From Caulobacteraceae bacterium (GTDB taxonomy: Bacteria > Pseudomonadota > Alphaproteobacteria > Caulobacterales > Caulobacteraceae): a stretch of DNA of 64,000 nucleotides. The stretch covers positions 1 to 64,000 of the forward strand of contig CANJME010000012.1 of the NCBI GenBank assembly GCA_947475875.1, written 5' to 3'. A model generated the notes under the pieces. It saw only the letters and a program-made list of their open reading frames with translations. It was not told the DNA's origin and ran no database searches. Made by a program: the position numbers and the translations under genes. The first letter of the stretch is position 1. Every line of letters starts with the position of its first letter. Shown piece by piece: positions 1 to 64,000 of the stretch.

Positions 1-471
1 CTCGCCCACCGGCACGTGGGTGGCCTTGTAGACCAGGATATCGGCGGCCTGCAGCACCGGGTAGGTGTAGAGCCCGACGCTGGCGCGTTCCTTGTGCTGG
101 CCGGTCTTTTCCTTGAACTGGGTCATGCGGTCGAGCCAGCCGAGGCGGGCGACGCAGTTGAATATCCAGGCAAGCTGCGCATGCTCGTGCACTGCCGACT
201 GCGGGAAGATGGCGGCTTTGGCCGGGTCGAGGCCCGAGGCCAGGTAAGCCGCGGCGATCTCGCGGGTCTGGGCCGAGAGTTGGGCCGGGTCCTGCCAGAC
301 GGTGATGGCGTGCAGGTCAGCCACGAAGATGAAGGTGTCCATCTCGTGCTGCAGACGGGTAAATTTGATCAGGGCGCCGAGATAGTTGCCCAGGTGCAAG
401 GCGCCGGAGCATTGCACGCCGGAGAGCACGCGTTTGGGGCCTACGTAGGCGGGCGGAGCTTGGTCAGTCAT
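1..471 (-). CDS. trpS: Tryptophanyl-tRNA synthetase, N-terminal part (cut by window edge)
   Basis: Charges tRNA-Trp with tryptophan in the cytoplasm. About 157 codons are visible, reading leftward from an ATG at 469-471 ([18 protein letters not shown]) off the window edge without a stop. The class I nucleotide-binding signature of TrpS is present as HLGNYLGAL at residues 26-34, followed by the usual FVADLHAIT segment and the [10 protein letters not shown] region. The family is about 330-350 residues, so roughly the first half is here. It is co-directional with murJ, glnD and mutS but separated from murJ by an opposing TPR gene. The identification rests on the family's highly recognisable N-terminus. 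Confidence 0.93.
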
Positions 472-636
472 GGCAAAGGCTTTCGGAAAAAGGGCATGAG
501 GGAGCTGGGCGGAGAAATTGCTATCCGCGCCATCGCACCGGTTGCTGTCCTTCAAAAACCATGGCGTCCGATTAGGCCGGGCGCGCCTCAAGAGCAAGTC
601 TGGACGCGCGTTCGACGCTGAGACAAGCTGGCGGTG

Positions 637-2253
637 ATGAACACGCGCAACATCCTGATCGCCGCCCCGCTCGCGCTGCTCGCCTTCGCCGCCTGGAGCG
701 GGGCGGCGGGTAACGCGACCCGCGAAAGCATCGCCCAGATCTGCGGCGCCGAGCAGCGGCCGCTGATGGTCAGCGGCGATCCGCGGCTGACCATCGAGAA
801 CGGCATGGGCGACGGCGGCTTTGCGATCCGCACCACCAGCCCGCAGGCGCAAGCCTGGTTCAATTACGGGATCAAGCTCTTCCACGCCTTCTATCACGCC
901 GACAACAAGGTCGCTTTCGACAAGGCGGTCGCCGCCGACCCAAATTGCGCCATGTGCCTGTGGGGCCAGGCGCTGTCGCGCGGGCCGACCCAGAACTTCG
1001 ATGTCAACGCGACGGAGACCAAGGCCGCCCTGGAAATCGCCACCAAGGCGCGCGCGGCGGCGCAAGGCCCGTTCGAGACGGCGGTGACGCAGGCCATGGT
1101 CAAGCGCTATTCCGGGATCCAGAACGCGGCGGCCGAGGTCGCCTTTGCCAACGATCTGCTCGCCGCTTCCAGCCTGGAGCCAAAGGCGGGCGACGTTCCG
1201 CTGATCGCCGGCGAGGCCCTGCTGACGGCCTGGCGGCGCGGCGACAAGACCCAGGCCAAACCCGCGATGGCGATCATCGAGCCGATCCTGCGGCGTGAGC
1301 CCAACAACACCGCCGCCATCCACTATTACATCCACGCCACCGAGTTTGCGGGCACGCCCGGCAAGGCGCTGGCCGGGGCCCGCAAGCTGTCGCGCCTTGC
1401 GCCCCGGGCCAGCCATCTGGTGCACATGGCGGCCCACACGTTCCTCGATGTCGGCTATTATCAGGACGCCGCGGTGGTGAACGCCGATGCGCTGGGCGCC
1501 GACGCCCGGCACCTGACCGCCACCAACAAGCCGGGCGAGCTTTCGACCGCCTTTTACTACACCCACGATCTGCGCTTCGGCATGGCGGGAACGCTGATGT
1601 CCGGCGATGCAGGCCTGGGGCTGCGTTTTGCCGACCACGTGCGCAAGGCCTATCCGCCACGGACCTTCGAGGGCGACATGCAGTCGGTCACCGAGGGCCA
1701 AGCCTATGCGATCTATGCCCGCTATGCGCCCTTCCGGATGCTTGCCATCGGCGAGCCGGCGGAGAACCGCACCAACACCGGCACCCTCTATCACTATGGC
1801 CGGGGCGAGGCCTTCGCCATGCAGCGCGACGTGGCGGGCATGAAGCGCGAGCTGGAAAAGATGGGCTCGCCCAACCCGGCCGTGCCGAAGATCAGCAAGG
1901 GCGTGCTGGAAGGCCGCATCGCCATGCTGGAAGGGCGCTATGACGACGCCATCAAGGCGTTCGAGGCGGCCGCGACGGTGCAGGACACGCTCTCGACCCG
2001 CGATCCGCCGCCGTTCTGGTATCCGGTCCGGCGCAGCATCGCCGCGGCCCATCTGAAGGCGGGGCGTTTTGACCGGGCGGCCACCGAGGCCCGGAAAAGT
2101 CTGACCGCCTGGCCACAGGATCCGCTGGCGCTGTTGGTGCTCAGCAAGGCCGAAGAGGGCCTGAAACAGACGGGCGCGGCGCGGCGGCATTTGAGCGAGG
2201 CTCGAAAGGTCTGGAAGGGCGATCTGTCGACCATCGCCCTCGACACCATCTAG
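637..2253 (+). CDS. Exported tetratricopeptide-repeat protein
   Basis: A 538-residue protein with an N-terminal hydrophobic segment ([15 protein letters not shown]) that looks like a signal peptide or anchor, so it probably acts in the envelope. The pattern 'F[16 protein letters not shown]', then '[18 protein letters not shown]', belongs to a widespread family of TPR proteins of unknown role; helical repeat pairs continue to the C-terminus (e.g. '[17 protein letters not shown]', '[20 protein letters not shown]'). A GTG directly before the ATG (634) could also be used; neither has a strong ribosome site. It runs against its neighbours and sits between trpS and murJ. Its stop abuts the murJ stop, so the two converge. 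No partner is suggested by context. Confidence 0.8.
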
Positions 2254-3867
2254 TTAAGGCGCGATGGGCGGCGGGTCCTTGGGCTTGCGGCGCAAGGCGG
2301 CCTTGAACTCGGCGATGGTCAGCCCGCCCGAGGCGAACAGCAGGGCCGGATAGATGGCGGCGCCGGCGATGCAGACCAGGATGATGGCGATTTCCTTGTA
2401 GTGGACCACCGCCTCGATCTGCGGCCGTAAGAGGACCGCGCCGAAGAGGATGAGGCCCAGGCCCGCGCTGGCCGCCAGGATGCGAAGCATCCGCGACCAC
2501 ACCACCGCATCGGCCGAATAAAGGCCCCGGCGCTTCAGGGTGATCCACATCTGGATGACGTTGAGCCAGGCGGCCGTTGAGGTGGCGATGGCGACCCCGT
2601 AGAAGCCGATGGTGTAGAACAGCGTGACGCTGAGGATGGCGTTCACGGCCACGGAAACCAGGGCGAAGACCGTCGGGGTGCGGGTGTCGCCGCGCGCGAA
2701 GAAAGCCGGCTGCAGGATGCGTAAGAGGACAAAGGCCGGCACGCCCCAGCCGTAGTGCAGCAGCAGGATCCCCGAATTGACCGCGTCCTGGTGCAGAAAG
2801 GACCGGCCCGTGAACAGGCCGTCGATGAGGAAGACCGGCATGGCGATCATCGCCGCCGCCGCCGGCAAGGTGAGGGACAGCGCCATGACCAGGCCCTGGT
2901 CCATGGCCCGTTTGACATCGTCATGGTCCTTGGCCTGCAGCGCCTGGGACAGGCGCGGCAAGAGCGCGATGCCGATGGCGACTCCCGCCAAGCTCCAGGG
3001 CAGCTGATAGAGACGGTCGGCGTAGTTCATCCATGAGCGCATGCCGGCGACCTGGCTGGCCAGCACGCCGGAGATCACCAGATTGATCTGGGTGGCTGAA
3101 TTGGCCAGGGCCGCGGGACCCGCGACCCGCAGCAGGCGCACCACTTCGGTGGTCAAGCGCGGCCAAACGAGGCGAATGCGCGCGCCGGCCCTCGCCGCCG
3201 CCCACCAGACGAGCCCGGCCTGGGCAACACCGGCGATGACCACGCCGATCGAGGCGGCCCACGCGGCGCGGACAGGATCATGCTGCGGCAGGATCAAGGC
3301 CAGCATGATCAGGTTTAGCAGGATCGGATAAAGGCCCGAGATGAAAAACCGGCCACGGGCGTTGAGCACGCCTGCGAACAGCGAGGCGATCACCATGCAG
3401 GGCAGGTAGGGCATGGTAACCTGGGTGAGGATGACGGTCAGCTTGAACTTGGCCGGATCGGCCAGATAGCCGTGGCTGTAGAAGCGCATGATCCACGGCA
3501 TGGCCAGCTGGCAGAGGATGGTCAGGATGACGCTGGCGGCGGCGACGGCGGCCAGGGCGTCGGTGGCCATGCGATCGGCTTCCTCCTCGCCCTCAGCCCC
3601 CAGCTTGCGCGAATAGGCCGGTACGAAGGCGGCGGCAAAGGCGCCCTCGGCGAAGATGCGCCGAAAGAGGTTGGGAAATGTGAGGGCGGTGAAATAGGCG
3701 TCCGCCGCCATCGACTGGGACGCGCCGATAACCTTGGCGACCACGAAATCGCGGGCCCCGCCCGCCACCCGGCTGACCAGGGTGAGCGAGGCGAAGGTCA
3801 TCGACGAGCCGATCAGGCTCGGCCGCTTGGCCGCGGGTTTGACTGGCTTTGGCGCGTCATCGCTCAC
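2254..3867 (-). CDS. murJ: Lipid II flippase MurJ (MviN)
   Basis: Inner-membrane MOP-superfamily flippase that moves lipid II to the periplasmic face for peptidoglycan synthesis. The 537-residue length and about 14 hydrophobic segments fit the family (about 510-530 residues). Family landmarks are 'ASLTLVSRVAGGARDFVVA' near residue 26, 'AADAYFTALTFPNLFRRIFAEGAF' near 54-77 and 'LLPRLSQAL' in the middle. The start is a GTG at 3865-3867. It lies 58 bp downstream of glnD in the same direction, so glnD-murJ may be co-transcribed. Its stop directly abuts the stop of the convergent TPR gene. Confidence 0.96.
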   Translation of the reverse strand: MSDDAPKPVKPAAKRPSLIGSSMTFASLTLVSRVAGGARDFVVAKVIGASQSMAADAYFTALTFPNLFRRIFAEGAFAAAFVPAYSRKLGAEGEEEADRMATDALAAVAAASVILTILCQLAMPWIMRFYSHGYLADPAKFKLTVILTQVTMPYLPCMVIASLFAGVLNARGRFFISGLYPILLNLIMLALILPQHDPVRAAWAASIGVVIAGVAQAGLVWWAAARAGARIRLVWPRLTTEVVRLLRVAGPAALANSATQINLVISGVLASQVAGMRSWMNYADRLYQLPWSLAGVAIGIALLPRLSQALQAKDHDDVKRAMDQGLVMALSLTLPAAAAMIAMPVFLIDGLFTGRSFLHQDAVNSGILLLHYGWGVPAFVLLRILQPAFFARGDTRTPTVFALVSVAVNAILSVTLFYTIGFYGVAIATSTAAWLNVIQMWITLKRRGLYSADAVVWSRMLRILAASAGLGLILFGAVLLRPQIEAVVHYKEIAIILVCIAGAAIYPALLFASGGLTIAEFKAALRRKPKDPPPIAP

Positions 3868-3925
3868 GCCCCCGCGCTAAGCCGAGTTGGGTTCCTGCGC
3901 AAATGCGGTTTCGGAGGAAAAAGTC

Positions 3926-6751
3926 CTAACGCGCACTGCTCGCCCGCGCCCGCTGCAGGCGAAGGCGCGAGGCGGCCGGGATGTCTTCCTTTTCCAGAAC
4001 CTCGATCAGGGCCTTCCTGAGGCTGCGGACCCGCTTGGGATCATCGGCCTTGGCGCCGGATTCGGCGTGGACATAAAAGGCGTCGACCGCGCGCTCGCCG
4101 TAATTGTCGATATGGGCAGAGGCGATGGACAGACCATTCTCCGAGAGCGCGCGCGCGAGTTCGCCCAGCAGGCCCGGCCGGTCACGGCCAGACACCTCGA
4201 GAATGGTGGCGTCCGGCGAGGCGTCATTGTCGATCAGCACCGAGGGCGTCACCGCAAAGGCCGCCGTGCGCGCCATCTCCGAAGCGCGCCGCGATTCCGA
4301 CACCGTAAAGCCATCGCGGGCGGCGTTTTCCAGGGTGCGGATCAGCCGGTGCAGAGGCGATGCCTCGCGGTCGCCGAACGGCGCGCCTGACGCATCCTGG
4401 ACATAGAAGACATCCAGCGCCTGGCCGCTCCTTGAGGTATAGACCCGGGCTCCGACGATATCCCCGCCCATGGCCGCGATGGCCGAGGCGAGGTCGGCGA
4501 AGAGGCCTGTGCGATCCCTGGCCGCGATAGTGATCTCGGCGGCGTTGTGCTCGGGCAGGATGCGGGCGCTGGCCGCCGCTCCGCCCTGGGCCAGGGCGCG
4601 TCGGGCCAGTGCGGCGTGGGTCTGGATTTCCAGCGGCCCCCAGGCGGCGAAATAGGCGTCCTCCATCACCGTCACCCAGTCGCTGCCCTGCGGATCGACG
4701 GAGAGCAGCAGGGCGCGCGCCTCTTCGGCCAATTCGTTCTGGTGGCCGCGAACGCTGGCGGTCAGGTCGGCGCCCAGACCGCCACGGAACACCGCCTCGG
4801 TGGCGCCGTAGAGGTCGCGCATCAGCTGGCCTTTCCAGCCGTTCCACACACCCGGGCCCACGGCGCGGATATCGGCAACGGTTAGAACCAGGAGCAAGCG
4901 CAGGCGCGCCGGGTCTTCGATAATTTTGGCGAAGGCGGCCACGGTTGCCGGATCGGAGACGTCCCGCTTCTGGGCGAAGTCGGACATGACCAGGTGGTGC
5001 TCGACCAGCCAGGCGATCAGGGTAACCCGTTCGGGCTCGATGCCCATGCGCGTGCAGGCGCTCCTTGCTGCGCGGGCTCCGCCGAGCTCCTGGCCGGCCT
5101 CATCGCCCTTGCCGGTGTCGTGCAGCAGCATGGCCAGGAACAGGGCTTCCTTGTCCTCGATCTGCGGCCAGACGGCGACGGAGAGGGGATGCTCGCTCTC
5201 GTGCTTGCCGGCGGCGATATCGGCGATCACCCCCACGGCGTGCAGGGTGTGCTCATCGACCGTGTAGGAGTGATACATATTGAACTGCATCTGGGCGACG
5301 ATGTGCCCCCACTCGGGGATAAAGCGGCCCAGCACGCCCGACTCGTTCATCAACGTCAGGGTGCGGAAGGTCTGTTTTCCGCGCGCCAGCACGTCGAGGA
5401 AGAGCTTCACGGCTTCCGGGTCGCGCCGCACCGAATTGTTGATCAGCCGCAGTGAGCGGATCACGGCGGTGAAGGCGTCCGGGTGCAGGTCTAGGTTCCG
5501 GCGGTCGGCGATCTGGAACAGGCGCAGGAGGTTGACCGGGTCCTTTTCGAACGTCTCCAGCCCGGCGATGGAAAGCCGTCCGCCCTCGATCACGAAGCCC
5601 GGTGCATCCAGCGGCTTTTTGCCCATGCGCCGGCGCCGGCCGGGCAGGAAGCGTGACAGGCCCGAGGGGTTGTTCTTGCGCTCCTCGGTTTCCAGCTGGG
5701 CGCAGAAGGCCCGCGTCAGGGCGCCGACTTCCTTCACCACCAGGAAATAGCGTTTCATGAACCGCTCGACAGCGGGCGCATCGCCCCGGTCGCCATAGCC
5801 CATGCGGCGGGCGATCTCGGGTTGCAGATCGAAGGTCAGCCGCTCTTCGGCCCGCCCGGTGGTGAAATGCAGGTGGCAGCGCACCGCCCAGAGGAAATCG
5901 AAGGCGCGGTTGAAGGCGACGATCTCGCGGTTGTCGAGAAAGCCCAGCTGCATCAGCTGGCTGCCGGGCGTGTCGGGATTCAGGTACTGGGCGATCCAGA
6001 AGAGGGTGTTGAGGTCCCGCAGCGCGCCCTTGCCCTCTTTCACATTGGGCTCAACCAGGTAGCGGCTGGCGCCGGCTCTGGCGTGGCGATCGTCGCGCTC
6101 GGCCAGCTTGGCGGTGACGAATTCCACGCCTGAGCCCTTGATCACCTCGGCCTTGAAGCGGCGGACGAGGTCACCGAACAGGCTTTCATCGCCGGTGATG
6201 CGCCGCGCTTCGAGGATCGAGGTGCGGATGGTGAAGTCCTCATGGCTGAGCTTGATGCACTCGTTGACCGTGCGCGAGGCGTGGCCGACCTTGAAACCCA
6301 GATCCCACAGGGCATAGAGCATGAACTCGATGACGCTCTCGGTGTGGGCGGTTTCCTTGTAGGGCCTGAGGAAAAGCAGATCGATGTCGGAGAAGGGCGC
6401 CAGCGTGCCCCGGCCATAGCCGCCCACCGCCACCAGGCACATCCGCTCGCCTTCGGTGGGATTGCGGGCGCGGAAAACGTGGACGGTGGTGAAATCGTAG
6501 AGCGAGCGGATCACCTCGTCAGTGACCCCCGAGAGCAGGACCACGGTGTCGAGACCGGTGGCGCCGTTTTCCAGCCGCTCCTTGGCGATCATCCGGCCGC
6601 GAAAGAGCGCCTGGCGCAGTATCTCGATGGCCTGTTTGCGCTGGGCGGCCTGATCGCCCTCGAAGGTCCTGGCCGCCGCGGTCAGCTGCGAGCGCAGCTT
6701 CACCCCGTCGACGACGTATTCCACGCGGGTGGGTTTCAGGCGGGCAGGCAT
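3926..6751 (-). CDS. glnD: PII uridylyltransferase / uridylyl-removing enzyme
   Basis: Bifunctional sensor of nitrogen status that uridylylates PII proteins when glutamine is low and removes UMP when it is high. The 941-residue protein has the nucleotidyltransferase motif 'GGYGRGTLAPFSDIDLLFL' (about residues 110-130), an HD hydrolase motif in 'MLLHDTGKGDEAG' near the middle, and two C-terminal ACT domains, seen as 'RTGLFADLASAIAAMGGDI' and 'RPGLLGELARALSENGLSI'. Length matches alphaproteobacterial GlnD. The start is ATG at 6749-6751. It lies 36 bp downstream of mutS and upstream of murJ on the same strand. No PII gene is in the window. Confidence 0.97.
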   Translation of the reverse strand: MPARLKPTRVEYVVDGVKLRSQLTAAARTFEGDQAAQRKQAIEILRQALFRGRMIAKERLENGATGLDTVVLLSGVTDEVIRSLYDFTTVHVFRARNPTEGERMCLVAVGGYGRGTLAPFSDIDLLFLRPYKETAHTESVIEFMLYALWDLGFKVGHASRTVNECIKLSHEDFTIRTSILEARRITGDESLFGDLVRRFKAEVIKGSGVEFVTAKLAERDDRHARAGASRYLVEPNVKEGKGALRDLNTLFWIAQYLNPDTPGSQLMQLGFLDNREIVAFNRAFDFLWAVRCHLHFTTGRAEERLTFDLQPEIARRMGYGDRGDAPAVERFMKRYFLVVKEVGALTRAFCAQLETEERKNNPSGLSRFLPGRRRRMGKKPLDAPGFVIEGGRLSIAGLETFEKDPVNLLRLFQIADRRNLDLHPDAFTAVIRSLRLINNSVRRDPEAVKLFLDVLARGKQTFRTLTLMNESGVLGRFIPEWGHIVAQMQFNMYHSYTVDEHTLHAVGVIADIAAGKHESEHPLSVAVWPQIEDKEALFLAMLLHDTGKGDEAGQELGGARAARSACTRMGIEPERVTLIAWLVEHHLVMSDFAQKRDVSDPATVAAFAKIIEDPARLRLLLVLTVADIRAVGPGVWNGWKGQLMRDLYGATEAVFRGGLGADLTASVRGHQNELAEEARALLLSVDPQGSDWVTVMEDAYFAAWGPLEIQTHAALARRALAQGGAAASARILPEHNAAEITIAARDRTGLFADLASAIAAMGGDIVGARVYTSRSGQALDVFYVQDASGAPFGDREASPLHRLIRTLENAARDGFTVSESRRASEMARTAAFAVTPSVLIDNDASPDATILEVSGRDRPGLLGELARALSENGLSIASAHIDNYGERAVDAFYVHAESGAKADDPKRVRSLRKALIEVLEKEDIPAASRLRLQRARASSAR

Positions 6752-6787
6752 TAGGGCGGTTGATATAGGGGTTTTGATCGGATGTCC

Positions 6788-9475
6788 CTAAGGGAGCAGC
6801 CCTTTCAGCCTATAGAGCGCGGCCTGGGCTTCGCGCGGGCTCATGCCGTCAAGATCAAGATCGGTGAGGGCCGCTTCCACAACGCTGGGTTCGAAGGCGC
6901 GGGCGTCTTCGGCGGCCTCGGCGAAGAGGGGCAGGTCATCGAGGCGGGCAGGGCTGGAGCTCTGGCTTTCCAGCCGTTCGAGCACCTGCCTTGCGCGGGC
7001 GACGACCACCGGCGGCACCCCGGCCAGCTTGGCGACCGCGACACCGTAGGAGCGGTCGGCGGGACCGGGGGCTGCCTCGTGCAGGAAAACGAGATCGCCG
7101 TTCCACTCCTTGGCGCGGAGCGAGAGGTTGCAGACGTGGGCGAGCCGCGTCTCCAGCTTGGCGAGCTCGTGATAGTGGGTGGCGAAGAGGGCCCGGCAAC
7201 GGTTGGTGTCGTGCAGGGCCTCGGCGCAGGCCCAGGCGATGGCGAGGCCATCGTAGGTCGCGGTGCCCCGGCCGATCTCGTCGAGGATGACCAGGCTTCG
7301 GGGCGTGGCCTGGGTCAGGATGGCGGCGGTCTCGACCATCTCGGCCATGAAGGTCGAGCGGCCGCGCGACAGGTCATCGGCCGCGCCGACCCGGCTGAAC
7401 AGGCGGTCGACGACGCCCATGCGCAGGGATTTGGCGGGCACGAAACAGCCTGATTGCGCCATCACCGCCAGCAGCGCGTTCTGGCGCAGGAAAGTCGACT
7501 TGCCGGCCATGTTCGGGCCGGTGACAATGGCCAGGCGCGCCGCCCCTTTGCCCGATCCATCCAGCTTGCAGTCGTTGGGGGTGTAGGGATCGCCGGCCCG
7601 GGTGACTGCGGCCTCGACCACCGGGTGGCGGCCGGCGACGGCTTCGAAAGTGGTGCTGTCGTCCAGAACCGGACGAACGGCGTTCGCCTCGACCGCCCAT
7701 TCGGCCAGGGCGGCGGCGACATCGAGACGTGCGAGCCCTTCCGCGGCCGCCTGGATATCGGCAGCGCGGCCTATCGCCATGCTGCGCCAGGCCTCGAAGG
7801 TTTCGACCTCGATGGCCAGGGCCCGGTCGGCGGCGGCGGCGATCTTCACGTCGAGATCGGCCAGTTCGACGGTGGTGAAGCGGGTCTGGTTGGCCAGGGT
7901 CTGGCGATGAATGAAGGTCGCGTTGAGCGGCGGTTTGAGCAGCGGGTCGGCCTTGAGCGCGCTGGTTTCCAGGAAATAGCCGAGCACGGCGTTGTGGCGG
8001 ATTTTCAGGGACACGCCGGTCTCGGCGACCAGCTGGGCTTCGAGAGCGGCGATCACACGGCGGCTGTCATCGCGCAGGGCCCGGGCCTGGTCCAGTTCGG
8101 CGCGCACGCCCGAGGCGACGAAACCGCCGTCGCGGGCCTGCAGGGGCAGGTCGTCGGAGAGGCCGGATTTCAGTTCCGACAGCAGGTCGGCGAGCGCCGT
8201 TGTCGCGGCAAGGTCGATCGCGATCAGCGCCGCGGCGAGTTCGGCCGGCGGCGGGGTGAGCTTGTCCGCATCGCCGGCCAGTAGGGCGGCAATGGCGCCG
8301 CCGGCCTCGAGGCCGCCGCGGATGGCGGCGAGATCGCGCGGGCCGCCGCGGCCCAGCGCCAGGCGCGAGAGGGCCCGGGCCATGTCGCCGGCGCTCTTCA
8401 GGGTGGCGCGCAGGTCGCGCCGCAGAGCCTTGCGCTCGACCAGCCACTCGACGGCGTCGAGGCGCGCGTTGATGGCGGCGGGCGAGAGCAGAGGCCGGGC
8501 GAGGCGGGCCGCCAGCAGCCGCGCGCCGGGGGCGGTAACAGTTCGGTCGAGACTGGCCAGCAGCGAGCCGTCGCGCCCGCCGGCCTGGCTCTTTTCCAGT
8601 TCCAGCGAGGCGCGGGTGGCCGGATCGATGGCCATGACGTCGGCCTCGCCAGCGCGGCGGGGGGCAGAGAGCGCCGGTAGTTTGCCGCCCTGGGTGGTTT
8701 CGAGGTGGGCGGCGATCAGACCCAGAGCTGAGATCTCCGCGCCGGTCAGGGCGCCGAAGCCGTCGAGGGTGTCGACGTCGTAGAGGCGTTTCAGCCGCGC
8801 TTCCGAGGCCGAGGGTTCGGCCAGCGCCTGGGCCATGGGCTGGATGAGGCCGCCGACTGATTTCAGGGCTGCGGCCAGCCCCTCATCGGCGAACAGGCGG
8901 TCGGGGACGAGAATTTCGGAGGGGGCGAGGGCCGCGAGCGTCGCCGCCAGCGCATCCTTGCCGACGCTGAAGGCCTCGACCTCGCCGGTCGAAAGCTCGA
9001 CGCTGGCGACCGCCCCTTGCCCCGCCCGCCAGCCGATGGCGGCGAGGCGATTGGCGCCGCGCGCATCGAGGAGGCCGTCTTCGGTGAGCGTTCCCGGCGT
9101 CACCACCCGGACGATGTCGCGCCGGACGATGGCCTTGTAGCCGCGCTTTCTGGCCTCAGCGGGGTTTTCCAGCTGCTCGCAGACCGCCACCTTGAACCCG
9201 GCGCGGATCAGTTTGGCGAGATAGGCCTCGGCCGCGTGGACCGGCACGCCGGCCATGGGGATCGGCTCGCCGCCGTGATTACCCCGCTGGGTGAGCGTGA
9301 TGCCCAGCGCCGCGGCAGCCTTGGCCGCGTCCTCAAAGAACAGCTCGTAGAAATCGCCCATGCGGAAAAAGATCAGCGCGTCGGGCTGTTTGGCCTTGGC
9401 CTCGAAGAACTGGGCCATCACCGGGCTTGCGCCTTCGGCGACGTCCGGAATCGGTGAGGCGGAATGGGCGTTCAT
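6788..9475 (-). CDS. mutS: DNA mismatch repair ATPase MutS
   Basis: Recognises mismatches and small loops and recruits MutL. At 895 residues it shows the full layout: the N-terminal mismatch-binding domain with the Phe-x-Glu-type segment '[15 protein letters not shown]', a connector and lever, and a C-terminal ABC ATPase with Walker A '[10 protein letters not shown]' (Ala where Gly is commoner) and Walker B '[11 protein letters not shown]'. The open frame extends 28 codons further, into the divergent thiE start, but the family N-terminus corresponds to the ATG at 9473-9475 (MNAHSASP), which I chose. It heads a co-directional mutS-glnD-murJ run. Confidence 0.96.
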
Positions 9476-9557
9476 GGGTGGGAAGCTAGCGGCCATGCGC
9501 AGGGCAGGAAAGGCTTGCAGAGATTCAGTCCACAGCCCAGAACGGGCGCCGCCCGCC

Positions 9558-10205
9558 ATGACCTGCCGCCTTTACATCATTACCCCGTCGGCCATCCCCG
9601 ATCTCGCGGCTTTCGGCCGTGACCTCGCCCATGCCCTGGACGCGGGCGATGTCGCCGCCTTGCAGATCCGGCTGAAGGGCGCTGATGAAAAAACGGTCGC
9701 CGCCGCGGTCGACGTGCTAACCCCAATCTGCCATGCGCGGGATGTCGCGGTGATCCTCAACGACCGGCCGGACTGGGCGGCTCGCTATGGCTGCGACGGG
9801 GTCCATATCGGCGCCAAGGACGGCGCCCTGAAGGACGCCCGGGCGATCATGGGCCCGAAAGCGATGATCGGCGTCACCTGCGCCGACAGCCGTCACCGCG
9901 CCATGGAAGCCTCCGAAGGCGGGGCCGACTATGTGGCGTTCGGGGCGTTTTATCCGACGCAGACGCACGCGACCCAATACCGGCCGGATCCGGAGATCCT
10001 CACGGTCTGGCAGGAGACCATGCAGACGCCGTGCGTCGCCATCGGCGGCATCAAGGTCGATAACTGCGCGGCTCTGGTGAAAGCCGGCGCCGATTTCATC
10101 GCCGTGGTCACCGGCGTCTGGGACTATCCGGCCGGCCCGGCGGCGGCGGTCCGTGACTTCAACGCGGCGATCGCGAAGGCGTCCCAGACCGCCGCCTTGC
10201 CTTGA
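9558..10205 (+). CDS. thiE: Thiamine phosphate synthase
   Basis: Joins the pyrimidine and thiazole halves to make thiamine phosphate. A 215-residue TIM-barrel protein with the diphosphate-binding 'LQIRLKG', '[21 protein letters not shown]' (usually H-L-G-Q-D in the family), '[10 protein letters not shown]', '[14 protein letters not shown]' and 'VAIGGI'. The ATG at 9558 follows a long non-homologous upstream frame that I leave out. It diverges from mutS (82 bp between starts) and leads thiE-efp-suhB, a common order in Caulobacterales. No TPP riboswitch is visible upstream and no other thi gene is in the window. Confidence 0.9.
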
Positions 10206-10250
10206 ACGCCCCTCGCCGCTAGGTTCCGCCGCCTTTCGCGGAGCCCCTGC

Positions 10251-10820
10251 ATGCCCAAGATCATCGCCAACGCCATCAAGGTCGGCAATGTGCTGCAACA
10301 CCAGAACTCGCTCTGGGTCGCGGTCAGGACCAGCCACGTCAAACCCGGCAAGGGCGGCGCCTTCGCCCAGGTCGAGCTGAAGAACCTTCTGGATGGGCGC
10401 AAGCTCAACGAACGGTTCCGCTCGTCCGACACCGTCGAGCGCATCACGCTGGAGCAAAAGACCTATCAGTTCCTGTACGAGCAAGGCGACATGCTGGTGT
10501 TCATGGACACCACCACCTACGAGCAGATCGAACTGGCCAAGGATTTCGTCGGCGAGGATCAGGTGCGCTTCCTGCAGGACGGCATGGAGGTGGAGGTCGA
10601 GTTCCACGAGGAACGACCGATCGGGATTTCCCTGCCCTCGTCCGTCGTGCTCGAGATCATCGAGGCCGATGGCGTCGTGAAGGGTCAGACGGCGTCTTCC
10701 AGCTACAAGCCGGCGGTCGCCTCGAACGGCATGCGCATCCTGATCCCGCCCTATATGGCGGCGGGCGAGCGGGTTCTGGTCGACACGGAGACCGGCGAGT
10801 ACATGCGCCGCGCGGACTAG
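10251..10820 (+). CDS. efp: Translation elongation factor P
   Basis: Relieves ribosome stalling at polyproline stretches. It has 189 residues, the standard length, and three beta-barrel domains. The loop that reaches the peptidyl-transferase centre is '[10 protein letters not shown]', with Lys34 at the position modified by EpmA/EpmB in enterobacteria. The C-terminal signature '[16 protein letters not shown]' is clear. It begins 45 bp after thiE and ends two bases before the TTG start of suhB. Several proline-rich proteins in this window (for example the S16 tail and the quinoprotein leader) are the kind of product that needs it. Confidence 0.97.
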
Positions 10821-10821
10821 T

Positions 10822-11613
10822 TTGGCTCAGAGCGCACTCCTCAAGGTGATGACCGACGCCGCCCGCAAGGCCGGCAAGGGGCTCTCCCGCGACTTCGGCG
10901 AGCTTGAACACCTGCAGGTCACCCGCAAGGGCCTGGCCGATTTCGTCACCTCGGCCGACACCAAGGCCGAGAACATCCTGCGCGAGGAATTAAGCCGCGT
11001 GCGTCCCGGCTACGGCTTCCTCGGCGAGGAATGCGGCATGGTCGAGGGCACCGACAAGTCTCACCGCTGGATCGTCGATCCGCTCGACGGCACCACCAAC
11101 TTTCTGCACGCCATCCCGCATTTTGCCGTCAACATCGCCCTGGAGCGTGAGGGCGTCATCGTGGCGGCGGTGACCTACAATCCGGCCACCGGCGATCTCT
11201 ATTGGGCGGAAAAGAACAAGGGCGCCTATCACAACGACCGGCGACTGCGGGTCTCGGCCCGCAAGAGCCTGGAAGAAGCGCTGATCGCCACCGGCATCCC
11301 GTTCCTTGGTCACGGCCAGCATGGCCGGTTCCTGAAAGAACTGCACCAGGTGACTCAGCATGTGGCGGGCGTCCGGCGCTTCGGCGCGGCCTCGCTGGAT
11401 CTCGCGTTTGTGGCGGCGGGCCGTTTCGACGGCTTCTGGGAGCGCGATCTCGCCCCCTGGGACCTCGCCGCGGGCCTGTTGCTGGTCTCCGAAGCCGGCG
11501 GGCTCTGGGCCGATATGGACGGCGGCACGGACGTGCTGGCATCGGGCGGGATCGTCGCCGGTAATGCCGAGATCCAGCCGCAGCTGGCGGCGAGGCTGAA
11601 AGCCGCGGCCTAG
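10822..11613 (+). CDS. suhB: Inositol monophosphatase family protein (SuhB)
   Basis: Mg-dependent phosphatase of the inositol monophosphatase superfamily; in enterobacteria SuhB also acts with the Nus factors on rRNA transcription. The 263-residue protein has the metal sites 'GEECG' (about residue 72), 'WIVDPLDGTTNF' (about 83-94) and 'APWDLAAGLLLVSEAGG'. The start is a TTG at 10822-10824, directly after the efp stop, so translational coupling with efp is likely. A 14-nt copy of an intergenic repeat follows the stop. Confidence 0.93.
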   Translation: MAQSALLKVMTDAARKAGKGLSRDFGELEHLQVTRKGLADFVTSADTKAENILREELSRVRPGYGFLGEECGMVEGTDKSHRWIVDPLDGTTNFLHAIPHFAVNIALEREGVIVAAVTYNPATGDLYWAEKNKGAYHNDRRLRVSARKSLEEALIATGIPFLGHGQHGRFLKELHQVTQHVAGVRRFGAASLDLAFVAAGRFDGFWERDLAPWDLAAGLLLVSEAGGLWADMDGGTDVLASGGIVAGNAEIQPQLAARLKAAA

Positions 11614-11619
11614 CCTCCT

Positions 11620-11633
11620 CTGCTTGAGCGCGG
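11620..11633. repeat. Partial copy of the same intergenic repeat after suhB
   Basis: The 14 bases CTGCTTGAGCGCGG are identical to 19332-19345, part of the arm shared by copies A and B. It lies 7 bases after the suhB stop, the same sort of place as the two fuller copies. The other arm is not present. Confidence 0.45.
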
Positions 11634-11676
11634 TGACGTGATGCATCCGTCACGAATTGGCGCTAAAAGCTTCGCC

Positions 11677-12663
11677 ATGGATATGACCCGCCGCACGGCC
11701 GCAGGCCTGTTGATCGCCGGGGCCGCCTTGGCCCCTTCGTTCGGTTTCGCTCAGACGAACCGGCCCATCGTCATTGGCCACCGGGGCGCGAGCGGGCTTC
11801 GACCCGAGCACACCCTGATGAGCTATCGCGAGGCGATCGCCGAGGGGGCCGATGTCATCGAGCCGGATCTGGTGGTGACCAAGGACCACATCCTGGTAGC
11901 CCGCCACGAGAACGACATCACGGTGACGACGGATGTCTCGACCCGGCCGGAGTTCGCGGGTCGCGCCCGGCCCGCCGGCCGCAGCGGCGCGCCGGCCTGG
12001 CACGTCGAGGACTTCACCTTGAAGGAATACCAGACGCTGCGGTGCGTCGAGCGCATCCCGGCCCAGCGCCCGGAGAACGCCAAATACAACGGCCGCGAGG
12101 CGCCGCCGAGCCTGCAGCAGGTCATCGACCTGGCGAAATCGGAGAGCGCCCGGCTGAAGCGCCCGATCGGAATCTATCCCGAACTCAAGCAGTGGGCCGA
12201 GCTGAAGGCCAAGGGGTTTGAAACCGACAAACTGCTGCTGGCCATGCTGGCCAAGAACCATCTGCCGAGCGCGGCGGTGCCGGTCTATCTGCAGAGCTTC
12301 GAGCCGGAGGCCTTGAAGGCCGTGCTGGGCAAGACGGCCTCGGTGATCGTCCAGACGACGTCGGACCGATCGTTGCTCACGCCCGACGGCCTGAAGAAAG
12401 TCGCCGAATACGCCACTGGTCTTGGCCCCGACTATTCGCTGGTCACGCCCCAGCTCGTCGAGAACGCCCACAAGCTGGGCATCAAGGTGCACCCCTATAC
12501 GTTCCGCGCCGAGAACGGCTATCTGCCGGCCGCCTACAAGGTCGGGACTGACGCGAACGCCCACGGCAATCTGGTGGGCTATATCCGCACCTATCTCGAC
12601 ATGGGCATCGACGGCTTCTTCACCGACTTCCCGGCGATTGGTGTGGAAGCGCGGAATCGCTAA
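11677..12663 (+). CDS. Exported glycerophosphodiester phosphodiesterase
   Basis: Hydrolyses glycerophosphodiesters from phospholipid turnover to glycerol 3-phosphate and an alcohol; periplasmic by its signal. The 328-residue protein begins with a Tat-like leader (TRR-TAAGLLIAGAALAP, ending near AQ). It then shows the GDPD motifs 'GHRGASGLRPEHT' (catalytic His, Arg, Glu) and 'EPDLVVTKDHILVARHEN', with a closing 'FTDFP'. It resembles the periplasmic GlpQ type more than the cytoplasmic UgpQ type, given the insert in the middle. In-frame codons from 11638 also exist, but the ATG at 11677 (or 11683) gives a normal leader. Confidence 0.9.
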   Translation: MDMTRRTAAGLLIAGAALAPSFGFAQTNRPIVIGHRGASGLRPEHTLMSYREAIAEGADVIEPDLVVTKDHILVARHENDITVTTDVSTRPEFAGRARPAGRSGAPAWHVEDFTLKEYQTLRCVERIPAQRPENAKYNGREAPPSLQQVIDLAKSESARLKRPIGIYPELKQWAELKAKGFETDKLLLAMLAKNHLPSAAVPVYLQSFEPEALKAVLGKTASVIVQTTSDRSLLTPDGLKKVAEYATGLGPDYSLVTPQLVENAHKLGIKVHPYTFRAENGYLPAAYKVGTDANAHGNLVGYIRTYLDMGIDGFFTDFPAIGVEARNR

Positions 12664-12700
12664 AGGCCGCGCGCGAACCTTCTCTGCGAAGCGGGGGAGG

Positions 12701-14551
12701 TTACGCTGGCTCTCCCGCGAACTGCAGCCTGGCGAGTTTCGCATAGAGGCCGCCCTTGGCTGACAGCTCGTGGTGCGTGCCCTGTTCGACCACGCGGCCT
12801 TCGTCCATCACCACGATGCGGTCGGCTTTGAGCACCGTCGCCAGGCGGTGGGCGATGACCACGGTGGTGCGGCCGGTCATGGCGCGGGCCAGGGCGTTTT
12901 GCACCAGTCGCTCGTTTTCGGCGTCCAGCGCGCTGGTGGCTTCATCGAGCAGCAGGATCGGCGCATTGCGAACCAGGGCCCGGGCGATGGCGAGGCGCTG
13001 GCGCTGGCCGCCGGAGAGGGTCTTGGCCTTTTCGCCGATCTTTGTCTGAAAGCCCTCGGGCAGGGCGTTCAGGAAGCCCTCGGCCTCGGCCTGGTTGGCG
13101 GCTTCGCGGATTTCGGCCTCGGTGGCCTCTTCGCGGCCGAAACGGATGTTGTCGATGGCGGGCCCCGAAAACAGCGAAGCGTCCTGGGCGACGAGGGCGC
13201 AGCGGGCCCGCACCTCTTTCGGGTCGGCGTCCTTCAGGTCGACATCGTCAATGCGCACACTGCCGGACTGCGGATCGTAGAAGCGAAGCAAGAGGCGCAG
13301 CACCGTGCTCTTGCCGGCGCCGGACGGGCCTACCAGGGCCACGGTCTCGCCGGGCCGCACATGCATGGAAAAGCTGCGCAGCGCCGGCGCGTCGTCGCGG
13401 CCGGGATAGGCGAAGGTGACGGCCTCAAAGGCGATCTCGCCGAGCGCGGGCGTTGGCAGCGGTATGGGATGGGCCGGTGCAGCGATGGTGGGCCTGGCTT
13501 CCATAAGCTCGGAGATCCGCGCCATGGCGCCGGACGCCTTCTGGACCTCGCCCCAGACCTCGCCCAGCGCCCCGATCGCACCGGCCGCCATCACCGACAG
13601 CATGGCGAATTGCAAAAGCTCCCCGACAGTCATCTCGTGCGAGCGCACGGCATAGGCGCCCAGCCAAAGCACGGTGGCGATGCCGCCGGAGATCAACGCC
13701 ATGACCAGGGCGGTCATCATCGCCCGGGCGGTGATGCGCTTGACCGAGGTTCTGAACGCAATTTCGACGGCGCCAACGAAGCGGTCTGCGGCGCTCTTTT
13801 CCCGTCCAAAGGCCTGGACGGTGTCGAGCGCATCCAGGCTCTCGCCGGCATAACCGATGGCCTCGGCGAATTTGTCCTGAGCGGCGATCGAGCGCTTGCG
13901 CACCTGACGGCCGACCACGAACATCGGCACGATGACCAGGACGCCCAGGACCAGTACATAGAGCGTCAGCTTCGGCGAGAACACCATCAGCACGGTGACT
14001 GCGCCGATCATCATCAGGCTGTTGCGAAGGGCGATGGAGGCCGACGAGGCCAGCAGGTTTTCGACAATGGTGATGTCGGTGGTCAGGCGCGAGAGCACCT
14101 CACCCGTGCGGGTGTGCATGAAGAAGGCAGGATCGAGCGTCAGGATGTGAGAATAGAGCGCCTGGCGAAGGTCGGCCACGATCCGCTCGCCCAGCCGGGT
14201 GACGAAGAAATACCGCAGGGACGAGGCCAGGGCGAGGACGACGGCCACGCTGCCCAGCAGCAGGAACATCTCGTTGAGCTTCGCATCCGTGCCGCTGATG
14301 AAGCCGTCGTCAATCAGGTACCGGAAGGCGAAGGTGATGCTGAGACTGGAAGCTGTCGACAGAATCAGAAACAGCAAGGCTGGCAGGGCCTCGGCCTTGT
14401 GCGCGGCGACAAAGGGGCCGAGCCGTCCCAACGGGCGGATATCCCGTGAGCGGGGCCGTTTGGCGGCCGCATCGCTCATCGCCCCGGCGAGGTTCGCGCC
14501 CGCTCCCGGCCTGCCGGGGGCCTGGTCCTCTGCCGTTACGCCGTCACTCAT
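12701..14551 (-). CDS. ABC exporter, fused permease-ATPase (MsbA/LipA-type)
   Basis: Homodimeric ABC exporter with a six-helix transmembrane domain (about residues 45-330) and a C-terminal nucleotide-binding domain. Walker A is 'GPSGAGKST', the signature is '[15 protein letters not shown]', Walker B is '[13 protein letters not shown]' and the H-loop is '[10 protein letters not shown]'. The substrate cannot be read from sequence; lipids or hydrophobic compounds are typical for this subfamily. The start at 14549-14551 (MSDGVTAED, 616 residues) has AAGGGG seven bases upstream, better than the GTG two codons earlier. Divergent from rpmE. Confidence 0.92.
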
Positions 14552-14657
14552 GGTCACCCCTTGCCGCCCGGCCTTGCTTCACGGGGCCGCTTTCGCTATA
14601 GCCGCCCATCCAATTTCCGGGCCCGCCCGGACCTCTTCAAGTCGGCAGGACCGCGCG

Positions 14658-14885
14658 ATGAAACAAGAAGGCCACCCCGATTACCACATGATCAATGTGG
14701 TGATGACCGATGGGACCACCTATCAGACCCGTTCCACCTACGGCAAGGAAGGCGCGACCCTGAACCTCGACATCGACCCGAAGACCCACCCGGCCTGGAC
14801 CGGCGGCGGCTCGGCGATGCTCGACCGCGGCGGCCGCGTCTCGCGCTTCAACGCCAAATTCGCAGGCTTCACCGCCAAAAAGTAG
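14658..14885 (+). CDS. rpmE: Ribosomal protein L31
   Basis: Large-subunit ribosomal protein, 75 residues, recognised from '[19 protein letters not shown]' and '[15 protein letters not shown]'. It has no cysteines, so it is the zinc-independent form, as is usual in Caulobacterales. The ATG at 14658 opens a frame whose longer upstream part is antisense to the ABC exporter. Its stop is followed within five bases by copy A of a dispersed intergenic repeat. Confidence 0.95.
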
Positions 14886-14889
14886 CGCC

Positions 14890-14929
14890 CGCGCTCAAGC
14901 AGCGAGGCGTAGCCGAGCGTTAGCGCAAC
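14890..14929. repeat. Dispersed intergenic repeat, copy A
   Basis: Left arm CGCGCTCAAGCAGCGAG at 14890-14906 and right arm CGAGCGTTAGCGCAAC at 14914-14929, separated by 7 bases. Both arms recur, reverse-complemented, just after dnaJ at 19293-19344 (17/17 and 15/16 matches). It lies directly after the rpmE stop. Confidence 0.7.
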
Positions 14930-14934
14930 TAAAA

Positions 14935-15840
14935 TTACCGCCCCGGCGGTTTCGCCGCGAGGCTGTTTCTGGCGAAGTGGGCCAACATCCTTTGCCAGCC
15001 GTCATTGGCCGCCGCCGCGTTGTAGGTGGCGCGGTAGTCGGCGTGGAAGCCGTGTTGAGCGTCCGGATAGATTATGCACTCGCTGCCCCGCCGGTTGAGA
15101 CGGCGCAGGGCGCCGTTCATCTCCTCAACGTCGGCCTTGGGAATGCCGGTGTCCATGCCGCCGTAGAGGCCCAGGACCGCCGCGTGCATGCCGGCCACCA
15201 CGTCGAACGGCCAGGGCCGCACTTCATCGCCCAGGAACTGCCCGGCCGGCGGTTTCTTGAGGCGCCCGTACCAGGCCACCCCCGCCTTGAAGCCCCGGAA
15301 GCGGGCGAGCGCCATCCACACTACCGCCCCGCCCCAGCAAAAGCCGGTGACGCCGTAATTGCCGTTGGTGTAGGGCTGGCGCTCGATCCAGCGGCCGAGG
15401 GTGTCGAGATCGCCCATCACCTGTTCGTTGGTGGCCTTGGCGACGATGGCCTGGATCTTGGCGAAATCGGTCAGGGGCGCGGGATCGCCGGCCCGGAAGA
15501 ACGGATCAGGAGCGAGCGCCACATAACCGAGCTTGGCCAGCCTGCGGCAGGTGTCGCGGATATATTCGTGCAGGCCGAAGACCTCGGGAATGACGATTAT
15601 GGTCGGGAACCGGCCGCGCGCATTGGGCCGCGCCACATAGGCCGGTAGCGGCTGATCGGGGCCGGGGATGAGGATAGACTGGCAGATCAGGCCCTGCTCA
15701 TCGGTATGAATGGTCTGGGCCTGGGCATTGGCTGAAACGGCCGCAGCGGCGTAGCCAGCAAAGAACACCGGGACGAGCGCACGGCGACTGAGGTGAAGAT
15801 CGCCTGCCGGGGTGCCTTCGGGGCGCGTGAGCTTGAGCAT
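14935..15840 (-). CDS. Exported dienelactone hydrolase family protein
   Basis: Alpha/beta hydrolase of the carboxymethylenebutenolidase family; the true substrate is unknown. The 301-residue protein has a Tat-like leader (LSRRALVPVFFAGYAAAA, then ANAQAQ) and the family's nucleophile elbow with cysteine, 'VTGFCWGGAVVW'. The acid and His are in 'GLYGGMDTGIP' and 'YPDAQHGFHADY'. The start at 15838-15840 is fixed by GGAGGAG ten bases upstream. The longer open frame beyond it runs into the dnaK promoter region and is not coding. It diverges from dnaK. Confidence 0.88.
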   Translation of the reverse strand: MLKLTRPEGTPAGDLHLSRRALVPVFFAGYAAAAVSANAQAQTIHTDEQGLICQSILIPGPDQPLPAYVARPNARGRFPTIIVIPEVFGLHEYIRDTCRRLAKLGYVALAPDPFFRAGDPAPLTDFAKIQAIVAKATNEQVMGDLDTLGRWIERQPYTNGNYGVTGFCWGGAVVWMALARFRGFKAGVAWYGRLKKPPAGQFLGDEVRPWPFDVVAGMHAAVLGLYGGMDTGIPKADVEEMNGALRRLNRRGSECIIYPDAQHGFHADYRATYNAAAANDGWQRMLAHFARNSLAAKPPGR

Positions 15841-15982
15841 CCGATTTCTCCTCCGGGGCGATACTAAACCACGGCCGCATTTCCGCACATCGGCAAAATC
15901 GAAATCCCGCAATCGGGCGCCGCCCTGGCGAGTAACACCGCTTTTGCTCCACAAGCTGAATCAAATCAGAGCTTAAGTCCCC

Positions 15983-16010
15983 CTTGCGTGAGCCCCCCGC
16001 CATCCCATAT
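15983..16010 (+). promoter_or_regulatory. Heat-shock (sigma-32/RpoH-type) promoter for dnaK
   Basis: CTTGCG at 15983-15988, 15 bases, then CCCATAT at 16004-16010. This is close to the RpoH consensus CTTGAAA-N11-15-CCCCATNT. It lies 100 bp upstream of the dnaK start, leaving a leader of about 95 bases. Promoter type is inferred from the match and from known RpoH control of dnaK in Caulobacter. Confidence 0.65.
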
Positions 16011-16110
16011 GCGGCAGATCAATTGAGTTCGGGGACAAGGGTTTATAGGGCGCTTTATCGACAAGGCCCGCGTTACCCCTTTGTCCGCCACTAAAGGAGA
16101 CGACTAATCC

Positions 16111-18021
<1,911 letters not shown>

Positions 18022-18029
18022 GCCTTGAG

Positions 18030-18085
18030 TTTGAGGCCTCAAATTAAAGGGAAGATCGCCGCCGGCCGCTTGCAGGCCGGCGGCG
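18030..18085 (+). other. Hairpin-rich dnaK-dnaJ spacer (attenuator or mRNA-processing element)
   Basis: A 14-base palindrome TTTGAGGCCTCAAA at 18030-18043 is followed by a perfect 11-bp stem: 18057-18067 (CGCCGCCGGCC) pairing with 18075-18085 around a 7-base loop. No T-run follows, so it is not a canonical intrinsic terminator. It may reduce dnaJ relative to dnaK or protect the dnaK mRNA 3' end; that role is inference. Confidence 0.6.
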
Positions 18086-18130
18086 GGGACCTTACCTCCC
18101 CTTTACGGTTAAGCGTTAAGGCTGCCCGCG

Positions 18131-19282
18131 ATGCGTGACTATTACGAAGTTCTCGGGGTTGACCGCGGATGCGATGAACCCGCGCTGAAGTCGGCGTTCC
18201 GCAAGGCCGCCATGGAGCACCACCCCGACCGCAATGGCGGTTGCGAGGACGCCGAAGGCCGCTTCAAGGAAATCAACGAAGCCTATTCCATCCTCTCCGA
18301 TCCGCAGAAACGCGCGGCCTATGACCGGTTCGGTCATGCGGGCGTGAACGGACAGGGCGGCGGCGGTCCCGGCGGCGCCGGGTTCGGCGACATCAACGAT
18401 ATTTTCGGCGACGTATTCGGCCAGGCTTTCGGCGACATGTTCGGCGGCGGCCGGACCCGCAACCCGGGTCCGCAACGGGGCGGCGATCTGCGCTACGACC
18501 TCGAAATTGACCTGGCCCAGGCCTATGCTGGCGCCGACGTCGAGATCAAATTCCCCGTCACCTTCACCTGCGAGACCTGCGAGGGCTCCGGCGCCAAGGC
18601 CGGCACCAGCCCGACAACCTGCGGAACCTGTAACGGCCAGGGCCGGGTGCGCGCCCAGCAGGGTTTTTTCGCGGTCGAACGCACCTGCCCGCGCTGCAAC
18701 GGTCAGGGCCGCATCGTGCTCGATCCCTGTCGCGACTGCCGCGGCCACGGCATGCTGCGCAAGGAACGCACCCTGAATGTCGCCATTCCGGCCGGCGTCG
18801 ACGACGGCTCACGCATCCGCCTGTCCGGCGAGGGCGAGGCGGGCGCCCGCGGCGGGCCCAAGGGCGATCTCTACATCTTTGTGTCGGTCAGGGGTCACGA
18901 CCTCTTTGAACGCGACGGACTTGATCTGCTGGTCACCGTGCCGGTGCCGATGTGCAAGGCCGCCCTCGGCGGCGAGGTCGAGGCGCCGTGCCTGAAGGCG
19001 GACGCCGACGATGACTGCCGCGCGGCCGTGAAGATCCCCGAAGGCTCGCAGACCGGCCGCACCGTGCGCATCAAGGGCAAGGGCATGCCGTCCCTGCGCG
19101 GTCCCCAGCGCGGCGATCTGGTGGTCGAGCTGTTTGTGGAAACGCCGACGAAACTGACCGGCCGTCAGAAGGAACTGATGCGCGAACTGGCTGCCGAATG
19201 CGGCGACCAGCAACACCCGGAAAGCCACGGCTTTGCGGGCAAGGCCAAGGCGTTCTGGAGCGGGATTACCGGGAACGCCTGA
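18131..19282 (+). CDS. dnaJ: Co-chaperone DnaJ (Hsp40)
   Basis: Delivers substrates to DnaK and stimulates its ATPase. The 383-residue protein has an N-terminal J domain with 'HHPDRN' (HPD at about 35-37), a Gly/Phe-rich linker, and four CxxCxGxG zinc repeats (CETCEGSG, CGTCNGQG, CPRCNGQG, CRDCRGHG). The C-terminal substrate-binding domains follow. It is full length and type I. It is co-directional with dnaK and separated from it by the hairpin-rich spacer. Confidence 0.98.
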   Translation: MRDYYEVLGVDRGCDEPALKSAFRKAAMEHHPDRNGGCEDAEGRFKEINEAYSILSDPQKRAAYDRFGHAGVNGQGGGGPGGAGFGDINDIFGDVFGQAFGDMFGGGRTRNPGPQRGGDLRYDLEIDLAQAYAGADVEIKFPVTFTCETCEGSGAKAGTSPTTCGTCNGQGRVRAQQGFFAVERTCPRCNGQGRIVLDPCRDCRGHGMLRKERTLNVAIPAGVDDGSRIRLSGEGEAGARGGPKGDLYIFVSVRGHDLFERDGLDLLVTVPVPMCKAALGGEVEAPCLKADADDDCRAAVKIPEGSQTGRTVRIKGKGMPSLRGPQRGDLVVELFVETPTKLTGRQKELMRELAAECGDQQHPESHGFAGKAKAFWSGITGNA

Positions 19283-19292
19283 CGCATTTTGC

Positions 19293-19344
19293 GTTGCGCT
19301 ATCGCTCGCCCCGGATCGGGTCCGGGGCTCGCTGCTTGAGCGCG
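19293..19344. repeat. Dispersed intergenic repeat, copy B, with central hairpin
   Basis: Inverted copy of 14890-14929: arms at 19293-19308 and 19328-19344. In the middle sits an 8-bp perfect stem, GCCCCGGA (19308-19315) with TCCGGGGC (19321-19328), where copy A has only 7 bases. It lies just after the dnaJ stop, so it could act as a 3'-end or termination element. Confidence 0.7.
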
Positions 19345-19461
19345 GTTGTTAACCCCCGACTCACCTCTCCGAAACCTCGCCTTTACCCGTGCCCTGTAGA
19401 AGCGAGGGCTGAAGAGCCGTCTCCGGGCAATGAGGGACGGTGATGATGGGTGTGTCTGCAG

Positions 19462-20919
19462 ATGACCAAAACGGTCCTTATCGTCGACGATGATCCGACC
19501 CAGCGGCGGCTGGTCCAGGGCGTGCTGGAGCGTGAAGGCTTCGGCGTGGCCCATGCCGAGACCGGCGAAGCGGCCATCGACCGGCTGATGGCCGGGGGCG
19601 CCGCCGATGTCATCCTGCTCGATCTGACCATGCCCGGCCTCGGCGGCATGGCGACCCTGACCGAAATGCGCCAGCGCGGCTTTACCCAGCCGGTCATCGT
19701 GGTCACCGCCGCGGCCGGCGTTGAGACTGTGGTCAAGGCCATGCAAGCCGGCGCGGGCGATTTCTTCGTCAAACCCGCGTCTCCCGAACGGATCATCGTC
19801 GGCGTGCGCAACGCCCTGCAGATGGGTGATCTGAAGGGCGAGGTCGCCCGGCTGACCAAGCGGGCCGGCGGCAAGGCGACGTTCGATGACCTGATCGGCG
19901 ACAGCGTTCCCATGATGGCGGTCAAGCGCATGGGTGAGCGGGCGGCGAAGTCCTCAATCCCCATCCTCATTCTGGGCGAAAGCGGCGTCGGCAAGGAAAT
20001 GATCGCCCGGGCCGTGCACGGCTGTTCGGAACGGTCGGGCAAGCCGTTCGTAGCGGTCAACTGCGGCGCCCTGCCCGCCAACCTGATTGAATCCATCCTG
20101 TTCGGCCACGAAAAGGGATCGTTCACTGGCGCGACCGACAAGCACCTGGGCAAGTTCCAGGAGGCCAATGGCGGCACGCTCTTCCTCGACGAGATCGGCG
20201 AGCTGCCGCTCGACATGCAGGTCAAGCTCTTGCGAGCCTTGCAGGAGAGCGAGATCGACCCGGTCGGCTCCAAGCGCAGCGTGCGCGTCGATGTGCGCAT
20301 CGTCTCGGCCACCAACCGCGACCTGCAGGAACGCGTCGCCGAAGGCAATTTCCGCGAGGATCTCTATTACCGCCTGAACGTTTTCCCGATCGAGGCGCCG
20401 TCTTTGCGCGAACGCCGCGAGGACATTCCGGCCCTGGTCGAGGCCTTTATCCGCCGCTTCAATGTCGAGGAAGGCAAGCGCATCCAGGGCGCATCCCCGG
20501 AAGCCCTGCAGATGCTGTGCGACTTCGACTGGCCGGGCAATGTCCGCCAGCTGGAAAACGCCGTCTATCGGGCCATCGTGCTCGCCGACGCCCCTTACCT
20601 GGCGCCGCACGACTTCCCGGCCATCTCGGGCCTGAAGCCGCCGATGAGCGAGGCAAGGCCAGCGTCCGCTCCGGTGGCCATTCCGACCGGGGCCGAGCTG
20701 ATCGCCGACATGCCGGGCACCGCGCCAGTGCGCTTCCTCGATGAGCGCGGACACCTGCGCAAACTCGAGGATATCGAGAAAGACCTCATCGAACTGGCCA
20801 TCGAAACCTACGCCGGCCACATGAGCGAGGTCGCTCGCCGGCTCGGCATCGGCCGCTCGACGCTCTATCGCAAGGTCCGCGAACAGGGCATCGACGTGGA
20901 GATGAGCGAGGCGGGGTAG
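19462..20919 (+). CDS. Sigma-54-dependent response regulator (NtrC family, TacA-like)
   Basis: Two-component activator of sigma-54 promoters, 485 residues. The N-terminal receiver has the phosphorylated Asp54 in '[10 protein letters not shown]' and Lys in 'FFVKPAS'. The central AAA+ domain has Walker A 'GESGVGKE', the sigma-54 contact loop 'GSFTGA' (Ser where Ala is usual) and '[13 protein letters not shown]'. A C-terminal Fis-type helix-turn-helix is seen in '[19 protein letters not shown]'. The start at 19462 ([11 protein letters not shown]) matches the family. No partner kinase is adjacent, so it is an orphan. In Caulobacter the closest role would be TacA, but I cannot confirm orthology from sequence alone. 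Confidence 0.9.
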
Positions 20920-20937
20920 CGCCTACAAAATCCGATT

Positions 20938-21028
20938 GTCCCCGCGAAGGCGGAGACCCCGCCAATGCCCAAATAGGCACACCCCGGTGGCTGGGAGAGT
21001 TCGGATGGATCCCCGCCTTCGCGGGGAC
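20938..21028. repeat. REP-like inverted repeat between convergent genes
   Basis: GTCCCCGCGAAGGCGG at 20938-20953 and its exact reverse complement at 21013-21028 (16/16) flank 59 bases. The arm sequence resembles palindromic repeats common in alphaproteobacterial intergenic DNA. It lies between the stops of the sigma-54 regulator and trcR, where it could end both transcripts. Confidence 0.75.
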
Positions 21029-21045
21029 AGCCGGTAGACGGGAGG

Positions 21046-21753
21046 CTAGGCTTCGTCCTCGTCGTCGTCGGCCGCGACTTCGACTTCAGTGTCCGCGCCG
21101 GCTTCAACCTCGTCCTCGAAGTCCTCAACCGGCTCTTCCTCGACCTCGTCTGGCGCTGTCGTTTCGGCCGCGGGTTTCAAGGTCGCGCCCTGAGGCGCGA
21201 TGCCCTTGCGCTTGTCGTCGCGGGCTTTCTTCTCGGCGGCCTTCTTGATCAGGGCGTCGAGTTCGAGCTGGGTGCCGAGGCCTAGCGTCACCGGGTCGAC
21301 CGGCTTGATCTGCGCCTTGTTCCAGTGCTCGCCTTGGCGGACGGTTTCGATCGTCGCCTTGGTGGTGCCGAGGAACTTGGAAATCTGGGCGTCGGTGACT
21401 TCCGGGTGGTGCTTGATGAACCAGGCGATGGCGTCCGGGCGGTCCTGGCGGCGCGAGACCGGCGTATAGCGCGGGCCCTTCTTGTTGACGCGCAGCAGTT
21501 CGGCGTGGCGGCCCTGCTGGGCGCGCATGCGGAATTTCGGATCGGCGGCAGCCTTGTCCAGTTCTTCGCGGGTCAGCTGGCCGTTGCCGATGGGATCGGC
21601 GCCGCGGATGTCGCGCGCCACTTCGCCGTCGGCGATGCCTTTGACCTCCAGATGGTGCAGGCCGCAGAAGTCGGCGATCTGTTCGAAGGTCAGCGAGGTA
21701 TTGTCCACCAGCCAGACGGCGGTCGCCTTGGGATAGAGAATCTGGTCGGCCAT
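21046..21753 (-). CDS. trcR: Cell-cycle transcription factor TrcR (DUF1013)
   Basis: In Caulobacter the DUF1013 protein TrcR associates with RNA polymerase and promotes cell-cycle gene expression (established knowledge). This 235-residue protein has the characteristic opening 'MADQILYPKATAVWLVDN', the helix-turn-helix-like 'LTFEQIADFCGLHHLEVKGIADG', and 'ISKFLGTTKATIETVR'. The last 50 residues are a strongly acidic Asp/Glu tail. The start at 21751-21753 is chosen over a longer frame that lacks family similarity. It is convergent with the sigma-54 regulator across a REP-like element. rcdA, another cell-cycle gene, lies 2.6 kb away. Confidence 0.88.
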   Translation of the reverse strand: MADQILYPKATAVWLVDNTSLTFEQIADFCGLHHLEVKGIADGEVARDIRGADPIGNGQLTREELDKAAADPKFRMRAQQGRHAELLRVNKKGPRYTPVSRRQDRPDAIAWFIKHHPEVTDAQISKFLGTTKATIETVRQGEHWNKAQIKPVDPVTLGLGTQLELDALIKKAAEKKARDDKRKGIAPQGATLKPAAETTAPDEVEEEPVEDFEDEVEAGADTEVEVAADDDEDEA

Positions 21754-21872
21754 GCGGGTGCTCTTTCGGCTAGCCTGAAATGAAGGCGCCCGGCCTTGCG
21801 GCCGGGCGGTGAGGGTCGGTGATATAGGCCACAAGGGGCGGAAAGGAAACGTCTAATCCGGCAAATCGGCGA

Positions 21873-23048
21873 TCAACCGCCCGGGACCCGGAGGCTTTCG
21901 TCCAGCAGATGCAGGTTGGCCTCGCGCACCTTGGCGGCCGCCTCATCGTAGAGGAATGGCAGGAAGGCGTAGCGCACGCCGCGCGTCACCGGCTGGGCCT
22001 CGTGCAGCAGCGAGCAGGAGAACACTACCGCCCCGCCGGTCGGCGCGCGATAGCGCTGCGGCCCGAACTCCGGGAAAACCAGATCCCCGCCCTCATAGTC
22101 CTCGGCGTTCAGATTGATGGTCACCGCAAAGCGGCGGTGGGCCGTGCCGCTGGTGGTGTTGTCCCGGTGCGGCTTGAAATGGGCCTCATCGGCCGCGTCG
22201 TAACAGGCGACGATGTAGCGTTCGATGCGAGTCGGCTTGAACTGGAAAGCCCGTTCGATCTCGGGAACCATGCGCGCGTTGATACGGCCGCGCGCGCCGG
22301 CGATCAGCGCTTCGTCCTCGAGATTGACGTCCCGGCGGCGTTTGTGGAGATGGTTGAGCACCAGCACCGTCTTGCCGTCCTTCTGCTGCATGAAACCGGA
22401 ATCGATGGCCTCGCCCGTCCGGTAGGCCTCGATCAGGGTCCTGCAAAATTCCGGTTCAAAGACCCTGGGCAGGATCAGCACGGGCGCCGGCGTTGCGCCA
22501 CCGCTGTGTAGGCCTGCGGGTGGCAAGCTGGTCAGCGTGGCGATCAGCTTTTCGGTCTCGGTCATCGGCATGAAGGCCATGACCCGAAGCATGGGATCGA
22601 CCACGAACCACATCGGCGCATAGCGGCTGGCCTGTCCTTCCGCCCTGGCCACGCCCCACAGGCGTGAGACTTCCATGTCGAAGTCCCAGAACACCCGGAT
22701 GCCGGGGACGCTGTCGGCCAGGCGTTTTTCGGCCTTATCGGCGGGGTCGCTGGTGACCCAGAAGAGGGCGATATTGCTATCGTCGAACAGCTTGCGGTTC
22801 TTCTCCACAACCTTCAGCGCTTCACCCGCATGGGCGCCGCCGGCCGAGCCCACAAGACCCAGGACGATGTAGCGGCCGCCCAGTGTGTCGAAGGAAAAGC
22901 GCTCATTGACGTCGCTACGGGCATGAAACCGGGGCGCCGGCGTGCCGATCGCCGGCAGTTTGAGAACCTCCGGCTCGACCCTGGCCGCCGAGGCGGTCCG
23001 TCGTTTCGCCGGCGCGAACTTTTTTTTCGCGGGGGCGGGCTTCTTCAT
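21873..23048 (-). CDS. Fusion: Cys-less peroxiredoxin-like domain + 2OG-Fe(II) oxygenase
   Basis: A 391-residue two-domain protein. After a basic Lys/Ala/Pro-rich leader, residues about 30-185 resemble an AhpC/TSA thioredoxin fold ('IGTPAPRFHARSDVNERFSFDTLGG' cut short here), but the catalytic Cys site reads 'GSAGGAHAGEA', with no cysteine. Residues about 190-390 are a prolyl-4-hydroxylase-like dioxygenase with iron ligands His294, Asp296 (in HFKPHRDN) and His349 (in LLHEAQPV), plus a basic residue in VTRGVRY for 2-oxoglutarate. It probably hydroxylates a protein or small molecule, with the first domain as a binding module. The start overlaps the quinone oxidoreductase stop (TGATG), so the two are coupled. 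Confidence 0.8.
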   Translation of the reverse strand: MKKPAPAKKKFAPAKRRTASAARVEPEVLKLPAIGTPAPRFHARSDVNERFSFDTLGGRYIVLGLVGSAGGAHAGEALKVVEKNRKLFDDSNIALFWVTSDPADKAEKRLADSVPGIRVFWDFDMEVSRLWGVARAEGQASRYAPMWFVVDPMLRVMAFMPMTETEKLIATLTSLPPAGLHSGGATPAPVLILPRVFEPEFCRTLIEAYRTGEAIDSGFMQQKDGKTVLVLNHLHKRRRDVNLEDEALIAGARGRINARMVPEIERAFQFKPTRIERYIVACYDAADEAHFKPHRDNTTSGTAHRRFAVTINLNAEDYEGGDLVFPEFGPQRYRAPTGGAVVFSCSLLHEAQPVTRGVRYAFLPFLYDEAAAKVREANLHLLDESLRVPGG

Positions 23049-24028
23049 CAGGGAACCAGAACGATTTTGCCGACATGAGCGCCGCCTTCAAGATAGGTGT
23101 GCGCTTCGGCGGCCCTCGCCAGCGGGAAGGTCTTGTCGACCACCGCCTTGACGAGACCCTGTTCCACCCAGGGCCACACAACACGTTCCACCTCGGACGT
23201 GATACGGGCTTTCTCGTCCGGCGCCCGGGGACGAAGGGTCGAGCCGGTGATGACCAGCTGCTTGATCATGATCCGCCAGACCGGAACCTCGATGGTCCCC
23301 CCGCCCTGGGAGGCGATGTACACGAGGCGCCCGCGATAGTTCAGGCATTCGAGGTTCTTTTCGAAATAGCCGCCGCCGCCAACCATATCGAGGATGACGT
23401 CGCAGCCGCCGGCGGCCGCAACCGCCTCGCCGAAATCCTCGGCCGAGGCGTCGATGGCGATATCGGCGCCCATGGCCAGCGCTGTCTTGGCCTTGTCCGC
23501 GCCCCGGGCGGTGGCGATGACGCGCGCGCCGGCCGCCTTGCCCATCTGGATGGCGGCGACGCCGATCCCGGATGTGGCGCCGTGCACCAGCAGGGTTTCA
23601 CCGGCTTTCAGCGAGCCGTGCTCGAAGACATTGACGTAGACCGTCAGCACCGTCTCAGGCAGGGCCGCGGCCTGGACGAAATCGAGACCCTTCGGCACCG
23701 GCAGGGCGTGGCGCGCATCGACCTTGGCGTATTCGGCGTAACCGCCCCCGCCCAAGAGCGCGGTGACCCTGTCGCCCACCTTCCAGCGCCCGGCCGCGAC
23801 GACGACCTCGCCGGCGACTTCCAGGCCCAGGGTGGCCGGCGCGCCCGGAGGGGGCGGATAGGCGCCGTTGCGCTGGAGCACATCGGGACGGTTTACGCCC
23901 GCCGCGCGAACCGCGATCAGAATCTCTCCCGGTCCGGGGGAAGGCGCCTCGATTTGCGCCGCATGCAGGGCCGAGGCCGGGCCTTTTCCGCCCTCGATGG
24001 CGACGGCGGTCATGGTTTTGGGGGTCAT
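23048..24028 (-). CDS. NAD(P)H-quinone oxidoreductase, PIG3-like MDR family
   Basis: Zinc-free medium-chain dehydrogenase/reductase of 326 residues that probably reduces quinones with NADPH. The N-terminal GroES-like domain has 'AAGVNRPDVLQRNGAYPPPPG', here within the limit only as 'VNRPDVLQR', and the Rossmann domain has 'LLVHGATSGIGVAAIQMGKA'. The zinc-ligand cysteines of alcohol dehydrogenases are absent. It is first in a two-gene unit with the dioxygenase fusion downstream (1-base overlap), which hints at a shared redox task. It diverges from the DUF1192-rcdA pair. Confidence 0.88.
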   Translation of the reverse strand: MTPKTMTAVAIEGGKGPASALHAAQIEAPSPGPGEILIAVRAAGVNRPDVLQRNGAYPPPPGAPATLGLEVAGEVVVAAGRWKVGDRVTALLGGGGYAEYAKVDARHALPVPKGLDFVQAAALPETVLTVYVNVFEHGSLKAGETLLVHGATSGIGVAAIQMGKAAGARVIATARGADKAKTALAMGADIAIDASAEDFGEAVAAAGGCDVILDMVGGGGYFEKNLECLNYRGRLVYIASQGGGTIEVPVWRIMIKQLVITGSTLRPRAPDEKARITSEVERVVWPWVEQGLVKAVVDKTFPLARAAEAHTYLEGGAHVGKIVLVP

Positions 24029-24110
24029 GGGCTCTCCAAGCCTTGCGAAAGCGGCTCAAGGCGCGTCAGATACCCTCGCTTTTCACCCAAACCAAGCGAA
24101 GGGCGAAGAC

Positions 24111-24311
24111 ATGATCGAAGAACCCGCTGAACCGAGACAGGCCCGGGGTGCGGCCCTGGTCCTGGTTGAACGCGAAGACCTTGATCTGTTTGGGGTTTCC
24201 GAGTTGACCGAGCGCATTGAGCGGCTGCAGGCCGAGGCTGATAGAACCCGCCGCGCGCTCGACAAGAAGCAGTCCGGAAAGTCGGCGGCTGACGCGCTGT
24301 TCAAATTTTAG
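24111..24311 (+). CDS. DUF1192 family protein
   Basis: Short 66-residue cytoplasmic protein of unknown function, common in Alphaproteobacteria. The family signature is 'LDLFGVSELTERIERLQAE', followed by a basic tail with 'KKQSGKSAADALFKF'; the middle is predicted coiled coil. The ATG at 24111 has AAGGGCG seven bases upstream. It lies 81 bp upstream of rcdA, a pairing that may reflect a shared transcript. Confidence 0.85.
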   Translation: MIEEPAEPRQARGAALVLVEREDLDLFGVSELTERIERLQAEADRTRRALDKKQSGKSAADALFKF

Positions 24312-24392
24312 GATTTTCCGTGGCATAGGGGTTGCAGTCTTTGAGGCTGTTGCAAGCGTGCGCCTTTCGATGGCGGGGACGAGGACTGACGT

Positions 24393-24905
24393 ATGAATGA
24401 TGTGGATCAGGACCTGCCGTTGCCGTGGCGCGCCGGTGTGGTGATGGATTTCACCAAGTCCGAGCTATTCGACCGCGTCTTCGATGAAGGCATGGAACTG
24501 GTCGAGGCGACCGCCGCCTATCTCGACGGCCCGGGCCGCCAGGAATCACGTCGACTGTCGCGCACCGGGGCCATCGCCTATGCGTCAGAAAGCATGCGCC
24601 TGACCACGCGGCTGATGCAGGTGGCCTCGTGGCTGCTGGTTCAGCGGGCGGTCAAGGAGGGCAGCATGACAGCGCTCGCCGCCTGCGAAGACCGCTATCG
24701 CCTGCGCGAGGGCCCGGAAGAAGCCGCCCAGGACGGCGCTTCGGAATTGCCCCAGGCCATGGCCAGCCTGATTTCGCACTCGCACCGGCTCTATGACCGC
24801 ATCCGGCACCTCGACCGGCGCATGTACGTCGACCAGACGTCCGAGGAAAAACCGCATCCGGTGCTGTCCCAGCACAGCCAGCTGCTGGCGGCGTTCGGCG
24901 GCTAG
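24393..24905 (+). CDS. rcdA: Protease adaptor RcdA (DUF1465)
   Basis: In Caulobacter RcdA is an adaptor that, with CpdR and PopA, directs substrates such as CtrA to ClpXP during the G1-to-S transition (established knowledge). The 170-residue helical-bundle protein shows 'SRTGAIAYASESMRLTTRLM' and 'QVASWLLVQRAVKEG', the most recognisable family segments. The C-terminus is less conserved, as in other members. GAGGA lies upstream of the ATG. tesB follows in the same direction. CtrA, CpdR and PopA are not in this window. Confidence 0.86.
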   Translation: MNDVDQDLPLPWRAGVVMDFTKSELFDRVFDEGMELVEATAAYLDGPGRQESRRLSRTGAIAYASESMRLTTRLMQVASWLLVQRAVKEGSMTALAACEDRYRLREGPEEAAQDGASELPQAMASLISHSHRLYDRIRHLDRRMYVDQTSEEKPHPVLSQHSQLLAAFGG

Positions 24906-24944
24906 GGATTGCGAAATCCGCCCCCCCGCGCTCTAACGCGGGAC

Positions 24945-25796
24945 ATGGCGTACGAAGACCTCAAGAAGACCCTGACTCTCGACCCGATCGAGGTGAACCT
25001 GTTCCGCGGCCATACCCCTGATACGGCGCGCGGGCGCATCTTCGGCGGTCAGGTAATCGCCCAGGCGCTGGTGGCGGCCTATCACACGGTCAAGGACCTC
25101 ACCTGCCATTCGCTGCATTGCTATTTCATCCGGCCGGGCGATCCCAAGGTCCCGGTTCTTTATCAGGTCGAGCGGGCGCGTGACGGCAAGTCGTTCGCTA
25201 CCCGGCGGGTCGCGGCCATCCAGCACGGCGAGCAGATTTTCAACCTGGCGGCCAGTTTCCAGGTGAAGGAAGACGGCTTCGACCACCAGTTCGCCATGCC
25301 GGAGGCGCCCCCGCCTGAGGACCTGGAAAACGACTACCAGGCCCGCTTCGCCAAGCGCCCGCCCGAGCAGCGGGCCTGGTTCGAATCCCGCCCCATGGAG
25401 ATCAGACCGGCTGGATACTTCAAACCCTGGGGCGGACCGGAAAAGTCTGGCGCCTATGCCTGGATCAAACCCAAGGCGGACTTGGGCGGCGATGAAGGGT
25501 TCAACCAAGCGGTGCTGGCCTATGTGTCGGACGCCGGCATTCTGGAATCGGCCATGCGGCCGCATGACGTCACCTTCGCTTCACCCGGCATGCAGGTGGC
25601 GAGCCTCGACCACGCCATGTGGTTCCACCGCCCCGTGCTGATGAACGACTGGCACCTCTATGTGCACGAGAGCCCGTCGGCCTCGGGCGCGCGCGGCTTT
25701 ACCTGCGGCAATATCTATTCGAAGGCCGGCGCGCTGGTCGCTTCCGTCGCCCAGGAAGGCCTGATCCGCCGGCGCGATCCGCTGGTCGAATCCTGA
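24945..25796 (+). CDS. tesB: Acyl-CoA thioesterase II
   Basis: Hydrolyses medium- and long-chain acyl-CoA to free acid and CoA. The 283-residue double-hotdog protein has the N-terminal 'RIFGGQVIAQALVAA' and the C-terminal 'ESPSASGARGFTCGNIYSK' then 'VASVAQEGLIR'. The catalytic Gln (AQEG) and Asp (YVSDAGIL) of the TesB triad are visible, and the Thr/Ser position lies in the SPSASGARGFT region. The start at 24945 (MAYEDLKKTL) matches the family. It is 40 bp after rcdA and 7 bp before the next gene. Confidence 0.93.
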   Translation: MAYEDLKKTLTLDPIEVNLFRGHTPDTARGRIFGGQVIAQALVAAYHTVKDLTCHSLHCYFIRPGDPKVPVLYQVERARDGKSFATRRVAAIQHGEQIFNLAASFQVKEDGFDHQFAMPEAPPPEDLENDYQARFAKRPPEQRAWFESRPMEIRPAGYFKPWGGPEKSGAYAWIKPKADLGGDEGFNQAVLAYVSDAGILESAMRPHDVTFASPGMQVASLDHAMWFHRPVLMNDWHLYVHESPSASGARGFTCGNIYSKAGALVASVAQEGLIRRRDPLVES

Positions 25797-25803
25797 CGCC
25801 GCC

Positions 25804-26619
25804 ATGACGGGCGCCGCAGACCCGAAGCTGAAGCTGTTCATCGTCTATCACCACCGGATGCACCCGGCGCTCTATGTGCATCTGTCCGACGAGAACCTCA
25901 GCAAACTGACCTTCTACAAGGCCAACGAAACCATCCCCTTTGAGTTCGGGCTGGAGCCGCGGACCGCCCCGGTGGTCAAGGAATACGAGCTGCCGATCTA
26001 CGACGGTTTCTACCAGGCCAACGCCTTCAACGAGACCTCGTGCATGATCCACGCCCTGCAGAACCGGCTCTACGAGGGGTCGGACTATGTGGGCGTACTG
26101 CAGTACGACATGGCCATCACCGACGACCATTTCCGTTGGTGGCCGATGCTGATGGAAAAGGGTGTCTCGATCATTTCCGACGCCCGCTGGGGGATCGTCC
26201 AGCCGCAGTTGCTCGAACAGACTTACGTGACCGACGCGCCGTTCCACGGCTTTCCCATGGCCTGGGTGATCGAGCGGTTTTGCGGGCACTTCAAGGTCAC
26301 GCCCGAGGCGTTCAAACGGCGCATCGCCCAACGCAGTATCGAGGGCCAGCAGATCAGCCTGCTCAACAGCTTCATCGTCAAGACCGAGATCTTCGTCGAG
26401 CTTTCCGGCTGGCTCGAAGCCATCTCAAAGGACCTGCACGCCTATTCCTTTGCCCAGGAGGGCCACAAGCGCTTCCTCGGCCACATGGGCGGCATCATCG
26501 AGCGCTGTATCGGGCTCTATTTCCTGTGGCGCGTTCCGGACGGGGAGAAACTGCAGCAGCTGCGCGTCTATCACGCGATCATCCCGGAGCTGCACCGGAC
26601 CAAGTTCGGGCAGTTCTAG
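25804..26619 (+). CDS. Unidentified 271-residue protein, possibly glycosyltransferase-like
   Basis: I do not recognise this gene with certainty. It has no signal peptide or membrane segment and is rich in aromatic residues (for example FIVYHHRMHPALYVHL, VGVLQYDMAITDDHFRWW, LHAYSFAQEGHKRFLGHMGG). The run of acidic residues after a Tyr-Asp pair, and the C-terminal 'IIERCIGLYFLWRV', faintly recall DUF4422-type glycosyltransferases, where an HYRR motif and a FLAER motif occupy similar positions. The key residues of that family are not all present. It begins 7 bp after tesB, so it is likely co-transcribed, and ends just before the 26.65-kb inverted element. Confidence 0.55.
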   Translation: MTGAADPKLKLFIVYHHRMHPALYVHLSDENLSKLTFYKANETIPFEFGLEPRTAPVVKEYELPIYDGFYQANAFNETSCMIHALQNRLYEGSDYVGVLQYDMAITDDHFRWWPMLMEKGVSIISDARWGIVQPQLLEQTYVTDAPFHGFPMAWVIERFCGHFKVTPEAFKRRIAQRSIEGQQISLLNSFIVKTEIFVELSGWLEAISKDLHAYSFAQEGHKRFLGHMGGIIERCIGLYFLWRVPDGEKLQQLRVYHAIIPELHRTKFGQF

Positions 26620-26644
26620 AGAGCGCCTTAGGCGCCCGAAGGGC

Positions 26645-26854
26645 GCAAGAAAGAAATAAAACCACAAAGGCACAAAGGAAGATCAAGCTTCACGAAGGAG
26701 CCCGTGCCTGTAACAGTCTTCAGCGCTGACCGGCCATTAGATTTGATCACGGCTTGGCGGCGTCAGGAAATCGGGACTCGCATCTCCCTGGGGATGGCCA
26801 AGATCTTTGTGAAGCGTTGATCTTCCTTTGTGCCTTTGTGGTTTTATTTCTTGC
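26645..26854. repeat. 210-bp element with about 50-bp inverted ends (MITE- or REPIN-like)
   Basis: Left end 26645-26698 and right end 26805-26854 are near-perfect inverted copies; the longest exact block runs from AATAAAACCACAAAGG through GGAAGATCAA. The differences are a 4-base insertion, a 1-base indel and one substitution. About 106 bases lie between and hold no open frame. The A/T-rich ends with CACAAAGGCACAAAGG differ in composition from the flanking GC-rich DNA. No transposase is nearby. Confidence 0.8.
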
Positions 26855-26885
26855 GGGTGACGCCGCGCCGCTGGCCCATGAAAAC

Positions 26886-27410
26886 TCAGCTATCGCGTTC
26901 CGACACCTCGGCCGGCCGGTCGACGACGATCTCGCCCCTCGCCAGGTCGACCGAGGGGACGTTGGCCTGAGTGAAAGCGACCTGCCAGGTCGCGCCCTCG
27001 GGCGGGGCGATTTCCAGCACGTCGCCGGCCCCGAAATCGTGGATGGCCTTTACCCGGCCGAGGGGTTTGCGGGCGGGTGAAACCGCCGCGAGATTAATCA
27101 GATCGGTGACGTAGAACTCGTTCTCAGCCGGGGCGGGGAAGCGCTCGCGCGGTGCGAAAAGCTGCAGGCCGCGTAAGCCGTCGGCGGCGTCCTTGTCCTC
27201 GATGCCGGCGACGCGACCGACGACGGAATCCTTGTGGGTGCGGCCCGAGACCAGTTTCAGGCCCGGCGAGCCGTCCTCGCGCAAAAGGTCGCCCAGCGCC
27301 AGCAGGCCGGCGGGCTTTTCGGTGAAAGCGGTGATACGCACCTCGCCCTTCACGCCGAAGGCCCCGGCCACGCGGCCGACGCGGATTAGACGTGAAGGGT
27401 TGATGGGCAA
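26886..27410 (-). CDS. rimM: Ribosome maturation factor RimM
   Basis: Binds S19 during assembly of the 30S head. The 174-residue protein has the N-terminal 'VGRVAGAFGVKGEVRI', the linker 'NEFYVTDLINLAA' and the C-terminal PRC-barrel segment 'KAIHDFGAGDVLEI'. The start is a TTG at 27408-27410, 5 bases after the rpsP stop; no ATG precedes the conserved domain. It is third in ffh-rpsP-rimM. trmD and rplS, its usual followers, are not downstream. Confidence 0.94.
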   Translation of the reverse strand: MPINPSRLIRVGRVAGAFGVKGEVRITAFTEKPAGLLALGDLLREDGSPGLKLVSGRTHKDSVVGRVAGIEDKDAADGLRGLQLFAPRERFPAPAENEFYVTDLINLAAVSPARKPLGRVKAIHDFGAGDVLEIAPPEGATWQVAFTQANVPSVDLARGEIVVDRPAEVSERDS

Positions 27411-27415
27411 GAGAT

Positions 27416-28027
27416 CTAGCCTTCCGAGGTTTCCTCGGCGGGCGCTTCCTCGGCGGCCGGAGCTTCTTCAGCAGCCGGCGCTTCTGCAGCGGCCGGCTCT
27501 TCGGCGGCGGCTTCAGCGGCCGGAGCCTCTTCAGCGGCCGGCGCTTCTTCGGCGGCCGGAGCCTCCTGGGCGGCGGCTTCGGCCGGAGCGGCTTCCTCGG
27601 CGGCGGGCGCTTCTTCAGCGACCACCTCCGGTTCCGGCTCGGGCGCCGGCGGCGGCGGGGCGTTCTTGGCGGCTTCGGCGGCCTCGGCGCGAGCGGTCAG
27701 GCGCTGGGCCTTCTGCTCAACGCGCTCGAGCGCTTTCACGCCCGGCTTGGCCTTGTTCGGGTTATTGCCGTGTTCCCACTTGGCGAGGCCTTGCGTCGAC
27801 AGGAAGCGCGCCACGCGGTCCGAGGGCTGGGCGCCCTTCTTCAGCCAGGCCTCGATGGACTCGGTCTTAAGCGTCACGCGGGCCGGGTCGTCCTTCTTGA
27901 GCAGCGGGTTATAGGTGCCCACCTTTTCGATGAAGCGGCCATCGCGGGGCGAGTGGCTGTCGGCGACGACGATGGAGTAGTAGGGGCGCTTCTTGGTGCC
28001 GCCACGGGCCAGACGAATTCTAAGCAT
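27416..28027 (-). CDS. rpsP: Ribosomal protein S16 with long Ala/Glu/Pro tail
   Basis: Small-subunit assembly protein. The first 80 or so residues are normal S16 ('[20 protein letters not shown]', '[14 protein letters not shown]', then '[14 protein letters not shown]'). After about residue 110 there is a low-complexity acidic tail of some 90 residues built on APAAEE-type repeats, bringing the total to 203; S16 is usually 80-100 and up to about 165 in this class. The DNA of the tail is repetitive (gcggccggagc-type units), so its length may vary by slippage. It is the middle gene of ffh-rpsP-rimM. Confidence 0.97.
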
Positions 28028-28045
28028 TTGATTGTATTCCTTACG

Positions 28046-29584
28046 TTATTTCTTGAAGGGGTTAAGGCCGGGCGGCAGGTTTCCAAGACCAGGAAGGCCG
28101 CCCGAGCCTCCGGTCAGTTTCTGTAATTCTTCCATCGACGGCATCTTGCCGCCGGTGAGTTGTTTGAGCTGTTCCATATCCGGCATGCCGCCGGGCGCCC
28201 CGCCGCCCATGCCGGGCATGCCGCCGCCAGGTCCGCCCATGCCCATCATCTGGGCCATCTTGGCCATGCCGCGGCCGCCGTCGCGACTCATCGCCTTGAA
28301 AGTGTCGGCCATCTGGCGGTGCTGGTTGAGCAGGCGGTTGAGCTCGGAGACCTGAACCCCGGCGCCGGCCGCGATGCGCCGGCGGCGTTTGCCGTCGAGG
28401 ATGTCGGGCTTGCGCCGCTCGGCCTTGGTCATGGAGTTGATGATCGCCCGCTGGCGGTCGAGCATCTTGTCGTTGACGCCCGCCTCGGCCATCTGACCCT
28501 TGAGCTTGGCGACACCGGGAAGCAGGCCCATCAAGCCGGCAAGGCCGCCCAGCTTTTTCATCTGGTCGAGCTGGTTGGCGAAGTCGTCGAAGTCGAACTT
28601 GCCCTTGGCCATGCGCCGGGCCATCCGCTCGGCCTTGGCCTGGTCCATCTCGACGGCGGCTTTTTCAACCAGGCTGACGATGTCGCCCATGCCGAGGATG
28701 CGCCCCGCAACCCGCTGGGCGTCGAAGGCATCGAGCCCATCGACCTTTTCCGAGGTGCCGAGGAACTTGATCGGCAGGCCGGTGACATGGCGCATGGAGA
28801 GCGCCGCGCCGCCGCGGCCATCGCCGTCGGCGCGCGTCAGGATCATGCCGGTGAGCGGCAGGCGCTCATGGAACGCTTTCGCCGTGCGCACCGCGTCCTG
28901 GCCGGTCAGGGCGTCGGCGACCAGCAGGGTTTCGGTGGGCTTGCCGATTTTGGCGATCTCGGCGGCCTCGGCCATCATCGCCTCGTCCAGGGTGGTGCGG
29001 CCGGCGGTGTCGAGGATCAGCACGTCGAAGCCGCCGAGCTTGGCGGTCTGCAGGGCTCTTTTCGCGATGTCCGTGGCCGACTGGCCCGCCACGATGGCCA
29101 GGGTCTCGACCTCAACCTGGGCGCCCAGTTGCGCCAGCTGTTCCATGGCGGCCGGACGGCGAGTGTCCAGCGAGGCCATCAGGACCTTCTTGCGGTCCAC
29201 ACGGGTGAGGCGCAGCGCCAGCTTGGCCGAGGTGGTGGTCTTGCCCGAGCCCTGCAGGCCGGCCATCAGGATCACCACCGGCGGATTGGCGGCCAGGTTC
29301 AGCGGAACCGGCGGGCCGTCGCCGCCGAGCATCTCCACCAGGCCGTCGTGGACGATCTTGACCACCTGGTCGGCCGGGCGGATCGATTTGACGACGTCTT
29401 CGCCGACCGCCTTCTCGCGGGCGTAGGCGATGAATTCGCGCACCACGGGCAAAGCGACGTCCGCGTCGAGCAGGGCTTCCCGCACCGAGGACATGGCCTC
29501 GTCGACATCCTTGGCCGACAGCACGCCGCGCCCGGAGAGCCGGTCGAAGACGTCAGTCAGCTTGTCTGTCAGGTTCTCGAACAT
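28046..29584 (-). CDS. ffh: Signal recognition particle protein Ffh
   Basis: GTPase that, with 4.5S RNA, targets inner-membrane proteins to FtsY. The 512-residue protein has an N domain, a G domain with 'GLQGSGKTTTSAKLA' (G1), 'DTRRPAA' and 'DTAGRTTLDEAM', and a Met-rich M domain ending in 'MGGPGGGMPGMGGG'-type repeats. The start at 29582-29584 (MFENLTDKL) is the family start; a TTG five codons earlier is possible. Its receptor ftsY is at 49.6 kb. The 4.5S RNA was looked for around this locus and not seen. Confidence 0.97.
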   Translation of the reverse strand: MFENLTDKLTDVFDRLSGRGVLSAKDVDEAMSSVREALLDADVALPVVREFIAYAREKAVGEDVVKSIRPADQVVKIVHDGLVEMLGGDGPPVPLNLAANPPVVILMAGLQGSGKTTTSAKLALRLTRVDRKKVLMASLDTRRPAAMEQLAQLGAQVEVETLAIVAGQSATDIAKRALQTAKLGGFDVLILDTAGRTTLDEAMMAEAAEIAKIGKPTETLLVADALTGQDAVRTAKAFHERLPLTGMILTRADGDGRGGAALSMRHVTGLPIKFLGTSEKVDGLDAFDAQRVAGRILGMGDIVSLVEKAAVEMDQAKAERMARRMAKGKFDFDDFANQLDQMKKLGGLAGLMGLLPGVAKLKGQMAEAGVNDKMLDRQRAIINSMTKAERRKPDILDGKRRRRIAAGAGVQVSELNRLLNQHRQMADTFKAMSRDGGRGMAKMAQMMGMGGPGGGMPGMGGGAPGGMPDMEQLKQLTGGKMPSMEELQKLTGGSGGLPGLGNLPPGLNPFKK

Positions 29585-29825
29585 GAGGCCGTTGAGCAAA
29601 AGTGATGGCCCAAACGCCGTTCGCCCCAGTGGACGATCACGTCGACTGGGGGCCTCGCCTTGCTCGTCCGGACTAAGGCTCCGGGGTCGTCAAGGTGGAG
29701 GGCGCGAACGGAGGTTGCGCCGGAAGGGGCGGCTTATGCGCGGGATGGGGGGAAAAAGCAACAACGCGGCGCCATTGTACTCCCGCCCCGCTGGGCTAGG
29801 ATCGCCCGCAAAGGGGAGCGAAGCG

Positions 29826-30419
29826 ATGAGCCTGCGGGTCATCATCACACGAACGGCGGTCTGGCTTGTCGCCATCGGCGCCGGAATCTACGCGGGCGGG
29901 GAATCGGCCTGGCTGATGACCGGCAAGACCAGCGCGGCGGCGCAGATCCACGACGGCCAGTGGATGACGCCGGCGAAGGTGGGCGATGCGAAAGCCGGCC
30001 CCTATATGCGCGCCAGCGTGGCGCGGACCGGGATCTGGGCGCTGCCGCCCAGCGAGGTGATCTACTATTCGGCTGAGACCGACAGCGAGGGCAAGGCGCT
30101 GACCAACGCTTGCCGCTATGTTGTCGAGGGCGGCGAGGTTCCGGCCCGCTGGTGGAGCATCACCCTCTATCGCGACAATTTCTGGGTGGCGAACCCGGGC
30201 GACCGCTACTCGGTGGCCAAGACCAACATCAAGGCGCAGGCGGACGGGACCTGGACAATCAACGTCAACCGCATGGGCGAGGGCGAAAACGCCATTCCGA
30301 TGTGCGACAAGGCGGGGCATTTTGACCTGGCCTTGCGGCTCTATCATCCGGCCGCCAACGTGTTCGCCGAGCGCGCCACAATCAAACTTCCCGTTGTCAG
30401 GAGGCTCTCATGCGCCTGA
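29826..30419 (+). CDS. DUF1214 family membrane-anchored protein
   Basis: A 197-residue protein with an N-terminal membrane segment (TRTAVWLVAIGAGIYAGG) and a periplasmic beta-rich part. DUF1214 features are 'YYSAETDSEGKALTNACRY', 'ARWWSITLYRDNFWV' and 'FDLALRLYHP'. Function is unknown; DUF1214 and DUF1254 usually occur together, sometimes in one chain. GGGGAG lies upstream of the ATG. It overlaps the following DUF1254 gene by 10 bases. The open frame that extends upstream into the ffh region is not coding. Confidence 0.8.
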   Translation: MSLRVIITRTAVWLVAIGAGIYAGGESAWLMTGKTSAAAQIHDGQWMTPAKVGDAKAGPYMRASVARTGIWALPPSEVIYYSAETDSEGKALTNACRYVVEGGEVPARWWSITLYRDNFWVANPGDRYSVAKTNIKAQADGTWTINVNRMGEGENAIPMCDKAGHFDLALRLYHPAANVFAERATIKLPVVRRLSCA

Positions 30420-30973
30420 CCCTGATCGGGGCCCTGATCCTCTTCCTGGTGGCCGGCGCGGTCAGCCACGCCGCCGGCCTGATGATCATTCCGCGCCAGG
30501 CCACCGACAAGCAGATCGAAAACTACAAGGCCATGGGACGGACGGCGAACAAATTGTATCCCTCGGGCATCAAGACAGCGGCCACCTCCAAGGTGCCACG
30601 CGACAATGGCGACACCAGCACGCTGCGGGCGTTCTTCGACTTCACCAAGGGCGGGTTCATCCTGGAAGGGCCGCTGCCGAAGAACGCGGCCTACTGGTCG
30701 AGCTCAATGTTCGCCCACAACACCGACACCGACTTCATCATCTCCGACCGCCAGATAACCGGCGAGCGGTTCAAGATCGCCTTCATCGGGCCGGGCCAGA
30801 AACTGAAGGCCGGGGTCGCCCCGGTGGTCGCGCGCTCGTCCAGTAATACGGCGGTGATGATCGTCCGCTCAACCATGTCCGACCGCAATGACGCCGCCCG
30901 CGTCGCGGCCCTGACCGAAGAGCTGAAGCAGGTGACCCTGACGCCGATCCCGGCGAGCGACTTCGAGCATTAG
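30410..30973 (+). CDS. DUF1254 family exported protein (short form)
   Basis: A 187-residue protein with a signal peptide (LIGALILFLVAGAVSHAA) and a short DUF1254-like region ('SSMFAHNTDTDFIISDRQI', 'KIAFIGPGQKLKAG'). It starts inside the DUF1214 gene, so translation is probably coupled, and the pair likely forms a complex in the periplasm. Biochemical function is unknown. An exported esterase-like gene follows after 17 bases. Confidence 0.75.
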   Translation: MRLTLIGALILFLVAGAVSHAAGLMIIPRQATDKQIENYKAMGRTANKLYPSGIKTAATSKVPRDNGDTSTLRAFFDFTKGGFILEGPLPKNAAYWSSSMFAHNTDTDFIISDRQITGERFKIAFIGPGQKLKAGVAPVVARSSSNTAVMIVRSTMSDRNDAARVAALTEELKQVTLTPIPASDFEH

Positions 30974-30990
30974 CCCCCGAGAGGTTCGCC

Positions 30991-31962
30991 ATGCGACTGA
31001 CCACCCTGCTCATCGCCCTGACCCTGATCGCGGGCGGGGTTCCGGCCGTACGGGCGGCCGATACGCCCGCGCCATCGTCTCCGGCGCCCAAGACGGCCAT
31101 GCTCGCGGGCCGCAACACCATTCGCTACATCCCGGCAAGCCCGAAGGGGATTGTCTACCTCTTCCACGGCACGGGAGGATCGGAGAATTTCGCGACCCGC
31201 ATCCACAGCAAGATCGTGCTCGACCGGCTGGTCGCGAACGGCTTCGGCTACGCGGCCGCACCGTCGGCTGACCGGACGGCGTCCAGATGGAACCTGGAAT
31301 CCATCGATCCCAAAACCAATGTCGATGTCGCCTATATGCTGGCCCTGCACCGGGCGCTGATCGCCTCAGGCGAGATCGCCGACCAGACGCCGGTCTTCAG
31401 CATGGGCATGTCGAACGGCGGGGGGTTTTCAAACCTCTTCGCCATCGCCGCGCTCGCCCAGGGCCTCCCGGTCAAGGCGATCGGCGACTATATGGGCCCC
31501 ATTCCGGCTCCCGCGCGCACGCCCCCGCCGGGCAAGGCCTATCCGCCGCTGTTCATCGTGCTGGGCGACAATGATGGCCTGGTGGCGAAGGAAAACGTCG
31601 AGCCGGTGGCCGACCGGCTGAAGGCGTCGGGGACCAGGGTCGAGATGCATGTCGTGCATGAGGGCTTGGTCAATGCCGACACTTTCAAGACCATACCCGG
31701 CCTGACCGACAAGGACCGCGAGGAGATCCTGACGGCGCTGGTCGAGCGCAAGGTCATAGATGCGGCGGGCAAGCGCCTTGTCTTCAAGGACAAGCCCAAG
31801 ATCGGTCAGGCCGAGATCATGCAGCTCAACACCATGCCCCCGGCGGGGTCGCACCAGCGCGACATCGCCAACCAGCTGCTGATCGCCTGGGGGAGCCATC
31901 AGATGCGCTCGGATTTCGCCGAACAGCAGGTGGCGTTCTTTGTGGCGGCGCTGAAGCCCTGA
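30991..31962 (+). CDS. Exported alpha/beta hydrolase
   Basis: A 323-residue secreted serine hydrolase: signal peptide (TTLLIALTLIAGGVPAVRA), oxyanion-hole segment 'VYLFHGTGGSENF', nucleophile elbow 'SMGMSNGGGF' and 'FIVLGDNDGLVAKENV' carrying the probable acid. It resembles feruloyl-esterase and polyhydroxybutyrate-depolymerase-like proteins but lacks a family-defining feature, so the substrate is open. It follows the DUF1214/DUF1254 pair by 17 bases and probably shares their transcript. It converges with the CehA-like gene (4 bases apart). Confidence 0.78.
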   Translation: MRLTTLLIALTLIAGGVPAVRAADTPAPSSPAPKTAMLAGRNTIRYIPASPKGIVYLFHGTGGSENFATRIHSKIVLDRLVANGFGYAAAPSADRTASRWNLESIDPKTNVDVAYMLALHRALIASGEIADQTPVFSMGMSNGGGFSNLFAIAALAQGLPVKAIGDYMGPIPAPARTPPPGKAYPPLFIVLGDNDGLVAKENVEPVADRLKASGTRVEMHVVHEGLVNADTFKTIPGLTDKDREEILTALVERKVIDAAGKRLVFKDKPKIGQAEIMQLNTMPPAGSHQRDIANQLLIAWGSHQMRSDFAEQQVAFFVAALKP

Positions 31963-31966
31963 AGGT

Positions 31967-33466
31967 TCAGGGCGCCACCCACACGGGGTTGGAGAGCAGC
32001 ACCAGCTTGCCATTCGGATCGCGGACATTGACCCTCACCCAATAGAGGGCGCGCGCGCCGGGAAGGGAAACCCGGGCCACGTCTGAGTTGCTGCGGATTT
32101 CAGGCGCGGGGGCAAGGGCCGGAGCGCCAGTCCCGGTGACCAGTTGGAGTTTCAGGCCGGAAAAGCCCTCGGTGGTGATGGTGAGCGCGCCCGTCTGCCC
32201 CGCCGGCATGTGCAAGGTTCCGCCCATGTGCGCGCTGGCGCCGTTCGGAGCCGTCGCGGTCAGGTCGATCATGCGGCGGCCCGGCCCGCCGCTCGCGTCG
32301 ATGAACACCCGGCCGGAGCGGACGCCGGCGAGGACGCCGGCTACCGTCAGCTCGGGGGCGTAGACCACGGTCGCCGGCGTGCCGATGGGCGACTGACGAG
32401 TCCCCAGTTTGGCGTCGTGGTTGTCGCTGCCGCCGATAGCCGTGGCGTGGATGCCCTTGTCGAGGAGGCCTTGCCAGAATCCGATCCCGGAACTGGGTCC
32501 TTCCGCACCGGCGCCGACGAGGGCGCTGCCGTTGATGACTTCCACCGCCTCAATGCGTTCGGGGTGCGGATCCATGGGGTTCCAGCCGCAGCCGAGGCAG
32601 GTCTCGCCGGTGGGCTGGCCAGGGTGGTTGACCGAGAGCAGGCCGCCATGGGCCGCCACGTCGTTGCGGAGGTTCTCCAGGGTGGGGAGGTGTTTCGTGC
32701 CCAGCCGAAACTCAATGGGTGCGGTGACCCCCAGCGCATTGGCGTGGCCGAAGAGGGTGGTGACCTCGATGCCGGGTATGACCAGCAGGGTGTCGTAGTA
32801 AGCCTGAAGTTCGCGCAGTTCGTTGTTCTGGCTGACCGTGTTGTGGTCGGTCACCGCAATGAAATCGAGGCCGGCCGCCTTGGCGGCGTCCAGGGTCAGG
32901 AAGGCGGGGCAGGGCGCCCGCTTGCCCGAGAGGGCGGCGCACGAGCCGTCGGAGTGGGCGGTGTGCATGTGGAAGTCGCCGCGGTACCAGCCGGCCTCGG
33001 TCCTGATCGGGGCGGCGGCGAGTTCGATCGGTCCGGCGTTCGCGCCCGCCAGAGTGATACGGGCCTCATAGCGGGTGGTCACCCCCTCGCGGATGGCGGG
33101 CACGGCGATGAGCAGGGTCCAGCGGCCGGGCTCGATGCGGCCCGGCAGGTAAGACGGCGTCGCATCGGTCGAAGCCACCGTGAAGGTCGTCTTGTTCGAG
33201 CCGCTCCAGCCGCGGAAGCCGTTCGGACCGATGAGGCCGAGATCGAGGGTGGTCCTCGCTTCGCGTCCGTCATGACTCACCGCGATGGTGATCCGGTCGG
33301 TCCCGGCGGGAACGGTGAACGGGACCTCGGTGTAGGTCCGCCAGTTGGCGCGGGTGACGGTCCCGGTGAAGACCAGTTCGCGAGGGGTTCGCTTCGCCGT
33401 ATCGCCAGGCGTTGCGCAGGCGGCCAGGGCCAGGGCCAGAACGAGGGCAAGGGACCGCAAGCTCAT
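31967..33466 (-). CDS. CehA/McbA-family metallohydrolase (PHP domain), lipoprotein
   Basis: A 499-residue exported hydrolase. The N-terminus is a lipoprotein signal ending LALAAC, followed by a beta-rich domain (about 30-150). A PHP metal site follows: 'GDFHMHTAHSDGS', 'AVTDHNTVS', 'NHPGQPTG' and 'GGSDNHDAKLG'. The CehA/McbA group includes carbamate and other ester hydrolases; substrate here is unknown. Its ATG overlaps the TGA of the TauD-like gene (ATGA), so they form a unit that may oxidise and then hydrolyse the same compound (inference). Confidence 0.85.
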   Translation of the reverse strand: MSLRSLALVLALALAACATPGDTAKRTPRELVFTGTVTRANWRTYTEVPFTVPAGTDRITIAVSHDGREARTTLDLGLIGPNGFRGWSGSNKTTFTVASTDATPSYLPGRIEPGRWTLLIAVPAIREGVTTRYEARITLAGANAGPIELAAAPIRTEAGWYRGDFHMHTAHSDGSCAALSGKRAPCPAFLTLDAAKAAGLDFIAVTDHNTVSQNNELRELQAYYDTLLVIPGIEVTTLFGHANALGVTAPIEFRLGTKHLPTLENLRNDVAAHGGLLSVNHPGQPTGETCLGCGWNPMDPHPERIEAVEVINGSALVGAGAEGPSSGIGFWQGLLDKGIHATAIGGSDNHDAKLGTRQSPIGTPATVVYAPELTVAGVLAGVRSGRVFIDASGGPGRRMIDLTATAPNGASAHMGGTLHMPAGQTGALTITTEGFSGLKLQLVTGTGAPALAPAPEIRSNSDVARVSLPGARALYWVRVNVRDPNGKLVLLSNPVWVAP

Positions 33467-34314
33467 CCGGCGGCCGGATCGTAGGCGGCGATGGTCGTGC
33501 GGTGGAGCAGGCGGTCATAGCCGTCGTAACCGCCCGTCGCGGCGTGGAGCAAAGAGCGGTTGTCCCACATGACCAGCATCTCCGGTTCCCAGACATGGCG
33601 GTACTGGAATTCGTCCCGGCCCTGCCAGCGGTAGAGCTCGGAGAGCAGGGGCTGGGATTCGGCCTCGTTCATGCCATCGATGCCGACGATATAGCCGGCG
33701 CAGCTGAAGATGGCCGGGCGCCCGGTTTCCGGATGCGGCTGGATCAGCGGGTGCCGCTCGGTCTTGTGGGCCTCCGCCGAGGGCCGGATATCCATCGAGC
33801 GGCGGGCGACGTCCTTTTCGCCATAGGCGCCGTCGAGAGCATAGGGCTTGCGAGCCGAATGGATGGCGATCTTGCCTTCGCACCGCGCTCGAAACTCGGG
33901 CGGCAGGGCGTCGAGGGCGGCGTGCTGGTTGGCGAAGAGGGTATCGCCGCCGTGGGGCGGTATGATGATACCGTAGAGGCAGGTGCCGGCCGGGGGGCGG
34001 GCCTGAAAGCTCCAGTCTGAATGCCAGTTCTCGGCGAAGAGCGGCGAGATCTCGTCGGCCCGGCGCTGAATGGCGACAACGTGCTTGCGGCCGGGGATGG
34101 GCGCGATGAACGGGTCTTCACCGAAACCGCCGAAGGCCAGGGTGAAGCGCTCGAGATCATCGTCGGTGAGTTTCTGGTTTGGAAAAGCCAGCACGTGGTG
34201 CTCAAGCCAGACGGACCGGATTTCAGACGCCAGCCCGGGACTGATCTCGCGCGACAGATCCACGCCGGTGACGCGGGCTCCGCAAGCCTGGCCGGAAGGT
34301 TCAACCTTGAGCAT
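33463..34314 (-). CDS. TauD/TfdA-family 2-oxoglutarate dioxygenase
   Basis: Fe(II)/2-oxoglutarate dioxygenase of 283 residues. The iron motif HxD is in 'ENWHSDWSF' and the distal His in 'NRSLLHAATGG', with the 2OG-binding Arg in 'DRLLHRTTIAAY'. 'MLKVEPSGQACGARVTGVDL' is the usual N-terminus for the family. The ATG at 34312-34314 is used; the longer frame upstream reads through the CoA-transferase remnant in another frame. Substrates in this family range from taurine to phenoxyacetates and alkyl sulfates, and the sequence does not decide between them. It overlaps the CehA-like gene by 4 bases. Confidence 0.87.
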   Translation of the reverse strand: MLKVEPSGQACGARVTGVDLSREISPGLASEIRSVWLEHHVLAFPNQKLTDDDLERFTLAFGGFGEDPFIAPIPGRKHVVAIQRRADEISPLFAENWHSDWSFQARPPAGTCLYGIIIPPHGGDTLFANQHAALDALPPEFRARCEGKIAIHSARKPYALDGAYGEKDVARRSMDIRPSAEAHKTERHPLIQPHPETGRPAIFSCAGYIVGIDGMNEAESQPLLSELYRWQGRDEFQYRHVWEPEMLVMWDNRSLLHAATGGYDGYDRLLHRTTIAAYDPAAG

Positions 34315-34717
34315 CGGCGGTCTCCCGGAAGGCTGTGATCTCGGCGGGGGTGAACCCGTGACCCCGCAATATGTCATCGGCGGGCTGGTGAAGGTCGGGC
34401 GCGGCGGCGCGCAAGGTCCGCTCGTGACCGCTGACATCGAAAGGCTGGGCGACCAGATTGAGCTCCCCCAGCCTCGGATGGGTGACCGGCCGGGCCATCT
34501 TCGAATGCACAACTTGAGGGTCGGCGAAGACCTGATCGATCGTGTTGACAGGGCCGCAGGGCACGCCCGCCGCATTCATTGCTTCGACCCAATGGGGGGC
34601 GGGACGGGTGAGGGTGACCGATTCGATCTCGGCGTTGAGCAGCGAGGTTTGCACCCAGGCGCCCTCGATCGTTTCAACGTGAACGGTTCCGGCCAAGGCA
34701 ATCTCCCCGGTCGCCAT
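34301..34717 (-). pseudogene. Remnant of a CaiB/BaiF (type III) CoA-transferase
   Basis: About 138 codons of a class III CoA-transferase C-terminus survive: 'WVQTSLLNAEIE' jumps directly to 'HWVEAMNAAGVPCGPVNTI', then 'QVFADPQVVHSKMARPVTHP' and 'LGELNLVAQPFD'. Intact enzymes are about 400 residues, with the first 200 upstream of the WVQTSLL-like segment and about 100 residues between these two blocks. The N-terminal catalytic Asp domain is gone and the interior is deleted. The frame stays open to 34906 but has no family similarity beyond about 34717. Its end overlaps the start of the TauD-like gene, suggesting they were once a catabolic operon. Confidence 0.75.
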
Positions 34718-34763
34718 ATTGTCAGGCTGCGGCGCCCCGTCCAGTGGGTTGTGGAGGCCCCCT

Positions 34764-35543
34764 CTAGCGCCCCTTCGGCTGGGCCGCCCGACCTTGCGTC
34801 TGAATTTGCACCAGGCTGGCCGCTTCGGCCGAGCCGGCGGCGGCGGCTTTGCGGTACCAGGCGAGCGCCTCGTCAGTGCTTTTCGGCACGCCTTCGCCGG
34901 CGGCATAATAGCGCCCCAGGCTCAGCATGGCGTAGGCATAGCCCTTGTCGGCGGCGGCGCGCTGCCAGCGGGCGGCTTCCCTGAGGTCCTTCGGAACACC
35001 GTCGCCGTCGTGATATTTGTTGGCCAGGGTGAACATCCCGACCACTTCTCCAGCCTCCGCCGCGGCCCGGTACCAGCGCAGGGACTGGGCGGCGTCCTTG
35101 GCCACGCCCTCGTTGCCGGCGTAGAGATAGGCGAGGTTGAACATGGCGCGGGTCTCGCCCTTGCCGGCGGCCTGGGTCAGCCAGCGGATGGCCTCGGCCG
35201 GCGCCTTGTGGACGCCCACTCCGTCCAGATAGGCCGAGCCCAGGCTGAACATGGCGGCGGGATCGCCTTTCTCTGCCGCGGCGCGGAACCAGAAGACGGC
35301 CTTGGCGGCGGGGCTGTTCGGATCGATGGGCGCATCGTCATCGCCGTCATCATCGTCATCGCCCGCGGGAGCGGAGGCGCGGGCCTGATTGTAGAAAGCC
35401 AGGCCCAGGCTCACCATGGCGGCAGTGTCGCCGGTGTTGGCGCGGGCCATGAGGGCGGCGGTGTCTGGGGTCTGGGCCGGCGCCGGCTGGGCGGCGGCCA
35501 GAAAGGCGGCGGCCATCACGGCCAGGAGGGTTTTGGCGGTCAT
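34764..35543 (-). CDS. Exported Sel1-repeat protein
   Basis: A 259-residue periplasmic protein with a signal peptide (TLLAVMAAAFLAAAQPAPAQ) and about five Sel1-like repeats, e.g. 'AMFSLGSAYLDGVGVHKAP', 'AMFNLAYLYAGNEGVAKD' and 'AMLSLGRYYAAGEGVPKS'. Such repeats are protein-binding scaffolds. An unusual Asp-rich insert (GDDDDDGDDDAP, about residue 62) lies after the first repeat. The start at 35541-35543 is chosen because upstream codons lack a plausible leader. No partner can be named. Confidence 0.85.
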   Translation of the reverse strand: MTAKTLLAVMAAAFLAAAQPAPAQTPDTAALMARANTGDTAAMVSLGLAFYNQARASAPAGDDDDDGDDDAPIDPNSPAAKAVFWFRAAAEKGDPAAMFSLGSAYLDGVGVHKAPAEAIRWLTQAAGKGETRAMFNLAYLYAGNEGVAKDAAQSLRWYRAAAEAGEVVGMFTLANKYHDGDGVPKDLREAARWQRAAADKGYAYAMLSLGRYYAAGEGVPKSTDEALAWYRKAAAAGSAEAASLVQIQTQGRAAQPKGR

Positions 35544-35853
35544 GGCGCGATTGTACCGGCGAGAAGGCGGCGAGCCTATGACTCTTTCAGCGCCCCTCGG
35601 CGAAAAGGCTAAATAACCATCCCGGCCAGCGCCAAGGTGGCGGTGAAGGTGACAAGCCGGCGAACCATCAAACCTGGGCCACCCACACAAGCGCTCCTCT
35701 CCGGGACGTCATCGAGCGTAATCGATTTACGGCGGAGGACACGATTTTCGGCCAGGGCCGAAGAGGACGCCGGCGCACCCGCAGTTGTTGCGGCCTTACG
35801 CCCCTTGCCAGTCATCCTGGCCTGAACCACAAGGAAATTCAGGGAGCAACCAG
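35544..35853. other. 310-bp gene-poor stretch upstream of the quinoprotein gene
   Basis: I see no convincing gene. A 73-codon minus-strand frame at 35609-35830 ends in a signal-peptide-like stretch (MVRRLVTFTATLALAGMVI) and then stops; it may be a decayed leader or chance. The region must hold the promoters of the divergent Sel1 and quinoprotein genes, but no strong motif stood out. Confidence 0.4.
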
Positions 35854-37872
35854 ATGAACAATCCGATCGATACTCTGCGCCGCAAACCGGTGCTGGCTGC
35901 CATCATCCTGGCGGGACTGACGCTGGCGCCGCTCGGCGCCTGGCAGGCGGCCATGGCCCAGCAGGGACGGGATGGCGGGGCGCCGCCGGCAGGCGCGGCG
36001 GCGGCGGGGGCGCCTGCTCGCGCCGGCGCGCCGGGACGCGGCGGCGCGGCCGCCTCGGGACAGTCGATCTACACCGAGCGCTGCGCGACCTGTCACGATG
36101 ACGCTAATGCCGCGGCGCTGCGCGCGCCGACCAAGACCAACCTGGCTGCGATGAGCTTCCAGACCATCAGCTACGCCCTGACCGACGGCAAGATGAAGAC
36201 GCAAGGGACCGGCCTGACCGAGGACCAGCGTGGATCCCTGATCAACTATCTTACCGGCAACACCTCGCCGACCGTGGAGACCTGGACGCGCAACATGATG
36301 TGCGCGGCGAACAACCGGACCGTCGACCTTTCCAGACCGACGGTGACCGGCTTCGGCTTTGACCGCAGCAACACCCGCTCGCTGACCGCGGCTCAGGCGG
36401 GCCTGACCAAGGCCCAGCTTTCGAACATGGAACTGGCCTGGGCCATCGCCATTCCCGGCGCGACCGAAATGCGCTCGCAGGCCGCCATCGTCGGCAAGAC
36501 CGTGTTCTGGCCGGTCAGCCAGGCGGGCGCGGTCTATGCGTTCGATGTCTCGAACACCGCCAAGCCCTGCCTGAAGTGGGTCTATAAAACCCCGACCGGC
36601 GCGCCCATGCGCACCAACGCCGCCTATGGCGTCATCGCCGACGGGCGGGGGATCATCGTGGTCTCGGGCCTGGACACCACGGTCTATGCTCTCGACGCCA
36701 AGACCGGCGTGCCGATCTGGGCGCCGCGCAAGGTGGGGACCTATTCGCTGTCGATGAACACCGGCACGGCGACAGTGCTCAAGGACCGCATCATCGTGCC
36801 GGTCTCGCAGAACGAGATCTCCAGCGCCGGGCAGAACACCTACACCTGCTGCACCAACCACGGCTACGTCCTGTCGCTGGATCCAAAAACGGGCGCCCAG
36901 CAATGGCGCTATGACACCATGCCGGACGCGCGGCCGATCCGCGACCGGGGCGATGGCAAGATGCTGCTGGGACCCTCCGGCGCGCCGATCTGGAACTCGC
37001 CGGTGGTCGATGAAAAGCGCGGCCTGATCTACTTCGGCACCGGCGAAGCCAACTCGCCGCCCGCGCACCACAATACCGACGCCCTGATCGCCATCAGCCT
37101 GGCCGACGGCAAGGAAAAGTGGGCGATGCAGGCCACCGCCAACGACATCTACAACATTGGCTGCAGCCTCAATCCGCGCACCGACCAGTACAATTGCGTG
37201 CGCGAGACGGTCTTCCGCGATGTCGACTTCGGCTCGTCTATGATCCTTGGCCGCATGCAGCGGGGCACGGAGGTCGTCTACAACGGCCAGAAGTCCGGCA
37301 CCGTCTGGGCCCTGCAGCCCGACACCGGCCGCCTGCTGTGGCGCAAGGACCTCGGCACCGGCGGCGCGCTCGGCGGCGTGCACTGGGGCATGGCCTTCTG
37401 GAACGAGACGGTGTTCGCGCCGGTCGCCGCCGCAGGCGGCGCCGTGCCGAACGAACTGCCGGTTGATCCCAACGTCATCAAGTCTGGTCTCTATGCGCTC
37501 GACGCTAACACAGGCGCGATCAAGTGGAACTATGTGTCCACCCCCGACTGCTCGGGCGACCGGCCCCAGCGTATGCCGGCCTGCCAGCGCGCCCTCGGCT
37601 TTTCCACGGCGCCGGCCGTGATCGACGGGGCGGTCGTGGCCGCGGCGCTCGACGGCTACGTCTATGCGCTCGATGCGAAAGACGGAAAGGTGCTGTGGAA
37701 ATACGACACCGCCCGCAACTATCAGGGCGTCAACGGCGTGGCCGGCCGCGGCGGGGCGATCGACTCGGTCTCGATCACCGCCGGCGCGGGCCTGCTGTTG
37801 ATGAACTCCGGCTACGGCTCGTTCGGCCAGCAGGGCGGCAATGTGCTGCTGGCGTTCAAGCCGAAGAAATAG
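35854..37872 (+). CDS. Cytochrome c-PQQ quinoprotein dehydrogenase (polyvinyl-alcohol dehydrogenase-like)
   Basis: Periplasmic dehydrogenase of 672 residues. After a signal peptide (about 1-36) and an Ala/Gly/Pro linker comes a heme c motif CATCH at 77-81. A PQQ beta-propeller with repeats such as 'VYALDAKTGVPIW', 'VLSLDPKTGAQQWRY', 'VWALQPDTGRLLW' and 'VYALDAKDGKVLWKY' follows. Vicinal cysteines Cys332-Cys333 ('TYTCCTNHG') recall the disulfide of quinoprotein alcohol dehydrogenases. Heme at the N-terminus before the propeller is the layout of polyvinyl-alcohol dehydrogenase (EC 1.1.2.6); the substrate here is inferred only at the level of 'an alcohol'. AGGGAG precedes the ATG. Confidence 0.85.
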   Translation: MNNPIDTLRRKPVLAAIILAGLTLAPLGAWQAAMAQQGRDGGAPPAGAAAAGAPARAGAPGRGGAAASGQSIYTERCATCHDDANAAALRAPTKTNLAAMSFQTISYALTDGKMKTQGTGLTEDQRGSLINYLTGNTSPTVETWTRNMMCAANNRTVDLSRPTVTGFGFDRSNTRSLTAAQAGLTKAQLSNMELAWAIAIPGATEMRSQAAIVGKTVFWPVSQAGAVYAFDVSNTAKPCLKWVYKTPTGAPMRTNAAYGVIADGRGIIVVSGLDTTVYALDAKTGVPIWAPRKVGTYSLSMNTGTATVLKDRIIVPVSQNEISSAGQNTYTCCTNHGYVLSLDPKTGAQQWRYDTMPDARPIRDRGDGKMLLGPSGAPIWNSPVVDEKRGLIYFGTGEANSPPAHHNTDALIAISLADGKEKWAMQATANDIYNIGCSLNPRTDQYNCVRETVFRDVDFGSSMILGRMQRGTEVVYNGQKSGTVWALQPDTGRLLWRKDLGTGGALGGVHWGMAFWNETVFAPVAAAGGAVPNELPVDPNVIKSGLYALDANTGAIKWNYVSTPDCSGDRPQRMPACQRALGFSTAPAVIDGAVVAAALDGYVYALDAKDGKVLWKYDTARNYQGVNGVAGRGGAIDSVSITAGAGLLLMNSGYGSFGQQGGNVLLAFKPKK

Positions 37873-37969
37873 CGGCCCCATAGGAATCGGGCGGCGGGGA
37901 TTGAGAAATTCTCGCGCCCGGATTTAACCGCCCTGTGTCTGAATGCCCGCAGGAATGAAAGGGCGTTCC

Positions 37970-38704
37970 ATGCCTCAGCCCGCCTGTCTGATTATCGGCG
38001 CCGGAGACGGCCTGGGCGCGGCCATTGCCCGGGCTTTCGCGCGCGAGGGCCTGACGGTTTGCGTGACGCGGCGGCCGCGCAATGTTTCCCAGGTTCAGGA
38101 CCTGGCGGCCTCAATCGAGGCTGAGGGCGGCAAGGCCAGGGCTTTCGGGGTCGATGCGCGCTCGGAAGAGAAAATGATCGCCCTCGTCGACCAGATCGAG
38201 GCCGAGGTCGGTCCCCTGGAGGTGGTGGTGTTCAACATCGGGGCCAATGTGCGCTTTGGCGTCCGGGAAACCACGGCCCGCGTCTTCACCAAGGTCTGGG
38301 AGATGGCCTGTTTCGCCGGTTTCCTGGCGGGGCGGGAAGCCGCTCGGGTTATGGGACCCCGAGGCCGGGGCTCAATCCTCTTTACCGGCGCGACCGCCAG
38401 CACGCGTGGCCGCGAGGGCTACGCCGCCTTCGCCTCCGCCAAGTCGGGGCTGCGAGCCATCGCGCAGAGCATGGCTCGCGAACTGGCGCCTGAAGGCATT
38501 CACGTCGCCCATGTGGTGGTCGATGGCGCCATCGATGGAAACTTCACCCGTGAGCGCATGGGCAATCAGGCCCAGGCGATGCTGGACCGTGACGAGATCC
38601 TCAAACCCGATGACATCGCCGAGGCGTTCGTTGCTCTGCATCGCCAGAAAAAATCGGCCTGGACGTTCGAGATGGATGTGCGGCCATGGACGGAGATCTG
38701 GTGA
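37970..38704 (+). CDS. Short-chain dehydrogenase/reductase with Phe at the catalytic Tyr position
   Basis: A 244-residue Rossmann protein: cofactor motif 'IIGAGDGLGAAIARAF', 'VVFNIGANVRFG' and active-site Ser in 'ILFTGATASTRG'. The usual YxxxK reads 'AFASAK', with Phe in place of Tyr, while Lys is kept. This variant occurs in a subgroup of SDRs and may change or abolish classical proton transfer. The ATG at 37970 has AAAGGGCG upstream and is preferred to that at 37943. It overlaps the next gene by one base (TGATG), so the SDR and isomerase are coupled. Confidence 0.82.
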   Translation: MPQPACLIIGAGDGLGAAIARAFAREGLTVCVTRRPRNVSQVQDLAASIEAEGGKARAFGVDARSEEKMIALVDQIEAEVGPLEVVVFNIGANVRFGVRETTARVFTKVWEMACFAGFLAGREAARVMGPRGRGSILFTGATASTRGREGYAAFASAKSGLRAIAQSMARELAPEGIHVAHVVVDGAIDGNFTRERMGNQAQAMLDRDEILKPDDIAEAFVALHRQKKSAWTFEMDVRPWTEIW

Positions 38705-39303
38705 TGAGCACGATCGAATTCATCTTCGACTTTGGCAGCCCCAACGCCTACCTGTCGTGGAAGGTGCTGCCCGAGATCGCCGCCCGAACCGGCGCCGCCG
38801 TCAGTCTGACGCCATGTCTGCTCGGCGGCATCTTCAAGGCGACCAACAACCGCTCGCCGATGGAGGCGTTCGGCGAGGTGCGCGGCAAGCTGGACTATGA
38901 GCGGCTGGAGACCCAGAGGTTCGTGAAGAAGCACGGCCTGAGCAGTTTCCGCTTCAATCCGCACTTCCCGGTCAACACGTTGCTGATCATGCGCGGCCTG
39001 ATCGCCGCCCGCCACGCCAGCGTCGAAGGACCCTACGTCGCCGCCGTCCAGGCCGCCATGTGGGAGACCGGCGAGAAGATGGACGATCCAGAAGTCGTCG
39101 CCCGCGTGCTCTCAGCCGCCGGCCTCGACGCGGCCGCTCTCATCGCCGCGACTTCAGACCCGGACGTGAAAGCCGAACTGGTCGCCAATACGGAATCCGC
39201 CGTCGCGCATGGTGTCTTCGGTATCCCGACCTTCTTCGTCGGCGGTGAGATGTTCTTCGGCAAGGACCGCCTGGGCCAGGTGGAGGAAGCGGCATCGCTC
39301 TAA
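38704..39303 (+). CDS. 2-hydroxychromene-2-carboxylate isomerase-like (DsbA/kappa-GST family)
   Basis: A 199-residue thioredoxin-fold protein of the kappa-class glutathione transferase group. The family opening is 'IEFIFDFGSPNAYLSW', with the catalytic Ser in FGSPNAY. Other landmarks are 'LLGGIFKATNN' and 'HGVFGIPTFFVGGEMFFGKDRL'. HCCA isomerase acts with glutathione in naphthalene breakdown, but most genomic members have unknown substrates. Coupled to the SDR by TGATG; no ring-cleavage dioxygenase is nearby, so an aromatic pathway is not supported. Confidence 0.85.
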   Translation: MSTIEFIFDFGSPNAYLSWKVLPEIAARTGAAVSLTPCLLGGIFKATNNRSPMEAFGEVRGKLDYERLETQRFVKKHGLSSFRFNPHFPVNTLLIMRGLIAARHASVEGPYVAAVQAAMWETGEKMDDPEVVARVLSAAGLDAAALIAATSDPDVKAELVANTESAVAHGVFGIPTFFVGGEMFFGKDRLGQVEEAASL

Positions 39304-39369
39304 AGGGTTCTGGACGATGCGCGCCGCAAGGCGCAAAACCTGCGGTCTGACCATCCTGGGGAGGAGATC

Positions 39370-40548
39370 ATGAAGACCGTCACCCTGGCGCTCGCCGCCG
39401 GCGCCGCCCTTGCCGCACTCAGCGCCGTTGTCTGGGCCCAGCCACCGGCGGCCCCGCCCGCCGCGGCGCCGGCTACGCCGCCCGCGCCGATCGACTATTC
39501 CAAACCCGAGACCTGGCTCTGCCGGCCGGGCATGACCACCGGCGCCTGCGCTTCGGATCAGTCGGCCACTGAGGTCGCCCCCGACGGGTCGGTGAAACCC
39601 GCCATCTTCGCGCGCCCGGCCAATCCGCCATTGGACTGCTTCTATGTCTATCCGACCGCCTCGGAGGATCAGACGCCCAATAGCGACATGATCGCGGGCC
39701 GCGAGGTCACCGTCACCACCGGCCAGTTCGGCCGCTATGGGGCGGTCTGCCGCCAGTTCGCACCGCTCTATCGCTCCGTGACCCTGGCGGCGCTCAGCAT
39801 CAGCCGGCAAGGCGGCGCGATGGCGGGCGTCGACCGCAACCTGAACTACAACGACGTCAAGGATGCGTGGAACTATTACCTGCAGCACGACAATGGCGGC
39901 CGGCCCGTCCTGATCGTCGGCCACAGCCAGGGAGCGGGCCTGATCACCCGGCTGGTGCGCGAGGAAATCGAGGGCAAACCGGTTCAAGCCCGCATTGTCG
40001 CGGTGCATCAGCTGGGCACCACGGTCCAGGTTCCGCCAGGCAAGGACGTCGGCGGCACTTATCAGTCCATGCCGCTCTGCCGTCGGTCCGACCAATCGGG
40101 CTGCATCGTGGTCTATTCCTCCTTCAACGCAGCGCGCCCGCCGTCGGTGACCCCGCCCTCGCGTTTTGCCCGCGCAGTGCCGCCCACGGTGGCCAGCTGC
40201 ACCAATCCGGCCGCGCTCGCCGGCGGCAAGGCGCCGCTCGATCTCTATCAGGGCCGTGGCACGATCATGGGGGCCAAGACCGCGGTGACCACGCCCTATG
40301 TCCGCCTGCCCGGCGCGGTGACCGGCGAGTGCGTGACCAAGGGCGAGTACACCTATCTCGAGGTGACCGAGACACCGGGTCCCGCGGGCGGGCGGGTGGT
40401 GACCCTGGGCGGCAATGTAAACCTGCCGGGCGGCGGCGGTCCTGATCCGACCTGGGGCATGCACAACGGCGACATGTCTATCCCGATCGGCAATCTCGTG
40501 GCCCTGGCCCAGACCCAGTACCAGGCCTGGGCGCGGGCCCGACGCTAA
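39370..40548 (+). CDS. Exported DUF3089 (alpha/beta hydrolase-like) protein
   Basis: A 392-residue secreted protein. The signal peptide (TLALAAGAALAALSAVVWAQ) is followed by a Pro/Ala linker and a DUF3089 domain: 'DCFYVYPTASEDQTPNSDM' and the nucleophile elbow 'LIVGHSQGAGLI'. Cysteines are numerous (for example PLCRRSDQSGC), fitting an oxidising compartment. Hydrolase activity is likely from GHSQG, substrate unknown. GGAGGAG precedes the ATG. It converges with the M3 peptidase, the stops overlapping by 4 bases. Confidence 0.82.
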   Translation: MKTVTLALAAGAALAALSAVVWAQPPAAPPAAAPATPPAPIDYSKPETWLCRPGMTTGACASDQSATEVAPDGSVKPAIFARPANPPLDCFYVYPTASEDQTPNSDMIAGREVTVTTGQFGRYGAVCRQFAPLYRSVTLAALSISRQGGAMAGVDRNLNYNDVKDAWNYYLQHDNGGRPVLIVGHSQGAGLITRLVREEIEGKPVQARIVAVHQLGTTVQVPPGKDVGGTYQSMPLCRRSDQSGCIVVYSSFNAARPPSVTPPSRFARAVPPTVASCTNPAALAGGKAPLDLYQGRGTIMGAKTAVTTPYVRLPGAVTGECVTKGEYTYLEVTETPGPAGGRVVTLGGNVNLPGGGGPDPTWGMHNGDMSIPIGNLVALAQTQYQAWARARR

Positions 40549-42650
40549 ACCGGGAAGCCCCGCTTGCGCATCAGTGCGGCGGGGTCAGGATCGCGGCCAC
40601 GGAAATCGCGGAACTGCTGGGCCGGCTCGATGCTGTTGCCGCGTGACAGGATGGTGCGGCGCAGGCGATCGGCGGTGGCCTTGTCGAAGAACCCTCCGGG
40701 CGCCGCCCCGAAGGCCTCGGCGCAGTCGGCGGTTAGAACATCGGCCCACAGATAGCTGTAGTAACCGGCCGAATAGCCGTCGGACGAGAAAACGTGCCCG
40801 AACTGCGGCGTTCTGTGCCGCATGACGATTTCCCGGGGCATGTTCAGTTTCGCGAGTTCCGTGCGCTCGAACGCGTCCGGATCGATGGTTACATCGCCCG
40901 CCAGATGCAGCTTCATGTCGATCAGGGCGCTGGCCAGGAACTCGACCGTATCGAAGCCCTGGTTGAATTTTTCCGCCTTCTTGATCTTGTCGACCAGCGC
41001 CGTCGGGATCGGCCGGCCGGTCTGATAGTGCAGGGCGAACCGGTTGAGCACCTGGCGCGTCGGCAGCCAGTGTTCGTTCAACTGGCTCGGGAACTCGACA
41101 TAGTCGCGCTGCACCGCCGTGCCCGACAGCGAGGGATAGTTCACGGCAGACAGCATGCCATGCACAGCGTGGCCGAATTCGTGGAACAGGGTGGTGGCGT
41201 CATCCCATGAGATCAGCACCGGCTGGCCCGCCGCGCCCTCGACGAAGTTGCAGTTGTTGGAGACCACCGCGACGATCGGCCCTTCGAACTTCTCCTGGCT
41301 GCGGTACTGGTTCATCCAGGCCCCGGAGCGCTTGCCGCCCCGGGCGAAGGGATCGAAGTACCAGACGCCAACTTGCGCGCCCGCGCCGTTCCTGACCTCC
41401 CAGGTGCGGACATCGGGATGGTGGACCGGGATATCGTGGACCTGGGCGAAGGTCAGCCCGTGCAGCTGGCCGGCGGTCCAGAACATCGCCTCGCGCATCT
41501 TTTCCAGCTGCATGTAGGGCCGGGCTTCGTTGAGATCGAGGTCGTACTTCGCCGCCCGCACCTTCTCGGCGTAGAAGCGATAGTCCCAGGGCTCGATGGT
41601 GATCCGCGCGCCTTCGCGGTTGGCGATGGCTTGCATGTCGGCCACCTCTTCATGCACGCGCTGCACGGCCGGGCCCCAGACTTTTTCCATCAGCGCCATG
41701 GCCGCTTCCGGCGTTTTGGCCATGGCATCGTCGAGGCGCCAGTGGGCGTGTGTCGCAAAGCCCTTCAGCCTGGCCCGCTCGACCCGTAACTTGAGGATGT
41801 CGCGGATGATGGCGTTGTTGTCGTGGGCGCCACCGTTGTCGCCGCGGTTCACGAACTTGCGCCAGATCCGTTCGCGGGAGGCCCGGTCTGTCGCGTAGGA
41901 CAGATAAGGCTCGACGCTGGAGCGGGTGTTGACGATGGCGCCCGCGGCCGAAAGTTTGCGCTCAACCGCCGAGGCCTTGGCCGCGTCGACGACTGAGGGC
42001 GGCAGGCCGGCCATCTGGGCCGTGGTGACTTCGCTGAAGGTTTCCTCGTCGGCCAGCAGGTTTTCATTGAAGCGGTTGAACAGGGTGGAAAGCTGCTGGT
42101 TAATCGCCACCACCCGCGCTCTCGCGGCGGGCGCAAGGCCCGCGCCGGCCCGGTCGAAAGTCTTCCAGTAGAACCAGGCCAGGCGCTGTTGTTCGGGCGT
42201 CAGGCCGGCGGTCTGGCGCGTCGCATAGACCGCCTTGACCCGCTCATAGAGCGCAGGGTTCTGGTTGACGGCGTCGTAGTGGGCCGAAAGCTTGGGATCG
42301 AGTTCCTTTTCCACGTCACGGAACTCCGGCGTCGACAGCGTGCCGGAAAAGACGCCGTAGACGGTGGTCGCCCGGTCGAGCGCCCGGCCCGAGCGCTCAA
42401 GCGGCGCCAGGGTATTGGCGAAATTGGGCGGGCGCTTGTCGGCGAGGATAGCTGTGATCTCCCGGTCGTGCTCGGCGATGGCCGCCTCGATGGCCGGCCT
42501 GAAATCGGCGACCCTGACCTTGTCGAAGGCCGCAACCCCGCCGTGGGGTCCCGTCCATTTGGCCAGGACCGGGTTGCCGACTTGCGCACCAGCCACGCCC
42601 GGAAGGACCGTCGCGGCCGCTCCCGCGGCCAGAAAGGTTCGTCTTTGCAC
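40545..42650 (-). CDS. M3-family metallopeptidase, exported dipeptidyl carboxypeptidase (Dcp-like)
   Basis: Zinc peptidase of about 701 residues. The HEFGH motif at 490-494, with Glu supplied by the downstream 'DYVEFPSQLNEHW', marks family M3. The overall length and 'GYSAGYYSYLWADV' fit peptidyl-dipeptidase Dcp. The N-terminus 'QRRTFLAAGAAATVLPGVAGAQ' (cut here for length: RRTFLAAGA) is a Tat-type signal, so the enzyme is exported. I chose the GTG at 42648-42650, which has AGGGGAG about 10 bases upstream. An ATG at 42690-42692 would lengthen the leader. It diverges from the copper monooxygenase gene. Confidence 0.9.
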   Translation of the reverse strand: MQRRTFLAAGAAATVLPGVAGAQVGNPVLAKWTGPHGGVAAFDKVRVADFRPAIEAAIAEHDREITAILADKRPPNFANTLAPLERSGRALDRATTVYGVFSGTLSTPEFRDVEKELDPKLSAHYDAVNQNPALYERVKAVYATRQTAGLTPEQQRLAWFYWKTFDRAGAGLAPAARARVVAINQQLSTLFNRFNENLLADEETFSEVTTAQMAGLPPSVVDAAKASAVERKLSAAGAIVNTRSSVEPYLSYATDRASRERIWRKFVNRGDNGGAHDNNAIIRDILKLRVERARLKGFATHAHWRLDDAMAKTPEAAMALMEKVWGPAVQRVHEEVADMQAIANREGARITIEPWDYRFYAEKVRAAKYDLDLNEARPYMQLEKMREAMFWTAGQLHGLTFAQVHDIPVHHPDVRTWEVRNGAGAQVGVWYFDPFARGGKRSGAWMNQYRSQEKFEGPIVAVVSNNCNFVEGAAGQPVLISWDDATTLFHEFGHAVHGMLSAVNYPSLSGTAVQRDYVEFPSQLNEHWLPTRQVLNRFALHYQTGRPIPTALVDKIKKAEKFNQGFDTVEFLASALIDMKLHLAGDVTIDPDAFERTELAKLNMPREIVMRHRTPQFGHVFSSDGYSAGYYSYLWADVLTADCAEAFGAAPGGFFDKATADRLRRTILSRGNSIEPAQQFRDFRGRDPDPAALMRKRGFPV

Positions 42651-42749
42651 CGGCAGTTCTCCCCTCGGACGGGCGTTCGCCCCAGGGCCCATTGAGCCCG
42701 CAAACCAGTCGGACGGCAACAGCCGGCGGACCATTCCAACGGGCAAGGC

Positions 42750-42763
42750 TTGATCCAGATCAA
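42750..42763. promoter_or_regulatory. FNR/FixK-type box
   Basis: TTGATCCAGATCAA is an exact match to the TTGAT-N4-ATCAA dyad bound by FNR, FixK and Anr. Its centre is 75 bases upstream of the copper-monooxygenase ATG. If used as a class II activator site (-41.5), transcription would start near 42798. It is about 106 bases from the M3 peptidase start on the other side. Confidence 0.65.
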
Positions 42764-42831
42764 TGCCCGTCGCGCGCATGCGGGGGGAGATTTCGGACCA
42801 GACGGCCGATACGCGGCCGAAGGAGAAGACC

Positions 42832-44832
42832 ATGAAACGCGAGCGCCTGCTGGCCGCATCGGCCGTCGCATTGTTGGTTGGGATCTGGGGCATGGGTGGA
42901 GGCGCGAGTATCGCCTCGGCCGCCGCCGGCCAGAAAGTCGATAACTTCGAACTGACTGACCAGAACCTTTTGGGCCACAGCCTCTATTCGATGGCCGACG
43001 CCAGGGCGATCGTGTTGATCACCCAGGGCAACGGCTGCCCGGTCGTGCGCAACAACGCCATCGCCTACAACGCCCTGAAGGCCGCCTACGCCGGCAAGGG
43101 TGTCGAGTTCTTCATGCTCAACGCCAACAGCCAGGACAGCCGTGAGGACATCCTGAAGGAGGCCGCCGAGTTCCATTACGACTTCCGCATTTTGCAGGAC
43201 CTCAACCAGCTGGTCGGCGAGCAACTCAATCTTGAGCGCACCGGCGAGGTCATCATCATCGACCCCAAGACCTGGAACATTGTCTTCCGCGGTCCGATCG
43301 ATGATCGCGTCACCTATGAGCGCCAGAAGACCGCGCCCACCAAGACCTACGCCAAGGACGCCCTCGACACCTTCCTGGCGGGACGGCCGATCCGCACGGC
43401 TCGCGTCGACGCGCCCGGCTGCCTGATCAATTTCCTTGAAGCGAAAACCGACGCGGCGAAGATTTCCTACGTCAAGGATATCGCCCCGATCATCCAGGAA
43501 AAGTGCATCTCCTGCCACCAGCAGGGTGGCATTGGTCCCATGACACTGGTCAACTACAACGACATCAAGGGCCATTCGCTGATGATCCGCGAGGTGGTCC
43601 GCACGCGGCGCATGCCGCCGTTCCACGTCGATCCGCGCATCGGCAAGTTCCATGACGACAAGTCGCTGTCGGCCGATCAGGTCAAGACCCTGGTCCACTG
43701 GATTGAGGCTGGCGCGCCGCGCGGCACGGGGATTGACCCCCTTGCCAGCCATCAGTTCGCGGCCGCCGAGTGGCCTCTGGGTACGCCCGACGTGGTGCTG
43801 AACATCCCGGCCTACACCATTCCGGCCAACGGCATCGTCGACTACCAGAACCCGTGGGCCGCCATGCCCGAGGGCGTGGGCGACCGCTGGCTGCGCGCCT
43901 CGACGATCAAGATCGATGAACGCCAGGCCGTGCACCATGTGCTCACCGGCTATCTGAGCAAGGTCCCCAACGGGCCCAACACCCGGGGCGGCGGCCTCGG
44001 CGGCCCCTCGGTGGGCGGATATGCCGTCGGCGCCGAATCCACCGTCATGCCGGCCGATACCGGCACCTTCCTCGCCAAGGGCGGCGCCGTCGGCTTCCAG
44101 ATGCACTATTCGCCGTTCGGCAAGGAAGTGACCGACCACACCAGGGTCGGGCTCTATTTCTACAAGGAAGGCGAGGTCCCGACCCGGGTGATGCACAACT
44201 CGGTGATTATCGACAATACCTTCCAGATCCCGGCCAACGATCCGAACTGGGAGGACGTGGCCTATGTCACCTTCCCCAAGGACGCCAAGCTGTTCACCGC
44301 CTTCCCCCACGCCCACTACCGCGGCCGCTCGTCGATGCTGGAAATCCAGTATCCGGACGGCCGGCGCGAGACCCTGCTGGCCATGCCGCATTATGACTTC
44401 AACTGGCAGGGCGCCTACGAGTTCGAGCACCCGATCGACATTCCGGCCAGCTCGAAGCTGATCGCGCACTTCACCTATGACAATTCCAAGCGCAATCCGG
44501 CCAATCCAGACCCGAACAGGGTCACCGGCTGGGGCGAGCAGTCCTTCGATGAAATGTTCTACATGGCCTACACCTACACTTGGAACGACGAGACTTCGGC
44601 GCACCCGGTCACCTATGACACCCAGCTTGCCGCCAGCCGCACCTTCGGCGTCCTGGACAAGAACGTGTCGGGCAAGATCGAGGCGTCGGAACTCAACGGC
44701 CGACAGTTCGCCGCGCTCAGGCCGATGTTCGCCATGTTCGACCGCAACGGCGACGGCGGCCTGGACCCCGCCGAACTCGCCGCGGCCACGGCCGCGCCCC
44801 GGAGAGCAGCCGGGAGTGCGGACGCGGGCTAG
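42832..44832 (+). CDS. Four-domain redoxin / cytochrome c / type II copper monooxygenase / EF-hand protein
   Basis: Periplasmic 666-residue protein with a signal peptide ending near 30. Residues 34-185: redoxin fold with a single Cys69 (GNGCPVVR) and 'ANSQDSREDI'; Cys197 follows. Residues about 210-300: heme c site CISCH (225-229) with 'RTRRMPPFHVDPRIGKF'. Residues about 315-600: copper type II ascorbate-dependent monooxygenase-like, with His368-His369, His425 (MHYSPFG), His493/His495 (PHAHYRG) and Met575 (FDEMF) as plausible CuH and CuM ligands. C-terminus: two EF-hands, 609-621 and 637-649. Redoxin-cytochrome-copper chains are known from Planctomycetes and Acidobacteria; substrate is unknown. 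AAGGAG precedes the ATG. An FNR/FixK box is upstream. Confidence 0.85.
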   Translation: MKRERLLAASAVALLVGIWGMGGGASIASAAAGQKVDNFELTDQNLLGHSLYSMADARAIVLITQGNGCPVVRNNAIAYNALKAAYAGKGVEFFMLNANSQDSREDILKEAAEFHYDFRILQDLNQLVGEQLNLERTGEVIIIDPKTWNIVFRGPIDDRVTYERQKTAPTKTYAKDALDTFLAGRPIRTARVDAPGCLINFLEAKTDAAKISYVKDIAPIIQEKCISCHQQGGIGPMTLVNYNDIKGHSLMIREVVRTRRMPPFHVDPRIGKFHDDKSLSADQVKTLVHWIEAGAPRGTGIDPLASHQFAAAEWPLGTPDVVLNIPAYTIPANGIVDYQNPWAAMPEGVGDRWLRASTIKIDERQAVHHVLTGYLSKVPNGPNTRGGGLGGPSVGGYAVGAESTVMPADTGTFLAKGGAVGFQMHYSPFGKEVTDHTRVGLYFYKEGEVPTRVMHNSVIIDNTFQIPANDPNWEDVAYVTFPKDAKLFTAFPHAHYRGRSSMLEIQYPDGRRETLLAMPHYDFNWQGAYEFEHPIDIPASSKLIAHFTYDNSKRNPANPDPNRVTGWGEQSFDEMFYMAYTYTWNDETSAHPVTYDTQLAASRTFGVLDKNVSGKIEASELNGRQFAALRPMFAMFDRNGDGGLDPAELAAATAAPRRAAGSADAG

Positions 44833-44900
44833 GACCTAGCCCCTTTGTGGCCGCCATCGGGTCCGATAGGGGAAACCTTGTCGGACCCGATCTGGTATTC

Positions 44901-45311
44901 ATGACCCCTTCCCAGCGGCGCGAGCGCCGGGCCTTTCAGATCTGCCTCGCCGCCGCCGCCTGCGTGCCGGTGAGCGTGGGGATGTGGGGCGTGCTTTCCG
45001 GCTTCGGCGCCCCCGGGCTCTTCGCCGACAGCCAGTACCGCTATCTTTCGGCGATCCTTTTCGGCGTGGGAGTTTTCTTCTGGATCATGATCCCGGCCAT
45101 CGAGACCCACCGCTGGCCCTTCCGCATGCTCTGCGCCCTTGTGGTGCTGGGCGGTCTGGCGAGAGCCGCCACCGGACTCGGCCAGGGCCTCGAGAAGGAA
45201 GCAGCGATGGCTCTGGTCATGGAACTGGCGGTCACCCCTGCCCTCTTCTTCTGGCGCGAGCGGATTGATCGCCAGGCGTCCAGCGTGGACGAAGCCGGCG
45301 ACGCCAGCTAA
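44901..45311 (+). CDS. DUF4345-like small membrane protein
   Basis: A 136-residue inner-membrane protein with about four hydrophobic helices (for example ICLAAAACVPVSVGMWGVL, LCALVVLGGLARAATGLG). The pattern 'DSQYRYLSAILFGVGVFFW' and the spacing of helices fit the DUF4345 family, whose role is unknown. The ATG at 44901 begins a typical short basic N-terminus; an earlier in-frame GTG at 44847 is less likely. It lies 68 bp after the copper protein and 10 bp before murI. Confidence 0.7.
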   Translation: MTPSQRRERRAFQICLAAAACVPVSVGMWGVLSGFGAPGLFADSQYRYLSAILFGVGVFFWIMIPAIETHRWPFRMLCALVVLGGLARAATGLGQGLEKEAAMALVMELAVTPALFFWRERIDRQASSVDEAGDAS

Positions 45312-45321
45312 TCCGGACACC

Positions 45322-46173
45322 ATGTCGATTGGGGTTTTTGATTCCGGCGTGGGCGGACTTTCAGTGCACCGGGCGCTGGTGCGCAAGCTGCCGGCCGCCG
45401 ACTTCATCTATCTGGGCGATCAGGCCAATGCCCCCTATGGCGGCAAGAGCGGCGAAGAAATTGTCGAACTGACCAAAGCCGGCTGCGTACGCCTGTTCGA
45501 CGAGGGCGCGAGCCTGATCGTGCTCGCCTGCAATACCGCCTCCGCCATCGCCCTTCGCCGCCTGCAGCAGACCTGGCTGCCGGGCTATCGCAAGAGCCTC
45601 AGCCGGCCGGTCAATGTGCTGGGCATTATCGTGCCGACCATCGAGGCGGCGACCGGCCTTCCCTGGGAGCATGAGAGCGAGCGGCGCGGCGACAAGGTGG
45701 AAAAGGTCGACATCCTCGCCGTCTTCGCCACCCGGGCCACGGTCGCCTCCCGCGTCTATGAGATCGAGATCGACAAGCGCCGCCAGGACGTGGCGGTGTT
45801 TTCAGAAGCATGCCCGGGCCTGGCCCAGATGATCGAGGACGGGGCCGGGGCGGTGGACCTCGCCAAAACCATAGACGCCCATGTGAAGGCCATCACCACC
45901 CGCATCGGCCGCCCGCCCGACCGGGCGATCCTCGGCTGCACCCACTATGAACTGGTGGCCGACATCTTCCGCGCCACCCTGCCGAGAGGATGCCCGATCA
46001 TCCACCAACCGGCGGCCACGGCGGACGCGGTGGAGCGCTATCTTGAACGGCATCCGGAATATGACCCGGGAACGGGCGGCGCGCGGCGGTTCCTGACCAC
46101 AGGCGAGCCTGGCGCGCAGAACGCCTTGGTCGAAGCCTTCTGGGGCGGACCGGTGACCTTTGAGGCGGCGTAG
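45322..46173 (+). CDS. murI: Glutamate racemase
   Basis: Supplies D-glutamate for peptidoglycan. The 283-residue protein has 'IGVFDSGVGGLSV' at the N-terminus and both catalytic cysteines: 'LACNTAS' and 'LGCTHYELV'. The ATG at 45322 follows the DUF4345 stop by 10 bases. Length is normal. A terminator-like hairpin follows the stop by 12 bases. Confidence 0.95.
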   Translation: MSIGVFDSGVGGLSVHRALVRKLPAADFIYLGDQANAPYGGKSGEEIVELTKAGCVRLFDEGASLIVLACNTASAIALRRLQQTWLPGYRKSLSRPVNVLGIIVPTIEAATGLPWEHESERRGDKVEKVDILAVFATRATVASRVYEIEIDKRRQDVAVFSEACPGLAQMIEDGAGAVDLAKTIDAHVKAITTRIGRPPDRAILGCTHYELVADIFRATLPRGCPIIHQPAATADAVERYLERHPEYDPGTGGARRFLTTGEPGAQNALVEAFWGGPVTFEAA

Positions 46174-46185
46174 GTCTATCTAAAC

Positions 46186-46217
46186 CCGCTCATCCAGGCA
46201 TTCGCCGGGATGAGCGG
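46186..46217 (+). terminator. Terminator-like hairpin after murI
   Basis: Perfect 10-bp stem CCGCTCATCC (46186-46195) with GGATGAGCGG (46208-46217), 12-base loop, followed by AATTTGGG rather than a full T-run. It is placed between the stops of murI and the small minus-strand frame. Confidence 0.5.
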
Positions 46218-46225
46218 AATTTGGG

Positions 46226-46315
46226 TCAGAGCATCCCAAACGCGACGCCGGCCGCGATCAAAGCGAGGGCGAGCGCCAGACTCAAGATAATTTCCTTGCG
46301 AAGACCCTGGGCCAC
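46226..46315 (-). CDS. Putative 29-residue membrane peptide
   Basis: A frame from GTG (46313-46315) to TGA (46226-46228) encodes a basic N-terminus (AQGLRKEII) and one hydrophobic helix (LSLALALALIAAGVAFGML). GAGAG lies just upstream; an in-frame TTG three codons earlier is an alternative start. The composition is unlike random GC-rich DNA, and single-helix peptides of this size are known in bacteria. Expression is not shown, and it may be a chance frame. Confidence 0.4.
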   Translation of the reverse strand: MAQGLRKEIILSLALALALIAAGVAFGML

Positions 46316-46529
46316 GGCTCTCAATTCCCTCTTTCAAATCCCGAACGTTGGTGACGTGTATAACAAGGTAACTGCTTATGCAAGGCTCTCTTTAGGTTGA
46401 GCCCGCAAAAAAACTCTTCGTCACCTAGTAAGGTTGTGGCCGCAGAACAGGGTTGCAGATGCCCACGTGGTTAAGATTGATGGAAGTGTGGCCTGCGCGC
46501 CATAGCAGTGCTAGGGAAGCCCGGCGTTT
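46316..46529. other. Intergenic stretch upstream of the OxyR-type gene
   Basis: About 210 bases, less GC-rich than the surroundings, with no gene I can support. With 46174-46315 it makes up a 400-bp region between murI and the regulator, of which only the terminator, the putative peptide and the operator-like dyad can be assigned. Confidence 0.5.
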
Positions 46530-46559
46530 GATCTATTATTTTTGACATTTCGATAGATC
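46530..46559. promoter_or_regulatory. Operator-like dyad in front of the OxyR-type gene
   Basis: GATCTAT (46530-46536) and ATAGATC (46553-46559) form a perfect 7-base inverted pair, 16 bases apart. OxyR sites are built of ATAG/CTAT elements. It ends 18 bases before the chosen start, so negative autoregulation is plausible. Confidence 0.5.
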
Positions 46560-46577
46560 GGTCCTATGCGGCGCGCG

Positions 46578-47471
46578 ATGCTCCCGACCCTGCGCCAACT
46601 GCAGTACCTGACCCTGCTTTCCGAACATGGCTCGTTCAGCCGGGCGGCTGAAGCGGCGCACGTCACCCAGCCGACGCTTTCGGCCGGGGTGGCCGAACTG
46701 GAAAAGATTCTCGGAGCGCCGCTCGTCGACCGGGCGCGTTCCGGCCTGATCCTCACCGCCGCCGGCGAGGAAGTGGTCGCCCGCGCCGGCGCCATCCTGA
46801 CCCAGGCCGGCGATCTGGTCGAAGCCGCCCGCGGCGCCGCCGATCCGCTTTCGGGGCGCTTCCGGCTAGGCGTCATCCCGACCATCGCCCCCTTCCTGCT
46901 GCCCCGCGCCCTGCCCTCGCTGCGAAAGCGCTTCCCGCGCCTGCGTCTCTATCTGCGCGAGGACCAGACCCACCGCCTCACAGCCGCGCTCAGGGCCGGT
47001 CAGCTGGACGCCGCTCTCATCGCCCTGCCCTACGACATGACCGGCCTGGCCTTCGCCCACGTCGCCGACGACGAGCTTCTGGCCGCCCTGCCCGACGGTC
47101 ATCCGCTGGCGGCGCTCGCCAGCGTAACCTCCGACTGCATCGACCGCGAGGAACTGATCCTGCTGGAAGACGGCCACTGCCTGCGCGACCACGCGCTGGC
47201 CGCCTGCGGCCTCGCCCCGCCCGCGCGCCATGGCGAGGAAATCATCGCCGCCACCTCTCTGCCGACCCTGGTGCAGATGATCGGCTCGGGCCTCGGCATT
47301 TCGTTCCTGCCGGCCATGGCCGCCGAGGCGGGCCTGGCCAAGGCCGCCGGCGTTTGCGTGCGCCCCATTGGCGAAGGCCACCCGAGCCGACAGATCGTCA
47401 TCGCCTGGCGCGAAGGCTCCTCGCGCGCCGCCGAGGGCCGGCTGCTGGCCGAGGTGATGCGGGCGGCATGA
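46578..47471 (+). CDS. oxyR: OxyR-type LysR-family peroxide regulator
   Basis: LysR-family activator of 297 residues. The N-terminal winged helix is in 'TLRQLQYLTLLSEHGSFSRA' and 'VTQPTLSAGVAELEKILG'. In the effector domain, Cys201 and Cys210 ('EDGHCLRDHALAAC') have the nine-residue spacing of the peroxide-sensing Cys199 and Cys208 of E. coli OxyR. This makes peroxide sensing by disulfide formation likely. The ATG at 46578 (MLPTLRQ) is the usual OxyR start; another ATG lies four codons upstream. No catalase or peroxidase gene is next to it. dapF follows. Confidence 0.88.
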   Translation: MLPTLRQLQYLTLLSEHGSFSRAAEAAHVTQPTLSAGVAELEKILGAPLVDRARSGLILTAAGEEVVARAGAILTQAGDLVEAARGAADPLSGRFRLGVIPTIAPFLLPRALPSLRKRFPRLRLYLREDQTHRLTAALRAGQLDAALIALPYDMTGLAFAHVADDELLAALPDGHPLAALASVTSDCIDREELILLEDGHCLRDHALAACGLAPPARHGEEIIAATSLPTLVQMIGSGLGISFLPAMAAEAGLAKAAGVCVRPIGEGHPSRQIVIAWREGSSRAAEGRLLAEVMRAA

Positions 47472-47490
47472 TGCGCTATAGCCCTGCTCC

Positions 47491-48318
47491 ATGAGCCGCC
47501 CCTTTCTCAAGATGAATGGTCTGGGCAACGACTTCGCCGTCGTTGAGACCGGACGCGAGGCCTTCGAGCCTTCGCCGGAGCAAGTGCGCGCCTGGGCGGG
47601 CCGCAAGGGCGGCGTCGGCTTCGACCAGCTGATCGGCATCTCGTCCGGCGCCGGGGCTGAGCCCATGGTGCGGTTCTGGAACGCCGACGGCGAAGAGATC
47701 GGGGCGTGCGGCAACGGCTCGCGCTGCGTCGGCTGGCTGTTGATGCGGGCCTCTGGCCTCGACCACGCGAATTTCTCCACCATCGAGCGCCGGCTCTCTG
47801 CCACGAAAGCCGGCGAAAACCTCGTCTCGGTCAACATGGGCGAGCCGCGTCTGGCCTGGAACGAAATCCCGCTGGCCGAAGAGATGGATACGCGAGGCAT
47901 CGAGCTTCAGGTCGGCCCCATCGACAATCCGCGCCTGCACACCCCCGGCGCGGTCTCCATGGGCAATCCGCATGTGGTGTTTTTCGTGCGCGATATCGAC
48001 GTCGTCGACGTCACCCGCGATGGCAGCCTGCTGGAGCACCACCCGCTGTTCCCGGAAGGGGTCAATGTCGGGTTTGCCCAGGTGAAGGGGCCGGATCGCA
48101 TCCGGCTGCGCGTCTGGGAGCGCGGCGCTGGCCTGACCAAGGCCTGCGGCACCGGCGCCTGCGCGGCGCTGGTCGCCTGCCACCGTCGGGGGCTCACCGG
48201 ACGGGCCGCTGACCTGGAACTGGACGGCGGGATGCTCCACATCGAATGGCGCGAGAGCGACAACCACGTCATCATGACCGGACCGGTGGCGCTGGAATAT
48301 TCAGGGGTGCTGCCCTAA
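47491..48318 (+). CDS. dapF: Diaminopimelate epimerase
   Basis: Converts LL- to meso-diaminopimelate for lysine and peptidoglycan. The 275-residue protein has 'KMNGLGNDFAVV', the first catalytic Cys in 'ACGNGSRCVGW' and the second in 'TKACGTGACAALVA'. Standard length. It leads dapF-mtaB-ftsY-yciB, all on the plus strand with tiny gaps or overlaps, a conserved alphaproteobacterial order. Confidence 0.97.
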   Translation: MSRPFLKMNGLGNDFAVVETGREAFEPSPEQVRAWAGRKGGVGFDQLIGISSGAGAEPMVRFWNADGEEIGACGNGSRCVGWLLMRASGLDHANFSTIERRLSATKAGENLVSVNMGEPRLAWNEIPLAEEMDTRGIELQVGPIDNPRLHTPGAVSMGNPHVVFFVRDIDVVDVTRDGSLLEHHPLFPEGVNVGFAQVKGPDRIRLRVWERGAGLTKACGTGACAALVACHRRGLTGRAADLELDGGMLHIEWRESDNHVIMTGPVALEYSGVLP

Positions 48319-48330
48319 GACGGGCGCCCT

Positions 48331-49602
48331 ATGGCCGACGGCTCAAACATTTCCGCATCGCACGGCGTCGAGGTCGTCACTTTCGGGTGCCGGCTGAACG
48401 CCTATGAGTCCGAGCAGGCGCGGGCTCGCGCCCTTGCCGACGGGCTGACCGATGCGGTCGTGTTCAATACCTGCGCAGTGACCGGCGAGGCCGTGCGCCA
48501 GGCGCGGCAGGCGATCCGCAAGGCCCGGCGCGAGCGGCCGGGATCGAAGATCGTCGTCACCGGCTGCGCAGCCCAGATCGACCCGGCGGCATTCGCGGCC
48601 ATGGACGAAGTGGACCTGGTGCTGGGTAACGCCGAGAAGACCCAGGCCGGGGCCTATGCGCTTGCTGAGAAAGGTTCGGGCGAAGACAAGGTCCGCGCCG
48701 CCGATATCATGACCCTGCGGCGCACGGGCGGGCATCTGGTCGACGGCCTGCGCGAGCGGGCGCGGGCCTATGTCGAGGTCCAGAACGGCTGTGATCACCG
48801 CTGCACCTTTTGCATCATCCCGTTCGGACGGGGAAATTCCCGTTCGGTCCCGTCGAGGGAAGTCGTGGCCCACGTCCGCCGCCTCGCCACCTCTGGTGTC
48901 GCCGAGGTGGTGCTCACCGGCGTTGATCTGACCAGCTGGGGCGCCGACCTCGAGAACCGGCCGCTGGGCGCGCTGGTGGCCGCGATCCTGCGGGAGGTCC
49001 CGGAGCTGCCGCGCCTGCGCCTGTCGTCAATCGACGCGGCCGAGATCGACGATGAGCTGATGGCGTGCCTGGCGGGCGAAGAGCGCCTTTGCCCCTATCT
49101 GCACCTGTCGCTGCAGTCGGGCGATGACATGATCCTAAAACGCATGAAGCGCCGCCATTCGCGTGAGCAAGCCCTCGATCTGATCGCCCGCGTGCGCGCC
49201 GTTCGCCCCGATGTCGCCTTCGGGGCAGACTTCATCGCCGGCTTTCCCACCGAGGAAGAGGCTATGTTCGAACAGACGGTGTCGTTCGTCGAAGAAGCGG
49301 GCCTCTCCTTCCTGCATGTCTTTCCCTACAGCGCCCGTCCCGGCACGCCGGCCGCGCGGATGCCCGCTGTGCCCGGCGCCGTCACCAAGGACCGCGCCGC
49401 TCGCCTGCGCGCCTCCGGAGACGCGGCCCTCGTCCGCCACCTGGACCGTCAGGTCGGCCGCACCGTACCCGTCCTCGTCGAAAAACCCGGCGTCGGCCGC
49501 GCGCCCGACTTCACCGAGATCGCCTTTGAAGGCGAGGCGCCGGTGGGCGCGATCACGTCCATGACCCTCACCGGCCACGACGGCCGCCGGGCCCTGGCCT
49601 GA
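48331..49602 (+). CDS. mtaB: tRNA t6A37 methylthiotransferase MtaB
   Basis: Radical SAM enzyme that adds a methylthio group to N6-threonylcarbamoyladenosine 37 of tRNAs reading ANN codons. The 423-residue protein has the N-terminal UPF0004 domain with cysteines in 'FGCRLNAYESE', 'FNTCAVTGEA' and 'TGCAAQ'. The radical SAM cluster CxxxCxxC is in 'NGCDHRCTFCIIPFGRG', and a C-terminal TRAM-like domain follows. It begins 12 bases after dapF, and its TGA overlaps the ftsY ATG (TGATG). Confidence 0.94.
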   Translation: MADGSNISASHGVEVVTFGCRLNAYESEQARARALADGLTDAVVFNTCAVTGEAVRQARQAIRKARRERPGSKIVVTGCAAQIDPAAFAAMDEVDLVLGNAEKTQAGAYALAEKGSGEDKVRAADIMTLRRTGGHLVDGLRERARAYVEVQNGCDHRCTFCIIPFGRGNSRSVPSREVVAHVRRLATSGVAEVVLTGVDLTSWGADLENRPLGALVAAILREVPELPRLRLSSIDAAEIDDELMACLAGEERLCPYLHLSLQSGDDMILKRMKRRHSREQALDLIARVRAVRPDVAFGADFIAGFPTEEEAMFEQTVSFVEEAGLSFLHVFPYSARPGTPAARMPAVPGAVTKDRAARLRASGDAALVRHLDRQVGRTVPVLVEKPGVGRAPDFTEIAFEGEAPVGAITSMTLTGHDGRRALA

Positions 49603-50543
49603 TGAGCGAAGAACCCAAGAAGAAGGGCTGGTTCGCCCGGCTGACCGAGGGGCTGACCCGCACCTCGCAACAGATCACCGAGACGGTGGTCGCCGCCGTG
49701 GTGAAAAAGCCGCTCGACCAGTCGACCCTCGATGAGCTGGAAGAAATGCTGATCGAGGCCGATCTCGGCCCGCGCACCGCCGCCAAGATCGCCAAGGCGT
49801 TCGGCGAGAACCGCTTTGGCAAGACCCCCGATGAGGCCGAGGTCAAGGGCGCGCTGGCCGAACTGGTCGCCGCGGAGCTCGCGCCACGGCAGGGAAAGTT
49901 CGATCCCCTAGCCCATCCGATGCGCCCCTATGTGGTGCTGTTCGTCGGCGTCAACGGCTCGGGCAAAACCACGACACTCGGCAAGATCGCTTCGAGCCTG
50001 ACCAAACGCGGCGCCAAGGTGATGGTGGTGGCGGGCGACACCTTCCGCGCCGCCGCCGTCGAGCAATTGAAGGTCTGGGCCGACCGCTCGGGCGCGGCCT
50101 TCATGTCGCGGCCGATCAATTCGGACGCCGCGGGCCTGGCTTTCGAGGCGGCCGAACGGGCCCGGGCCGAGAACTTCGACGTCGTGCTGATCGACACCGC
50201 CGGCCGGCTGCAGAACAAGCAGGGCCTGATGGACGAGCTGTTGAAGATCGTCCGGGTGCTCAAGAAATTCGACGCCAGCGCGCCGCACGAAACCCTGCTG
50301 GTGCTCGACGCGACGGTGGGGCGCAATGCACTGTCGCAAGAAAACATCTTCGGCAACACGGCCGGGGTCACAGGTATTGTCATGACCAAGCTCGACGGCA
50401 CAGCGCGGGGCGGCGTGCTCGTGCCCGTCGCCCAGGCCTCGGATGCGCCCATCAAGCTGATCGGCGTCGGTGAGGGCATCGAGGACCTGCAGGATTTCGA
50501 CGCCGTAGCCTTTTCGCGCTCACTGGTGGGACTGGACGGATGA
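49602..50543 (+). CDS. ftsY: SRP receptor FtsY
   Basis: Membrane-associated GTPase that docks ribosome-SRP complexes. The 313-residue protein has a short basic, aromatic N-terminus (KKKGWFARLTEGLTRT), which is the lipid-binding helix, and lacks the long acidic A domain of E. coli. The NG domain shows 'GVNGSGKTTTLGKIA', 'DTFRAAAVEQL', 'DTAGRLQNK' and 'TKLDGTARGG'. Its partner ffh is at 28-29.6 kb. It overlaps mtaB by one base and yciB by four. Confidence 0.97.
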   Translation: MSEEPKKKGWFARLTEGLTRTSQQITETVVAAVVKKPLDQSTLDELEEMLIEADLGPRTAAKIAKAFGENRFGKTPDEAEVKGALAELVAAELAPRQGKFDPLAHPMRPYVVLFVGVNGSGKTTTLGKIASSLTKRGAKVMVVAGDTFRAAAVEQLKVWADRSGAAFMSRPINSDAAGLAFEAAERARAENFDVVLIDTAGRLQNKQGLMDELLKIVRVLKKFDASAPHETLLVLDATVGRNALSQENIFGNTAGVTGIVMTKLDGTARGGVLVPVAQASDAPIKLIGVGEGIEDLQDFDAVAFSRSLVGLDG

Positions 50544-51187
50544 CCGAGATGACCAAAACCCCACCCAAGTGGGTGAAACCGACTGTCGACTACCTGGGCC
50601 TCCTTGCCTTCGTCGGCGTCTATCTGGCGGGCCGCGTGTTCACCGACCGGACAAACAACGAGGACCTGCTGACCGCCAGCTGGGGCATGGCCGCAGGTTC
50701 AGCGGTGGCTTTAGCGTTGGGCCTGGCTATCCTGAAAAAGATCCCGCCCCTGCCGCTGTTCACCGGGGCGTCGGCAGTGGTGTTCGCGGGCCTGGCTTTG
50801 ATCTTCCACGACACCATCTTCATCAAGATCAAGCTGACCATCATCGATGGCATCCTGGCCGGCGCCCTGATCGGCGGCCAGCTGATGGGCAAGGCGCCCC
50901 TGAAGGCCATGCTGGGCGAGGCTTTGCATCTTGAGCCCGCGACCTGGACCAAGCTGACCTGGCGCTATGCGGGCTTTTTCGCGGCCTGCGCCATTGGCAA
51001 CGAGATCATCTGGCGCAACGCCGGAGCCGGCCACGTGTGGAGCGAGGACGTCTGGGTCTTCTACCGCTTCCCCGGCATCATGATCCTGGCCCTGCTCTTC
51101 TCGTTCAGCCAGGTGCCGCTGATGATGAAGGACATGATGGCCCACGAAGAGGGCAAGGAAACCCCGCCGGTTCCGCCCGCCGATTAA
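50540..51187 (+). CDS. yciB: Septation protein A family (YciB/IspZ)
   Basis: Inner-membrane protein of 215 residues with about five helices, needed for normal septation and envelope integrity in enterobacteria. Family features are 'DYLGLLAFVGVYL', 'FHDTIFIKIKLTIIDGILAG' and 'GNEIIWRNAGAGHVW'. The start (ATG at 50540) overlaps the ftsY stop. Its stop overlaps that of the convergent transporter by 4 bases. Confidence 0.9.
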   Translation: MTEMTKTPPKWVKPTVDYLGLLAFVGVYLAGRVFTDRTNNEDLLTASWGMAAGSAVALALGLAILKKIPPLPLFTGASAVVFAGLALIFHDTIFIKIKLTIIDGILAGALIGGQLMGKAPLKAMLGEALHLEPATWTKLTWRYAGFFAACAIGNEIIWRNAGAGHVWSEDVWVFYRFPGIMILALLFSFSQVPLMMKDMMAHEEGKETPPVPPAD

Positions 51188-52836
51188 TCCACCGGCGCGC
51201 CGCGCATCTCCTTGACGAAGAAGAGCATCACCACCAGCGAGACGGCCGTGAAGAACACAGAGTACCAGAGCCCCGAATAGATATTGCCCCGCCAGGTGAC
51301 GATGGCGAAGGACAGGGCGGGCAGGAACCCGCCAATCCACCCCGTGCCGATGTGGTAGGGCAGGGACAGGGCCGTGTAGCGCACATTGGCCGGGAACATC
51401 TCGACCAGGGCCGCGGCCTGGGGCCCGTAAAGGGCGGTCGCGCCCACCACCATGGCCAGCAGCACCAGGAACAGGCCCACCGACGAGGTCTTGGCCGGGT
51501 CGGCTTTTTCCGGATAACCGGCAGCCTTGAGCGCTGTGGTCACGCGGCCGGCGATGGTGTTGCGGCTGGCGGTCAGGGCCTTGAGGTCCGCGCCCTCGGC
51601 CTTGTCCATGGCGACCACGGTCTGGCCGACTCGAACCTCGGCGAGCGAACCGGCGGGCGCCGCTTCTCGGTCATAGCTGACCCCGGCGTTGGAAAGCGTG
51701 CTGGTGGCGATATCACAGGAGTTCAGGAAAATGGTCTTGCCCACCGGGTCGAACTGGAAGTGGCAGTCGGCCGGATCGGCGCGCACCACCACCGGCGAGG
51801 CGGCGGCCGCCGTACTCAGCGCCGGATTGCCGAATTTCTCGAACATGTGGAAAGCCGGGAAATAGGCGGCCAGCATGACCACCAGGCCGAACAGCATGAC
51901 GGGCTTGCGGCCGATGCGGTCGGAAAGCCGGCCGAAAAACAGATAGAGCGGTACGCTTGCGGCCGTGGCCCCGAGGATGACCATGCTGGATATCTTGGGG
52001 TCGACCTTGATGAATTTCTCCATGAAGGTCTGGGCGTAGAAGAAGGTGCAGTACCAGACCGCCCCTTGCGCCACCATGATGCCGAAGAGCGCCAGGATGG
52101 CCTTGCGCCCGTTCTTCCAGCCGGTCTTGAAGTCGAAGAAGGAGTCGACATAGGGGCGCTCGGAGCGGCGGCCTTCTTCCTTCATTTTGGAGAACACCGG
52201 GCTTTCGTTGAGCTTGAGGCGTATCCACAGCGAGATCGCCAGCAGCACGGCGGAGAAGAAGAAGGGAATCCGCCACAGGCCGTGATCGTTGAAGGCTTCC
52301 TTGCCGACGATGAAGTCGCGGGTGACCAGGACGACAAGCAAGGCCGCGGCGAGCCCGAAGGCGGCCGAACAGCCCAGCCAGGCAGACATCGCCCCGCGCT
52401 TGTTCGCATCGACATGCTCGACGATGTAGATCGCCGCCCCGCCCCATTCGCCGCCGAGCGCCAGGCCCTGCAGGATACGCAGGCCGATGAAGATGATCGG
52501 GGCCGCGATGCCGATCTGGCTGTAGTTGGGGATGAAGCCGATGGCGAAGGTCGCCACCCCCATCATCGACATGGTGATCAGGAACGTCGCCTTGCGGCCG
52601 ATGCGGTCGCCGACGCGGCCGAACAGCAGAGCGCCCACCGGGCGGAACGCAAAGCCCACGGAGAAGCTCAGCAGGGCCATCAGATAGCCCGTCGTGGGAT
52701 CAAGGTTCGAGAAGAAGACCTTGGTCAGGATCGGGGCGAGCGGGACGTAGAGGAAAAAGTCGTACCACTCGAAGGCCGTGCCCGCGGTCGAGGCCGCCAC
52801 AACCGTCTTGATGCCCGGTGCTTGCTTGTTCGCCAA
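51184..52836 (-). CDS. MFS transporter, metabolite:H+ symporter (MHS) family, with extra loop domain
   Basis: Twelve-helix proton symporter of 550 residues. MHS features are 'GTAFEWYDFFLYVPLAP', 'RPVGALLFGRVGDRIGRK' and 'QGLALGGEWGGAAIYIVEH'. The family is about 430-450 residues; here some 100 extra residues lie between a helix ending near 'FPAFHMFEKF' and one beginning 'SSVGLFLVLLAMVVGATAL'. The insert contains two cysteines (ADCHFQFDPVGK, LNSCDIATS) and would face the periplasm if the topology is standard. Substrates in the family are organic acids and osmolytes; none is indicated here. Confidence 0.88.
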   Translation of the reverse strand: MANKQAPGIKTVVAASTAGTAFEWYDFFLYVPLAPILTKVFFSNLDPTTGYLMALLSFSVGFAFRPVGALLFGRVGDRIGRKATFLITMSMMGVATFAIGFIPNYSQIGIAAPIIFIGLRILQGLALGGEWGGAAIYIVEHVDANKRGAMSAWLGCSAAFGLAAALLVVLVTRDFIVGKEAFNDHGLWRIPFFFSAVLLAISLWIRLKLNESPVFSKMKEEGRRSERPYVDSFFDFKTGWKNGRKAILALFGIMVAQGAVWYCTFFYAQTFMEKFIKVDPKISSMVILGATAASVPLYLFFGRLSDRIGRKPVMLFGLVVMLAAYFPAFHMFEKFGNPALSTAAAASPVVVRADPADCHFQFDPVGKTIFLNSCDIATSTLSNAGVSYDREAAPAGSLAEVRVGQTVVAMDKAEGADLKALTASRNTIAGRVTTALKAAGYPEKADPAKTSSVGLFLVLLAMVVGATALYGPQAAALVEMFPANVRYTALSLPYHIGTGWIGGFLPALSFAIVTWRGNIYSGLWYSVFFTAVSLVVMLFFVKEMRGAPVD

Positions 52837-52895
52837 CGCTCACTCTCCCCCGATTTTGGGGAAGGTGTAGCACCCGGCGCGAAGAGGGAAAGGGC

Positions 52896-54776
52896 TTAAG
52901 CGGCCTTCTCGGATGAGGCGCCCCCCGCGCCGGCCAGCCGGGTGATCTCGGCGAGCAGGGCGTTGGGGTTGATCGGTTTGCCGACGACGCCGTTCATGCC
53001 GGCGTTGAGATAGTCCTGGCGCTGGTGAGCCATGACATTGGCGGTAAGCGCGATGATCGGCAGATCTTTCGCCGGTCCGTCCAGGGCGCGGATGCGGCGG
53101 GTCGCTTCCACCCCGTCGATCCCCGGCATCTGGATGTCCATCAGGATGAGATCAAAAGCGCCGTGGGCGGCGGCCTCGACGCCGTGTTCGCCGTCTTCGG
53201 CGGTGGCGACGGTGGCGCCCAGGTTTTCCAGCATCTTGCTGGCGATCATCCGGTTTACGGCATTGTCTTCGACCACCAGGATGGAGATTCCGTCGAGATA
53301 GCCGGCTTCGGCGACCACCTGGGGCTGTACAGCCTCGGTGGCCGGAGCGGCGACCTCGATCCAGAAGGTCGAGCCCTGGCCGAGGGTGGAGCGCACGCCC
53401 ACCTTACCGCCCATCATCTCGGCCAGGCGCTGGGTGATAGCCAAACCGAGCCCCGTGCCGCCGAACCGTCGCGTCGTCGAGCCGTCGGCCTGCGAAAACC
53501 GCTGAAAGAGGCTGGACTGGGCTTCCTTCGAAATGCCGACGCCTGTGTCGCTGACCTCAACGCGCAGGCGTTGACCCTCGGGATTGTCGATCAAGGTCGC
53601 AAAGATCGAGACCTCGCCGTGCAAGGTGAACTTCACCGCATTGCCCACGAGGTTGAACAGGGCTTGGCGCATGCGCACCGGGTCGATAGCCACCCAGCCC
53701 TTGGCGCCGGAGCGCTCAACATTGAGCTTGAGACCCTTGGCCTCGGCCTGACTGCGGATCAGGCTGGCGACGCCTTCGACCAGATGGCCCGGATTGACCG
53801 GTTCGGGATTCATCTCAAGCTTGCCGGCCTCGATCTTGGAAAAGTCCAGGACGTCATTGAGCAGTTCAGCCAGCATGGCCCCGCAACCCACAGCCTCGCG
53901 CAACATCCCGCGGCCCGCGCGCGTCAGGGGCTCTTCGTTCAGGAGGTGCAACACCCCCATTACCCCGTTCAGCGGTGTGCGGATCTCGTGGCTTATATTG
54001 GCCAGGAAACTGGCCTTGGCTTCGCTGGCCGCCTCCGCGGCCTCGAGCGCTTCGGCCAGCGGCGTGACGTTTTGCGAAATGCCCTTCAACATGTGCAGAC
54101 CGGACGGCAATGGAAGGGCCCTAAAGGTCGCGCGGACGTGGATCCACTGGCCGTTCTTGGTAATCATGCGGTGCTGGAAGCTGCCGTCGACGCCGTATTT
54201 GATGTCCTTGCCCGTGATCCGCAGCATCCCGTCCAGATCGTCGGGGTGAATCTTGGGGTGGAATTGCTCTGAGGTCTCCAGATCTTCCTGCGACCAGCCG
54301 CTCATGGCGCGAAAATCAGACGACCAGATGTGGCGGCCGGCCTCAGGGTCGAACGACCAGGTGCCGATGCCGGCCGCCTCGGCCAGGAGGCGGCTGTTGA
54401 GGCGGGCTTCCTCAAGCTCAATGTCGCGTTCGCGCTCGGCGGTGACATCGCGCAATACAGCGATGAGTTGGCCATTCTCGAGCGGCTTGCTGTAACCTCG
54501 GTACCAGCGACAGGACCCGTCCTTGTGTCGAATCCGGGCGCTGTGCTCGATGTCAAGACCGGCGCGCAATCGATCAGCGGCCTGTACGGTTATATCAGCA
54601 TCATCTGGATGTAGTATTTCGACGAACGGGCGGTCGATGAGTTCGGCTTTGCTCCAGCCAGTCGCGCGGGTCCAGGCTGGATTGATGACCTTGAAGTCAT
54701 TGTCCGGACCAATGACCGCCATCAACTCGCGGCTGTTTTCAAAAAGCCAGCGGACGGAGTCCTCTTCGTGATTCAC
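52896..54776 (-). CDS. Hybrid sensor histidine kinase (PAS-PAS-HisKA-HATPase-REC)
   Basis: Soluble 626-residue hybrid kinase with no membrane segment. Two PAS domains (about 10-120 and 140-245: 'FKVINPAWTRATGWSKAELI', 'WSSDFRAMSGWSQEDLE') are followed by the phosphoacceptor His in 'ANISHEIRTPLNGVMGVL'. The ATPase boxes are in 'NLVGNAVKFT', 'DTGVGISKEAQ' and 'GGTGLGLAIT'. A C-terminal receiver has Asp in 'LILMDIQMPGIDG'. A phosphotransfer partner is expected but not adjacent. The start is a GTG at 54774-54776 preceded by AGGGGA. Confidence 0.93.
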   Translation of the reverse strand: MNHEEDSVRWLFENSRELMAVIGPDNDFKVINPAWTRATGWSKAELIDRPFVEILHPDDADITVQAADRLRAGLDIEHSARIRHKDGSCRWYRGYSKPLENGQLIAVLRDVTAERERDIELEEARLNSRLLAEAAGIGTWSFDPEAGRHIWSSDFRAMSGWSQEDLETSEQFHPKIHPDDLDGMLRITGKDIKYGVDGSFQHRMITKNGQWIHVRATFRALPLPSGLHMLKGISQNVTPLAEALEAAEAASEAKASFLANISHEIRTPLNGVMGVLHLLNEEPLTRAGRGMLREAVGCGAMLAELLNDVLDFSKIEAGKLEMNPEPVNPGHLVEGVASLIRSQAEAKGLKLNVERSGAKGWVAIDPVRMRQALFNLVGNAVKFTLHGEVSIFATLIDNPEGQRLRVEVSDTGVGISKEAQSSLFQRFSQADGSTTRRFGGTGLGLAITQRLAEMMGGKVGVRSTLGQGSTFWIEVAAPATEAVQPQVVAEAGYLDGISILVVEDNAVNRMIASKMLENLGATVATAEDGEHGVEAAAHGAFDLILMDIQMPGIDGVEATRRIRALDGPAKDLPIIALTANVMAHQRQDYLNAGMNGVVGKPINPNALLAEITRLAGAGGASSEKAA

Positions 54777-54861
54777 GCAGACTTTCCCCTGAGGTATTCA
54801 GCACGAAGATAGGGGGCAGCCGTAAACAGTCTGTTGCGCCCAAAAATGAACGCGGCGTTTT

Positions 54862-56052
54862 TTAGAAGGCGTTCAAACCGGTGATGGCGCGGCCCAGGAT
54901 CAGGGCGTGAACGTCGTGGGCGCCTTCGTAGGTGTTGACGGTCTCGAGGTTCGAGGCATGGCGCATTACATGATATTCACCGGAAATGCCATTGCCGCCA
55001 TGGATGTCGCGAGCGACGCGAGCGATATCCAGCGCCTTGCCGCAGTTGTTGCGCTTCATCATCGAGATGGCTTCCGGCACCCAGGCGCCGGTGTCGATCA
55101 GGCGGCCCAGGGCATAGGCGCCTTCCAGACCCAGCGCGATCTCGGTCGACATGTCGGCGAGCTTCTTCTGCACCAGCTGCCGCTGCGCGAGCGGGCGGTT
55201 AAACAGCATCCGGCTCATGGTGTATTCGCGGCTGGCGTGCAGGCAGAACTCGGCCGCGCCCATCGCGCCCCAACTGATCCCGTAGCGGGCCTTGTTGAGG
55301 CACGAGAACGGTCCTCGCAGACCCTCGACACCGGGCATCAGCTGTTCTTCAGGCACGAAAACGTCCTGCAGGGCAATTTCGCCGGTCACCGAAGCGCGCA
55401 GGGAAAGCTTGTTCTGGATCTTGGGCGTCTCGAGGCCTTTTGAGCCGCGGTCGACCAGGAAGCCGCGGATGCGGCCGTCGAGCTTGGCCCAGACGAGGCA
55501 GACGTCGGCGATCGGCGAATTGGTGATCCACATCTTGGCGCCATTGAGGATATAGCCGCCGTCCACGGCGCGTGCATTGGTGCGCATCGAACCGGGGTCA
55601 GAGCCACCATCGGGCTCGGTCAGGCCGAAACAGCCGATGATTTTGCCCTGCGCCATGCCGGGCAGGTACTTCATGCGCTGCTCTTCCGAGCCGAAGGCGT
55701 AGATCGGGTACATGACCAGCGAGGACTGCACGCTCATGGCCGAGCGGTAGCCGGAATCAACGCCCTCAATGGCGCGCGCGATCAGGCCGTAGGCGACGTG
55801 GGAAACGCCCGAGCCGCCGTATTTCTCCGGCAGGGTCGCGCCCAGGAAGCCCTGTTCGCCCAGTTCGGTCATGATCTCGCGGTCGAAGCGCTCGTCAGCG
55901 TAGGCCGAGACCACGCGCGGCAGCAGCCGCTCGCGCGCATAGGCCTGGGCGGCGTCGGAAATCATCCGCTCGTCCTCGGTCAGGCGCGATTGCAGATCGA
56001 GGGGATCTTCCCACTGATAGGTTTTGACGGCTTCGCCGGAATCGTGGGCCAT
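54862..56052 (-). CDS. gcdH: Glutaryl-CoA dehydrogenase
   Basis: FAD enzyme that oxidises and decarboxylates glutaryl-CoA to crotonyl-CoA in lysine, tryptophan and aromatic breakdown. The 396-residue acyl-CoA dehydrogenase has '[19 protein letters not shown]', '[18 protein letters not shown]', '[10 protein letters not shown]' and the catalytic Glu376 in '[20 protein letters not shown]'. The combination of these motifs separates GCDH from other acyl-CoA dehydrogenases. The start at 56052 (MAHDSGEAV) has GAGGAC upstream. It stands alone between two kinase genes. Confidence 0.92.
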
Positions 56053-56132
56053 GGCGGGGTCCTCGAGAGGGTGTTTGAAATGCCGCGACGGCTTAGGCCC
56101 GCGGTGGGGAAAGGTCAAACCTCAGGACGGAA

Positions 56133-57599
56133 TCAGCCCCGTCCGGTGACGTCCGCGAGAGCGGCGACGACCTGGGTCACGTCGTAGGGCTTGCGGATGA
56201 TCGGGGCGTCGAAGCCCTGGGGCGCCATGCCATTGTCGCCGTATCCGGTGGCGAAAACGAACGGGATTTTCAGGCGCACCAGCGCGTGGGCAACCGGTTC
56301 GACCGAGCGGCCGTTGAGATCAACGTCCAGCACCGCGGCCTCGATATCGGGGCCGACCAGCGCCATGGCTTCCTCGACGCTGCCCGCCTGGCCGGCAATT
56401 GATGCTCCGGCCTCGGAAAGACCGTTTTCCAGCTCCAGCGCAAGAAGCATCGAATCCTCGACAATCAGCACCTTCAGGCCGGAAAGGCCTTTGGACAGCA
56501 TCGTACGCGCTTGGCGGTTAGCTTCGCTCGGCGCCGGGGCCGGGACGGGGCCGGCGTCGGCTTCAACGGCTGGCGGAGCGGTCTCAACCAGCGCCGCCGC
56601 ATCGGAGGACAATTTCGCCCAAACGCCCACCGGCCGGAATTCCAGCCGCACCTCGCCGCCCAGTTCGCGGCCGGTGACGTTCTGCAGGAGGACGGTGCCA
56701 AAGCCTTCACGAGCCGGCGACGCCACAGCTGGACCGCCGCTTTCCACCCATTCCAGGTCAAACCCGCCTTCAGCGTTGCGGCTCCAGCGCACATCCACCC
56801 GGCCCGCGCCGGTCGACAAGGCGCCGAACTTCAGGGCGTTGGTGGCGAGCTCGTGCAAAGCCAGAGAGAGTGCGTTGGTGGCCTTGGGGGTCAGAGCCAT
56901 GTCGGGGCCATCCCACCGGGTCTGGCTGGGCGAAAGACCCCCCAGCTCGGCGTTGACGATGTGGCGCACTTCCGCGCCCCGCCAGCGGGTGGCGGTAAGC
57001 AGAGTGTGGGCGGAGGCCATGGCCTTCAGTCGTCCGGAGAGGGTTTTCAGAAACCCGTCGAGCGAAGGCGCCCGGCGGGCCGATTGCAGGGCCATCGACT
57101 GCACCGAGGCCAGCACGTTCTTCACCCGGTGATCGAGTTCGGCGACCAACATCTCGCGCCGCGCGTCCGCGGCCTTTCGATTGGTGATGTCCTGCAAAAC
57201 CCCGAGGACCCGCGTCACCTTGCCCGTCTCGTCGCGCACCGGCGAACCGGCGCTGAGGATCCATATCATCTGGCCGTTATCAACCCGAAAGCTGCGGTGC
57301 TCGATCTTGTAGGGCTCGCCAGTCCTGGCCGCCTCGAGGATCGTGCGGCGCACCAGATCGACGTCGTCCGGATGGGTGAAGCTGACCAGGCTCTCGCCTT
57401 TTCCCGCGCCCATCATGCCGGCGGGTGCGCCGAGAATGGCGGCGGCTCGCTCGCTGAGATAGAGCTGATCCTTCTCCAGATCCCAGAAACTCGCGCCCAT
57501 GTCGGCGGCGCGCATGGCAAGTTCCAGCCAGGCGTCAGCAGGCCGTATGGCCGGCGGCGGAGCGGGCGGCGCGGGGCGGATGGGTTTAAAAAGGCTCAT
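56133..57599 (-). CDS. PAS-HWE histidine kinase with C-terminal receiver
   Basis: Soluble 488-residue kinase. A PAS/PAC domain (about 25-140) is followed by an HWE-type dimerisation region with phosphoacceptor His157 in 'ELDHRVKNVLASVQSMA'. The ATPase domain has 'LHELATNALKFGALS' and the WxE motif in 'LEWVESGGP'. The receiver near the C-terminus has Asp in 'AAVLDVDLNGRS' and Lys in 'PIIRKPYD'. HWE kinases commonly feed PhyR in the general stress response, and phyR lies 3 kb away. The start at 57597-57599 (MSLFKP) is chosen over a longer frame. It diverges from the first EcfG-type promoter. Confidence 0.9.
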   Translation of the reverse strand: MSLFKPIRPAPPAPPPAIRPADAWLELAMRAADMGASFWDLEKDQLYLSERAAAILGAPAGMMGAGKGESLVSFTHPDDVDLVRRTILEAARTGEPYKIEHRSFRVDNGQMIWILSAGSPVRDETGKVTRVLGVLQDITNRKAADARREMLVAELDHRVKNVLASVQSMALQSARRAPSLDGFLKTLSGRLKAMASAHTLLTATRWRGAEVRHIVNAELGGLSPSQTRWDGPDMALTPKATNALSLALHELATNALKFGALSTGAGRVDVRWSRNAEGGFDLEWVESGGPAVASPAREGFGTVLLQNVTGRELGGEVRLEFRPVGVWAKLSSDAAALVETAPPAVEADAGPVPAPAPSEANRQARTMLSKGLSGLKVLIVEDSMLLALELENGLSEAGASIAGQAGSVEEAMALVGPDIEAAVLDVDLNGRSVEPVAHALVRLKIPFVFATGYGDNGMAPQGFDAPIIRKPYDVTQVVAALADVTGRG

Positions 57600-57657
57600 G
57601 GACCGCGACAGAATAGCGCAGCAAAGCCACAAAACGCCAGTAAATCAGGTGACAAGC

Positions 57658-57682
57658 GGAACCACGGCTGCGATTGTCCGTT
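57658..57682 (+). promoter_or_regulatory. EcfG-type stress promoter 1
   Basis: GGAAC (57658-57662), 16 bases, CGTT (57679-57682): exact match to the alphaproteobacterial EcfG consensus. It is 42 bases upstream of the DUF883-like gene. Confidence 0.8.
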
Positions 57683-57723
57683 TCCGCTCGGCGTAACCAC
57701 CCCTCTTTTCGCCGGAGATTGTC

Positions 57724-58053
57724 ATGACCACTCAAACCGCGTCCGCCGCGACCGTCAGAGCCCGCAAGATCGACAGGGTCGCCAATGGCCTGGCCAAACA
57801 GGCTGATCGCAAGATCAGCAACCTGGCGGACCGGGCGGAATCGGCCGCCAAACGCGCTGAGGTCGTGCTGCATGATGGGGTCGAAGCCCTGCGCTCGCAC
57901 ACCCAGGCCTACGCCGACGCGGCGGCCCAGAAGTTCGACTCGGCCAAGACCGTCGCCCGTGACAAGGTTCGCGAGCGTCCGCTGACCGGCCTTCTGGCCG
58001 CGGCCGGCGTCGGCCTTCTGCTGGGCATGCTGATCGGCAGCCGTCGCCGCTGA
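57724..58053 (+). CDS. DUF883/ElaB-like membrane-anchored helical protein
   Basis: A 109-residue protein with a long amphipathic, Ala/Lys-rich helical part (residues about 10-80: ADRAESAAKRAEVVLHDG) and a C-terminal glycine-rich membrane anchor ending in 'GLLLGMLIGSRRR'. This is the layout of DUF883/ElaB/YqjD proteins, which in E. coli are stress-induced and associate with ribosomes at the membrane. GGAG precedes the ATG. It is coupled to the next gene by TGATG and lies behind an EcfG-type promoter, so it is a likely stress-response output. Confidence 0.75.
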   Translation: MTTQTASAATVRARKIDRVANGLAKQADRKISNLADRAESAAKRAEVVLHDGVEALRSHTQAYADAAAQKFDSAKTVARDKVRERPLTGLLAAAGVGLLLGMLIGSRRR

Positions 58054-58433
58054 TGCTGAACAAGGCGCTCGCTGGTCTGATCGGAGCTGTGGCCCTGGCC
58101 ACCGGCGTCGCCATTGCGGTGGTCGCCCTTGCTTTCGCGCTCTATTTCGCCCTGGAGCCCTCGCTCGGCCGAGCGGGGGCGGCGGCCATTGTCGCCCTGG
58201 CGTTCATCGTCGTTCTGCTGCTCTTCGCCATCCTGATGGCTATGCGCGGCCAGGCCCGGCGCCGCGAAGAAGAGGATCACGGCCTCATTGAAAGACTGCT
58301 CGGCATTGCCCGCGAAAAGCCCCTGCTGGCTGTGGGCGCGGCGATCGCCGCTGGCATACTGGCGGTCCGCAATCCGGCCCTCGTCGCCACCATCCTGACC
58401 GCCTTCGTGCAACAGCCCAAGGACAAGCGCTAG
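58053..58433 (+). CDS. Phage-holin-like (DUF1469-type) small membrane protein
   Basis: A 126-residue protein with two or three hydrophobic helices ('GVAIAVVALAFALYFALEP', 'AAAIVALAFIVVLLLFAIL', and a shorter one near 'LLAVGAAIAAGILAV') and a basic stretch between them (RGQARRREEED). This resembles the 'phage holin family' (DUF1469/YqjE) membrane proteins, which travel with DUF883-like genes as in E. coli yqjD-yqjE. Despite the name, no phage context exists. Start overlaps the upstream stop by one base. Confidence 0.7.
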   Translation: MLNKALAGLIGAVALATGVAIAVVALAFALYFALEPSLGRAGAAAIVALAFIVVLLLFAILMAMRGQARRREEEDHGLIERLLGIAREKPLLAVGAAIAAGILAVRNPALVATILTAFVQQPKDKR

Positions 58434-58434
58434 A

Positions 58435-58478
58435 GCGCGTTCCGAAATGTGGGAACCGGTTTTCGGAATAAACGCGCG
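58435..58478. repeat. Intergenic palindromic element
   Basis: GCGCGTTCCGAAA (58435-58447) faces TTTTCGGAATAAACGCGC (58460-58477), an imperfect inverted pair around TGTGGGAACCGG. The sequence is of a kind that recurs in alphaproteobacterial intergenic regions. It begins immediately after the stop codon at 58431-58433. It contains GGAAC but no CGTT at the right distance. Confidence 0.6.
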
Positions 58479-58534
58479 ACAAAATAAACGTCCATAGCGG
58501 CGATCTGATTCCGTCAAATCACCGCTCCAGGTTC

Positions 58535-58559
58535 GGAACGTGGCGAATGGCCCCGCGTT
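58535..58559 (+). promoter_or_regulatory. EcfG-type stress promoter 2
   Basis: GGAAC (58535-58539), 16 bases, CGTT (58556-58559). It is 31 bases upstream of the first DUF1328 gene. Confidence 0.8.
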
Positions 58560-58589
58560 CTCCTTGAGATCAAACAAGGAGAAAAGATC

Positions 58590-58760
58590 ATGCTCAGGTG
58601 GGCGCTCATATTTCTGGTCATCGCGCTTTTGGCAGGCCTGTTCGGTTTCGGCGGCATCGCCGGATCGGCAGTGGGAATCGCCAAGCTTCTGTTCCTGGTG
58701 TTCATCGTGCTGTTCGTGATTTCCGGTATAATGCACCTGGCTCGCGGCAGGAGCCTCTAG
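58590..58760 (+). CDS. DUF1328 (YtjA) small membrane protein, copy 1
   Basis: A 56-residue protein almost entirely made of two membrane helices: '[19 protein letters not shown]' and '[17 protein letters not shown]', with the family's FGFGGIAG turn. DUF1328 proteins have no known activity. AAGGAG lies nine bases before the ATG. An EcfG-type promoter is upstream and an intrinsic terminator downstream, so it forms a single-gene stress unit. A second, CTG-started family member is at 59784-59957. Confidence 0.88.
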
Positions 58761-58769
58761 GCTAAAGAA

Positions 58770-58798
58770 AAGGCCGCCTCCGGACTGGAGGCGGCCTT
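58770..58798. terminator. Bidirectional intrinsic terminator
   Basis: Perfect 12-bp stem AAGGCCGCCTCC (58770-58781) with GGAGGCGGCCTT (58787-58798), 5-base loop GGACT, and A/T on both sides. It separates the convergent DUF1328 and 121-residue genes and can serve both. Confidence 0.75.
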
Positions 58799-58825
58799 TA
58801 TCCTGGCCGGCGCTGAGCAGCGCGC

Positions 58826-59191
58826 CTAATTTTCCTTGCCGCCGCGCAGCACCGATTTGGTCTTGTCCTGAATCGCCGCGCCGGCGTTGCGGGCGGCGTC
58901 CTGGGTGCGAGTGATCGCCTGATCCATGACTGGGGCCGTAGTGTCGGCGGCCTGGGCCAGCTTCATGTCGGCCACCGCGCCGCCTTCACCGAAAGAGCCC
59001 GTCATGGCCGCCAGCGTGATCATGGAAGCCCCGGTTGCGGCCAGCACCAGAAGGCCCGCCATGACGAAGGGGTGGTGCTTGCGCGCGGCCCGCTCGTCCT
59101 TGCGTCCGCGTTCATAGGCCTCGCGGAGCGGGGGACTGAGCTTTTCAAAGTCACCCTCGGCGGGAGACGTCCGTTTTATCCAAAACGCCAT
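58826..59191 (-). CDS. Single-helix membrane protein of unknown family, stress-linked
   Basis: I do not recognise this 121-residue protein. It has a charged cytoplasmic N-terminus ('LREAYERGRKDERAARKHHP'), one membrane helix ('FVMAGLLVLAATGASMITLAAM') and an Ala-rich helical tail ('ITRTQDAARNAGAAIQDKTK'). The tail resembles the amphipathic helices of DUF883-like and CsbD-like stress proteins. A perfect EcfG-type promoter precedes it, so induction under general stress is the main clue to its role. Confidence 0.75.
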   Translation of the reverse strand: MAFWIKRTSPAEGDFEKLSPPLREAYERGRKDERAARKHHPFVMAGLLVLAATGASMITLAAMTGSFGEGGAVADMKLAQAADTTAPVMDQAITRTQDAARNAGAAIQDKTKSVLRGGKEN

Positions 59192-59229
59192 GACACAACT
59201 CCTTTGAAGCGCTGGAATCCTCTAGATGA

Positions 59230-59254
59230 AACGGTCCGACGTCGCGGCGGTTCC
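59230..59254 (-). promoter_or_regulatory. EcfG-type stress promoter 3
   Basis: On the minus strand GGAAC (59254-59250), 16 bases, CGTT (59233-59230). It is 38 bases upstream of the 121-residue gene. Confidence 0.8.
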
Positions 59255-59263
59255 GGCAAAGAT

Positions 59264-59294
59264 GAGGCGGCCCCGCTTTTGACAGGGCCGCCTC
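59264..59294. other. Hairpin between two divergent stress promoters
   Basis: Perfect 10-bp stem GAGGCGGCCC (59264-59273) with GGGCCGCCTC (59285-59294), 11-base loop CGCTTTTGACA. It lies upstream of both promoters. The rest of 59255-59458 holds no gene I can support. Confidence 0.5.
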
Positions 59295-59458
59295 TCGAGT
59301 TTGCATCATCGAGAATGGGTACGGAGACGGCTGGTTGACTATTGCCAACCAAAGTCGGGGGGCGTCGCCGCCTCCGTATGCATGAAACATTCAGCCCGAA
59401 GATTGGTTCCCGGGGGCCTCCAAAAAACTCTTCGGGCGGTCCGGCAAGCCGATGTCGC

Positions 59459-59483
59459 GGAACGGCGGCCACTGGGTGGCGTT
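59459..59483 (+). promoter_or_regulatory. EcfG-type stress promoter 4
   Basis: GGAAC (59459-59463), 16 bases, CGTT (59480-59483), 50 bases upstream of the 82-residue gene. Confidence 0.8.
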
Positions 59484-59532
59484 ACCTGCACAAGACCGCG
59501 CAGATCGCGCCGACTGTTTTCGGAGACTTCTC

Positions 59533-59781
59533 ATGGCCAGGGCAACCGTTACCACAAACGAAGAACGGCCCGTCCGCATGCTGGCGACGAAAGCGCGCGG
59601 AGGATTTCTTGATCGCGATATCCTGGCCGTGCTGATCGTTTCGACCGCGCTGGCGATGATCGTGCTGTTCGCGGCCCTGGCCATTCAGTCGAGCGCCAAC
59701 CACCTTGAGCGCCAAGGTCCGCACACCCGGCTGGTTGAACACTCTTCGGGTGAATCTACGGCTATACCCCCCGCGCCCTGA
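59533..59781 (+). CDS. Small single-helix membrane protein, stress-linked
   Basis: An 82-residue protein without a family I recognise: a polar, basic N-terminus, one membrane helix ('ILAVLIVSTALAMIVLFAALAI') and a hydrophilic tail with several His residues. The ATG at 59533 has GGAGA nine bases upstream. Its promoter matches the EcfG consensus. It converges with the second DUF1328 gene, two bases separating the stops. Confidence 0.7.
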   Translation: MARATVTTNEERPVRMLATKARGGFLDRDILAVLIVSTALAMIVLFAALAIQSSANHLERQGPHTRLVEHSSGESTAIPPAP

Positions 59782-59783
59782 GG

Positions 59784-59957
59784 TCAGATCACCGACTGGC
59801 CCTTGAGCGCCCGCACCGCGAAGCTGACGATCAGCAAGGCCAGGAACACCAGGAAAAGGAGCTTTGCGATCATGGCGGATACTCCCGCCAGCGCGATAAA
59901 CCCGAAGTAGCCGGCCAAGACGGCCAGGATAGCGAAAACCAGGGTCCAACCGAGCAG
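59784..59957 (-). CDS. DUF1328 small membrane protein, copy 2, probable CTG start
   Basis: A 57-residue protein with the DUF1328 layout: 'LGWTLVFAILAVLAGYFGF' and '[16 protein letters not shown]', parallel to copy 1. No ATG, GTG or TTG can give the first helix: an in-frame TGA lies five codons before CTG at 59957-59955. That CTG falls exactly where family members have Met (M-L-G-W) and has AAAGGA seven bases upstream. I therefore infer a CTG start. The first downstream ATG would delete half the protein. A near-consensus EcfG motif is upstream. Confidence 0.75.
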   Translation of the reverse strand: MLGWTLVFAILAVLAGYFGFIALAGVSAMIAKLLFLVFLALLIVSFAVRALKGQSVI

Positions 59958-59992
59958 CCTCGTGTCCTTTCAAAACTCTCTCTTGAAGGACC

Positions 59993-60017
59993 AAAGCGCG
60001 CCCGAAGGGTGCGTTCC
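59993..60017 (-). promoter_or_regulatory. Weak EcfG-type motif for DUF1328 copy 2
   Basis: On the minus strand GGAAC (60017-60013), 16 bases, CTTT (59996-59993): one mismatch in the -10 element. It is 35 bases upstream of the CTG start, the same distance range as the perfect sites nearby. Confidence 0.45.
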
Positions 60018-60036
60018 GCCGGTTGTCAGTATGCCC

Positions 60037-60834
60037 TCAGGCCGCCTCCTTGCGCTTGGCCGGGTGGAAGAACAGCGCCTGACCGATCGCCGCCTTCACT
60101 GTTTCCGGCTGGAAGGGCTTGGTGATCAGAAAGGTCGGCTCGGGCCGCTCGCCGGTCAAAAGCCGCTCGGGGAAGGCGGTGATGAAGATCACCGGCACAT
60201 CGAACTGCCCGAGGATGTCGCGCACGGCGTCGATGCCCGAAGACCCGTCCGCCAGCTGGATATCGGCCAGAACCAGGCCCGGCCGCTTGCGCGCCACCGC
60301 CTCGACCGCCTCGCCGCGGGTGGCGGCGATGTCAGTGACCGTGTGACCCAGTTCGCGCACCAAGGCCTCGATGTCGGCGGCGATGACCGGCTCATCTTCG
60401 ATGATAAGCACATCGGTAGCCAGTTCCGCGTCGATTTCTTGCTGGGCCTGATTGATCAGGCGGTCGACCTCGTCGAAGTCCGTTTCCAGGATCTGGGCGG
60501 CCTCGGCGGGCGTAAAGCCCTCCAGCGCCGTCAACAGGAAGGCCTGGCGGGATCGGGGCGCAATGCGCATCAGCCGCTGCCCGGGATCGTTGGCCGCCGA
60601 AACGCCATCGTTGTAGGTTTCCAGCTGCGCGCCGGTGGAAAGCCAGATGGCGTGAAACACGTGATAGAGCGCCACGCGGGGGCTCATGCCGGCGTCCAGG
60701 GTCCGATCGCCAGTGGCCAGGGCCTCCAAGGCTACGCGGACGTACTGGTCGCCGCTCTTCTGGTCGCCCGTCAGGGCACGGGCGTAGCGGCGGACATAAG
60801 GCAAGTGCGGCGCCAAGCGTGCTAACAGGCTCAT
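60037..60834 (-). CDS. phyR: General stress response regulator PhyR
   Basis: Anti-anti-sigma factor: when phosphorylated, its sigma-like domain binds NepR and frees EcfG. The 265-residue protein has the N-terminal sigma-like domain (about 1-130: 'APHLPYVRRYARALTGDQ', 'RQAFLLTALEGFTPAEAAQI') and a C-terminal receiver with the acidic pair in 'LIIEDEPVIAAD', the phosphorylated Asp191 ('LVLADIQLADGS') and Lys in 'LITKPFQPE'. The ATG at 60834 has GGGAGGA upstream and is preferred to a frame 14 codons longer. It diverges from nepR-ecfG, the classic arrangement, and has its own EcfG-type promoter. Confidence 0.97.
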   Translation of the reverse strand: MSLLARLAPHLPYVRRYARALTGDQKSGDQYVRVALEALATGDRTLDAGMSPRVALYHVFHAIWLSTGAQLETYNDGVSAANDPGQRLMRIAPRSRQAFLLTALEGFTPAEAAQILETDFDEVDRLINQAQQEIDAELATDVLIIEDEPVIAADIEALVRELGHTVTDIAATRGEAVEAVARKRPGLVLADIQLADGSSGIDAVRDILGQFDVPVIFITAFPERLLTGERPEPTFLITKPFQPETVKAAIGQALFFHPAKRKEAA

Positions 60835-60915
60835 CAATTCCTCCCTTTGCTCGCCGGCGTCCGGCGCGCGTGCCACAGAGCGCTCCCATTATCCAGGGCG
60901 CCGTCTGGATTGATC

Positions 60916-60940
60916 AACGCAACGATCCGGGAGCGGTTCC
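60916..60940 (-). promoter_or_regulatory. EcfG-type stress promoter 5 (phyR)
   Basis: On the minus strand GGAAC (60940-60936), 16 bases, CGTT (60919-60916), 81 bases upstream of phyR. It implies positive feedback. Confidence 0.8.
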
Positions 60941-60970
60941 CGAAGCTTGACAGTTTTTTTCATTCCGGGG

Positions 60971-60996
60971 GGAACCTAGGCCCGTCCCCATGCATT
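60971..60996 (+). promoter_or_regulatory. Weak EcfG-type motif for nepR-ecfG
   Basis: GGAAC (60971-60975), 17 bases, CATT (60993-60996): one mismatch and a spacer one base longer than the local set. It is 56 bases before nepR. EcfG autoregulation is usual in relatives. Confidence 0.5.
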
Positions 60997-61052
60997 TGGC
61001 CAAGGGAAAAGGCTTTTCGATCGAAATGGTGTAAAGAGGGAGTCTGCTGTGA

Positions 61053-61277
61053 ATGCGCAGCGCCAACGAAATGATTGACGTCCGACCTGTGAACGATCGG
61101 CCCGCAAAACCTACCCGCTCTTCCGGCAGGTCCGGCATGGACGAGGCGCGTCTGCGTCAGCAGGCGATCGGTGTTAAGCTGCGTCAGATGTTCGACGAAG
61201 TCGTCTCCGAGCCGGTTCCCGACGAGTTTCTGGAAATCCTGCGCCGGGCGGACGCCCGCCGTTCGGACGGTGCATGA
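61053..61277 (+). CDS. nepR: Anti-sigma factor NepR
   Basis: Holds EcfG inactive until PhyR-P captures it. The 74-residue protein has the family core of two helices, 'IGVKLRQMFDEVVSEPVPDE' and 'FLEILRRAD'. The N-terminal tail is polar and variable, as expected. The ATG at 61053 has GAGGGAG ten bases upstream; one at 61071 is possible. Its TGA overlaps the ecfG ATG (ATGA), which would keep the two proteins in balance. Confidence 0.93.
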   Translation: MRSANEMIDVRPVNDRPAKPTRSSGRSGMDEARLRQQAIGVKLRQMFDEVVSEPVPDEFLEILRRADARRSDGA

Positions 61278-61906
61278 TGGGCGCTGCTCCCCCCTCCACG
61301 GACGAAAGGGCGCCCGTGGAAAACGCCCGCTCCAGCCCCAAGATGGAAGAACAGTTCAAGACCGATCTGGTCAAGCTGATCCCTCACCTGCGCGCCTTCG
61401 CCCGCACTTTGACCGGTAACGCGGCTGCCGCGGACGACCTTGCCCAGGACGCCATGCTCAAGGCATGGGACGCCCGCGCCAGCTATCAGATGGGCACCAA
61501 CATGAAGGCCTGGACCTTCATGATCCTGCGCAACCAGTTTTATTCGGACAAGCGCCGGTCCTGGCGCTCAACCCAGCTCGACCAGGAAGCGGCCGAACGC
61601 ACGCTTCTGGCCATTGACGATCCATCCAGCCCCCTCGCTCTCGACGAGCTGCGCCTTTCCATCGCCAAGCTGCCGCCTGAACAGCGCGAAGCCCTGATTC
61701 TGGTCGGCGCCGGCGGCTTTGCCTACGAAGAAGCCGCCGAGATCTGCAATTGCGCGGTCGGCACGGTGAAGAGCCGGGTCAGCCGCGCGCGGCGGGCGCT
61801 GCAGGATATCCTGAACACGGGCGGGTACGATCGGGACGGGCGGCCTGCGGGCGAGGCGATGCACAGCATCCTCGGCGATGCGGAGCGCCTAAGCGCCGCC
61901 CGGTGA
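61274..61906 (+). CDS. ecfG: ECF sigma factor EcfG (SigT-type)
   Basis: Directs RNA polymerase to general stress promoters. The 210-residue protein has sigma region 2 ('PHLRAFARTLTGNAAAADDL', 'NMKAWTFMILRNQFYSDKRR') and region 4 ('LPPEQREALILVGAGGFAYE', 'EAAEICNCAVGTVKSRVSRA'). The 'GGFAYEEAAEIC' stretch is typical of EcfG proteins. Two adjacent ATGs at 61274 and 61277 are both possible starts. It is flanked by nepR (4-base overlap) and the kinase gene (GTGA overlap). The GGAAC-CGTT motifs around it are its expected targets. Confidence 0.96.
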   Translation: MMGAAPPSTDERAPVENARSSPKMEEQFKTDLVKLIPHLRAFARTLTGNAAAADDLAQDAMLKAWDARASYQMGTNMKAWTFMILRNQFYSDKRRSWRSTQLDQEAAERTLLAIDDPSSPLALDELRLSIAKLPPEQREALILVGAGGFAYEEAAEICNCAVGTVKSRVSRARRALQDILNTGGYDRDGRPAGEAMHSILGDAERLSAAR

Positions 61907-63609
61907 AGTCCGCCCGGGAGTCAAAGGCGCCTCGCAGTATACGATCGCGCCTGCTGATCGCCCTGGCGATCGCGCTCGCGCCGGTGCTTGTGCTGGGCGT
62001 CTCGCAGACGATCAGCGTCTATTCCCGGGATCTGGAGAGCCGGCGGATCCGCCTGGTCGATGCGGCCGAGCGCAGCGCCTCCATGGCCCGCACCCGCGTC
62101 GAAGGCGGCCAGGAGCTGTTGCAGACGCTGAACTCGCAAACCGTCGGTTTAAGCTGCGGCCAGAATCTGCGCGCCATCGCCGATCATCTGCGCGGCTATG
62201 AGAACCTCATCCGCTTTGACGCCATTGCCAGGGTTTCCTGCGCCTCGGGCAGCGTTTCCGAAAACCTCGAGCGGCGCAACGCTGACTGGTTTGCCCGGCT
62301 TGCCGGCGGCGATCAGCTGGTTGTCACCCAGGCGCCGTCAGATCTTTCCGGCGCGCCCGCTCTGCTGGCCGCCGTCCGGTCCGAACAGGACGGCGCCTTC
62401 GACGGGGCGATGGTGGCGATAATCAGCATCGATGCGCTGCGACCCGACCGCCGCGACCGCTCGCTCTATCAGGGTTCGGAGGTGGCGCTGGCCGACGGTG
62501 ACGGCCATTTCGTCAGTAGCACCCGCCCCACGGCGTTCCCCGCCACCTTCGCCGGGGCCATCGGCAGGATTCCCGAAGGCGGCGCCGTGTTCGAGGCGCG
62601 CGACCGCACCGGCGGCAAGCGACTTCTGGCCGCAGCGCCGCTGGTTTCGGATGACCTGTTTGTGGTGATTTCCGCGCCGGTCCAGTCCTTGGGCGAATGG
62701 AGCAGGGTCAATCTGCTGGCGACCGTCGCCCCCCCGATACTGGCCTTCCTGCTGGCAGTCGTCGCCGTCTGGTACGTGGCCGACCGTGTGGTGGTGCGCT
62801 GGCTGCAGTATATTCAGCGCATCGCCGAGATCTACGCCAAAGGGCGATTCACGGTGCGGGCCGCCAAGGCCGTCGAAGCCCCGCTCGAGATCGCCGAGCT
62901 GGCCACGACGCTGGAGGCCATGGCCGACGCCATCATAGAGCGTGACGCGCGCCTGCAGGAGTCGCTGGCCGAGAAAGACAGCCTGATGCGGGAAATTCAC
63001 CACCGGGTTAAAAACAACCTGCAGGTCATGTCGTCCATGGTCAGCATGCAGCAGCGGGCGGTCAGCGATCCGGTAATGCGCGAGACGCTGGACGACATCC
63101 GTCAGCGGATCGCCGCCCTGGCGCTGATCTACCGCACCCTCTACCAGGGCCCGAACCTGCGGCAGGTGGACCTGAAGACCTTCCTTGAGGATCTGACGAC
63201 CCAGATGGTCATGGGCGAGAGCCTCCGGGGTCATGTGGTCGACACCTCATTGACCGCCGATCACCTGTCGGTTGATCCGGACCGGCTGGCGCCGCTGGCG
63301 CTGTTTACCGTCGAGGCGATCACCAACGCCCACAAGCACGCTTTCCACGGACGCGGCGGGGTGCTGCGCATCACCTTCCAGGCCCAGGGCGAGAAGGCCA
63401 GGCTGGAGATCGCCGATTCCGGAGGCGGCGACGCGGAAAACGCGATCGAGAGGCTGAAAAGAGGTGTCGGCGGCGTTCTGATGAACGCTTTCGCCCGGCA
63501 ACTGGGCGGCAGCGTAACCTTTTCCGTCAACGACGAAGGCGGGATCACGGCCCTGCTGACCTTTCCTCTCCCTGATCCGGTCGAGACCGGGAACCCGGGA
63601 GCCGTCTGA
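61903..63609 (+). CDS. Membrane HisKA_2-type sensor histidine kinase (PhyK-like)
   Basis: A 568-residue kinase with two membrane helices (about 17-38 and 271-293) around a periplasmic sensor domain of about 230 residues containing three cysteines. A HAMP-like stretch ('RIAEIYAKGRFTVRA') leads to the phosphoacceptor His in 'REIHHRVKNNLQVMSSMVSM' (His366 or His367) and an ATPase domain ('FTVEAITNAHKHAFHGRGG'). This type phosphorylates PhyR in Caulobacter (PhyK). It starts at a GTG overlapping the ecfG stop (GTGA), so it belongs to nepR-ecfG-kinase. Confidence 0.9.
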   Translation: MKSARESKAPRSIRSRLLIALAIALAPVLVLGVSQTISVYSRDLESRRIRLVDAAERSASMARTRVEGGQELLQTLNSQTVGLSCGQNLRAIADHLRGYENLIRFDAIARVSCASGSVSENLERRNADWFARLAGGDQLVVTQAPSDLSGAPALLAAVRSEQDGAFDGAMVAIISIDALRPDRRDRSLYQGSEVALADGDGHFVSSTRPTAFPATFAGAIGRIPEGGAVFEARDRTGGKRLLAAAPLVSDDLFVVISAPVQSLGEWSRVNLLATVAPPILAFLLAVVAVWYVADRVVVRWLQYIQRIAEIYAKGRFTVRAAKAVEAPLEIAELATTLEAMADAIIERDARLQESLAEKDSLMREIHHRVKNNLQVMSSMVSMQQRAVSDPVMRETLDDIRQRIAALALIYRTLYQGPNLRQVDLKTFLEDLTTQMVMGESLRGHVVDTSLTADHLSVDPDRLAPLALFTVEAITNAHKHAFHGRGGVLRITFQAQGEKARLEIADSGGGDAENAIERLKRGVGGVLMNAFARQLGGSVTFSVNDEGGITALLTFPLPDPVETGNPGAV

Positions 63610-63644
63610 GGCTTATAGTGTCAAGCTCAACGGGAGAATTCGTT

Positions 63645-63779
63645 ATGCGTAAGTTTCTGGTTTTCGCGGCCGTCATGGCCGGTCTTGTCGTCACCGCCTG
63701 CAATACCGTCGAAGGCGTCGGCAAGGACGTGAAGGTCGCCGGTGCGGTCGTTGAAGACGCCGCCCAGGACGCCAAGTAG
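63645..63779 (+). CDS. Entericidin-like small lipoprotein
   Basis: A 44-residue lipoprotein: signal 'FLVFAAVMAGLVVTAC' with the lipobox Cys19, then 'NTVEGVGKDVKVAGAVVEDA', matching the entericidin A/B family (EcnAB). In enterobacteria these small envelope toxins and antidotes respond to stationary phase; in Alphaproteobacteria the role is unclear. GGGAG lies eight bases before the ATG. It follows the kinase by 35 bases and may be an envelope-stress output of the locus. I see no perfect EcfG promoter in front. Confidence 0.88.
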   Translation: MRKFLVFAAVMAGLVVTACNTVEGVGKDVKVAGAVVEDAAQDAK

Positions 63780-63819
63780 CTCTAGCCTTTTTAAGTAAAA
63801 TCAAACCCCGCCGCCCCCC

Positions 63820-63850
63820 TTTTTTGTTCAGGCGCCCACCTGAACAAAAA
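63820..63850. terminator. Intrinsic terminator after the entericidin gene
   Basis: Perfect 12-bp stem TTTTTGTTCAGG (63821-63832) with CCTGAACAAAAA (63839-63850), 6-base loop CGCCCA, then GGTTCTTCTT. The A-run is on the 3' side for the plus strand, so termination may be stronger for minus-strand transcripts. Confidence 0.55.
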
Positions 63851-63869
63851 GGTTCTTCTTAAATTTTGC

Positions 63870-63917
63870 GAGCGCGACGGACGGGTTAACCGGCTTCCAC
63901 TTAACCCTGTCGCGCTC
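63870..63917 (+). other. Structured leader or 3' element near the window end
   Basis: Nested inverted repeats: GAGCGCGAC (63870-63878) with GTCGCGCTC (63909-63917), and inside it GGGTTAA (63883-63889) with TTAACCC (63901-63907). Together they give a long hairpin with a small bulge and an 11-base loop. It could be a leader of the gene that seems to start at 63990 or a small RNA. Confidence 0.5.
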
Positions 63918-63989
63918 TCCGCAGCGGGGTTTTCTGTTGGCCGGCGTGGCGGGCCGGTCTAACCGGGGCAAAAGCTCCGGAGTTTCTGA

Positions 63990-64000
63990 ATGCCGACCTT
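63990..64000 (+). CDS. Possible gene start cut by window end
   Basis: ATG at 63990 preceded seven bases earlier by GGAG (CTCCGGAG). Only the first three codons (M-P-T) are visible, so no product can be named. Confidence 0.3.

Follow-up and report, generated by a model that had tools for sequence, protein, structure and literature searches.

Eight predicted EcfG promoters and a GsrN-like small RNA at a core general stress response locus in Caulobacteraceae

Results

Gene content of the locus

The window, a 64,000-nucleotide stretch of Caulobacteraceae DNA, carries genes for the regulators PhyR and NepR, an ECF sigma factor and a sensor histidine kinase, together with several small protein genes and a small RNA gene (Table 1). 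The phyR product fuses a sigma-like domain to a receiver (PF22029, PF22233, PF00072), and nepR adjoins and overlaps the sigma factor gene. None of the finer, EcfG-specific NCBIfam models scores above its cut-off for the sigma factor, which we call EcfG because of its overlap with nepR, and the kinase, here termed PhyK-type, matches NF051872 with 670.3 bits over 535 residues, below the curated cut-off of 750. The second DUF1328 gene (copy b) reaches 51.6 bits against NF010228, under the cut-off of 71, and has a CTG codon where relative G030 has ATG. The 126-residue gene probably forms an operon with the DUF883 gene.

Table 1. Coordinates of predicted promoters and genes at the stress response locus (positions in the window)
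Feature	Position	Strand	Basis
Predicted EcfG promoter, DUF883 gene and downstream 126-aa gene	57658..57682	+	exact GGAAC-N16-CGTT
DUF883-like protein, 109 aa	57724..58053	+	PF19029 DUF883_C, 28.9 bits (cut-off 27)
126-aa protein, hydrophobic stretches	58053..58433	+	open reading frame; no Pfam family
Predicted EcfG promoter, DUF1328 copy a	58535..58559	+	exact GGAAC-N16-CGTT
DUF1328 protein copy a, 56 aa	58590..58760	+	PF07043, 54.5 bits
121-aa protein, unknown family	58826..59191	-	no Pfam match; homologues at 36 loci
Predicted EcfG promoter, 121-aa gene	59230..59254	-	exact GGAAC-N16-CGTT
GsrN-like sRNA	59265..59379	-	RF01529 match 59265-59375; 5' end predicted near 59379
Predicted near-consensus EcfG promoter, sRNA	59386..59410	-	GGAAC-N16-TGTT, one mismatch
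Predicted EcfG promoter, 82-aa gene	59459..59483	+	exact GGAAC-N16-CGTT
82-aa protein, unknown family	59533..59781	+	no Pfam or NCBIfam match
DUF1328 protein copy b	59784..59957	-	PF07043, 30.8 bits (shorter version scored)
Predicted near-consensus EcfG promoter, DUF1328 copy b	59993..60017	-	GGAAC-N16-CTTT, one mismatch
phyR, anti-anti-sigma response regulator, 265 aa	60037..60834	-	NF006623, 376.5 bits (cut-off 240)
Predicted EcfG promoter, phyR	60916..60940	-	exact GGAAC-N16-CGTT
Predicted near-consensus EcfG promoter, nepR-ecfG	60971..60996	+	GGAAC-N17-CATT, one mismatch
nepR, anti-sigma factor	61053..61277	+	PF18557, 57.5 bits; NF051865, 107 bits (cut-off 100)
ecfG/sigT-type ECF sigma factor	61274..61906	+	Sigma-70 regions 2 and 4; TIGR02937 over cut-off
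PhyK-type sensor histidine kinase	61903..63609	+	HisKA_2; NF051872 HisKinPhyk
Entericidin-like lipoprotein	63645..63779	+	PF08085, 23.6 bits (cut-off 23.3)

EcfG-type motifs and a GsrN-like small RNA

A preliminary description of this DNA had placed five exact GGAAC-N16-CGTT motifs 31-81 bases in front of genes. All five are present, intergenic and correctly oriented, and the gaps between site and start codon (DUF883, 41 nt; DUF1328a, 30 nt; 121-aa, 38 nt; 82-aa, 49 nt; phyR, 81 nt) agree with that range to within one base. The count of five proved too low: one-mismatch sites before the small RNA gene, nepR and the second DUF1328 gene had been missed, and homology supports eight sites from 57658 to 60996, of which five match exactly and three differ by a single change in the -10 element. 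The DUF1328b orthologue of G030 has an exact CGTT site, and a weakened site, GGAAC-N16-GCTT, precedes the entericidin-like gene of the window.

The small RNA matches Rfam RF01529 over its full length with 62.7 bits (gathering threshold 50), a low score beside those of its relatives (up to 117.3 bits). Its predicted fold is stable (z -6.3), and covariation is found for 14 of the 18 pairs (57 sequences; the alignment took 58 of 115 distinct copies and left out the short matches L157 and L159). The C-rich 5' loop, ACGCCCCCCGAC, carries six cytosines, is unpaired in both the fold and the consensus, and is complementary to published GsrN partner sites. RF01529 was found in 125 of the 199 family genomes, in 109 of them at most 4.8 kb downstream of phyR (G004 and G049 are without a phyR match at 1e-40). 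An EcfG site, exact or one mismatch away, stands before 118 of 119 copies, window included, and is a one-mismatch site in 54; that of the window sits at the family's fixed offset. This promoter set covers 119 of 120 loci, L173 having been dropped for a small RNA at the contig end, and five of the 125 genomes (G003, G013, G030, G049, G134) lie outside it.

The RNA is very probably GsrN, which in Caulobacter is a stress RNA activated by sigma-T. That RF01529 (CC3552) is GsrN is inferred, since the name CC3552 is not used in the accessible portion of the GsrN paper (PMC5869019). The proposal that all outputs are small membrane proteins is not supported: the RF01529 RNA is itself an output, and phyR, part of the earlier list, encodes a regulator. 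Envelope remodelling is a possible role of the small membrane proteins.

Candidate targets of the small RNA

The katG mRNA is the proven base-pairing target of GsrN; such pairing describes what the RNA does in C. crescentus and is no part of the sequence features that define it. No match to the catalase families PF00141 (katG) or PF00199 was found in the present genome, one of 31 among the 125 gsrN genomes in which katG is absent. A pattern of loop complement, Shine-Dalgarno element and ATG occurs at 18 places in this genome and at none in the reversed version, a weak control; the 16 readable places all lie within open frames of at least 133 codons, and no convincing leader was found among them. 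In the local leaders of DUF1328, the 121-residue gene and entericidin, loop complements are roughly as frequent as in shuffles, or rarer. Entericidin in Caulobacter (complements in 5 of 33 leaders, 2.0 expected) and DUF883 in Phenylobacterium (4 of 19, 0.9 expected) were rejected as targets, the small excesses being taken as noise. In katG-free genomes, the remaining targets of GsrN could be sought without a dominant katG effect.

In sister genera, perfect complements to the GsrN loop of at least 7 nt are found, unexpectedly, in the nepR leaders of Caulobacter (29 of 34, versus about 4.6 in shuffles) and Phenylobacterium (24 of 29, versus about 2.6) and in the phyR leaders of Brevundimonas (28 of 31, versus about 1.6), whose nepR leaders carry a complement in just 1 of 30; nepR start codons in the relatives are uncertain, so that these leader lengths are approximate. 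In the window, the nepR and phyR leaders hold no loop complement, and their duplex energies are no better than those of shuffles. When both sets are scored by the same definition, 92 of 107 gsrN loci have a complement in the leader of nepR or phyR, as do 8 of 15 genomes that lack an intact gsrN (Fisher p 0.006, without correction for common ancestry). The control was drawn from 17 genomes of the family in which RF01529 gave no strong match, read at their phyR loci; a second search of 20 such genomes with laxer filters brought out three diverged copies, each preceded by an exact EcfG site, with the loop intact in G028 and G173 and changed in G197. In phyR of the five Brevundimonas genomes that have no intact loop, GTCGGGG persists in G126, G185 and G197, and CATCGGGG stands in G106 and G179. 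In C. crescentus, according to the accessible portion of PMC5869019, nepR and sigT mRNA co-purified with GsrN, and an effect of GsrN on general stress response (GSR) transcription was not seen. That the conserved role of GsrN lies in tuning the stress switch, and not katG, is in our view rather unlikely; in its favour are the leader complements of the sister genera, which the controls support weakly, and the retention of the RNA in the katG-free genomes.

Conservation and origin of the promoter sites

Across 120 loci, window included, exact N16/17 sites number 795 versus 21 for the reversed motif, and in the 119 relatives' loci spacers of 16 and 17 account for 584 and 206 sites, with only 4-14 for each other spacer from 12 to 21. 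The number of relatives differs between genes, since those with an upstream region extending past the end of the locus were left out: an exact site lies upstream of phyR orthologues in 104 of 108 relatives, nepR in 102 of 108 (all 108 within one mismatch), entericidin in 92 of 102, DUF1328a in 50 of 51, DUF883 in 66 of 71, the 121-residue gene in 35 of 35 and the 82-residue gene in only 5 of 10, and directly before the 126-residue gene in 0 of 54. The phyR control region also shows the motif, exactly in 17 of 108 relatives and with one mismatch in 77 of 108, attributable to neighbouring promoters. Because orthologous promoters are conserved across the family, the sites around phyR-nepR-ecfG-phyK very probably serve, as judged from sequence, as promoters for EcfG, the general stress sigma factor.

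Four sites depart from CGTT, those of the small RNA (TGTT), nepR (CATT), DUF1328b (CTTT) and entericidin (GCTT), which counts against this assignment. Such -10 elements, the missing catalase families and the CTG codon of DUF1328b could mark the small RNA and the drifted promoters as decaying relics in a genome where GsrN, without katG, has little to do; yet the RNA folds well with its loop intact, katG is also absent from 30 other gsrN genomes, the one-mismatch site is shared by nearly half of the gsrN copies, EcfG-dependent genes of Sphingomonas melonis include TGTT, CTTT and CATT ends (accessible part of PMC6599016), and a flexible -10 element is stated for Sphingopyxis (accessible part of PMC7083833), all of which makes decay improbable. 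We regard it as very improbable that the sites are real promoters read by an EcfG paralogue of the same preference instead of the EcfG encoded here: paralogues with one common motif have been published, for instance in Sphingopyxis (PMC7083833, in part), but in most relatives the sites lie beside the phyR, nepR and ecfG genes themselves.

That five exact motifs in 3.3 kb are unlikely by chance, as first proposed, is borne out by clustering statistics and by conservation before orthologues, the latter being decisive. With spacers of 15-18, the window holds 6 matches versus a shuffle mean of 1.95, and 6 were reached in 1 of 100 shuffles. A genome-wide scan, suggested in the preliminary description and run for the exact motif, gave a divided answer: 5 of the 27 copies in the 2.85 Mb genome fall in the cluster, and there is no whole-genome excess, the reversed-motif control having 47. 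At the rate of the other 22, five sites in 3.28 kb have a Poisson probability of about 9e-11, or about 7e-8 after multiplication by the number of 3.28-kb windows. As the nine-base motif shows no genome-wide enrichment, many exact copies elsewhere are probably due to chance; 5 of the 22 outside the cluster lie 30-77 nt upstream of plausible starts, so that the notion of a compact regulon is not supported if it means confinement to this locus. Chance matches in GC-rich intergenic DNA, to which the missing genome-wide excess might point, are ruled out for the cluster itself by conservation before orthologues, in line with the sharp N16/N17 preference and the rarity of the reversed motif at the 120 loci, and carry next to no probability.

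Discussion

We read this region with high confidence as a core GSR locus in which a PhyK-PhyR-NepR-EcfG switch is combined with eight EcfG promoters of the GGAAC-N16/17-CGTT type and GsrN is among the outputs. This reading is based on profile matches for the genes and the RNA, on the conservation of the promoters and on RNA covariation. The PhyR-NepR-EcfG partner switch is established knowledge of the family. By this scheme, the PhyK-type kinase would phosphorylate PhyR, which would then sequester NepR, and the freed EcfG would transcribe from each of the predicted promoters. Those of phyR and nepR-ecfG would provide autoregulation, and EcfG would also drive GsrN as well as the DUF883 and 126-residue, both DUF1328, the 121-residue and the 82-residue proteins. 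GsrN in turn may act post-transcriptionally, its exposed C-rich loop pairing with G-rich mRNA sites. The motif observation thereby extends to a family-wide footprint, a stress-regulator locus in which many transcription units, a small RNA included, share the same promoter.

The locus is a fresh example of an already described system, and the placement of GsrN near phyR under an EcfG site is itself published. The EcfG regulons of Sphingomonas melonis and Sphingopyxis granuli share the GGAAC element, a well-kept -35 and a looser -10 (PMC6599016 and PMC7083833, both in part); these species belong to families other than Caulobacteraceae, and the likeness is drawn from the promoter motif, which in Sphingopyxis includes N16-CGTT upstream of nepR (PMC7083833, in part). 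With GsrN, the present RNA shares the full-length Rfam match, the six-cytosine loop, the near-consensus EcfG site and the position downstream of phyR, and the accessible portion of PMC5869019 reports the six-cytosine loop, the EcfG site and the usual proximity to GSR genes; it differs in its katG-free genome, its TGTT -10 element and its low score. In C. crescentus, phyR is divergent, NepR is co-transcribed with sigT, and the kinase gene is a neighbour (PMC3073932, in part). The same arrangement of phyR divergent from nepR-ecfG-phyK, with EcfG sites upstream of phyR and nepR and small stress genes around them, recurs here, whereas the nepR, small RNA and DUF1328b sites differ from CGTT and the present locus also includes the small RNA and six more units preceded by exact or approximate EcfG sites.

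Promoters and Genes of the Stress Locus

The preliminary description had placed five GGAAC-N16-CGTT motifs in the general stress response (GSR) locus, and all five are exact, intergenic and oriented toward genes across gaps of 30–81 nt. Their clustering is indeed very unlikely by chance, with a Poisson probability of ~9e-11 for 5 of 27 sites in 3.28 kb (background, the other 22) and ~7e-8 after all windows. The motif alone carries little weight, since the genome-wide scan returns 27 exact sites versus 47 for the reversed motif. Outside the cluster, 5 of the 22 exact sites lie 30–77 nt upstream of a plausible start. Behind such sites stand what we take, by eye, to be a protein of 126 aa that includes a hydrophobic stretch (L001), a single-domain-like response regulator (L005, site 1501–1525) that is possibly a GSR modulator, two lipoproteins, each with its own site (L018 and L020), and a 51-aa protein (L027).

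The count of five proved incomplete: with the sRNA, nepR and DUF1328b promoters added by homology, the window would hold eight EcfG promoters, some of them drifted. TGTT, CTTT and CATT ends also precede EcfG-dependent Sphingomonas melonis genes, according to the accessible part of PMC6599016, and that of PMC7083833 states a flexible −10 for Sphingopyxis.

Features of the stress locus and its left flank
Feature	Coordinates	Strand	Basis or remark
PAS-HWE histidine kinase	56133–57599	−	left of cluster; C-terminal receiver match weak
Exact EcfG motifs	57658–57682, 58535–58559, 59459–59483	+	GGAAC-N16-CGTT
Exact EcfG motifs	59230–59254, 60916–60940	−	GGAAC-N16-CGTT
DUF883_C protein (one), DUF1328 proteins (two)			profile match
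RF01529 (CC3552 sRNA)	59265–59375	−	Rfam, 62.7 bits, gathering score 50
sRNA promoter			−10 TGTT; homology
PhyR	60037–60834	−	NF006623, 376.5 bits, cut-off 240
nepR promoter			N17-CATT; homology
NepR	61053–61277	+	NF051865, 107 bits, cut-off 100
ECF sigma factor	61274–61906	+	TIGR02937 over cut-off; finer models all below own cut-off
PhyK-type kinase	61903–63609	+	NF051872, 670.3 bits, cut-off 750
Entericidin-like lipoprotein	63645–63779	+	promoter site decayed to GCTT

Pfam gives no family for the 126-, 121- and 82-aa proteins. The PAS-HWE kinase, which may feed additional input into the stress response, most resembles LOV histidine kinases among NCBIfam models, far below cut-off (166.7 of 450 bits). 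DUF1328b carries CTG at 59955–59957 (−) versus ATG in the same-genus orthologue (L178), and its promoter reads CTTT versus CGTT there; the gene may initiate at a rare codon or be undergoing decay. Between the DUF1328 promoter and the 126-aa gene, a palindromic 46-nt stretch at 58433–58478 (+) partly matches the Brucella sRNA CI408 family (RF02599; 37 bits versus a gathering score of 398) and may be one copy of a dispersed repeat.

Promoter Conservation in Relatives

Across loci of up to 15 kb around 119 sRNA copies from relatives, spacers of N16 (584) and N17 (206) dominate over the 4–14 counted for each other spacer from 12 to 21; with the window included, exact N16/17 sites number 795 versus 21 for the reversed motif. 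Such exact sites lie upstream of phyR in 104/108 relatives, nepR in 102/108, entericidin in 92/102, DUF883 in 66/71, the 121-aa gene in 35/35 and the 82-aa gene in 5/10, and upstream of DUF1328 in 50/51 (46/49 with copy b as query, hits overlapping between queries). None precedes ecfG (0/109), phyK (0/107) or the 126-aa gene (0/54), as expected for downstream operon genes, or the HWE kinase (0/88), likewise as expected for its place outside the cluster. For the phyR control region, 17 of 108 relatives have exact sites and 77 have sites with one mismatch, which we attribute to neighbouring promoters. For the sRNA, the 60 nt upstream of 119 copies (window included, one relative dropped) were searched for GGAAC-N15–18-CGTT: 118 have a site with at most one mismatch at a nearly constant offset (64 exact, 54 with one, and a single copy with two), against 1.5% of random 60-mers.

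A Conserved sRNA Within the Locus

RF01529, missed in the preliminary gene list, is the single RNA above gathering score in the window. Its fold is stable (−61.4 kcal/mol, z −6.3), and 14 of 18 consensus pairs have both sides changed with pairing kept in at least one sequence of a 57-sequence alignment (the window's copy plus 56 of the 115 distinct ones). We strongly infer that it is GsrN of C. crescentus, and stop at inference because the name CC3552 is absent from the accessible part of the GsrN paper (PMC5869019).

Among 199 sampled family genomes, 125 carry RF01529, a count whose negatives were called under strict filters; a laxer search of 20 such negatives led to three diverged copies, each with an EcfG site. 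In 109 of the 125, the RNA is encoded downstream of phyR at a distance of at most 4.8 kb (same strand in 106). It sits >80 kb from phyR on one contig in 5 genomes and on another contig in 9, and 2 genomes have no phyR match at the cut-off. In G197, a diverged gsrN-like RNA ~500 bp downstream of phyR (L302; 23.7 bits, below gathering score) retains an exact EcfG site with its loop changed to CCCCCGCCC, and is possibly a retargeted GsrN. Two other genomes of the window's own genus were sampled. G015 (99% complete) has no RF01529 match, even in the laxer search, and no phyR match at 1e-40, and may have lost the stress switch. G030 has RF01529, in a block of DUF1328a, 121-aa gene, sRNA, 82-aa gene and DUF1328b on a contig other than that of phyR, with four exact protein promoters and GGAAC-N17-GGTT at the sRNA; if the bin is clean, this block thus stays together apart from phyR.

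Possible Targets of GsrN

Perfect complements of at least 7 nt to the C-rich loop occur, far above shuffles, in the nepR leader of Caulobacter (29/34) and Phenylobacterium (24/29) and the phyR leader of Brevundimonas (28/31). The true loop outscores the reversed one at nepR (58 versus 5 of 107) and phyR (43 versus 7 of 106), and the general background is 149 of 2416 45-nt stretches upstream of long ORFs. The window's own leaders have no loop complement. Under a single definition, 92/107 gsrN loci versus 8/15 genomes without intact gsrN carry a complement in either leader (p 0.006), which gives weak support because the second set is mostly other genera and the species share ancestry. In the published pull-down, nepR and sigT mRNA co-purified with GsrN, but its authors saw no regulation, as far as the accessible part of PMC5869019 goes. 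As a reading of these complements, GsrN feedback on the stress switch through the two leaders is a lead, though a rather improbable one.

The own genome has no match to PF00141 (katG) or PF00199. Over the 199 genomes, 94 have gsrN and katG, 31 gsrN only, 27 katG only and 47 neither; in the gsrN genomes lacking katG, GsrN must therefore serve other purposes, if it works in them. A section title in PMC5869019 reads "GsrN is a general regulator of stress adaptation".

Comparison with GsrN of C. crescentus

In the literature covered on GsrN, EcfG promoters and the locus, which leaves out most subscription journals so that more may be in print, PMC5869019 alone mentions GsrN more than twice. Its accessible part describes an exposed 5′ loop with six tandem cytosines, BLASTn matches in Caulobacteraceae only, a gsrN close to ecfG-nepR-phyR, C. 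crescentus excepted, and partner sites including GUCGGGG (katG), GGGGGGCG (nepR) and GUCGGGGGGCGUC. The window's sRNA loop, ACGCCCCCCGAC, is complementary to these three sites, and our data on RF01529 agree with that description of GsrN.
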